DNA of 32,249 nucleotides, taken from IMG/VR virus record IMGVR_UViG_3300020442_001191, positions 1 to 32,249 of that record. One strand, written 5' to 3'. The notes beneath the pieces are model-generated. The model ran no database searches and was not told the origin of the DNA. It saw only the letters and a program-made list of their open reading frames with translations. The stretch comes from a virus. The translations under genes and the position numbers were made by a program. Position 1 is the stretch's first letter. Each line of letters begins with the position of its first letter. Shown here one piece after another: positions 1-32,249 of this stretch.

Positions 1-907
1 CTCCATACCAATTTGGTACGATACAAGCAATTTCACAAGTAACACTATTGTTCGTTGCATCTGGCCCAAAGTATGGATTCTTAACCCATTGGTATCTATC
101 TACTGTATCTCCTAATCCTAATTCACCACTACCATTTTCTCCTGTAACAAACATATTACCTTTGTTTGTTAATGCCCAAGAAGAACCACCTTTATTCCAC
201 ATACGAACAAAGTATTCTCCACTCTTAAATCCACCAAATTCCATAGACATTTTACTTTTAAGCACAACATTATCTACTGCACCATTACCTACAGGTGCGG
301 CACTAAGATAGTTATACCCTCTCATTAATGGTTCGTAGTTACCATTTAAGTAACAAAGAGTAGGTGTATTACAATGCATATCGTGTCTTGCTCTTTTTAC
401 AGGGCCACACTCAGGGTTAGGCATACCATCATAAGGAATCCAATCTGCACTTGCACCTGACTTGCCATTGTATTGTGCTAACCAAGGTCTTTTACCATCA
501 GTACCATAATCATTTGTAGCTTTAAATGTATTTGCATATAAAGGAACATTACTGCCTAAAATATCTACTTGATAAAAAGCATCAGAGTTTGACCAATTAA
601 CTGATGATCCACTAGCTTTTAAAATTTGTCCTGTTGTACCTATAGCAAGGCGTTGTTCAGTTGATCCGTCGTGTGTAAGTAAATCACCTGCAGTAGTTAA
701 TGTACCTGTACCCTGTGCCATTATATTCCAATGTGTAGTATTGGTAGAGGAAGGTGCTCCTGCATTTGTTCCTGTCTTAGAAGTAGTATTTACATACACC
801 CAAGATGAACCAGAATGCGATACTACATCATCTGCTTCGTATGTATTACTTGTAGAAAATGCACCTCTCCAAGTAAACTTTATTTTTCCTAAATCAACTG
901 TTGCCAT
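1..907 (-). CDS. RCC1-repeat tail protein, N-terminal part (cut by window edge)
   Basis: The open frame starts at ATG 907 behind a strong AAAGGAGGT ribosome site, 13 bases after the tail-fibre stop, and runs off the window after 302 codons. Residues about 10-55 (WRGAFSTSNTYEADDVVSHS) look like the tryptophan-rich carbohydrate-binding modules common at the start of phage tail proteins. Near residues 250-275 the segment WALTNKGNMFVTGENGSGEL followed by GLGD matches the RCC1 beta-propeller repeat. Position downstream of the fibre gene suggests a receptor-binding or fibre-tip role (inference). The missing C-terminus is probably the fragment at 32,055-32,249. Its low-complexity repeats may explain an assembly break here. 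Confidence 0.85.
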   Translation of the reverse strand, partial: MATVDLGKIKFTWRGAFSTSNTYEADDVVSHSGSSWVYVNTTSKTGTNAGAPSSTNTTHWNIMAQGTGTLTTAGDLLTHDGSTEQRLAIGTTGQILKASGSSVNWSNSDAFYQVDILGSNVPLYANTFKATNDYGTDGKRPWLAQYNGKSGASADWIPYDGMPNPECGPVKRARHDMHCNTPTLCYLNGNYEPLMRGYNYLSAAPVGNGAVDNVVLKSKMSMEFGGFKSGEYFVRMWNKGGSSWALTNKGNMFVTGENGSGELGLGDTVDRYQWVKNPYFGPDATNNSVTCEIACIVPNWYG

Positions 908-920
908 TTTTCTACCTCCT

Positions 921-1898
921 TTATGGCATATTTATAAGCAAATGTCCACTCGTGTCAATACTCATAAAAATTGAGCCGGTTGCAAAGAAATATGTATCAT
1001 AGTCAGAAACCTTTAGATTCTCTGAACCTCCCACTAATGTATGCTCTTGTGTAGCTACAGTTCTACCTGTTGAATCAGTAGTTCTTTTTAGTCCAAAAAA
1101 CTTACTAGCTATGGTAGAAATTGCACCAACCTGTGCATTAATTGCTTCTTTTGTACGAAGAGGTGTCATACCTTTCGTGTTTTCTGTACCTGCTTCAGCT
1201 TCAGATTGATTTGCTATTTCTAAAAAAATACCATCAGATCCATCTGCACCTGCAGGGCCTTGTGTACCATCAGAACCTCTAGGTATTGTTAAATCTAAAA
1301 CTCCTGTAGTAGCATCATATGTTGAAGTTGCACTTGTACCTGCATCACCTGTAGAAACATTTACTGTTTGTACACCTTGTGCAGATTGAGCAATAACATT
1401 ACCATTTGAATCAAAAGCTAGAGTTTTACTTGCTCTGCTTGTTTTTGCAGGTAATGTAAGCGTTGCATCATCATCATAATCTAGTAATTTAATAGAACGA
1501 CTATGTATTTTGTCTTGATCGGCAAATATAGCTACAGCTTTATCTAACTCTGTATTTAGTGCAGTTACATCAAAAGCACCATTTACAGGAAAGTCTGTAG
1601 TTCTTTCTATTAATATATCTCTTAGTATAATTATTTTTTGTCCTGCAGTATGACCTGCGCCAAAAGTTATTGTAGCACCTGTGCCAAACTCATATGCACT
1701 ATCGCTTGACGAATTAGTAGCTGTAACTTTGTATTGTACATTTGTGGTAGGGTTTACATTGTATGTAGCTAGAGTACCATCTACATATACTTTAAGATCA
1801 TCTATTGCAAAAAACTCAAAAGTAATAGTATAGGTTGTTTGACTAGCCGTAGCTGTAAACTCGTGTCTTGGGTTATTTTGACTAGATGCTATTGTCAT
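921..1898 (-). CDS. Tail fibre protein with T7 gp17-type N-terminus
   Basis: 325 residues. The first about 150 (FTATASQTTYTITFEFFAID, then VYVDGT, ITFG...AGQKIIILRDI, ERTTDFPVNGAFDVTALNTE) follow the T7 tail-fibre N-terminal family, the part that docks the fibre on the tail. A short collagen-like stretch (GSDGTQGPAGADGSDG, about 208-223) follows, then a short C-terminal part ending INMP. It is much shorter than T7 gp17 (about 550 residues), so it probably acts as an adaptor, with receptor binding left to the RCC1-type protein encoded just downstream. Its ATG overlaps the stop of the large ejection protein as ATGA. Confidence 0.88.
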   Translation of the reverse strand: MTIASSQNNPRHEFTATASQTTYTITFEFFAIDDLKVYVDGTLATYNVNPTTNVQYKVTATNSSSDSAYEFGTGATITFGAGHTAGQKIIILRDILIERTTDFPVNGAFDVTALNTELDKAVAIFADQDKIHSRSIKLLDYDDDATLTLPAKTSRASKTLAFDSNGNVIAQSAQGVQTVNVSTGDAGTSATSTYDATTGVLDLTIPRGSDGTQGPAGADGSDGIFLEIANQSEAEAGTENTKGMTPLRTKEAINAQVGAISTIASKFFGLKRTTDSTGRTVATQEHTLVGGSENLKVSDYDTYFFATGSIFMSIDTSGHLLINMP

Positions 1899-4800
1899 TC
1901 TTGTATTCCAAACGCTAAATCATATAAATTTCTTATACCATCACCAATATAATGTAAATTACTTAATGGTAAAAGTCGCTTTATTGTATTGTGTTTTTCT
2001 TCTTCTGACAAGTCAGGGTCAGCAAAAATTCTTATAACATCATACAACGCTTGTGGGCCTGCACCTATTACTTCACCTATAGCGTCGTGTTCATCAGGAT
2101 TTGCAAATCTAGGTTCAGCGCCTATTGTTGGTCTAATACCTAATGGTGTATCAAATACACCTTCAGATATTGTTTCTATTGAATAATTTAAATCACCTAA
2201 CAATGCAAGGGCACCAGATAGTTCTACTGCTCTTACTACTTTTTCTGCTAAAGGTTTGTTTTCATAATAATCTACATTTTTAAACATATCAGATAATGCA
2301 CCAAAACCTACTAATGCAAATAAACCTGTAATTGTGTGTGCTAATGGTTCTCTACCTTGTGCCATAGATAATAATACTTTTGTGTTTGCTCCCATTGCCC
2401 ACGAATAAAATTGTGTTAAAAGTTGTATAGGCACGGCATTAAGTTTAATGCCAAATTGTGTTTTATCTATATTACCTGCACTTACAAATTGCATAAATTT
2501 TCTAAATAATTTATTTTCCCATAAATCATTTACTAATTGACTATTAATTCTTACAACACCACTCATCATATTTGGTTGATCGGCTGATGTAGGTGTTACA
2601 ATTTGGCGATCTGTATCTTGTCTTACAGCATTCATAAATCTTTCTCGTGCTGTAGTACCTCCAGATACTGTGTCCCATTTAGATACATTTGCTAAATATA
2701 CAGGTTTTATATTTGGCCCTTGTGTAATAGTATCAAAAGGCATACGAGCAATAACAGATGCTGTTTCTTTGTCTATTCCATATGATAACATTCTTTCTTG
2801 ACTTTTTTTGTCAAGTTTGCCTTTTGACCACGCTATAGAATCTTCAATAAATCTATGTAAAGATAATAATGATGTAAAAGTTTTTTGCCAATGTGTTATT
2901 GGTTGCAATCCATTTACTATAAAAAATATTTCTTGTGCTCTTTCTGCATATTGTCCTACATATTTATCTAACACACTACCACTTCGTGTTGAGTCTAATG
3001 CTATACCTCCATCAGCCACAAATTTATTAGTAGATACTGACGACAACTCAATGAATGGAGCATATCTTTCTATATCTTTAAGGTTTGCTTTGGAGTAAGT
3101 ATTAAGCACACCAAACAATGCTCGTGTCCCAACTCCTTTATCCATTACAGTATCAAAGCCGTGTGCCATAAGAGGTCTTGCTGTTTCGGGAATTGCCGCT
3201 ACACCACTTGAACCCATATATGCTAAGTTAATCATATTTTTCATTAACATTACGGATCTTGAAGTAAAAGATGCAGGATCTCCTGTAAAAAAAGTACCTA
3301 AAATTTTATCTTTTTCATCAATAAATGAGTTTAATATTGAATTAATTTCTGTATCTTTTGTGCCTGTTTTTATTAAATCTAATTCTAAATTGTTTAAATA
3401 ATCTCGCATATGTGGATCACCATAGCGTTTAGTAAATTCTATTGCTCCACCCATTTTTTTTTGATACATCTTCATAAGATGATTAACATCTGTTTCTATA
3501 AAGTCTATTATATCTTTTGGATCAATAGGCGATCTTTCTAGTAAATGACGAGTACCTATTTTACCTCTACCCGTATATGTTTTGTCCATTTGATTTATGT
3601 TATCTATATCATTAAATGCTGATACTTCGTGTAACATACGACCATATTCCATCTCTACTTGTGCTCTTATAAGCAACTCTCTTTCTTGACTTAAATATAC
3701 ATGCTTAAAACTTTGCATCATTTTTTTACTTGCTAGTTCTTGAGGCGTAAGTATTCTGTATTCTTTGTGCAATCCTCTTCTAATAATTTTTGTTTTAATG
3801 TTTATATACTTTTGATCTAGTTGATTTTTTGGCGTTAATTTCTCAAAAGTATTTCTAAGTATAGCTTTAAACTTCAATGGGTTTGCTAATATTTTATCTC
3901 TTCGGGGCATTAATGGTAAATAATCTTCAAGTATAGATGTGTCATTAGGTAATATTCTTATATCTTGTGTATGACTTTCTATATCTTTAGCTAATCTAAT
4001 TTTTAATTTCTCTGCTCTTTTAATTTGTGCTTTTGTTTTTTTAATATTAGGATCATCTAAATATTGTGTAACATCATCTAATACAGGTCTAAGTCTTTCA
4101 ATTATTGCACCTGTTGTATTTTGATTTGCAAACATACCAAGATTACTAGCTTCTTTTAGATATACACTAAAAAACTCATCAACTGCTTTAATTGCTTCTT
4201 TAACAGCTTCTTTTTGCTCCATTGTCATAGTTTCCATACGATTAGCATCAATTCTTGATTCTCCTACTAATTCAAAAAATTCATCTTTAGACATATGCAC
4301 TTTGCTTTTTTCTCGTTGACCTCTTATGTAATTTAATGCTCTGTCTTTTGCACGGCGTACATCAATCGCCGCACCAGAGAATCTTTGTTTATAGTTATTA
4401 GTAGTAGGATCAACTCCATAAAATTTATTATAGGCATTTTGCACACGATTTGATGCTTTCATATAATTAGCAAAATGAATATTTAACATATTAATCTGCA
4501 CAGATTGTGGTGATGCTATGCCCATTTTATTAAGATGTAAACGAGTAGCACCATTACCTGTCGTGCCATACAAATCTCTTGTTAATTTTGTTTTCATTTC
4601 ATCTGATAAAGTTTTGCTTTTTACAACTGTTTCTAAACCACGGCGCAATGGACTTAATTTTTCTAAGGTTTTTAACACTCCATCATAATCAGTAACTGAG
4701 TATGCATTTGCAGGTCTTTTTATATAATCTACAGTCCATTGTGTAGCACGGCGTTGATGCTGTGTATTAGTTTCTCCTTTTTTTTTTGGCACATATACTT

Positions 4801-5992
4801 TTTCTGCTATTGCTCGTGTAACATTAAAATGAAACCAATCATCAACAGATTTAAAAAATTCAGGTATTGGTAAATTTAATTCTTTAAATTGATCTATATG
4901 TAATTTTTTTGCAAATTGTGCTCTTGCTACTAATTCATCAAATAAAACTACTTTTGATTTTTCATTATATTCTGCTACTTTTGCAACAGATGTTATATCA
5001 AATGGTAATTTATCTTTAGGAGGATTATTTAATTTATTTCTTATTTGTGCATCTGTATATATATTTGAAAAAGACTCAAATCGTTTATTAGGATCTTGTG
5101 AATTATTAAGAATCTTTGCTTGTACTTGTCCACTTGTTACATTAGTTTTTTTATTTTGATTGTAGAAATTACGATCAGTTTTACTTTTTGCATAAACAAT
5201 ACCTGACTCTAAATTTCGTGGGTCAAAATTAAATACCATATTATTAAGATTCATTTTACCTTCTGCTTCATCTTGTTTTTTAAAATATCGTGCAAACCAT
5301 TTATCTGTGTTTTTTGTTCCAAAGTTTTTAACTGTTGCTTCTTCTCCAAACCTTCCTCTAAATTTTGATAATGCACCAACTAATACACCACTAAAGAGTG
5401 CGGCATATCCTGCACTTTGATACATTTCTGACGGGGTAACAGTAGGGTCAAGTGCTCTTCTTATTGCTTGGTTAGGTAATTCTAACAATCCAACTTGTGC
5501 TCCTGCCTTTAATGAATTGTAAAAAAATCCTGCACCTTTAATCCAAAATATCGGCATATAATTTATAGGTTCAAATGCCTGAGCACCCAAACTTGATAAA
5601 AAAGATGGGGTTCTACGCTCTTGTCTAATTCGTTTACGATCTATACGATCTTTTATTCTATTGTTCATTGCTTGATTATATGAACCAACAAAAGCGTGTG
5701 CAAAATCTTCATACCCTGTAATATCTGCAAAAGGATTAAATGATGGGTCGGCAGGTGGTAATTTTTCGTTTTCGTATAAAAGTCTATCTGCAAATGCTCC
5801 CGCAGTTGTTTCTAAAAAAAAAGCATCTTGCAGGTTCATTAATCCTGATTGTTCATCATTTAAAAATTGTGATACAGGACGAGTTTTGTATTTTATATCT
5901 TCTTGTAATTGACTTACATTATTACGAGTAAAATCAACCTTTTGTTTTTCTGTTGGTAATTGTGTTCGTATTTGTGGTGGTGAATTAAACAT
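1895..5992 (-). CDS. Large internal virion (ejection) protein, gp16-like by position
   Basis: 1365 residues, the largest gene here. By position (last of three consecutive proteins between tail tube B and fibre) and size it corresponds to T7 gp16, which forms part of the DNA-ejection channel across the host envelope. No lytic transglycosylase motif is evident at the N-terminus, unlike T7 gp16. The protein is mostly charged and helical, with hydrophobic segments near residues 190-210 (AGYAALFSGVLVGALS) and about 1221-1237 (ITGLFALVGFGALSDMF) that could insert in a membrane. Start and preceding stop share one base (TAATG at 5992). Function is inferred from context. Confidence 0.75.
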   Translation of the reverse strand: MFNSPPQIRTQLPTEKQKVDFTRNNVSQLQEDIKYKTRPVSQFLNDEQSGLMNLQDAFFLETTAGAFADRLLYENEKLPPADPSFNPFADITGYEDFAHAFVGSYNQAMNNRIKDRIDRKRIRQERRTPSFLSSLGAQAFEPINYMPIFWIKGAGFFYNSLKAGAQVGLLELPNQAIRRALDPTVTPSEMYQSAGYAALFSGVLVGALSKFRGRFGEEATVKNFGTKNTDKWFARYFKKQDEAEGKMNLNNMVFNFDPRNLESGIVYAKSKTDRNFYNQNKKTNVTSGQVQAKILNNSQDPNKRFESFSNIYTDAQIRNKLNNPPKDKLPFDITSVAKVAEYNEKSKVVLFDELVARAQFAKKLHIDQFKELNLPIPEFFKSVDDWFHFNVTRAIAEKVYVPKKKGETNTQHQRRATQWTVDYIKRPANAYSVTDYDGVLKTLEKLSPLRRGLETVVKSKTLSDEMKTKLTRDLYGTTGNGATRLHLNKMGIASPQSVQINMLNIHFANYMKASNRVQNAYNKFYGVDPTTNNYKQRFSGAAIDVRRAKDRALNYIRGQREKSKVHMSKDEFFELVGESRIDANRMETMTMEQKEAVKEAIKAVDEFFSVYLKEASNLGMFANQNTTGAIIERLRPVLDDVTQYLDDPNIKKTKAQIKRAEKLKIRLAKDIESHTQDIRILPNDTSILEDYLPLMPRRDKILANPLKFKAILRNTFEKLTPKNQLDQKYINIKTKIIRRGLHKEYRILTPQELASKKMMQSFKHVYLSQERELLIRAQVEMEYGRMLHEVSAFNDIDNINQMDKTYTGRGKIGTRHLLERSPIDPKDIIDFIETDVNHLMKMYQKKMGGAIEFTKRYGDPHMRDYLNNLELDLIKTGTKDTEINSILNSFIDEKDKILGTFFTGDPASFTSRSVMLMKNMINLAYMGSSGVAAIPETARPLMAHGFDTVMDKGVGTRALFGVLNTYSKANLKDIERYAPFIELSSVSTNKFVADGGIALDSTRSGSVLDKYVGQYAERAQEIFFIVNGLQPITHWQKTFTSLLSLHRFIEDSIAWSKGKLDKKSQERMLSYGIDKETASVIARMPFDTITQGPNIKPVYLANVSKWDTVSGGTTARERFMNAVRQDTDRQIVTPTSADQPNMMSGVVRINSQLVNDLWENKLFRKFMQFVSAGNIDKTQFGIKLNAVPIQLLTQFYSWAMGANTKVLLSMAQGREPLAHTITGLFALVGFGALSDMFKNVDYYENKPLAEKVVRAVELSGALALLGDLNYSIETISEGVFDTPLGIRPTIGAEPRFANPDEHDAIGEVIGAGPQALYDVIRIFADPDLSEEEKHNTIKRLLPLSNLHYIGDGIRNLYDLAFGIQE

Positions 5993-8400
5993 TATGGTAT
6001 ATCTTTTGTATATTCATTAAAATATTTAAGAAAACCTGCTTCATCATTTGTTATATTTAAATCGTCTAAAATTTGATCAAATGCTTTTTGTCCATTTACT
6101 TCTACTTGGTATCTTGCTTCTTCACTTAATTCATTAATTAAAACACGAGTACGACTTTTTGCTGTATCAAATTTATATACTTCTTGTAATTCTTGTAAAG
6201 GTCTTAAATATAATGTTTCTCCGTTTTTTCTTAATTCTCTAAAATCTTTGCCATCAAAATACTTAATTGTATATTCCATTTTTGCATAATCTCGTATTGG
6301 TGCTCTACCATCTGCCGTTACAGGTGTAACAAATAAAAATCCTTTTTTATATTTTGGAGGAGGGCCATCTCTTTCATCTTCTGCATTTTGATCAGACTCT
6401 AAAAATTTTTTATACATCATTGCTTCAATAAATTTAGTATCTCTTCTACCTGTATTAGGATTAATAACAGCAAAATTTTCTATTGGGTACATAACAACAT
6501 CAGCTAATTCATTGTCTTTTACACGATCTATTAATGTTGCTACTTCTCCTTTAGTTTTACCTGCTGTATTAAGTTCACTTATACCTATTATACCCTTTTG
6601 AGCTAAATTTTGTATTATAAGGTCTGCATCTTCTGTAACATCACCTTTATCTAAATCTAAAAAATGTATGTTATTTATAATTCTATTTCGCAAATATTTT
6701 TCTATAGAAGGGTCTATACTTTGGAACTTATTTCCATAGAACCAATTTGATGGACTAAGTGAAAACAAACCATATTCAAAATTATCTTCTACAGCATTCC
6801 GTATTCCTTTTTCTAAATCATCTATTTTTTGTTTAGTTTTTGCAGGATTACGAATTTGATCTCTTTCTATTGCTTCAAACTCTGATATATTTGCTAAATC
6901 AGCATCTTCTAAAGGTCGTGAAATATAAATACTATTTAAATGTTGTAAATATTTTTCTGTTGTTGGTGATAAATCTAAATGATGAACATTAAAAGTTTTA
7001 CCATATTGATTAGCAACTGTCAGTCTTAACAAGTCATTTAAAAATTTTGTATCTTTACTAAAAATTTTATTTTCCATAGCTGTTTTCATTTTACCAGAAG
7101 CAAATTGATGAAGAATAGGTATAGAATAATGTGATACATTATTAGCATCAAATTCATCTCCTTCTGTAATTTTATAAATTGGATTAGCTTTAAATATAGC
7201 AAAAGCACCTTTTCTTTTTTTAGGATCTGTACTACTCATTAACTCTGTTGTTAATCCAATATACTCTATATTTGTATTACCCTTTTGTGGGTCTGCCCCA
7301 CTTACAAATTCAGCAAGTCGTGATAACTTAGTTTTTGTAGAATCTTCAGATGTTTCAGTATTAAGCATTGATATCCTACGATTAATAGCTGTTCTTATTT
7401 TACTACGACTTGCACTATTTAATTTAAAACTATTATTAAATTGATCTAAAGTAATAGTAACATCAGGTTTTTTAATATTACCTTTTCTACTAAATAATGT
7501 TACATCTCCTACACCATCTACCAATCCTTGTAACATTTGTAGATTGTGTAAATTTATTGCTTGTCCTGTTTCTGTTTGATCTGCTATAGATAAACCGGGC
7601 ATAAATTTACCATACTTTTCATAAAAGTTAATAGTGTCTTGAATTGATGCTACATTTCGTTGATGATTAATACGAGCACTACTACTTGTTTTTTGCCAAT
7701 CTATACCCGCATCTTCTATTTCTTGTAGTGCATATTTTGCTGTATCAATTTTATTATTGTTTAGATTGCTAAAAACACCTTCTGAAAAAGTTTCCCAATA
7801 TTCTTCATAGTCTTTATTCTTTAACATTTCTTGTTCTTGGAAATATGAGTTTTCTATACTTGCAAGGTTCTGAGTATATATGTCATCAAAATCTCCTTGC
7901 ATTAAATTATAATATTTTTGAGGCACACTCTCTTTAATTGTATCTAATACAGGTTGCATTTGTGCTATAAACTCTTCAGGATTATTTCCAAACTCTGATT
8001 GCACTCGCCTTTTAATTGCACTTGCTTGTTGTTTAAGACTTCTATTTATTTCTTGTTTAGCTTTTAAACTAACAAATTTGTCATACTGATCTCTATTTTC
8101 TTCAAAGAAAAACATTTTGTTTTTCATTGGTTTAGGTCTTTCTACAGTATATGTATTACCTTCTTCATCAGTTTTTTCTATGGTTTCAAAATCAACAGTA
8201 AAATTTTCTATATCTTTTTTTGTTTTAAATTTCTCAGCTGTTCGGCCTATTGTTTCTAATCCCCTAAATAGTTGTTCATTTGCTTCCTTTTGTTCTTGTT
8301 GTGCAACTTGTAATGCTTGTGATATTTTTGCTTGTCCAAATGGTTGTTGGACAGCTATTTGTGAAGCAAAATTTGTTTTTGGTTTATATCGTTCTGCCAT
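5992..8400 (-). CDS. Internal virion protein, gp15-like by position
   Basis: 802 residues, predominantly helical and charged with many Gln, Lys and Glu in the first 250 residues; no membrane segment or enzyme motif found. It lies between the gp14-like and gp16-like genes, the place of T7 gp15, which forms the periplasmic part of the ejection machine. I recognise no specific domain, so the assignment rests on order and size (T7 gp15 is about 750 residues). ATG 8400 lies two bases after the upstream stop. Confidence 0.65.
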   Translation of the reverse strand: MAERYKPKTNFASQIAVQQPFGQAKISQALQVAQQEQKEANEQLFRGLETIGRTAEKFKTKKDIENFTVDFETIEKTDEEGNTYTVERPKPMKNKMFFFEENRDQYDKFVSLKAKQEINRSLKQQASAIKRRVQSEFGNNPEEFIAQMQPVLDTIKESVPQKYYNLMQGDFDDIYTQNLASIENSYFQEQEMLKNKDYEEYWETFSEGVFSNLNNNKIDTAKYALQEIEDAGIDWQKTSSSARINHQRNVASIQDTINFYEKYGKFMPGLSIADQTETGQAINLHNLQMLQGLVDGVGDVTLFSRKGNIKKPDVTITLDQFNNSFKLNSASRSKIRTAINRRISMLNTETSEDSTKTKLSRLAEFVSGADPQKGNTNIEYIGLTTELMSSTDPKKRKGAFAIFKANPIYKITEGDEFDANNVSHYSIPILHQFASGKMKTAMENKIFSKDTKFLNDLLRLTVANQYGKTFNVHHLDLSPTTEKYLQHLNSIYISRPLEDADLANISEFEAIERDQIRNPAKTKQKIDDLEKGIRNAVEDNFEYGLFSLSPSNWFYGNKFQSIDPSIEKYLRNRIINNIHFLDLDKGDVTEDADLIIQNLAQKGIIGISELNTAGKTKGEVATLIDRVKDNELADVVMYPIENFAVINPNTGRRDTKFIEAMMYKKFLESDQNAEDERDGPPPKYKKGFLFVTPVTADGRAPIRDYAKMEYTIKYFDGKDFRELRKNGETLYLRPLQELQEVYKFDTAKSRTRVLINELSEEARYQVEVNGQKAFDQILDDLNITNDEAGFLKYFNEYTKDIP

Positions 8401-8402
8401 AT

Positions 8403-9122
8403 CTATATATGTCTAAAGTTTATATTTAACTTATCATATAATATCTTATACAAATTATTTTGTACAACTACAGCACTTGGATATTTGTTTATTACTTCTT
8501 GTGCAATAACACCCTGATAACGATTGCTGTTACCAATATAATTAAAGTTATATATATTTAATCCTGTATTTAAATCGGTTTTTACAAATTCTATGTTTTC
8601 TTTTAAGCGTATATCAGACCAAGTACCTGTCTTTGAAAAACTATAGGCGTCCATACCAAAACTTGCAACCTCACCTATTGCTTCACCTGCCTGTCCTATA
8701 AGTCTAGTTCTTCTTGCGGCAAGTTTTGCACTACCTTCTATCTGGGCGGCCTGACCTTCCATTATAGATTGTCTTGCACCGAACATAGCATTTTGTGCTC
8801 TTTCAATTCCTTGCAATCGTGCATTTCTTAAATCTTTACCAAGTAATCTTTCGTTTTCTTTTAAAAATGCTCCATAACTAGGGGAGTTAACATCTAAACC
8901 TGATGAAGCAAAAGCGGCAATATTCTTTTTTCTTTTTTTATTTGCATCATCTTTGAGAGCATTCATTTGTTGCTCCATAGCAAGAACTTCTGATTTGGCT
9001 CTTTCCTCATACATTCTCTGTTTTTCTTGAGCCATTCTCATTTCCATATCCATTTGTGCTTTTATGTAATCACTTTCATTACTAAATAAACTACCAAAAA
9101 ATCCTAAAACTGCACCACACAT
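8403..9122 (-). CDS. Internal virion protein (gp14-like) with C-terminal S74 chaperone domain
   Basis: 239 residues. Residues 1-160 resemble small podovirus internal virion proteins: MCGAVLGFFGSLF start, a long Met/Gln/Glu-rich coiled coil (about 20-65), then an Ala/Gly-rich segment. From 167 the sequence changes to GTWSDIRLKENIEFV ... YQGVIAQEVINKYPSAVVV, the signature of the intramolecular chaperone of endosialidase (peptidase S74). Ser169 and Lys174 keep the S-x4-K spacing of the self-cleaving dyad in phage K1F endosialidase. The domain is only about 70 residues, shorter than usual. S74 normally trimerises fibres and spikes, so its presence on an internal protein is unusual. TAATG overlap with the upstream gene. 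Confidence 0.8.
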   Translation of the reverse strand: MCGAVLGFFGSLFSNESDYIKAQMDMEMRMAQEKQRMYEERAKSEVLAMEQQMNALKDDANKKRKKNIAAFASSGLDVNSPSYGAFLKENERLLGKDLRNARLQGIERAQNAMFGARQSIMEGQAAQIEGSAKLAARRTRLIGQAGEAIGEVASFGMDAYSFSKTGTWSDIRLKENIEFVKTDLNTGLNIYNFNYIGNSNRYQGVIAQEVINKYPSAVVVQNNLYKILYDKLNINFRHI

Positions 9123-11578
9123 TAGTAATATACCTCCGAAGTTATTGCTACAATTCTCATAGGAACAGGAACAGATTGTGTTATAGAAACATTAGGTGTT
9201 TGTGTATATCCTAAAGTATGAATATCTTTTTTTCCTGTATACCCTACCATTTGTAATCCTTTATCATTAAGCAATACATCATTTCCGTTTACTTGTAAAT
9301 TATAGGTTTTTGATAATTCTAATATAGTTTTTCCTATCTTTCTTGGCAAACCATATGTTGAACCTATACCTCTAATTGGCTGTACAGAATCTATAGGTAA
9401 TGTTTCTATTTCTACTGTGTAGGTTAATCCTATATCACAAGCACTTGCAGGTAGTTGAAACTGTGCTACACCATTTGTATCAACAGTAGATGAGCCATAG
9501 TATCGTATATCATCATCTTCATTAGAACCTGATGTAGCGTGTACAATTTTACCTCGTAAATCAGGATCAGCATTTAATCCTGTAAATACTCTACTTGTTG
9601 TAAATGTTATACTTGCATTATCACTTGCTGATAAATTTTGATCTACAACAATAATATACTCTCCAGATGTTCCTGTGCTATTAACACTTTGTATTGTATA
9701 TTCTGTACTTGCAGAACCAATCTTAAACTTTTCTCCTGTAGTAGGAGCATTTGTAAAACCATCAGCAACTATTTGTCTTGTTGATGAGAATGTACCATTT
9801 ACAAGAATAGTGCCGTGTGGTTGATATGATGAACTTAATACTTTACTTACAGAGCAATCTGTAGGCAGGGCAAACATAGAGTTAGCTATTTGTTCAAGAT
9901 AATATTTTGTTGCTCCATTTATTGTTCTTTTAACAACTGTATATAAAAAAGATGTAGTACCTGCAGTAGATTCAAAGCTACCATCAGTTTCCCATACAAC
10001 CCAACCTGCTAGTTTTTCTTGGCGTTGTGCAGAGAATACTCCAAGCGTACCATCATCATTAGCAAAGATAATCATCTGTTCCGTTTTTCTACCTGTTGAT
10101 TTTATAATACCTGTATCTTTTGGATTAGATACAGCTTGTGGTGAAAGAAAAGTTATAACAGTAGGCACATAATCTTCTGTTGCTGTATTGTAAAAAAATT
10201 CTCGTACTGTTTTACCATTAGGTTGTATAAATATTGCCGCCCCATCAAATAATCTTGGCATACAAGTTTGTGTGCAACCTAAACTACTTTGTCTTTCTAA
10301 TCGTAAATCAGCAGGAGTAAGAGGGCGACCTGTTTGTGGTTTAAGATAAAACTCACCTGTACTTGTAAATACTTCTAAATGTTTACCTGCAATTAAATGT
10401 CTTATTTCATTGATTTGATCTGATGATATAGAAATTTGTATAGAATCTGTATCCTCACCTGCACCAACATCAAAATTAAAAAAATCTGCTGATTGACTAC
10501 CTGCTATAAAATCTGATATAGCACCTCCACCAAAAAACAATCTTTGTTGATGAAACTTACAAGTAGATGGAAAACCATTGATACTACTATATACTTGTTC
10601 GTCCCAAGCAAGAGTTGGTGGGTGTCCTATAATTCTTACATTTGTACCACCACCATCACCGGAATCACCACCTGTATCTGAATTATCTGCTTCAAATGTA
10701 TATCGGTCATCATCTAATACTGTTATTGTTTTTGATCCATTTAGATTGGCCGCTGTTATACCATTACCATCTTCATTAAGTATTGCTTCTGCACCTTCAA
10801 CAGTAATTGTAACGCCACTTGTAAATCCGTGTGCAGGGTGTAAAACTGTAACTGTACTATCGCCTTCTTCAGCTTTAAATGGGTCATCATCTAATTCTAT
10901 TCTTACATCAGCTTGTAATGTTCCTGTTAATTCTGTTGCAGAAGTATATCCTGTTATTTCTATTTCTGTGCCGTGATATCTAATATGTTTGCCAACATAG
11001 TCAGATGTAAAATAAGGACTACTTGCAACTATATTAACTGATGAGTTCTTTGTTGTTTGATCTATATCTAAAGTAATAGAATCATCTGCAAATTTAAAAT
11101 AAGGTTGATATATTTTCTCTTGGTTAGTGCTTACCTTAAATGAAAAGTTTGCTATAGAAAAAGTAGTTGCACCTGTCCTTGTTAAAACTTGTGGTGCAAA
11201 CTGCTTATGGGTAATAATCATTGTATCACCTTGTTGTGTATATGTTAGTTCAAATAACTCTGCTGTTGTCCATATACACCCTGTTATACTTGATAACAAT
11301 GTTCCATTAGTTGAAAAAATTTTGCATTTTGTATTTTGAAAAGCAACTATATACTCTTGATTTTCATTAAATATAAACGGCTCTATTCGTGTTTGTTCAC
11401 CTAAATCATATCTAAATAATGTACCTTGTCGTCTTTCTATTGGGCCTTGATTAAGACAAAATACATTTCTTGCTTTTTTAAGTGCTTGTTGAAATGCACC
11501 AAGATCAGTTCGTGCTATAAGAGTTTCATCTACTTCACCACGAGTAAAACTGTTTTGATGTACTCTTTGTGTTCCCAT
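9122..11578 (-). CDS. Tail tubular protein B (nozzle), gp12-like
   Basis: 818 residues. The N-terminus (QNSFTRGEVDETLIARTDLG, QQALKKARNVFCLNQGPIER, RQGTLFRYDLG) is the typical start of podovirus nozzle proteins, which close the tail tube below the adaptor. The middle is beta-rich with FPSTCKFHQQRLFFGG and GEFYLKPQTGRPLTPADLRL, both usual in this family. Gene order adaptor-nozzle-ejection proteins agrees with T7. A Gly/Asp-rich insert near 300-315 (SDTGGDSGDGGGTNV) is probably a surface loop. Confidence 0.9.
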   Translation of the reverse strand: MGTQRVHQNSFTRGEVDETLIARTDLGAFQQALKKARNVFCLNQGPIERRQGTLFRYDLGEQTRIEPFIFNENQEYIVAFQNTKCKIFSTNGTLLSSITGCIWTTAELFELTYTQQGDTMIITHKQFAPQVLTRTGATTFSIANFSFKVSTNQEKIYQPYFKFADDSITLDIDQTTKNSSVNIVASSPYFTSDYVGKHIRYHGTEIEITGYTSATELTGTLQADVRIELDDDPFKAEEGDSTVTVLHPAHGFTSGVTITVEGAEAILNEDGNGITAANLNGSKTITVLDDDRYTFEADNSDTGGDSGDGGGTNVRIIGHPPTLAWDEQVYSSINGFPSTCKFHQQRLFFGGGAISDFIAGSQSADFFNFDVGAGEDTDSIQISISSDQINEIRHLIAGKHLEVFTSTGEFYLKPQTGRPLTPADLRLERQSSLGCTQTCMPRLFDGAAIFIQPNGKTVREFFYNTATEDYVPTVITFLSPQAVSNPKDTGIIKSTGRKTEQMIIFANDDGTLGVFSAQRQEKLAGWVVWETDGSFESTAGTTSFLYTVVKRTINGATKYYLEQIANSMFALPTDCSVSKVLSSSYQPHGTILVNGTFSSTRQIVADGFTNAPTTGEKFKIGSASTEYTIQSVNSTGTSGEYIIVVDQNLSASDNASITFTTSRVFTGLNADPDLRGKIVHATSGSNEDDDIRYYGSSTVDTNGVAQFQLPASACDIGLTYTVEIETLPIDSVQPIRGIGSTYGLPRKIGKTILELSKTYNLQVNGNDVLLNDKGLQMVGYTGKKDIHTLGYTQTPNVSITQSVPVPMRIVAITSEVYY

Positions 11579-11581
11579 TCA

Positions 11582-12196
11582 TTAATTACTACTTGGTACA
11601 ACTGCTCTTATACCATCTGCAGTACCTCTGTTTCTAACTTCAATTAATAAACTTGTATTTAGTTTTCTTGTAGTTTGTGTTTGTGATTCCATACTTCTTG
11701 CTAACACTAATTGTTGCTGTCCTCTTTTTTGATAAAGCATTGAGAGTTGGTCATTTCTTGCTATTGCTCCTGCAAATAAACTAGCAAGTTCAAAAACTAC
11801 TGCTTGAGTAAAATAATCTGGAAACTCTTTTTCGTGTGGTTGAAATGTATAATGACATACAACAACATCACTTGAACTTGTATTTGTATATAATTCTTCA
11901 TTATATCTATCAAATACAATCACATTATCTGATACAGTAACAGTATGTATTAGTATTGCATCATTTGGTATTTGATATGCTGAATCCCATTTATCTAAAG
12001 GATCTGTAGAGAGTTTTGTTAATTGTGCTTGTTTTGTTGCAAATCTCCATCTAGCTTTTGTAAGTAAAGAGCGTAATGTTGTTTCATATAATTGATTAGC
12101 AACTTTACTTTCTACAGTATTATCTGTAAATGAAGCGATTGTATTTGCTCCTATTAAAACTAAACCTTGATTACATATATCTATTCTACTTACCAT
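11582..12196 (-). CDS. Tail tubular protein A (adaptor), gp11-like
   Basis: 204 residues. Opening IDICNQGLVLIGANTIASFT followed by YETTLRSLLTKARWRFATKQ is the characteristic adaptor pattern: a helical N-terminus and the RSLL...RWRFA motif that packs against the portal. The family forms the twelve-fold ring joining portal to nozzle. It lies just after the decoration protein and three bases before the nozzle gene, as expected. Confidence 0.9.
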   Translation of the reverse strand: MVSRIDICNQGLVLIGANTIASFTDNTVESKVANQLYETTLRSLLTKARWRFATKQAQLTKLSTDPLDKWDSAYQIPNDAILIHTVTVSDNVIVFDRYNEELYTNTSSSDVVVCHYTFQPHEKEFPDYFTQAVVFELASLFAGAIARNDQLSMLYQKRGQQQLVLARSMESQTQTTRKLNTSLLIEVRNRGTADGIRAVVPSSN

Positions 12197-12208
12197 AATT
12201 TAAATATC

Positions 12209-12226
12209 GGGGGAGTTGCCTCCCCC
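12209..12226 (-). terminator. GC-rich hairpin between capsid/decoration and tail genes
   Basis: A perfect 7-bp stem GGGGGAG / CTCCCCC with a four-base loop lies in the 36-base gap after the decoration gene. The following minus-strand bases (GATATTTAAATT) are AT-rich but not a run of T, so termination would be partial. A leaky terminator or mRNA 3'-end stabiliser after the highly expressed capsid genes is a common phage arrangement; T7 has its main terminator after gene 10. Confidence 0.6.
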
Positions 12227-12232
12227 AATACC

Positions 12233-12481
12233 CTATGTACCATTAATTGTTGTTACAGTAGCGGCCGCTGTTGCACTTGATACAACAAGGACATCTACTG
12301 TTCTTGTACCACCCGTTGACCCAACAGTAATGACAACATCATTCTGTTTAAGCTGATTGGTAGCACTATTGAAATAACCTGATCCTGCAATGGTAGCAAC
12401 AGCATCAGCAGAGTTGTAGAGATAAACATTTTGATCTCCACCACCTGCAATCTTTTTTAAGTTTGCTTGAGTAAAAGCCAT
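12233..12481 (-). CDS. Probable capsid decoration protein
   Basis: 82 residues, small, Gly/Thr/Val-rich and apparently all beta (YFNSATNQLKQNDVVITVGS, VDVLVVSSATAAATVTT). It follows the major capsid gene by ten bases and precedes the hairpin that closes the capsid unit. Small beta proteins with this YFN...L..GDVI type pattern often lie next to marine podovirus capsid genes and are taken as head-decoration proteins. Function is inferred from size, composition and position. Confidence 0.6.
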   Translation of the reverse strand: MAFTQANLKKIAGGGDQNVYLYNSADAVATIAGSGYFNSATNQLKQNDVVITVGSTGGTRTVDVLVVSSATAAATVTTINGT

Positions 12482-12491
12482 TAGTTTTCTC

Positions 12492-13316
12492 CTATTCTGT
12501 TATTTGACATTCTATCGCACCATCATTGTCAATCATCACAGCACCCATAGACATATATGAAGTGATTAGATTACTGACCTTTTCAGGTATATAGTTTACT
12601 TCAGTTCTGATATCAGAACCCATAGCTAAACCAACAGATGATCTGTGGTAAGCGTGGCAATCTCTAGTTGTACTAGAGAGCGACAGACCAGAGAAAGAGA
12701 ACCATAAGAACCCTAACCATCTCTTAGCCGTCATACCACCTGCATATGGTAATTCTTTTTCACCGATATACTCTGCTCTTGAGAATTGGTCAATTTGTAA
12801 TAAATCTGCCCAACCTGCTGAAGATACAACAAAATATCTTTGTCCATCATCAGGAACATCAGCTTCGCCGAAATTTTCGTAAACTGTTAACGCCTTTGCA
12901 AGTGTTAAACCTGTAGAGCCGTGTACGACATTGTTACTATTAGACCCTGCATCTAACACATCAACAATAAGTTGATCTGTTTTTCTACCTAGAGCAGAAG
13001 CCGCCGATTGTGAAAGAACTTGTCTTTCATCTATGTTAGTTTTCAACTCATCTAATCTATCAACATAATCCGCCGCATAGAAATCAGATAGAGTTACATC
13101 AACTGTATTGTGAGTTATTTCCATAGTTGGAACATTGGCGTGTCTTGATTTCTCAGTTGCACTACCTTTGCCCACCTTTTGGAATCTCGCTTGATTGCCT
13201 TTTACATTATTAAGCTGTCTTACTGTATTCCTCAGTTTAGAACCCATACGCTGATACGCCATATGGACTTCTGATTCAAACTGCTTAATAAAGGCAGTAG
13301 TAATGGAAGTTGCCAT
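12492..13316 (-). CDS. Major capsid protein
   Basis: 274 residues. SITTAFIKQFESEVHMAYQR, KLRNTVRQLNNVKGNQARFQ, KVGKG, then LSDFYAADYVDRLDELKTNI and DERQ match the N-terminal half of a capsid family widespread in marine podoviruses (HK97 fold expected). ATG 13316 follows a GGAGATAGTT ribosome site. A decoration-like gene and a hairpin lie downstream, a scaffold gene upstream. The order is changed from T7 only by the gp13-like gene placed between scaffold and capsid. Confidence 0.93.
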   Translation of the reverse strand: MATSITTAFIKQFESEVHMAYQRMGSKLRNTVRQLNNVKGNQARFQKVGKGSATEKSRHANVPTMEITHNTVDVTLSDFYAADYVDRLDELKTNIDERQVLSQSAASALGRKTDQLIVDVLDAGSNSNNVVHGSTGLTLAKALTVYENFGEADVPDDGQRYFVVSSAGWADLLQIDQFSRAEYIGEKELPYAGGMTAKRWLGFLWFSFSGLSLSSTTRDCHAYHRSSVGLAMGSDIRTEVNYIPEKVSNLITSYMSMGAVMIDNDGAIECQITE

Positions 13317-13346
13317 AACTATCTCCTATAAAGTTAATATTACAGT

Positions 13347-13883
13347 TTATGAATTGTCCGCAGATTTCTGATATCGGGTTATCCAACGAGGGCCACACAC
13401 ATTATCTATGGGTTCACCTTTAAAACCTTTCGGTTCTAAATAAAAATACTTCATTTTTACATTTTTGACAAGTATCTGTTTATTTGAAATTTTAAATCCC
13501 ATATATTGAACCCATCTTAGCGTTGCTTTTTGTTCTTCTGTAGCTACATTCCAAAGGAATTTATATTTACTAGCTAACCATTGAAACACTCTTTTTTGGT
13601 TTTTCATAAACTTAAAACTGTTAAAAGGTTCTTCGCTACTTAGCCACCAAGCTGTTCCTCTTTGTGGATTTTTACTTTCTCCACAACAACCAAACATAGC
13701 TACTACTTCGTGATTATCTTTATATACAGAGAATGTATGTACATTAGGTCTATTAATTCTAAACGGATATAATAATACCCATAATGGTTCTTTTCCTGTA
13801 ACTGCTAGTTCATACTTGTCGGTTTGTTTTAGTTTTTTAGCTAAAACAAAACAGTCATCAGGAACTGCTATATCCATATACAT
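13347..13883 (-). CDS. Gp13-like internal virion protein A family (GNAT-like fold)
   Basis: 178 residues. The segments MFGCCGE, GTAWWLSSEEPFN, FQWLASKYKFLWNVATEEQK and LRWVQYMGFKI follow the pattern of the T7 gp13 / internal virion protein A family, related to GNAT acetyltransferases. In T7 gp13 is needed for core assembly but is not kept in the mature particle. Here the gene lies between scaffold and capsid, earlier than in T7. Catalytic acetyltransferase activity is not implied. It shares one base with the scaffold stop (TAATG at 13,883). Confidence 0.7.
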   Translation of the reverse strand: MYMDIAVPDDCFVLAKKLKQTDKYELAVTGKEPLWVLLYPFRINRPNVHTFSVYKDNHEVVAMFGCCGESKNPQRGTAWWLSSEEPFNSFKFMKNQKRVFQWLASKYKFLWNVATEEQKATLRWVQYMGFKISNKQILVKNVKMKYFYLEPKGFKGEPIDNVCGPRWITRYQKSADNS

Positions 13884-14680
13884 TATCTATAAAGTCTTTG
13901 GAAAGCGTCATCAACTTTTTTAACATAAGACTCATCTCTTTCTTTTGGATCAAAGTATCTTGGATCTTTCATCATTTGTCTTACATCATCAATAGATAAT
14001 CTATTTACAGGTTCTGTTGGTGCATTTGATATATTTTGATTTTGCATTTGCATTACTCGTTCAAGTATCTCAATACCCTGCGCTGATTGTCCCAAAGTTG
14101 ATTGTAACAATTCATAGTCGTCTGCTCCAAAATGGCTTTGAGCAAAGGCATCTACAGCATCAATACGAGCATTAGCATTTTCACCTAACTTTTCTGCTTC
14201 TTGACTTAAATCGGGTGCATAATGTCCTTGAGCATTTATAAATTTATTAATACCATCTTCAAACATTTCTTGGTTGTAAGCATTCTCCTTGCAATGATCT
14301 AGCCACCAATCAAATAAGGGATTTTCAACAACCTGTTCTTCTGTTATTTCTTCAGGTAATGCAGGTAAAGCATATTCTTCCGGAACTTCTGAATCAGCTT
14401 CATTAGATAATTCTTCAATAATTTGATCTCTAAGTTCTTCTTTTTTTCCTCCAACAAACTGTTCTAAATGAGCATTAGATTTTAATAACTCATCTGTTCT
14501 TATTTCCCCTGTTTCAGCATTCCAAAACTTTTCAGGAATATTCTCTGGGCGAATATGACCACCATCTTGTGGTTGTTCTGACAAGTTTTGTGGTTCTTGT
14601 GGCTGTTGTTGTGGTTGAGGTTCTACCTGTTCTTGTGATTCAGGTGTTGACTCTTGTACTTCTTCAACATTATCTGACAT
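13883..14680 (-). CDS. Capsid assembly scaffolding protein
   Basis: 265 residues, very acidic and Gln/Pro-rich at the start (ESQEQVEPQPQQQPQEPQN), then GHIRPENIPEKFWNAETGEI and a helical remainder ending VDDAFQRLYR. IPEKFW...GE.R...LL is typical of gp9-type scaffolds in marine podoviruses. A scaffold directs procapsid assembly and then leaves. It sits between portal and capsid, as expected. AAAGGAG precedes ATG 14680, which overlaps the upstream gene by 11 bases. Confidence 0.88.
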   Translation of the reverse strand: MSDNVEEVQESTPESQEQVEPQPQQQPQEPQNLSEQPQDGGHIRPENIPEKFWNAETGEIRTDELLKSNAHLEQFVGGKKEELRDQIIEELSNEADSEVPEEYALPALPEEITEEQVVENPLFDWWLDHCKENAYNQEMFEDGINKFINAQGHYAPDLSQEAEKLGENANARIDAVDAFAQSHFGADDYELLQSTLGQSAQGIEILERVMQMQNQNISNAPTEPVNRLSIDDVRQMMKDPRYFDPKERDESYVKKVDDAFQRLYR

Positions 14681-14957
14681 CTTGTTTCTCCTTTATGATG
14701 TTTTGACTTCGTCCCTTATTAAGTCGGCGTTGTATTAAACCAACAATATAGCGTTGACCTTCTATATGGCGTAGTTGATTATCAGAAATTTCTGATCCTG
14801 CTACAGCTTCTATAGTTATTTGACGAAGATATTTTAAGACTTCTGCACCTGCATCAGTTTTAAAAACACTTTCAAAGATAAAATTAAGACGGGTTTCTTC
14901 GTCAGGACTTCGTTCAAAATTATCTAATCCTACTATACGATTAGGTTTTGGTTTCAT
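14670..14957 (-). CDS. Small Bbp19-like phage protein
   Basis: 95 residues. FIFESVFKTDAGAEVLKYLR, then RHIEGQRYIVGLIQRRLNKG resembles the Bbp19-type family of short helical phage proteins usually found between portal and scaffold genes (pattern: F.s.dG..vL..L ... G.r.....I...l). No biochemical role is established that I can name. Its end overlaps the scaffold start by 11 bases, so the two are probably translated together. Confidence 0.55.
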   Translation of the reverse strand: MKPKPNRIVGLDNFERSPDEETRLNFIFESVFKTDAGAEVLKYLRQITIEAVAGSEISDNQLRHIEGQRYIVGLIQRRLNKGRSQNIIKEKQDVR

Positions 14958-14969
14958 TCTACTTTTATA

Positions 14970-16574
14970 TCACCCTGTAAATGATTTTGCAACATTAGAT
15001 ACTTCTTGTGGATTTATTCCTTGTTCTTGCATATTTGCACCCATTTGCTGTAACTGTTGTCCTGCTTGAATCATTTCTTCATCTGACCTTATTAGTTCTT
15101 CAGGAACGCCTAATTTTTTGGCAATAAACTTAGCCATATCTTGTTGCTTAATTAACAAATTAGTTATTTGTGGGCCAACTCTCCCTTGAAGCATAGCAAC
15201 AAATCTATCTATTGTAGCAACATCTTGTTGTTGTTGTGCCTGTGCAAGTGGAGAAGATGATCGTATTTTTATTTCTCTACCATTAACTGTTGGTATATTT
15301 ATTCTTCCTTGTTTCTTTAGAATATATATTACTCTCTGTAACACGGGATTAACTAATTCTGCTTGAAGTCTACCAAATGCCGCCCCTATCTGACGAGAAA
15401 GGTCAGCCATTCTTTCTGCTACTTCTGTAGCTGACATAGGTGTTTTTTGATTAGGATTACCTAACATATCATTGTATAATGCTTTTTTTATATTTGTTCG
15501 CATATCCTTTACAACTAAATCAGAAACTTGAAAATTACCTGCAGGAGCAACAGGAGTTAAACCACTACTGCCTACTGCCTTTGGTATAATTGTTCCCGGA
15601 ATTAATTGAATATTATCTACATTGATTACACCATCATCTTCTACTTGATACATACCAGAGATTGCCATTTGTGCATTTTCTAAAATTAATTCAATAACAA
15701 GATTAGCTGTTTTGATTGCAGGTAAAGCCATTTGTAGTGGGCCTCTTCCGTATACTTCTCCTGCACATTTACTCCATCTATAAACAATAAATGGATTAGA
15801 ACCTATTCCTTTAAATGTATCTGAAAACAATTCAGCATCATACATTTCTGAAATAACACAATATATATATTCTTCTTCTTTTTTATTTTCATAGTTTCTA
15901 TATACAACTTCAACTACTTTACAATCTTTATCAGGGTTTTGACTCATTTCTTCTACCATTCTTTCTGGTAGTTTTGCTTTAGGATAAGCAATCATAATTT
16001 GTTTAAACTTTATATATCGCTCTCTAAATATATGGTCTATCTTATCATCATAGCCAGAATCTAATAATACTTGTGGTAAAGGTATTGATCTAAATCGTAT
16101 TGGTTGTACAGCATCTCCTTCTTCTACAAGCAAGATACCTGTACCAACAGCACAATCTAAAAATGTTTCGTGGACTTCTTGTGAAAAATTTGAGTTTTGT
16201 AATATCTCAAATATATATTCTGTTACTTGATCTAAATTTTCATTTACCTCTTTTTGTTGATCTTTAGGTATTTCTGTTCCTGAAGTTAAATCTGCCCATC
16301 TTGCATAGTTGGGAACAATGCCCGATTGTAAACGAGATGCAAATTCTTGTACTCCAACAACTGCTGTTTCATCAAATATAGATTCGCTTCGTCTTTTAGC
16401 AATGCTTTCTGAGTAGAAAGATTCTCTTTGTGGTAAAGCATATTCATAACAATCTTCAAATATAGGAGTCCATTGGTCTTTAATAGCTTTAGCTTTTCTA
16501 TATCGTGCTAATAACTGTTTAACTTTAGATTCACTATAATCTATAGTTACTTGTGGTTTAACATCTATGACCAT
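14970..16574 (-). CDS. Portal (head-tail connector) protein, gp8-like
   Basis: 534 residues, the usual size for T7-type portals. Recognisable parts: YRKAKAIKDQWTPIFEDCYE and YALPQRESFY at the N-terminus, FDETAVVGVQEFASRLQSGI, RWADLTSG, PFIVYRWSKCAGEVYGRGPL, and MSATEVAERMADLSRQIGAA near 385-405. The portal forms the dodecameric ring at the capsid vertex through which terminase packages DNA. The Gln-rich C-terminus is common in the family. It starts one base before the preceding 86-residue gene ends, with GGAG upstream of ATG 16574. Confidence 0.94.
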   Translation of the reverse strand: MVIDVKPQVTIDYSESKVKQLLARYRKAKAIKDQWTPIFEDCYEYALPQRESFYSESIAKRRSESIFDETAVVGVQEFASRLQSGIVPNYARWADLTSGTEIPKDQQKEVNENLDQVTEYIFEILQNSNFSQEVHETFLDCAVGTGILLVEEGDAVQPIRFRSIPLPQVLLDSGYDDKIDHIFRERYIKFKQIMIAYPKAKLPERMVEEMSQNPDKDCKVVEVVYRNYENKKEEEYIYCVISEMYDAELFSDTFKGIGSNPFIVYRWSKCAGEVYGRGPLQMALPAIKTANLVIELILENAQMAISGMYQVEDDGVINVDNIQLIPGTIIPKAVGSSGLTPVAPAGNFQVSDLVVKDMRTNIKKALYNDMLGNPNQKTPMSATEVAERMADLSRQIGAAFGRLQAELVNPVLQRVIYILKKQGRINIPTVNGREIKIRSSSPLAQAQQQQDVATIDRFVAMLQGRVGPQITNLLIKQQDMAKFIAKKLGVPEELIRSDEEMIQAGQQLQQMGANMQEQGINPQEVSNVAKSFTG

Positions 16575-16835
16575 TTATACTCCGAGAGTATTTCTAGTTT
16601 GAATATCACCTTGTACCATAAATCCTTGTCCACCTTTTCTACCTGATAATAGAGATCGTCTACCTCTTTTGCCAGATAAATCAGCAACAGATTGTTGATA
16701 TGACTCTTCTTTTTGCTTTGCTTTTTCAGCCAAAGCATCAGCACGAGCCTCTCTCCTCTGTTGCCTCATTGAGGCTTCATAAGGACTAGGTGGTGGTGGT
16801 GGTGGTGGTCTGTATCCTCCTCCTCCTCCGCACAT
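16575..16835 (-). CDS. Small Gly/Pro-rich conserved phage protein
   Basis: 86 residues with a strange N-terminus, MCGGGGG followed by RPPPPPPPSPYEASM, then a basic helix (RREARADALAEKAKQKEESY) and a C-terminal GRRSLLSGRKGGQGF motif. The ribosome site is strong (AAGGAGGTAAC before ATG 16835). Similar short proteins with GRRSLL.G..GG.G lie between large terminase and portal in other marine podoviruses as I remember them; function unknown. A related GRKASLLGRSSL tail occurs in the gene at 20,288-20,632. Confidence 0.7.
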   Translation of the reverse strand: MCGGGGGYRPPPPPPPSPYEASMRQQRREARADALAEKAKQKEESYQQSVADLSGKRGRRSLLSGRKGGQGFMVQGDIQTRNTLGV

Positions 16836-16837
16836 AG

Positions 16838-18343
16838 TTACCTCCTTCTTTCATAAATGTTTTTAGGTTTAACATTAAAAACATTAAAATTTCTTTTTGC
16901 TATTATAGGTTTACTATATTTATTACCTGCCGTCAACGATCTACCTTCTCCTGCACCTAACAATAAGTATTGTAGGGCGTCGTGTATATGTGAAAATCTA
17001 TTCTTATTTGGTCGCTCATCATAGCGTTCTCCTGATACTTGTAAGCGTCTATAATGATATCCTCCTGCAAAACCTCTAAGTAAATTGACACAACTTTTAT
17101 CAATAAGAATACCTGATTCACCATCTACCATTCTATTAAGACAAGTAGCTACAGATTCTATTCTAAGTGTTACATCATTACTTGGTGCAGGTCGGGCAGT
17201 AATACCTTTACCTCTAAGTATCTGAAATGGTGTACTTTCATCTGTCTGTACTCTATGATCTCCTGCAGGATCGCCAAATATATAAAAAGGTCTTGGGTGA
17301 TATTTAGCCATAGATTGTTTCATTAAATCAGAAAACTTAACAATACCCATATCTTCAGCTACAAGTTCTTCAAATACTATCCATCTTGTTCTTATCTTTT
17401 GTGCAAAAACACAAGCAGGTGTAAGACCAAAGTCAATACCCATATATACAGGAAGATGTTCTGCAAGTGCAAGTTCACCTTTAGCCATATGTACATCTTG
17501 TCTATATGATTCATATACGGGTTTGCCATCTTCAACAGTACCAAGTTTATTAAGAACATATACATCTATCCACGATTTAGTCTTACCACGAATTATATTA
17601 CTATAATAATTTTCTGTAAGGTTCTTTTTGTTTTCAGATGCATCAGATTTTTTATATTCTTGTATTTCATTGTTTTTATTTTTAATTTCTAGCATAGCAG
17701 GTGGTTGATTAAAGAATCGCCAATTATCAGGTTTAATTAACATCTTTGCTTCTTGTTTACTAATATAGTCGGGTATAACAGTTTCACCTGCCATTATTGC
17801 CCACCAATGATCGGAATCAGGTGGATTGGTATCGCAAACGACTCCATACCAAGTTGGGCCACCATCACGCATAGATGGAAAACGACCAACACGCATAGAA
17901 CAAGCATCAACAATACTTTTAGGAATTTCTCGTGCCTCATTGATCCATACTCCTGTAAGTTCCAAAGACAGTAATTTCTTAACATCTTCAGGTCTATCTA
18001 ACGCTAGAAAGATTACCTCACAATCAATATCCCCTTTTTTTAGTTTGTGTGTATAGGGTACGCTCCAAGTAAAGTTTCCCCAATCTTCTTCAGGAAACCA
18101 ATCTAGCCAAGTTTTTATTGTAGTAGTCTTGAGTTGAGGGTTAGTATTACGAATGACCGCCCATCTAGTTTTGCGAATCCCTTCATCATTCGGCTTTTGT
18201 GATATAGCTCGTTTTATTATTTCTATACAACAAGCTACAGATTTACCAGAGCCAACAGGCCCTCGTATTCCTCTAAAGAAAGTATCATCTTTTAAAAAGT
18301 TTTTTAGTGTATCGCCGTCTGGCTTATAACTTAGTGATGCCAT
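16838..18343 (-). CDS. terL: Terminase large subunit
   Basis: 501 residues. The ATPase domain has Walker A GPVGSGKS at 28-35 and Walker B with catalytic Glu136 in GVWINEAREIP. The nuclease domain begins at about 300 with YMGIDFGLTPACVF (Asp304 in the RNase H-like first acidic site), has YIFGDPAGD around 357, and ends with HIHDALQYLLLG. It is the packaging motor that cuts concatemeric DNA and pumps it through the portal. Unusually, it is separated from the small subunit gene by ten small genes. Confidence 0.96.
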   Translation of the reverse strand: MASLSYKPDGDTLKNFLKDDTFFRGIRGPVGSGKSVACCIEIIKRAISQKPNDEGIRKTRWAVIRNTNPQLKTTTIKTWLDWFPEEDWGNFTWSVPYTHKLKKGDIDCEVIFLALDRPEDVKKLLSLELTGVWINEAREIPKSIVDACSMRVGRFPSMRDGGPTWYGVVCDTNPPDSDHWWAIMAGETVIPDYISKQEAKMLIKPDNWRFFNQPPAMLEIKNKNNEIQEYKKSDASENKKNLTENYYSNIIRGKTKSWIDVYVLNKLGTVEDGKPVYESYRQDVHMAKGELALAEHLPVYMGIDFGLTPACVFAQKIRTRWIVFEELVAEDMGIVKFSDLMKQSMAKYHPRPFYIFGDPAGDHRVQTDESTPFQILRGKGITARPAPSNDVTLRIESVATCLNRMVDGESGILIDKSCVNLLRGFAGGYHYRRLQVSGERYDERPNKNRFSHIHDALQYLLLGAGEGRSLTAGNKYSKPIIAKRNFNVFNVKPKNIYERRR

Positions 18344-18518
18344 AATTAACTGCTAGTTCATATAGTTTTTCTCTAGCTTCTTCCGATAGAGATTCTATGA
18401 TTCTATCAGCTTCGTGATTATTCACAAACTCTTTTGGGTAATGTTTCATATGCTGTGATTTAACAACAGTACGAAGTGTATCTATTTCTCTAATAGAGTA
18501 TTTGGTAAATATTGTCAT
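18324..18518 (-). CDS. Hypothetical 64-residue protein before terL
   Basis: 64 residues, no family recognised. Helical and rather acidic at the C-terminus (NNHEADRIIESLSEEAREKL), unlike its lysine-rich neighbours. The 3' end overlaps the terminase large subunit start by 20 bases and its ATG overlaps the previous stop as ATGA, so it is translationally tied to terL. A packaging accessory role is only a guess from position. Confidence 0.65.
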   Translation of the reverse strand: MTIFTKYSIREIDTLRTVVKSQHMKHYPKEFVNNHEADRIIESLSEEAREKLYELAVNYGITKL

Positions 18519-18913
18519 ACTTTTCTAAATCTCCTTACTTTTCTTGCAATAGATTTTGGTTGTTTACTAAACTGTTTTCCCATAGCTTTATCTTTTCTTT
18601 TCTTAGCCGTAGTTCTCGCATATTCTTTTGATGATAATTTTTTAATGGCTTTTTCAGGTAAATATCTTTCACCTGTTTCTGATGATTTTTTTCCTGACTT
18701 TGTACGCCATTTCTGTTTTGACCATTTTGATAATGAGTTAGATTTCTTTTTAGCACCACTATATCCACCTCCTGCTTTTTTGTATGCTTTGACGGCCGCC
18801 TGTGCTTTTCTACCTGACCATTGACCTGCGGCCGTTCCGTGTGATGCCTGTGCTTTAATTCGTGCAACTATTCTTTTCCATAGAGAAGGATTCTTTTTTT
18901 TTGCTGAACTCAT
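18515..18913 (-). CDS. Basic protein, DUF5872-like
   Basis: 132 residues with very high Lys/Arg. The block LSKWSKQKWRTKSGKKSSET, then GERYLPEKAIKKLSSKEYAR, TTAKKRKDKAMGKQFSKQP matches a conserved domain (DUF5872 as I recall) found in marine phages and some giant viruses. W.tKsG..s..tgERYLP..A...Ls..EYa.T is its core. The charge suggests nucleic-acid binding or condensation; no function is proven. ATGA overlaps tie it to both neighbours. Confidence 0.65.
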   Translation of the reverse strand: MSSAKKKNPSLWKRIVARIKAQASHGTAAGQWSGRKAQAAVKAYKKAGGGYSGAKKKSNSLSKWSKQKWRTKSGKKSSETGERYLPEKAIKKLSSKEYARTTAKKRKDKAMGKQFSKQPKSIARKVRRFRKV

Positions 18914-19134
18914 CTTTTTGCCCTATTAGTTGATCTACTTACTACTCGTATATTTTTTTTTGAATTATTTTGAGGGTTACCATCTTTATGGTCAATATCT
19001 TTATTATCACCTTTTTTTACTTTTTTTAGTTTTAAGAATAATCTTCGTAGCTTATTTCTTTTGACACGATCTTTTTTTGACGAAGATGAGGACTGAAACT
19101 TTTCGTATTCTTTTTTGTAATCACGCTTTGTCAT
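18910..19134 (-). CDS. Short HNH-like protein
   Basis: 74 residues. The C-terminal half, DIDHKDGNPQNNSKKNIRVV then SRSTNRAKR, matches the core of HNH homing-type nucleases (vDHkdGnp.NNs..NlRvvt...N). The first half is Lys/Arg-rich and lacks the zinc-binding cysteines of larger HNH enzymes. HNH proteins beside terminases assist packaging cleavage in some phages (HK97 gp74), which may apply here (inference). Whether so small a protein is an active nuclease is uncertain. Confidence 0.6.
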   Translation of the reverse strand: MTKRDYKKEYEKFQSSSSSKKDRVKRNKLRRLFLKLKKVKKGDNKDIDHKDGNPQNNSKKNIRVVSRSTNRAKR

Positions 19135-19312
19135 TACTATTTAATATATGTTCTTTAGCCATCTTATATGCTTTTTCTTTTGAATGACCTTTCATCATTT
19201 TGTATTCAGCATAATCTTTTATTTGTTTCATTCTATGCAGTTCAAGGTCTGCTCGTTCTGTACGAACCATAGCTTCTGCTAATTTTTTACTTCGTTGTTG
19301 TGCTTTGTTCAC
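19121..19312 (-). CDS. Hypothetical small basic helical protein
   Basis: About 63 residues, helical and charged (QQRSKKLAEAMVRTERADLE, MMKGHSKEKAYKMAKEHIL); no family recognised. The start is probably GTG 19312, which overlaps the stop of the tiny membrane gene as GTGA; a TTG at 19315 in the same frame is the alternative. The 3' end overlaps the HNH-like gene by 14 bases. Confidence 0.6.
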   Translation of the reverse strand: MNKAQQRSKKLAEAMVRTERADLELHRMKQIKDYAEYKMMKGHSKEKAYKMAKEHILNSNDKA

Positions 19313-19428
19313 CAATACCTCACAAGTTCAATTAATTCTATTATAACAATTAATCCTAAAAATAAAGCTAAAAGTGTATGGTAGATATTCCAAAGAACAT
19401 AATAATTCTTCTCTGGTTTTTTTTTCAT
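19309..19428 (-). CDS. 39-residue single-pass membrane protein
   Basis: A 39-codon frame. Sequence begins MKKKPEKNYYVLWNIYHTLL and continues into a strongly hydrophobic segment (ALFLGLIVIIELIEL, about 21-35) ending RYW. Its ATG shares one base with the stop of the 274-residue gene (TAATG) and its TGA overlaps the next start (GTGA), which argues it is real. A short basic N-terminus before one membrane helix suggests N-in topology. Function unknown; it is the only clear membrane peptide in the basic island besides the segment in its upstream neighbour. Confidence 0.65.
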   Translation of the reverse strand: MKKKPEKNYYVLWNIYHTLLALFLGLIVIIELIELVRYW

Positions 19429-20252
19429 TAGAGATTAATATCAGTTTTTTTGAATCGGCCTTTTATTGGTGGTATATTTCCTGTACCACCCGGAGTTATA
19501 TTAATATTTCCGCCGACACCTCCACCAGATCGTCTAAGACCTGATGATAATTTTTGTCTAAGTTTTTTAATTTGACTTTTAATTTTTTGTTTTAGAGAAG
19601 GTTTGGCATTTTTCATTTTATCCATTGTTCTCTTAAGAGTTTCTTTAAGGACTTTTTGTTTTTCTGCAGGTTTCATATTTTTAAGTTTTTCTGACGCCAT
19701 TCTTATTTTGTCTGCTTTTCTTTTATCTTTTACTTTCTTTAATGCATATCCTCCTAATAATAAACTTACTCCTGCTGTTCCTGTAACAATATTTTCAAGT
19801 GCTTGACTAGGAATATTTACATCTCTTTTTTTCTTGTCTTTTTGTTTAGACCTTGTTTGTCTGTCTATAGCTAAATAAGAATCTTTAGAATTTTCATATG
19901 CTTTTCTTTCGGCAGGTACTCTATTAGATTTATTTTCATCTTTCTTTGTTTCTTTTTTTTCACCTGCTTCTCGTTGAGATGATTTATCTTCTTTTGATTT
20001 TTGTTCTTCTTTTATTTTGCGAACAGCATCAAAAATACTTTTTGTTCGTTTTCTACTTTTTCTTTCTGATTCTATGGCATTTTTTTTTGATCTAAAACCT
20101 TCTATATTTTTAGGATCGTCCTTTGTACTAATAGTTACTTTACCATCAGATTCTCTTCTTTTAAGTTCATACTTTTTTTTCCCCATAGCACGAAGTTTAT
20201 AATCTGTAGGATTTTTTCGTAATTCTTGTTCGTATGTTCCTGTATAAGCCAT
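19428..20252 (-). CDS. Large basic protein with a central hydrophobic segment
   Basis: 274 residues, extremely rich in Lys/Arg/Glu/Ser, no family recognised. Residues about 70-145 are a charged, probably disordered linker (KIKEEQKSKEDKSSQREAGE). A hydrophobic segment NIVTGTAGVSLLLGGYAL (about 154-171) could cross a membrane. It is followed by basic helical repeats (KMKNAKPSLKQKIKSQIKKL) and a Gly-rich tail (SSGLRRSGGGVGGNINITPG). Base composition is very T-rich on the plus strand because Lys AAA codons dominate. Possible roles are DNA condensation or ejection, but nothing in the sequence decides. Confidence 0.6.
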   Translation of the reverse strand: MAYTGTYEQELRKNPTDYKLRAMGKKKYELKRRESDGKVTISTKDDPKNIEGFRSKKNAIESERKSRKRTKSIFDAVRKIKEEQKSKEDKSSQREAGEKKETKKDENKSNRVPAERKAYENSKDSYLAIDRQTRSKQKDKKKRDVNIPSQALENIVTGTAGVSLLLGGYALKKVKDKRKADKIRMASEKLKNMKPAEKQKVLKETLKRTMDKMKNAKPSLKQKIKSQIKKLRQKLSSGLRRSGGGVGGNINITPGGTGNIPPIKGRFKKTDINL

Positions 20253-20287
20253 AGAGTTATTATCCTTTCTTTTTTATTTTTGTCAAC

Positions 20288-20632
20288 TTATGTAAAACTT
20301 CTTCTTTCTATTAAACTTGATCTACCAAGTAAACTTGCTTTTCTACCATCTCGTGGCATTACTTTTTTTCGTGCTTGTCTTTCGGCATTTAACTGTCTTT
20401 GACGCCTTCTTTCATCTCTTGCTTGTTTAGTGCTTGGGCCACCCTTATCAGGATTCCAACCAAACTTTGATTGAAAAGGTTTAAATATAGGGATAAGTTT
20501 TCCACCTTTACCAAGTTGTGATTCTACATATCTATTGTAATATTTTTCGTGTTCTGCTTGACTACGAGGTTTTCGCATTAATGAGTAAATATTAGCATTA
20601 TTGCTTATATAGAAATGTTTTTGGAAAGGCAT
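20288..20632 (-). CDS. Basic hypothetical protein
   Basis: 114 residues from ATG 20632, which shares one base with the previous stop (TAATG); ATG 20578 (MRKPRS) is an alternative start. It has YNRYVESQLGKGGKLIPIFK, then an Arg-rich segment (RDERRRQRQLNAERQARKK) and a tail PRDGRKASLLGRSSL. The tail recalls GRRSLLSGRKGG in the 86-residue protein before the portal gene. No known family assigned; a virion or nucleic-acid-associated role is possible. Confidence 0.6.
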   Translation of the reverse strand: MPFQKHFYISNNANIYSLMRKPRSQAEHEKYYNRYVESQLGKGGKLIPIFKPFQSKFGWNPDKGGPSTKQARDERRRQRQLNAERQARKKVMPRDGRKASLLGRSSLIERRSFT

Positions 20633-20820
20633 TAGCTTTTACTTTTTTTAGCTAAGATAAGTATCTTCCTTTGTATTTTTTTGGGGAGATCCTTAAAGTG
20701 AAATAATTTTTTGCTTGACGCAGTATGCGTTTTTCCAGAATGGAGTTCACCATTCGGCATCTTATGAGAACCTCCTGAGTGAACCTTTCCATCTTTGGTA
20801 TAATGTTTTACACCTTTCAT
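20632..20820 (-). CDS. Conserved small His/Lys-rich phage protein
   Basis: 62 residues: GVKHYTKDGKVHSGGSHKMP, NGELHSGKTHT then LFHFKDLPKKIQRKI. The first half has two similar units (YTKDGKVHSGGSHKMP and NGELHSGKTHTASS) rich in His, Gly and Lys. I recall short proteins of this pattern (KHYT.DGK.H.G..HKMP.G..H.G..H) in many marine phages, without known function. Both ends are TAATG overlaps with neighbours. Confidence 0.65.
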   Translation of the reverse strand: MKGVKHYTKDGKVHSGGSHKMPNGELHSGKTHTASSKKLFHFKDLPKKIQRKILILAKKSKS

Positions 20821-20885
20821 TAGTAACCCTTCTTCTTAGGTTTTTTCTTTTTCATTGGTGTCTTTGGCATTTTATATCCGGGCAT
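20820..20885 (-). CDS. 21-residue lysine-rich peptide
   Basis: The frame reads MPGYKMPKTPMKKKKPKKKG then Tyr and TAA. It fills the gap between two clear genes; its stop shares one base with the next ATG (TAATG) and its ATG lies one base from the previous gene, with AGGT ten bases upstream. Ten of 21 residues are basic. The tight packing supports translation, but a coupling leader is also possible. Confidence 0.5.
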   Translation of the reverse strand: MPGYKMPKTPMKKKKPKKKGY

Positions 20886-20886
20886 T

Positions 20887-21201
20887 TTATTTACCTTTCT
20901 TTTTTTTATTTTTTAATCTGATTGACATTGCTTTTGCTTTACGCCTTGCATCAGCTTTACTAGATGCACCCCACGCCCTAAGTGATAAAAGTAAACGAGT
21001 TGGTCTGCCTTTACTATCTCTTTCAGGCCCCGGCATATTTCCCATTCTAGCTAAGAAAGATGCTCGTCTTGGATTATCTCCTGACTTAACAGGTGCTTTT
21101 AATGTACCACCCGTTTGTGCCTTGTAAGATGCACGACCTTTTGCATTTAGTCCTCCTTTAGGATTCTTACCTGCTTTCCGTGTCCAAGCGGGTGAAGGCA
21201 T
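20887..21201 (-). CDS. Conserved basic protein, DUF6321-like
   Basis: 104 residues. PAWTRKAGKNPKGGLNAKGR, ASYKAQTGGTLKAPVKSGDN, PRRASFLARMGNMPGPERDS, KGRPTRLLLSLRAWGASSKA is a highly conserved pattern that I know as DUF6321, present in many marine phages and other viruses. Strong conservation with high basic charge suggests a structural or nucleic-acid-binding role; no activity is established. It is the first gene after a 198-base gap following the small terminase gene. Confidence 0.75.
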   Translation of the reverse strand: MPSPAWTRKAGKNPKGGLNAKGRASYKAQTGGTLKAPVKSGDNPRRASFLARMGNMPGPERDSKGRPTRLLLSLRAWGASSKADARRKAKAMSIRLKNKKKKGK

Positions 21202-21399
21202 TAGAATATCACCCAGATCAAAATGTTAATTATTATGTATGTAGTCATAACCGAACCTTATCAGAAAAAAAAAAAAATTACAACCACCGAACCTTGAACG
21301 ACTCTGATGTGTGAGCAGGACTTCTCTATGTGAGGCAAGGGTATTTTTTGAACCCCACCTGTTTACACAGGTAGGTGTGCCAAAAAACAGTCCTTGATG
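21202..21399. other. 198-base gap between terS and the basic-protein island
   Basis: No gene seen. It holds a 6-bp perfect hairpin (ACCTGT-TTAC-ACAGGT, 21,357-21,372), a run of 13 A (21,265-21,277; T on the transcribed minus strand) and the nine-base direct repeat CCGAACCTT at 21,251-21,259 and 21,287-21,295 on either side of it. The T-run has no strong stem directly before it, so it is not a clear terminator. The repeats could be protein-binding sites. Confidence 0.45.
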
Positions 21400-21780
21400 T
21401 TACTTGAGGTCAATATTGATTGAGAAATCACCTTTGACCAAGTGTTGATGTTTGTCAGGTGCTTTGAATCCTGCCCTATCAAGTATATCCTTACTAGCTT
21501 CTAGTTGTACATACTCTGATTTAGCTGATGAACACAGGTCAAGCAACCTTGATTGTGCTTTAACTGCACTCATTCCAAGATTGTGGGTGATTTGTTCAAA
21601 CATATACTTCTGTACTTCTGGATTTCGTAGCATACGACTTGCACTTACTCTTGATGAATTTCCTTTGTATCCTGCGACTTTGGACGCTTCTGTAATTGTG
21701 CAACCTGTAGATACGAGTGTATCTACTAACTTCTTTGCTTTGGGAGTAATCTTCTTGGTTTCTTTTATTGAAACGGACAT
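21400..21780 (-). CDS. terS: Terminase small subunit
   Basis: 126 residues from ATG 21780 (129 from ATG 21789). KITPKAKKLVDTLVSTGCTI, TEASKVAGYKGNSSRVSASR, MLRNPEVQKYM is the helix-turn-helix DNA-recognition domain typical of Terminase_2-type small subunits; the C-terminus (AKSEYVQLEASKDILDRAGF KAPDKH) is also usual. It recognises the packaging site and hands DNA to TerL. The shorter start is preferred because the -10 hexamer of a good promoter overlaps the upstream ATG. First gene of the late leftward unit. Confidence 0.85.
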   Translation of the reverse strand: MSVSIKETKKITPKAKKLVDTLVSTGCTITEASKVAGYKGNSSRVSASRMLRNPEVQKYMFEQITHNLGMSAVKAQSRLLDLCSSAKSEYVQLEASKDILDRAGFKAPDKHQHLVKGDFSINIDLK

Positions 21781-21815
21781 AATCTTCATATATCAAGTAC
21801 CGACAAAAAAGTCAA
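21780..21815 (-). promoter_or_regulatory. Sigma70-like promoter for terS, possibly leaderless
   Basis: On the minus strand TTGACT (21,815-21,810) is followed after exactly 17 bases by TATATG (21,792-21,787). Five of six bases match the -35 and four of six the -10 consensus. The expected start site, seven bases past the -10, falls on the A of ATG 21780, so the transcript might have no leader. No phage RNA polymerase gene is seen, so host sigma70 recognition is plausible. Confidence 0.5.
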
Positions 21816-21951
21816 CATACTCAAAAATACACTTTATAATTTACGGCGTTCGGCCGCCTTATCCACCGACTTTATGTCTGGAAGCCTTTTTCTTCAAAAG
21901 CTCCAGACCTCCCCATAAGCCTTTAAAAGGAATAAATACATATTGATTAAC
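21816..21951. other. Non-coding part of the divergent region next to terS
   Basis: No gene supported. It contains a CGGC/GCCG hairpin near 21,844-21,856 and an imperfect stem-loop at 21,876-21,908 (GTCTGG-A-AGC with GCT-CCAGAC), with no T-run on either strand. With the adjacent inverted repeat it completes a 470-base intergenic region between the two transcription units. Confidence 0.5.
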
Positions 21952-22208
21952 GGTATTTACCTGAGGGGGTCGGCTTAATTTTATCATATGTTAGAAAAAG
22001 TAAAGGTGATTTCGGTGGGGCTTGTTTGTGTGGGCTAGTTCTGTGCCTGCCCCACTTTTTGTTGTGCTTCGCATATCAACAATTATTTTCCCCTGACACC
22101 CCCCCCAAGTAGGTTGGGGGTGTCATTCCTCGCGGTGACAAAATAATTGTTGACCTTTACTTTTTCTAACCTGTGAGGTGGGTAAGCCGACCCCCTCAGG
22201 GAAATACC
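21952..22208. repeat. Nested inverted repeat between the divergent gene blocks
   Basis: Four nested arm pairs. A: 21,952-21,977 with 22,183-22,208, 25 of 26 bases complementary (core TAAGCCGACCCCCTCAGG). B: 21,990-22,007 with 22,153-22,170, 18 of 18 (ACCTTTACTTTTTCTAAC). C: 22,076-22,089 with 22,140-22,153, 14 of 14. D: 22,094-22,108 with 22,114-22,125, an inner hairpin with a C bulge. Arms B and C are adjacent on the right but 68 bases apart on the left. Both operons thus begin with the same about 56-base outward-reading sequence. Candidate replication origin or paired divergent control region. Confidence 0.8.
22015..22060 (+). terminator. Terminator-like stem-loop inside the inverted repeat
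   Basis: GTGGGGC (22,015-22,021) pairs with GCCCCAC (22,049-22,055), directly followed by five T on the plus strand. The loop is long (27 bases), so it is a weak call. It lies entirely in the 68-base segment that breaks the symmetry of the repeat and could end a short plus-strand RNA or block read-through into the early genes. Confidence 0.4.
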
Positions 22209-22256
22209 TACGAGGGAAGAGGTGAAGATGACTTGATGTCGTAGGAATAAAAAATG
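22207..22256 (+). promoter_or_regulatory. RBS-masking hairpin with a two-codon minigene in its loop
   Basis: CCTACGA (22,207-22,213) is complementary to TCGTAGG (22,239-22,245), and the second arm includes the TAGGA ribosome site of the first early gene (ATG 22254). The 25-base loop contains its own good ribosome site (AGAGGTG) and ATG ACT TGA at 22,228-22,236, a Met-Thr reading frame. Folding would hide the gene's ribosome site while exposing that of the minigene. The regulatory effect is inferred. Confidence 0.45.
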
Positions 22257-22745
22257 AAAAAACAATTATTTAAATATGAAAATATAGTTTACACACAAGA
22301 AGAGTTTGAACAAACTTTAAAAGTTGTTAAACCTTTATGTGATTTACTTTTTGAACTTACGCCATCTCTTAAAACTCAGAATTGGAGTACATCTCATCAA
22401 GCGTGTGCAAGTTTAGGAAACATAGCTTTGTACAGTTTGAGAAACTCCAATAAAAAAGTTTTATATTGGGAAACTGTTAAGAAAAAATCTGACCCTTCAG
22501 TTAAAAAAGACGAAAAGGGTGAGAACGATTACACAGTTGCGAATAGGAATTATAAATATAATTCTGCAAATTCTCAAGATTTTACGAAACTTGACCAACT
22601 ACTTACACATTGTGTAGAAAGTTGCATTGAGAATTTACATGTTCGCAAGGAAAAGAAGTCTGAAGATATGACACCCGAGCAAAGACTTGCAGAGGAAAAA
22701 CAACTTGAGGCTGAAAATAAAAAACTAATTAATTTTAAAATATAA
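22254..22745 (+). CDS. First early gene, hypothetical
   Basis: 163 residues, no family recognised. The N-terminal half is mixed (YTQEEFEQTLKVVKPLCDLL, SLGNIALYSLRN), the middle is Lys/Asn-rich and the end a charged helix (TPEQRLAEEKQLEAENKKL). It is the leftmost plus-strand gene, has its own leader hairpin and is closed by a strong terminator, so it forms a separately expressed unit. Such first-expressed phage genes often act on the host (inference from position only). Confidence 0.7.
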   Translation: MKKQLFKYENIVYTQEEFEQTLKVVKPLCDLLFELTPSLKTQNWSTSHQACASLGNIALYSLRNSNKKVLYWETVKKKSDPSVKKDEKGENDYTVANRNYKYNSANSQDFTKLDQLLTHCVESCIENLHVRKEKKSEDMTPEQRLAEEKQLEAENKKLINFKI

Positions 22746-22778
22746 ACACTTAACAAAATCGGCATCAAGTCAGCGAAG

Positions 22779-22810
22779 AAAGGGAATTGGAAACAATTCC
22801 CTTTTTTTTT
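22779..22810 (+). terminator. Rho-independent terminator after the first early gene
   Basis: AAAGGGAATTG (22,779-22,789) pairs perfectly with the bases from 22,794 (CAATTCCCTTT), with a GAAA tetraloop, and the stem runs into nine T. This is the clearest terminator in the window. It isolates the first early gene from the others and implies a second promoter downstream, or antitermination. Confidence 0.88.
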
Positions 22811-22889
22811 GTCTAAAAAAAAAATTTTTTTCGCTCCCTTCGGTCGCTCTACTTTGGTCTATTTATTAACTTTAAAAAGGAGTTGTACA

Positions 22890-23090
22890 ATGAAATTTCG
22901 TTGGCATTTTTTACTTTTTTCTATTTTCGTATATTCTTGTTGTAATATTGAAAATGATATTAACATTGTTGTAAATGGTTGGGAGGTGTCTGGTTGGACA
23001 TTTGTTTCGTCATTTATGAACTTTATATTCTTCGTTACTTATATTACAATTTATGGAATTGAATATATAAAAAGGATTTCGGAGAAATAG
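22890..23090 (+). CDS. Small membrane protein (two hydrophobic segments)
   Basis: 66 residues from ATG 22890, which follows AAAAAGGAG at the correct distance; longer upstream frames start in low-complexity sequence and are rejected. It starts MKFRWHFLLFSIFVYSCCNI, which could be a membrane helix or a lipoprotein-like signal. A second hydrophobic segment follows (SSFMNFIFFVTYITIYGIEY). No family known. A GC-rich hairpin begins four bases after the stop. Confidence 0.6.
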   Translation: MKFRWHFLLFSIFVYSCCNIENDINIVVNGWEVSGWTFVSSFMNFIFFVTYITIYGIEYIKRISEK

Positions 23091-23093
23091 AAA

Positions 23094-23130
23094 GCTCCCC
23101 CCTCCGCCCCTTCGGGGCTACGGGGGGAGC
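23094..23130 (+). terminator. Strong GC-rich hairpin after the small membrane gene
   Basis: GCTCCCCCC pairs with GGGGGGAGC over nine bases, enclosing a second hairpin GCCCC-TTC-GGGGC. This is exceptionally GC-rich in an AT-rich genome. There is no following T-run, so it is not a standard intrinsic terminator; it may protect an mRNA 3' end or begin the stem-loop array that follows. Confidence 0.55.
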
Positions 23131-23580
23131 CACTATCATAGCACTATGCACGGCGATTGCACTCGTAATGCAGGACTCACAATTTCCTTCCCCATATAAG
23201 TCCTGCACTATGATTGCAAAGGCCTTGCAATCTAGTGAATATCACATCTGTATGTTGTAGCTCAATAGACAGACCTCTGATATTCACACTATAGGTGAGA
23301 TGGACTATGGGTAAAGCCTTGCAAGTTGCCATCAATACCCAAAGGTTTTGTAGCTTGTACCCTGTAGGCGGACTGTGATACTTACAGTTGAACGGGTTAG
23401 TTATGCCGCTGGTGACAAAAACAAGTTATAGGTTTTTGGAATTTGTACCTACTGAACGCTGTAAAGCTACCACCTAAAAAGTGGGGAACAAACAAAAACA
23501 TTTAAACTGTAGCTACATCTTCAGTAAGTTGTACCAAGATGTAGCTATAGCTATATTAGACTTTAAACAAAGGAGTAATT
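23131..23580 (+). ncRNA. Array of stem-loops; possible structured RNA or origin
   Basis: No protein-coding frame is credible over about 450 bases, yet inverted repeats follow each other: TGCAGGACT/AGTCCTGCA (23,169-23,207), GATTGCAA-AGGCC-TTGCAATC (23,212-23,232), GTGAATATCA/TGATATTCAC (23,235-23,287), TGGGTA/TACCCA (23,308-23,341), ACTGT/ACAGT (23,372-23,388), and TAGCTACATCTT/AAGATGTAGCTA (23,510-23,547). GTTTTGT/ACAAAAC (about 23,345-23,421) encloses the fifth. GCACTATG and GATTGCA recur. The last stem ends about 30 bases before the next ribosome site. Long structured RNA, long leader, or origin are all possible. Confidence 0.5.
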
Positions 23581-23901
23581 ATGTCTAAGTATTTGAAAGC
23601 AGATGAAGAAAAGCATCATTATGAAGCTGAGATTCATCAAAAAACTATGCACGAGATTAATCGTGTAAATACATTCAGAACAATGTCAAACGAGTATCAA
23701 GACATCATACAAAGTAAATATGCTGATGATCTTATATCTCACAGTAAATTTGGTTTGGCTACACATTACTATGGTGTAATGGAACATCTTACAAATCTAT
23801 CGTTACTAGAAATAGAAAACAAATTGTATGCACCTGAGTATGAAGAGCGTATGAAAGAGATTGCACACGCTGTAGATGAACTTGAAAAGATTGCAAAATG
23901 A
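23581..23901 (+). CDS. Hypothetical helical protein
   Basis: 106 residues, largely helical and charged with many His and Glu (DEEKHHYEAEIHQKTMHEIN, then LEIENKLYAPEYEERMKEIA). No family recognised. ATG 23581 has AAAGGAG eight bases upstream and is the first gene after the stem-loop array. Its TGA overlaps the next ATG as ATGA, so it heads a short coupled group of three genes. Confidence 0.7.
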   Translation: MSKYLKADEEKHHYEAEIHQKTMHEINRVNTFRTMSNEYQDIIQSKYADDLISHSKFGLATHYYGVMEHLTNLSLLEIENKLYAPEYEERMKEIAHAVDELEKIAK

Positions 23902-24074
23902 AACTAAACATCAAACAAATCAATGACTTGCTGTACATACTATGTGTGTATAGCAAGATTGAAAAGCGTCATTGGAAAGAGTCTGGTAAACCAAAAGAAC
24001 ATATTTATCATTCTTTCAAACGACTTAACAAATTATTTCCACTAGACAAGGAGGTGAAGATTATTGGCGATTGA
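23898..24074 (+). CDS. 58-residue hypothetical protein
   Basis: The frame runs MKLNIKQINDLLYILCVYSK ... HWKESGKPKEHIYHSFKRLN ... KEVKIIGD. ATG overlaps the upstream stop (ATGA) and the end overlaps the next gene by 11 bases, which supports translation. Basic and helical, no family recognised. Confidence 0.65.
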   Translation: MKLNIKQINDLLYILCVYSKIEKRHWKESGKPKEHIYHSFKRLNKLFPLDKEVKIIGD

Positions 24075-24327
24075 AGCACTTGAAGAACGCTATGAGTGGG
24101 AACAGAATATGGAACTCTACTCATTGCAGTACCTAATCAAATGTGAATACGAAATGAAAGTAATCACAAAATGTATAGGTGCAATAGAAGTGGCGTTGGA
24201 TTCGTGCGAGAGTAAACAGCTTTCGCAAAGTAATTTTGAACACATCACCACTTCTCTCGTCATACTTAAAGAACAAGCAAAGGGACTAGCTGATCTTTTA
24301 CGAAAGGAAAAGTATGATGTATTATAA
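24064..24327 (+). CDS. Hypothetical coiled-coil protein (TTG start)
   Basis: 87 residues. The first codon is TTG 24064 with AAGGAGGTG eight bases upstream, a strong site that decides the start; there is no ATG before residue 17. Helical and acidic (ALEERYEWEQNMELYSLQYL, LVILKEQAKGLADLLRKE). No family recognised. Its start lies within the end of the preceding gene. Confidence 0.65.
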   Translation: MAIEALEERYEWEQNMELYSLQYLIKCEYEMKVITKCIGAIEVALDSCESKQLSQSNFEHITTSLVILKEQAKGLADLLRKEKYDVL

Positions 24328-24363
24328 TATAATATAAATCTAATAAAAAACAAAGGAGTAAAA

Positions 24364-25224
24364 ATGTTAGATGATATTAAACAAGACTACGAGTTTCCAA
24401 CAGAAATGGTGGAACTTGAAGCACTAAACAGGACAGATAATTTTGGTAATCAAAACTATTCTGTACCTCCTGATATGGCAAGAGCGTGTGTTCGTACAGA
24501 TACCGGGCGAGTTCTTGGTATTCACGGCAGTAAATATAAACCTATCGCACACAAAGATGTTGTTGATAGAGTTATGCAAGGCGTTGAAAAAACAGGTATG
24601 CTTGACTACAAAACAGATATCAAAGTATTTGAAGGCGGCGCAAAGATGAGAGGATCTGTTACATTTGAGAATCTTGTCATTGAACCACAGAAAGATGATA
24701 TCATAAAGTTTCGTATCAACTTCTTCAACTCATATGACCAATCGTGGGCATTCGCAACTATATGTGATGGCTTACGCTTGTGGTGTATGAATGGTTGTAC
24801 AACACCTGTAAATGCTTCTACATTACGATTCAAACATACAACAAAAGTAAACATTCAGAGTATTGCAGATCGTGTCAAAACAGGTCTTGATCTCTTTCGT
24901 GATTCAAGTTTTGAGTATTATCAATGGGGTAAAACGCCTTTGGCTAATCATTCTGTTCAAAAGTTTTTAGAACAAACAATAGCTAAAACATTTAAGCGTT
25001 CTTCCAACTCAATACCATTCAATGTAACTAGAACAGAAACATTACTTGAAGGTTTTGATCGTGAGGCACGAACACTTGGTAAGACTAAATGGGCATTGTA
25101 CAATGCACTTACATATTGGTCTACTCATACTGATGGAGAGCGTGGACACGCTATTCGTAAGCGTAGAGAAGATGAAGTAGCTAAAGCATTAGGTTCTAAA
25201 CAATGGCAAGAACTTGTTGCATAA
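24364..25224 (+). CDS. DUF932 family protein
   Basis: 286 residues. RVLGIHGSKYKPIAHKDVVD, VFEGGAKMRGSVTF, FRINFFNSYDQSWAFATICD, GLRLWCMNGCTT and LRFKHTTKVNIQSIADRV follow the DUF932 pattern (phage/plasmid-like protein found beside recombination and replication genes). Function is not settled; association with recombination is usual, as here. AAAGGAG precedes ATG 24364, and an AT-rich stretch with a perfect TATAAT lies just upstream. Confidence 0.8.
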   Translation: MLDDIKQDYEFPTEMVELEALNRTDNFGNQNYSVPPDMARACVRTDTGRVLGIHGSKYKPIAHKDVVDRVMQGVEKTGMLDYKTDIKVFEGGAKMRGSVTFENLVIEPQKDDIIKFRINFFNSYDQSWAFATICDGLRLWCMNGCTTPVNASTLRFKHTTKVNIQSIADRVKTGLDLFRDSSFEYYQWGKTPLANHSVQKFLEQTIAKTFKRSSNSIPFNVTRTETLLEGFDREARTLGKTKWALYNALTYWSTHTDGERGHAIRKRREDEVAKALGSKQWQELVA

Positions 25225-25266
25225 TAGAATATTAATAGTATAATAGTAGTACGAAAGGAATACATT

Positions 25267-25479
25267 ATGCGAGAAGATCAAATCTTTGATGAAGTCGTTG
25301 CAAGACTTGGTGAATCTGAAACTATTCAGGAGTTCCGATATGCAGTACGACCATTCAAACCAACAATATTATCATCACCTCTATTTCCAAATGCAAAAGC
25401 AAGTAATGAACACGACGAAACATTTAATGCTATTACATTGGAAATGTGGAATGAATATTGGTATGAACAATATTGGTAA
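25267..25479 (+). CDS. 70-residue hypothetical protein
   Basis: Acidic, MREDQIFDEVVARLGESETI ... LEMWNEYWYEQYW; no family recognised. GAAAGGAATACATT before the ATG is a reasonable ribosome site. A TATAAT hexamer lies about 20 bases before the ATG with only a poor -35, so an internal promoter is possible but not supported. The stop is followed by a stem-loop region. Confidence 0.65.
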   Translation: MREDQIFDEVVARLGESETIQEFRYAVRPFKPTILSSPLFPNAKASNEHDETFNAITLEMWNEYWYEQYW

Positions 25480-25486
25480 GAATCAT

Positions 25487-25608
25487 ATGCAAGGTTTTTT
25501 TTCTATATTTATTTAGCCTTGCATTGATTAGGTTTAGCCGTACCTAGTTATGAGCAAACGGTGTCCTTTCAGGGCACTAGGATTCCCATAAAACTTGTTC
25601 TAGTGCCC
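25487..25608 (+). ncRNA. Second intergenic stem-loop cluster
   Basis: Three inverted repeats fill the 161-base gap: ATGCAAGG/CCTTGCAT (25,487-25,524) around a T-rich loop, TAGGT/ACCTA (25,529-25,546), and GGGCACTAG/CTAGTGCCC (25,572-25,608). CCTTGCA also occurs in the larger array near 23,224 and 23,317. No T-run follows the stems, so they are not ordinary terminators. Confidence 0.45.
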
Positions 25609-25640
25609 ATTATTAATCCATTAAAACAAAGGAGTATATT

Positions 25641-26021
25641 ATGGATAAATATAATGTTGAACTAAAATTTGATCGCAAGACTTTAAAGTTTGGTAAGTCG
25701 CCAAACACTTGCGAGTTTATTGATTTTCATTTAGACAATCCAAGAGTTTGGGATCTATACCTATCGTTTGCTACAGATATGGTTCATCTTGGACACAAAA
25801 GATTATCAAGTGAAATGCTAATCAATCGTGTTCGTTGGGAAACAATGGTAGATACAACGGATAAAAAATTCAAAATAAATAATAATCACAAACCATATTA
25901 TGCAAGGTTATTGCTATCTTTACCTAAGTTTAAGAACACAAAGTTTCTTGAAGTTAGACAAAGTTGTGCAGATGATTTATCATATTCCGAATGTGAAATT
26001 CTGATAAGTCCTTATGTATAA
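25641..26021 (+). CDS. Conserved phage protein of unknown function
   Basis: 126 residues. The pattern FIDFHLDNPRVWDLYLSFAT, then RLSSEMLINRVRWETMVDTT, FKINNNHKPYYARLLL resembles a protein widely present in phage early regions (FH..NP.V...F...A ... RWE...T....kinNNh.p.YaRl), often next to replication or Dam-like genes. No function is known to me. AAAGGAG precedes ATG 25641. Its end overlaps the XRE gene by eight bases. Confidence 0.7.
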   Translation: MDKYNVELKFDRKTLKFGKSPNTCEFIDFHLDNPRVWDLYLSFATDMVHLGHKRLSSEMLINRVRWETMVDTTDKKFKINNNHKPYYARLLLSLPKFKNTKFLEVRQSCADDLSYSECEILISPYV

Positions 26022-26493
26022 ATATGCAATCAAAGATTTGCAAGAACGCCGACAACATTTAGGTTTATCTTCTCAAGAAGTATCAGAGAAACTAGGTGTG
26101 TCGGATAGTCTTGTATCATTATGGGAGTGTGGTAAGAAGCAACCAAGCACTATAAATTTTTTTAATTGGTGTCAGGTGCTTGGCTTCAATATCATTTTGA
26201 ATGTTCACTTAACAAAAATACCAAAGGGATTTACACCTAGCTTTGACACTAAGCAATGGATTGTAGAAGAGTTTGGTGAAAGGTATAATTATGACAACGA
26301 ACTTAAAATCTTTATCAACCATTATCGGGCAAGTGGAACAACTAAGTCAGATTGGCAATATGCTTTCCGATCTTGGTTACTCCGTGCCAAGAAATTCACG
26401 ACCAATACAACTCAGACCTCCGCAGGTACTGAAGAACGCCGTGAACGAATACATAATGTCTTTGCTATTGGCGATAAAAAACGACAAGGTTGA
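26014..26493 (+). CDS. XRE-type HTH protein with DnaT/O-like C-terminal segment; replication initiator candidate
   Basis: 159 residues. Residues 8-45 (LGLSSQEVSEKLGVSDSLVS LWECGKKQPS) are a clear Cro/CI-type helix-turn-helix. Residues about 80-127 (ERYNYDNELKIFINHYRASG TTKSDWQYAFRSWLLRAKKF) match the end of phage O-type and DnaT-like replication proteins (F..Y....G...K.DW...fR.Wl.rA). I infer an initiator that binds origin DNA and recruits host helicase or loader; a plain repressor is the alternative. The last 67 residues overlap another gene in a different frame. Confidence 0.65.
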   Translation: MYKYAIKDLQERRQHLGLSSQEVSEKLGVSDSLVSLWECGKKQPSTINFFNWCQVLGFNIILNVHLTKIPKGFTPSFDTKQWIVEEFGERYNYDNELKIFINHYRASGTTKSDWQYAFRSWLLRAKKFTTNTTQTSAGTEERRERIHNVFAIGDKKRQG

Positions 26494-26896
26494 AGAGTAT
26501 ATAGGTACAGAAAAAGAAGCAATATTAAATTTACATAATCTAAACAATGTCTTATTAGATTGTAGAGATTATATGAAACCTGCTGACCCGAAGTATGTAG
26601 GCACAGCAATAGAAATGTGTGCCTCTACATTTGGGTGTGATGTACCTAATGAACTTGGTTTAAAAATATACAAAGATATCTTAGCAAAATATCCACAATG
26701 TATTATAGAACAATACACAATAGAACTAATCAAGACTTACAAGTACAGGAGGTTGCCTGTACCTGCAGACTTTCTTGCTATCTATGAACCACCATACGAA
26801 CACGGAATGTTGTTCATAGAAAATACATATTTAAAGACAAAAAAGTTTGCAAACATAGTACAAAAGTGCTATAAAATAAATACGAAAGGAGTATAA
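26291..26896 (+). CDS. Hypothetical protein overlapping the initiator gene; possible replication partner
   Basis: 201 residues from ATG 26291, chosen because AAAGGT lies seven bases upstream; GTG 26276 and TTG 26273 are upstream options and ATG 26456 a shorter one. No family is clear. The second half (ADPKYVGTAIEMCASTFGCD, LAKYPQCIIEQYTIELIKTY, RRLPVPADFLAIYEPP) recalls phage P- or DnaC-like loaders in which the last helices end with LP..aDFl. It is placed directly after the initiator candidate. A 203-base overlap is unusually long. Confidence 0.55.
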   Translation: MTTNLKSLSTIIGQVEQLSQIGNMLSDLGYSVPRNSRPIQLRPPQVLKNAVNEYIMSLLLAIKNDKVEEYIGTEKEAILNLHNLNNVLLDCRDYMKPADPKYVGTAIEMCASTFGCDVPNELGLKIYKDILAKYPQCIIEQYTIELIKTYKYRRLPVPADFLAIYEPPYEHGMLFIENTYLKTKKFANIVQKCYKINTKGV

Positions 26897-26897
26897 T

Positions 26898-27707
26898 ATG
26901 CAACCAAAGAAAAAAGTAGAACGACCAAAAACACTTGGTGGTTCAGATGCAGTTCGCATTATGGAAGGTGATTGGCACACACTCTGGCTAGAAAAGACAG
27001 GGCGTCAAGAACCTGCCAACTTGGATCGGGTGTTACCTGTTCAAATCGGCATTGTTACAGAAGAATTAAACAAGCAATGGTTTGCACAGGAAACAGGACA
27101 TAAACTATTATCAGCTAGTAATCAACACGAGTTCACAGATGGATTTCGCCACGCTAGTCTTGATGGAATGGTAAATGTTAGTGACAAAATTTGTGTCCTA
27201 GAGTGTAAGCATACCAATGCCAACAACACTTTAGAGAATGTTATACGAAAATATATGCCTCAGCTACAGCATTATATGCAAGTTGCAATGATGGATAGAG
27301 CGTACCTCTCAGTAATTTTTGGTAATATGAGATACGAATGGTGTGAAATAACATACGATAATGAATATATAAAAATGCTTTACGAAATGGAAGATACCTT
27401 TTGGAAGCATCACATAATTAAAGATAAAGAACCAGAGAATATTAAAGCAGAAAAATTAATAAATAATTATACAGATAATATAAAAGTCAACGATATGATT
27501 CGTATAGATATGGAGAAGAACAATGAGTTTGTAGCTAATGCACATACTTGGCGTGAAACGAAAATTCCATACGATCAACACCGAGCAGTTGGTAAGGTAT
27601 TGAAAGAACTAATACCTGCCAACTGTCGTCTTGCTGAAGGTGGTGGTATCAAGATATCAAGAACAAAAGCAGGACACCTAACCATCAAAGAAAACAAAGG
27701 AGGTTAA
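26898..27707 (+). CDS. YqaJ-type viral recombinase/exonuclease
   Basis: 269 residues. TLGGSDAVRIMEG at 12-24 is the family opening. Glu55 (IGIVTEELNKQWF), Asp89 (HASLDGMV) and Glu102-x-Lys104 (VLECKHTN) form the PD-(D/E)XK metal site, and YMPQLQHYMQVAMMDRAYLS is the usual following helix. It resects double-strand ends 5' to 3' and works with an annealing protein, probably the next gene, in Red-like recombination. GAAAGGAG precedes ATG. Confidence 0.85.
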   Translation: MQPKKKVERPKTLGGSDAVRIMEGDWHTLWLEKTGRQEPANLDRVLPVQIGIVTEELNKQWFAQETGHKLLSASNQHEFTDGFRHASLDGMVNVSDKICVLECKHTNANNTLENVIRKYMPQLQHYMQVAMMDRAYLSVIFGNMRYEWCEITYDNEYIKMLYEMEDTFWKHHIIKDKEPENIKAEKLINNYTDNIKVNDMIRIDMEKNNEFVANAHTWRETKIPYDQHRAVGKVLKELIPANCRLAEGGGIKISRTKAGHLTIKENKGG

Positions 27708-27708
27708 T

Positions 27709-28299
27709 ATGATGGCTAATATAGAACCAAGGGTAAAGAAGATACTTGCAGAGTATGATCTTAAACCCGAACACGCTTTGTGGGAACTCAAACGAGGTGG
27801 CAAAGCAACACTAATTATGTTGCATAAATATTGCGAACTTGTTGGAGCTAAAGCAGGTATTGTTATTGATGACATACTTGAGGTAGAAACTAATTCTGCA
27901 CAAGGTATAGCAGTAGTAAAATGCTATGCTCACAATGACAAAATGAAAGTCATTACCTACGGAGAAGCTAGTCCTAAAAATAGTAAGGTTGCTTATCCAT
28001 ATGCAATGGCTGAAAAGAGAGCAGTAGATAGAGCCATTCTCAAACTTGTTGGATTGCACGGCTTTGTGTATTCAGAAGATGAGTTTGATACTACAGACCA
28101 AAAGATTGGATCTGCAGATGATGACGCTATCAAAACATTTCTTACTAATATTGAAGGTAGCAAAACAATAAAACAAGCTACAGGATATTATGAAATGGCT
28201 AAAGTAAACATAGCTAAAGCCAAGAAGTCCAATCCGGGATTGTACCAAATGGCAGTAGCTAAATATGAATCTAAGCGAAAGGAACTACAAAGTGTATAA
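27709..28299 (+). CDS. Probable single-strand annealing protein (ERF/Rad52-like)
   Basis: 196 residues. The conserved block YGEASPKNSKVAYPYAMAEK, RAVDRAILKLVGLHGFVYSE DE resembles the core of ERF/Sak-type phage annealing proteins, where a Gly/Ala/Tyr segment precedes KR..DR.il...G. Lying between a YqaJ exonuclease and SSB strengthens the call; the exact superfamily is uncertain. It begins MM behind AAAGGAGG, so ATG 27712 is equally possible. Its end overlaps the SSB start by eight bases. Confidence 0.6.
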   Translation: MMANIEPRVKKILAEYDLKPEHALWELKRGGKATLIMLHKYCELVGAKAGIVIDDILEVETNSAQGIAVVKCYAHNDKMKVITYGEASPKNSKVAYPYAMAEKRAVDRAILKLVGLHGFVYSEDEFDTTDQKIGSADDDAIKTFLTNIEGSKTIKQATGYYEMAKVNIAKAKKSNPGLYQMAVAKYESKRKELQSV

Positions 28300-28705
28300 C
28301 AAGATTCAAATCATAGGTAATCTTGGTGCTGACCCCGAAATCAAACAAACGGGGGCAGGCACTAATTATGCCTTATTGTCAGTAGCTACAAACAGAGTAG
28401 TGAAAGGCGAAAAAGAAACCGAGTGGCACAAGTGTGTTGTTTGGGACGATAAAATTGCAGACATCTTAGCTAAATATACTAAGAAAGGAAGCAGAGTTTT
28501 ATTGGAGGGTAGACTTACATACAGAAAATGGCAAACCGAATCGGGCGAAGAGAGAATAAAAGCCGAGATTCACTTAGACAGATTTAATTCAGAAATGAAG
28601 TTGATGGATTCCAAGTCTGATGGTGTGCCAATGTCTGCACCTACAGAACAGCCAAAGCCAATGGCTGACATAGGTGAAATCATTGATGACGACATTCCAT
28701 TGTAA
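28292..28705 (+). CDS. ssb: Single-stranded DNA-binding protein
   Basis: 137 residues with GTG 28292 as start: YNKIQIIGNLGADPEIKQTG matches bacterial SSB position 1, and AAAGGA lies upstream; a longer in-frame start at 28265 adds a non-SSB extension. The OB fold continues with LLSVATNR, TEWHKCVVWDDKIADILAKY and GSRVLLEGRLTYRKWQ. The acidic tail ends IDDDIPL, close to the DDDIPF tip that binds host replication and repair proteins. It coats ssDNA in replication and recombination. Confidence 0.95.
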   Translation: MYNKIQIIGNLGADPEIKQTGAGTNYALLSVATNRVVKGEKETEWHKCVVWDDKIADILAKYTKKGSRVLLEGRLTYRKWQTESGEERIKAEIHLDRFNSEMKLMDSKSDGVPMSAPTEQPKPMADIGEIIDDDIPL

Positions 28706-28920
28706 TGTTTAAAGTATGGATCGTAACCTTGTGGATTGCATATGACGGACAACTGTATGTTAAGTATGCTCTGCCATTGCAACACAAGTGCGATATATTT
28801 ACTTGGTGGAGTGTAAAGGAACAGTACCTACACACTCCACTAGACATTGTTGCAATGAAATGTACTAGAGTTAAAGACTTTAGAATAGATAAAAGGATAT
28901 TTAATTATGACAAAAAATGA
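28705..28920 (+). CDS. 71-residue hypothetical protein
   Basis: MFKVWIVTLWIAYDGQLYVK ... IFTWWSVKEQYLHTPLDIVA; no family. ATG shares one base with the SSB stop (TAATG) and the end overlaps the LexA-like gene by 14 bases, so it is part of the operon. The start is mildly hydrophobic but not a clear membrane helix. Confidence 0.6.
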   Translation: MFKVWIVTLWIAYDGQLYVKYALPLQHKCDIFTWWSVKEQYLHTPLDIVAMKCTRVKDFRIDKRIFNYDKK

Positions 28921-29104
28921 AGCACGAGTATTTAAATTTGTCAGCGATTTTCTTATGATGTATGGATATAGTCCTTCATATAAAGAAATTGCAGAACAAC
29001 TAACCTTTGCCTCACCTTCACAAGCACACAAGATTTGTATGCAGTTGGTAAAGAAAGAAAAATTAATTAAGGGAGTTGGTGCCAGAAACTTGGAGGTAAG
29101 ATGA
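28907..29104 (+). CDS. Stand-alone LexA-type DNA-binding domain
   Basis: 65 residues covering only the LexA winged-helix: FKFVSDFLMMYGYSPSYKEI, AEQLTFASPSQAHKICMQLV, KKEKLI matches F....G.sPs..EIa..L...S.......L..L..k..i. The autocleavage peptidase domain is absent, so the protein cannot be inactivated by RecA in the usual way. Likely a transcription regulator of phage or host SOS-type sites (inference). Confidence 0.75.
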   Translation: MTKNEARVFKFVSDFLMMYGYSPSYKEIAEQLTFASPSQAHKICMQLVKKEKLIKGVGARNLEVR

Positions 29105-29319
29105 TTGATAAGATAGAACCAATTACGAAATTAAAACAAGATAGAACTGCACAACTAATTGCAGAATTATATTGGGATCACGATAGATTATCTAATGGTG
29201 GAAGAGAAACCCTTGATAAGTTAGCAAGAATGTGGGGTGTACCTACAGAAGAAGATATGCAAGGAGCAGATTCGCACATTGATGATTTGCCATCTGATAC
29301 GGAGAGAAAAGATGGGTAA
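29101..29319 (+). CDS. 72-residue acidic hypothetical protein
   Basis: KLKQDRTAQLIAELYWDHDR, GRETLDKLARMWGVP, end DDLPSDTERKDG; no family recognised. ATGA overlap with the upstream stop and GGAGGTAAG before the ATG support translation. Its end overlaps the nuclease gene by eight bases. Confidence 0.65.
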   Translation: MIDKIEPITKLKQDRTAQLIAELYWDHDRLSNGGRETLDKLARMWGVPTEEDMQGADSHIDDLPSDTERKDG

Positions 29320-29635
29320 ATTTAGCAAAAGCAAAGGATACAGAGTAGAAGCGAAACTTGTAAAAGAGTTTGTTAAGCACGGAATAAAAGCAAGACGACA
29401 ACCAATGAGCGGAGCAATACCGGATTTCCCTTACGATATAGAAATAAGACAAGAACCTTGGCACAAACTAAGTGTAGAAGTAAAGGCAAGAAAAGACGGA
29501 GCAGGATTTAAAACGCTAGAAAGATGGAAAGCAGGAGCAGATTTACTGTGCCTACATAGAGATCACGGCACAACAATGGTATGTTTAGACTTGCCTTTAT
29601 TTATAGATATATTAAAAGAGAGTAAAAATGATTAA
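29312..29635 (+). CDS. Holliday-junction-resolvase-like PD-(D/E)XK nuclease
   Basis: 107 residues from ATG 29312, which has GGAGAG upstream; the longer frame from 29237 reads through the previous gene and is rejected. KGYRVEAKLVKEFVKHGIKA, RRQPMSGAIPDFPYDIEI and LSVEVKARKDG supply Glu13, Asp42 and Glu56-x-Lys58, as in archaeal Hjc-like and related phage nucleases; ERWKAGADLLCLHRDHG is typical of the end. It would resolve recombination intermediates made by the YqaJ/annealing/SSB set. Confidence 0.75.
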   Translation: MGKFSKSKGYRVEAKLVKEFVKHGIKARRQPMSGAIPDFPYDIEIRQEPWHKLSVEVKARKDGAGFKTLERWKAGADLLCLHRDHGTTMVCLDLPLFIDILKESKND

Positions 29636-29861
29636 AAGAATAGTAAAAGATGAATGGGAAGATGTTCATAGCCAACTTAGAGTGAAATGGGAAGATTATG
29701 AATACCATTTTAGAAAGAAATGGAAGAAGATGTCAAAAAAACAAAAGAGAGAATATATAAACAAATTTATTCCAGAATTACCTAAAGAAAAATATTCAAA
29801 AGAATTACGAAAATATGTAACAGAATCAATTATTAGAGATTATGATGCACAAAATAAATGA
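29628..29861 (+). CDS. 77-residue basic hypothetical protein
   Basis: Lys/Glu/Tyr/Trp-rich and helical (DEWEDVHSQLRVKWEDYEYH, FRKKWKKMSKKQKREYINKF). No family. Overlaps the nuclease gene by eight bases at its start and the last early gene by 20 at its end. Confidence 0.6.
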   Translation: MIKRIVKDEWEDVHSQLRVKWEDYEYHFRKKWKKMSKKQKREYINKFIPELPKEKYSKELRKYVTESIIRDYDAQNK

Positions 29862-29976
29862 TGAAGGTGAAATCGTAGACAAAGATGGAGTGCCAATCAA
29901 AGATCACCGAGGACAAGTTATAGTTGTACCACTAGAATATCGGTATCATTACCAACATTATTTAGAAGATGATTAG
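29842..29976 (+). CDS. 44-residue last early gene
   Basis: Frame MMHKINDEGEIVDKDGVPIK ... VIVVPLEYRYHYQHYLEDD; the second ATG (29845) may be the start. KINDEGEIVDKDGVPIKDHRG looks like a beta-hairpin surface motif. No family known. It ends two bases before the converging late gene's stop. Confidence 0.55.
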   Translation: MMHKINDEGEIVDKDGVPIKDHRGQVIVVPLEYRYHYQHYLEDD

Positions 29977-29977
29977 C

Positions 29978-30109
29978 TTATAGGTAGAATAAAAGTAGAA
30001 TTAGTCCTACAACGCCTATAGCTGAGTACAGAGGGTACTTTGCGATTTGGAGTATAATCTTACCCCAAACCTTACCACATACCCTTCTAGCCTTCTCTAT
30101 GCCTGACAT
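29978..30109 (-). CDS. 43-residue membrane protein
   Basis: The frame reads MSGIEKARRVCGKVWGKIIL, QIAKYPLYSAIGVVGLILLL FYL. A strong GGAGG lies seven bases before the ATG. Basic N-terminus and one C-terminal membrane helix (about 29-43). It follows the holin gene, so a holin regulator or lysis accessory is possible (inference from position). Confidence 0.65.
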   Translation of the reverse strand: MSGIEKARRVCGKVWGKIILQIAKYPLYSAIGVVGLILLLFYL

Positions 30110-30129
30110 TTTTGCCTCCAAGTAATCTA

Positions 30130-30516
30130 TTATGGTTTTTTGTTTTTGTTTTGCCATTGTTGTCCAATTTTCTCTGCACTACGCCCAACAGTATAACCAC
30201 CAACACCAATCATTATAATATCTAGTAGTGAATTTTGCACAGACTCAGGAATGTTTGGTGCTGTAAATCCAAACCAATGTGCTACCATTAATCCTGCAAA
30301 GAGTAACATCATTATAGGACGCCAACTTCTTTGCAACCAAGTACCTTGTGCTTCTAATTGTATTACAGTAGCGGCGGCCTCTATTTCTTTAAGATCGCCT
30401 GTAATAATTTTATGCTGTAACTCAGCTTTGATTTTTTCTTTTTCTGCTTTAGATGTAATTACTTTATCTACAGTAGAAAATATTGATTTTGCTATGGGTG
30501 CAAGTAAGGGTAACAT
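30130..30516 (-). CDS. Holin of the three-TM / GTA type
   Basis: 128 residues. STVDKVITSKAEKEKIKAEL followed by a helix, then WLQRSWRPIMMLLFAGLMVA (about 60-79) and LLDIIMIGVGGYTVGRSAEK (about 97-116) matches the GTA_holin_3TM family. The family pattern D.vIpdk.e..k...el ... eaq.sWl...WRP is clear. It makes membrane holes to release the endolysin gene product encoded just upstream. Two TM segments are evident; a third may be the weak N-terminal one. Confidence 0.8.
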   Translation of the reverse strand: MLPLLAPIAKSIFSTVDKVITSKAEKEKIKAELQHKIITGDLKEIEAAATVIQLEAQGTWLQRSWRPIMMLLFAGLMVAHWFGFTAPNIPESVQNSLLDIIMIGVGGYTVGRSAEKIGQQWQNKNKKP

Positions 30517-30524
30517 TCTATCTC

Positions 30525-30935
30525 CTATATAACATTATTATAAAATAGATGTTCACCATATTCACACACAGGACGAACATCATATGACCATTTAGGTTTG
30601 ACAGCTTTAGTATGATAATGAGTAGAGTTTTGTGTATTGTCTGCAATTTTACCAGACACAACAAGAAACGCTATGCCAAGCATTTTTATATACAATGGAT
30701 CAACCATACTTAACTCTTGCATTTTTTCTCTATTAGGATCTCCCTCATTCCAACAGCTAAACTGCCATTCTTTTAAACATACTTCTTTATGAGTTTTGCC
30801 ATACCATCTTCTAGCATTTACTCTGTTATTAATAACATTAGCTACACCAATCTGACCATCAGTATCACAGCCACGACACTCACCCCACATTGTCCGAGCC
30901 ATTGTATCTAAATCTTCAAAGTTTACTTCAATCAT
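30525..30935 (-). CDS. Endolysin, SleB-type cell wall hydrolase
   Basis: 136 residues. LDTMARTMWGECRGCDTDGQ, IGVANVINNRVNARRWYGKT and EVCLKEWQFSCWNEGDPNRE match the SleB/Hydrolase_2 family; Glu19 in WGE is the probable catalytic residue. It cleaves peptidoglycan, as in many alphaproteobacterial phages. No signal peptide, so it depends on the holin next to it. ATGA overlap with the upstream gene. Confidence 0.88.
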   Translation of the reverse strand: MIEVNFEDLDTMARTMWGECRGCDTDGQIGVANVINNRVNARRWYGKTHKEVCLKEWQFSCWNEGDPNREKMQELSMVDPLYIKMLGIAFLVVSGKIADNTQNSTHYHTKAVKPKWSYDVRPVCEYGEHLFYNNVI

Positions 30936-31390
30936 ATGATACCTAATATTTTCAATTCATAATAAATGAAAACACAAAGTCCTGCAATAGCTACTACACT
31001 AATTATTATAGTCTTTCGTCTTTCTTGTGCATCTCTAATTTCTCTAAGTTGTTTCTTTTTCTTGGCACGAACAGATGCAATTTCTGCCTGTAACCTTTCC
31101 CATTGACCTGCTGATCCATAAAGCAAGAAGATTTCTCGCAATTCATTTCTCATATTTCTAAGTTCTTCTTTACGAAGATGAGCTTCTATAGCTTCAGCTT
31201 CCACACTACTAAACTTGCCAAATATACTACTACCTTTTTTCTCTGCTTTAACATCTAAATTTGCTTCACCTATTGCCCATTTAGTTATATACCCACTAAG
31301 ACTAGACAAGTCTTTACCTACTTTTACACCTTGCATAATAACTGAATGTGCCGTTTTAACTGCGGCAAATGCTGAAATAGGATCTATCAT
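30932..31390 (-). CDS. Conserved phage protein with C-terminal membrane anchor
   Basis: 152 residues. MIDPISAFAAVKTAHSVIMQ, GVKVGKDLSSLSGYITKWAI, then FGKFSSVEAEAIEAHLRKEE, a long coiled coil (about 80-125) and one C-terminal membrane helix (TIIISVVAIAGLCVFIYYEL). Proteins opening MxDPISA..A.....gi..gkdl are common near the lysis genes of marine phages; function is not established. Spanin-like envelope function is one possibility. Confidence 0.7.
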   Translation of the reverse strand: MIDPISAFAAVKTAHSVIMQGVKVGKDLSSLSGYITKWAIGEANLDVKAEKKGSSIFGKFSSVEAEAIEAHLRKEELRNMRNELREIFLLYGSAGQWERLQAEIASVRAKKKKQLREIRDAQERRKTIIISVVAIAGLCVFIYYELKILGII

Positions 31391-31551
31391 TAGTGTAACC
31401 TTTGGTAAACAAAGTCATCTGTTTCAAATGCACACGACTCTATAAACTCTATAGCATCTTGTTTTGTATTGAAATAATTTGCTGATATAAGAACAGTATA
31501 AGATTTCTTTTTATTGCGAATAACTTTGTAAGTTAATTTTATATCTTCCAT
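31390..31551 (-). CDS. 53-residue hypothetical protein
   Basis: Frame: MEDIKLTYKVIRNKKKSYTV, LISANYFNTKQDAIEFIESC, AFETDDFVYQRLH. TAATG joins it to the next gene and it overlaps the previous one by 13 bases. Pattern suggests a small beta-beta-alpha domain. No family known. Confidence 0.6.
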   Translation of the reverse strand: MEDIKLTYKVIRNKKKSYTVLISANYFNTKQDAIEFIESCAFETDDFVYQRLH

Positions 31552-31745
31552 TGTAATAGACTCACTATAACAGTTACCATTACTCCTATAATAGTGGCTG
31601 ACGAACCCCAGATCAATAGTTCCAACCTTTTAATACGATATTCTAAACCTTTGATTGCACTTTTAGTCATCTCTCTATACACGGCACATTCACGCTCGTG
31701 AGCTTCCATTTCAGAAGCTACAGCTTTTATTGTGCGAGTGTCCAT
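31539..31745 (-). CDS. Small XhlA-like membrane protein
   Basis: 68 residues: AHERECAVYREMTKSAIKGL coiled coil, RLELLIWG, then one membrane helix SSATIIGVMVTVIVSLLQW at the C-terminus. This is the layout of XhlA/haemolysin-type phage lysis accessories (E.h..C...y..i...l.rLe..iwg ... TM). Starts directly after the previous stop with no spacing. Confidence 0.65.
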   Translation of the reverse strand: MDTRTIKAVASEMEAHERECAVYREMTKSAIKGLEYRIKRLELLIWGSSATIIGVMVTVIVSLLQWKI

Positions 31746-32045
31746 TTACGAGATGTCCAGAAAATATGCTTGTTGATCTTCAGTAATGTTAGTCCATTTT
31801 GCTTTTACAGCTTTGACTCCGGTAGCATTAGACTTGGTAAAGTTAGTTTCATTAGCACCATTGTAGCTAGTCTTATATCCATCTGACATAGATACATAGG
31901 TTTTACCATCTATTTCACCCCACCACCAAACTTGTTTTCTATGCCATTCATTATCTGTTTGTTTATCTGTCCAATCCTCAGATGGTTTCATTGATTCAGG
32001 GTGTTTGATATCAATCATTTTTTCTGTTGTGTGATATAATTTCAT
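31746..32045 (-). CDS. 99-residue hypothetical protein after the tail gene
   Basis: MKLYHTTEKMIDIKHPESMK, DEWHRKQVWWWGEIDGKTYV ... AKWTNITEDQQAYFLDIS; no family recognised. Aromatic-rich and soluble. TAGGAG before the ATG overlaps the stop of the tail gene. Position between tail-tip and lysis genes suggests a tail chaperone or assembly protein, but nothing in the sequence proves it. Confidence 0.6.
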   Translation of the reverse strand: MKLYHTTEKMIDIKHPESMKPSEDWTDKQTDNEWHRKQVWWWGEIDGKTYVSMSDGYKTSYNGANETNFTKSNATGVKAVKAKWTNITEDQQAYFLDIS

Positions 32046-32054
32046 AACATTCTC

Positions 32055-32249
32055 CTATGGTCTAAGTCTGTGCCAACCATTATAGTTTGTATTAACAGTT
32101 GACCCTAAATTGAAATAATAGTTATTACCATAGCCATATATTGTTCCATCAGATGTACGAACATAATGCGACCAATAACCACTATAGTAATGACCTACTG
32201 ATAAAAAATCTTCTATTGCAATATCTGTATTACCTATATAGCTAGACCC
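32055..32249 (-). CDS. RCC1-repeat tail protein, C-terminal part (cut by window edge)
   Basis: 64 codons entering from the right edge and ending at TAG 32055-32057. GHYYSGYWSHYVRTSDGTIY, GYGNNYYFNLG has the RCC1 pattern (h....R.sdGt.ygwG.n...qlG). Same strand and same repeat type as the open-ended gene at the left edge, so these are best read as two ends of one tail protein. Joined directly, the frames do not match; a gap of 2 (mod 3) bases or a one-base overlap would restore them. Confidence 0.75.
   Translation of the reverse strand, partial: GSSYIGNTDIAIEDFLSVGHYYSGYWSHYVRTSDGTIYGYGNNYYFNLGSTVNTNYNGWHRLRP

Follow-up and report, generated by a model that had tools for sequence, protein, structure and literature searches.

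What occupies the roughly 450 bases that separate two early genes in this phage? The window (the whole stretch of DNA that was analysed) is a single virus sequence of 32,249 bases, with the structural genes (terminase, head-tail adaptor, tail and internal virion protein) on the - strand on its left side and the early genes on the + strand on its right side. Among isolates, EXVC031P Hodr, a Pelagibacter phage, comes closest (81% identity in the terminase and 77% in the head-tail adaptor), so a host of the SAR11 type seems likely; phages that infect SAR11 belong to the most abundant in the ocean. A sequence-only reading had described the stretch as a non-coding series of stem-loops and offered three candidates: a large structured phage RNA, a long leader of the gene at 23581, or a hairpin-rich origin. 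It had also set the stretch apart from a genome in which genes otherwise overlap, and this does not hold: gaps between genes are found at 21790-22253, 22746-22890 and 25480-25640 as well, and two of these three are structured too.

The array, 23094-23550, sits between a stop at 23090 and an ATG at 23581, and the interval from that stop to that ATG contains no open reading frame of at least 60 aa, in line with the claim that it is non-coding. The gap is near certain to be a real folded element, and that element is most likely RNA. The region 23090-23560 folds at -170 kcal/mol compared with -123.6 +/- 6.6 for shuffles (z -7.0, 0/100), and in a scan of the record in non-overlapping 150-nt windows, 23101-23250 had the best + strand value (z -5.6) of the whole 32 kb. 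Inverted repeats turned out to be more numerous than first described: a search returned 15 pairs within 23090-23580, among them 23147-23177/23199-23229, 23094-23110/23114-23130, 23507-23521/23536-23550, 23235-23244/23278-23287 and 23212-23219/23225-23232. The GC-rich double hairpin reported at the start of the array is indeed there. The claim of recurrent words stood in part: GCACTATG occurs twice, which is not unusual (25/100 shuffles hold two or more copies), and GATTGCA is enriched across the window (15 copies vs 5.6 expected, 0/100 shuffles), yet just three copies fall inside the array, two of them forming the P3 stem. The array and the gene that follows it comprise the following features (cassette boundaries beyond P2 and P3 were drawn by eye):

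23094-23130, + strand: GC-rich double hairpin, GCTCCCCCC..GCCCC/GGGGC..GGGGGGAGC (17-nt arms, 82%)
23131-23140, + strand: start motif S, CACTATCATC, CACTATCAT(C/A), in which the letters, not a pairing, are conserved
23158-23218, + strand: P2, a long hairpin with UUCCUUCCCC in its apical loop, identified by covariation and RNAalifold
23212-23232, + strand: P3, a GATTGCA/TGCAATC hairpin, identified by covariation
23235-23287, + strand: hairpin GTGAATATCA/TGATATTCAC (10/10 bp), in the place that the T-loop minihelix has in most relatives
23299-23340, + strand: PK0, a putative H-type pseudoknot (GATGG/CCATC with GGGTA/TACCC) read from the sequence and identical in relative L008
23343-23431, + strand: PK1, an H-type pseudoknot (AGGT/ACC(U) with TTGTAGCTTGT/ACAAGTTATAG) with a long loop insert, identified by stem 2 pairing in relatives
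23430-23499, + strand: PK2, an H-type pseudoknot (AGGT/ACCT with TTTTTG-gaa-TTTGT/ACAAA-CAAAAAC), identified by a shared 5' motif, its 3' partner read by eye (the script chose a different one)
23507-23550, + strand: P6, hairpin CTGTAGCTACATCTT/AAGATGTAGCTATAG (15-nt arms, 93%), with G-U changes in relatives
23551-23580, + strand: A+U-rich spacer with the Shine-Dalgarno (SD) sequence AAAGGAG, predicted to be unpaired (probability 0.94)
23581-23901, + strand: downstream early gene encoding a predicted three-helix protein of 106 aa

The protein encoded at 23581 has a confident three-helix model, for which a PDB search gave no significant match.

Two protein-anchored scans of viral contigs yielded 48 loci of related phages (the set may include near-duplicates from the same surveys, and identical rows were merged for counts). 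Wherever the contigs of close relatives span this region, a non-coding array occupies it. In 21 marine relatives an array of folded cassettes lies at the same place, directly upstream of the gene corresponding to 23581. The arrays start with CACTATCATC, continue with P2 and P3, and may then hold a T-loop minihelix (CCAAGACTAAATAGGTTTGANTCCTATGCTTGG), a cassette F, up to two pseudoknots and P6 before the ribosome-binding site. This order is constant in all 21, composition varies (about 16 distinct layouts, 125-475 nt), and about 30 nt always remain between the last strong structure and the AUG. Folding was stronger than in shuffles in 15/15 leader arrays tested (z -3 to -9). The S motif is found in every array with a sequenced 5' end; the idea that it is antisense to another phage site was dropped, there being no exact complement elsewhere in the window. 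The GC-rich double hairpin occurs for the most part in those relatives in which the upstream small gene is shared as well, and in L008 it carries a compensated T-A to A-T change (GCACCCCCC/GGGGGGTGC). The window's array has no T-loop unit, and another hairpin and a putative pseudoknot stand there instead; the same is true of L008, in which that hairpin reads GTGAGTATCA/TGGTACTCAC (one compensated pair, one G-U). The pseudoknot motif is absent from leader 1 of L005, L012, L013 and L023, so no cassette past S-P2-P3 is essential, and the arrays of L013 and L023 are 125 nt long. All of the arrays adjoin the SD of one gene family, in both of its alleles, and each array stops at that gene's ribosome-binding site (in L012, which has a 46-aa open reading frame between the array and the usual gene, at that of the insert); this supports the candidate of a leader of the gene at 23581. 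Beyond these relatives, Hodr has a comparable gap of about 100 nt with short hairpins only (read by eye), blastn detected no array in L028, L030 and a group at 34-40% identity (otherwise checked for open reading frames only), and blastn against 50,697 phage records gave no match to the array.

Covariation had been proposed as the check on an RNA, and P2 is the strongest case of it. The 19 positions of P2 run as 4 bp, a Y.U mismatch, 5 bp, an A.C mismatch and 8 bp. With the arms joined by N for the count, 98.5% of cells were paired and 12 of the 17 pairs had changes on both sides, across 12 distinct versions; these values were reached by 0/500 shuffles (aligned rows share ancestry, so this and the other shuffle counts are not probabilities), and slid controls paired 18-46%. 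RNAalifold, run on the unjoined hairpins, independently recovered the P2 helix. For P3, 94.3% of cells were paired and three pairs had double changes, with 5/500 shuffles as high. The 5' strand of P3, GRTTGCA, is the 3' strand of outer P2, and therefore the two pairings are mutually exclusive, and both are conserved; P2 and P3 may alternate in life in a switch-like manner. Stem 2 of the pseudoknot was 100% paired in eight distinct rows, mostly through one-sided G-U changes, because of which the shuffle control (56/500) is not decisive; the slid control (27-47%) is. Pairing of a UUCCUU loop with the SD is possible for many P2 loops but not all, and is not claimed. Stems are kept across marine relatives while their letters change, so neither a lack of covariation nor a loss of the stems in relatives, outcomes that had been named as refuting, was observed. 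The structured phage RNA is supported, and it is probably one and the same thing as the leader of the 23581 gene.

The mismatches tolerated within these helices bear on which strand folds. Over all helices examined, G-U outnumbers A-C by 44:1 in the + sense, a pooled ratio biased by the fact that most helices were picked by reading the + strand as RNA. P2 alone is cleaner: if its two fixed mismatch positions (one a conserved A-C) are set aside, there are 14 G-U and one A-C. Because mismatches in the + sense are G-U and almost never A-C, the + (mRNA-sense) strand is, judging from these alignments, the strand that folds, and the asymmetry would favour RNA over single-stranded DNA.

The analysis also found a second leader, which, like the pseudoknots, was absent from the sequence-only reading:

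25480-25640, + strand: second mosaic leader, with a hairpin (25487-25524), a pseudoknot (25528-25563, TTAGGTTTAGCCGTACCTAGTTATGAGCAAACGGTG), a further hairpin (25572-25608) and an A+U-rich SD region

The motif AGGTT..GTACCTA occurs at just two sites in the window, in PK2 of leader 1 and in leader 2 (0.03 expected). In the leader-2 pseudoknot 98.1% of cells are paired, with a covariation score reached by 0/500 shuffles, and a scan for it returned 27 contig stretches. Relatives swap cassettes at leader 2 as well, and the first open reading frame past it differs among them (three kinds). Leader 2 ends like leader 1: before an A+U-rich SD, in the same operon, ahead of variable small genes. L012 and L019 have no second leader at all, so such leaders are dispensable.

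With moderate confidence, we read the region as a modular untranslated leader of an early mRNA that would act in cis on processing, stability or translation. This reading is preferred because of the covariation, the arrays abutting the SD, the second leader that ends alike and the predicted accessibility of the SD (unpaired probability 0.58-1.0 over 15 arrays). It is weakened by the 46-aa insert in L012, by the dispensability of the leaders, by promoters that are not above background (48 sites vs 45.7 expected) and by the slight gain in accessibility of the ribosome-binding site, which is barely above that of shuffled leaders (0.53 vs 0.49). The cis-acting leader could work as follows. The region would belong to the early + strand transcript, either as an untranslated leader or as a segment between cistrons, and would be built of self-contained folded RNA cassettes: hairpins, the alternative P2/P3 pair and H-type pseudoknots. 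Relatives gain, lose and swap these through recombination, with their order kept and a constant distance of about 30 nt from the end of the stack to the start codon, which would leave the A+U-rich SD region open. P2, at about two helical turns, might be a landing site for a double-strand-specific factor, for example an RNA-binding protein of the phage or the RNase III of the host. The 3' cassette, whether pseudoknot or P6, might cap the border of the ribosome site, either to protect the RNA or to bind a protein. We infer transcription within the early mRNA, action in cis and a binding partner from these arrangements.

Several known systems offer parallels for such a leader. One is the T7 R1.1 RNase III signal: in both cases a podovirus-type phage has hairpins between its early genes, and R1.1 is cut in vitro by an RNase III from an alpha-proteobacterium (PMC6121014). 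P2 resembles RNase III signals in spanning about two helical turns with internal mismatches, and agrees with the largely sequence-independent hairpin of about 20 bp expected of them (17 pairs over 19 positions, letters replaced with pairing kept). In contrast to R1.1, the arrays have pseudoknots, conserved loop and start motifs and alternative pairing. In the gene 32 leader of T4, T2 and RB69 a pseudoknot lies 67 nt ahead of the AUG; the stretch after it, which covers the ribosome site, is A+U-rich, contains UUAA(A) and is unstructured, and in the T4 operator the pseudoknot nucleates protein over that A+U-rich site (PMC3014915). The same layout (an H-type pseudoknot some 60-70 nt ahead of the AUG, then an open A+U-rich SD region) is found in leader 2 of several relatives; in L002 there are 66 nt from the start of the pseudoknot core to the AUG, and ATTAATCCATTAAAACAAAGGAG comes after the core. 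The likeness has limits: in the window an extra hairpin lies between pseudoknot and SD, and it is not the Ssb gene that these leaders precede. The phage Ssb gene, at 28265 and about 4.7 kb downstream of the array, matches the bacterial family PF00436, overlaps the preceding gene and has no leader, and both leaders precede other genes.

Could the array instead be a discrete non-coding RNA that acts in trans and lies ahead of the gene by chance, a composite that would serve host or defence factors as a decoy or scaffold, with cassettes shuffled in an arms race? The large size, the multi-cassette mosaic, the tandem pseudoknots and the rapid replacement of stems with their shape kept would all suit such an RNA, as would the T-loop minihelix, which resembles the acceptor/T-arm half of a tRNA. 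Set against this, no terminator was found 3' of the array, which in each case continues into the SD; the second leader, a related one, is SD-proximal as well; and no toxin-antitoxin or defence-type partner was seen among the ten early proteins scanned, for which the only matches of that sort were generic helix-turn-helix ones. On this evidence a trans-acting RNA is unlikely. Searches for particular kinds of RNA were negative too: there was no adjacent toxin match of the type III antitoxin (ToxI-like) kind (Pfam/PADLOC, ten proteins each), and ARAGORN found no tRNA or tmRNA, and no complete cloverleaf, either in the window or in two loci that carry the T-loop minihelix. The minihelix was also considered as a host tRNA remnant, and this was rejected: a one-genome-per-species scan (84,980 species) returned two contigs, both with the array and phage genes. 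These are the marine MAG contigs L135 and L136 (labelled Euryarchaeota and Rhodobiaceae), and they are phage sequence binned into MAGs, because both carry the same array and neighbouring phage genes.

Among catalogued families, Rfam gave no credible match (gathering score over the whole window; E up to 3-5 in four regions). STAXI is present in Rfam 15, and no STAXI-type match was found in four regions at E up to 5 or 3. The GOLLD and ROOL covariance models gave no match at gathering score, a chance-level GOLLD match (10.8 bits vs 150) lying outside the array. Like the RNA proposed for the arrays, GOLLD and ROOL are large structured phage RNAs of unknown function (PMC12286853); they have one fixed fold, as opposed to an SD-proximal mosaic of small cassettes, and the window has no tRNA genes. 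In the literature library that was searched, nothing relevant turned up on pelagiphage RNAs, intergenic hairpins or the nearest isolate. A tentative and rather unlikely proposal is a new class of phage RNA: folded modules (switch-like P2/P3, T-loop minihelix, pseudoknots) would be exchanged whole between phages with order and start-codon distance fixed, and would give phages of SAR11-like hosts a modular RNA that regulates or acts as a decoy. More than 20 natural variants that differ cassette by cassette provide a comparative set for the role of each folded unit, and the exclusive P2/P3 pairing and recurring pseudoknots lead to direct testable predictions.

A structured single-stranded DNA element, which would serve as a single-strand initiation site or as an ssDNA promoter and fold once replication exposes the + strand, is less probable still, and quite unlikely. 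G-T is a comparatively well tolerated mismatch in DNA, which counts in its favour. STAXI is a tandem-repeated pseudoknot of unknown function found near Ssb and other DNA-handling genes, such as those for antirestriction proteins, topoisomerase or integrase, and its authors weighed ssDNA and favoured RNA (Weinberg et al. 2010, PMC2864571). The arrays recall it in their tandem AGGT..GTACC pseudoknots (two in the window, the second partner read by eye, and several relatives too) and perhaps in their setting, an operon that holds the Ssb gene and a DUF932 gene (24364, 0.8 kb downstream of the array). They differ in that the pseudoknots are mixed with P2, P3 and P6 hairpins directly before an SD and that Ssb is not the adjacent gene. 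The arrays belong neither to STAXI nor to the gene 32 operators: Rfam gave no match, and the gene behind each leader is not Ssb. The high share of G-U (11/80 cells in pseudoknot stem 2, 7/70 in P3) and the position always immediately before the SD argue against ssDNA, as does the preference of the STAXI authors.

That the array is chiefly a recombination joint, its conserved hairpin words permitting gene and allele swaps and its fold having no regulatory role, is improbable. Upstream genes and cassette sets vary among relatives, one and the same upstream block is found with either allele of the downstream gene, and the small open reading frames after the second leader differ, all of which would fit; a joint as sole cause needs shared letters, whereas the letters of P2 are replaced with pairing kept. 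The hairpin-rich origin, suggested by the inverted repeats and the GC-rich hairpin, is very improbable and found no support, given the strand-specific wobble bias (the + strand would fold single-stranded), a core that shrinks to 125 nt in L013 and L023, and a better origin candidate in the much larger inverted repeat of a divergent gap at 21952-22208.

The repeat at 21952-22208 is imperfect and very long (56-nt arms, 84%), contains an inner perfect 14-bp repeat and fills the divergent gap ahead of the + strand gene at 22254, and is a candidate origin or promoter-control element. Farther along, a terminator-like hairpin (AGGGAATTGGAAACAATTCCCT) with a T run was seen by eye at 22781-22815, 3' of the gene ending at 22745, and is unlisted by the pattern scan. 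The second-best + strand folding value of the record (z -4.9) is at 28801-28950, within predicted genes, and the best - strand value (z -6.4) is at 12151-12300, around the gap between the genes 11582-12196 and 12233-12481. In Hodr (L121), a long inverted repeat at 12197-12372 pairs TTTTCCTCCTTTGG with the SD CCAAAGGAGGATAA of the first rightward gene, and is possibly an SD-sequestering leader.
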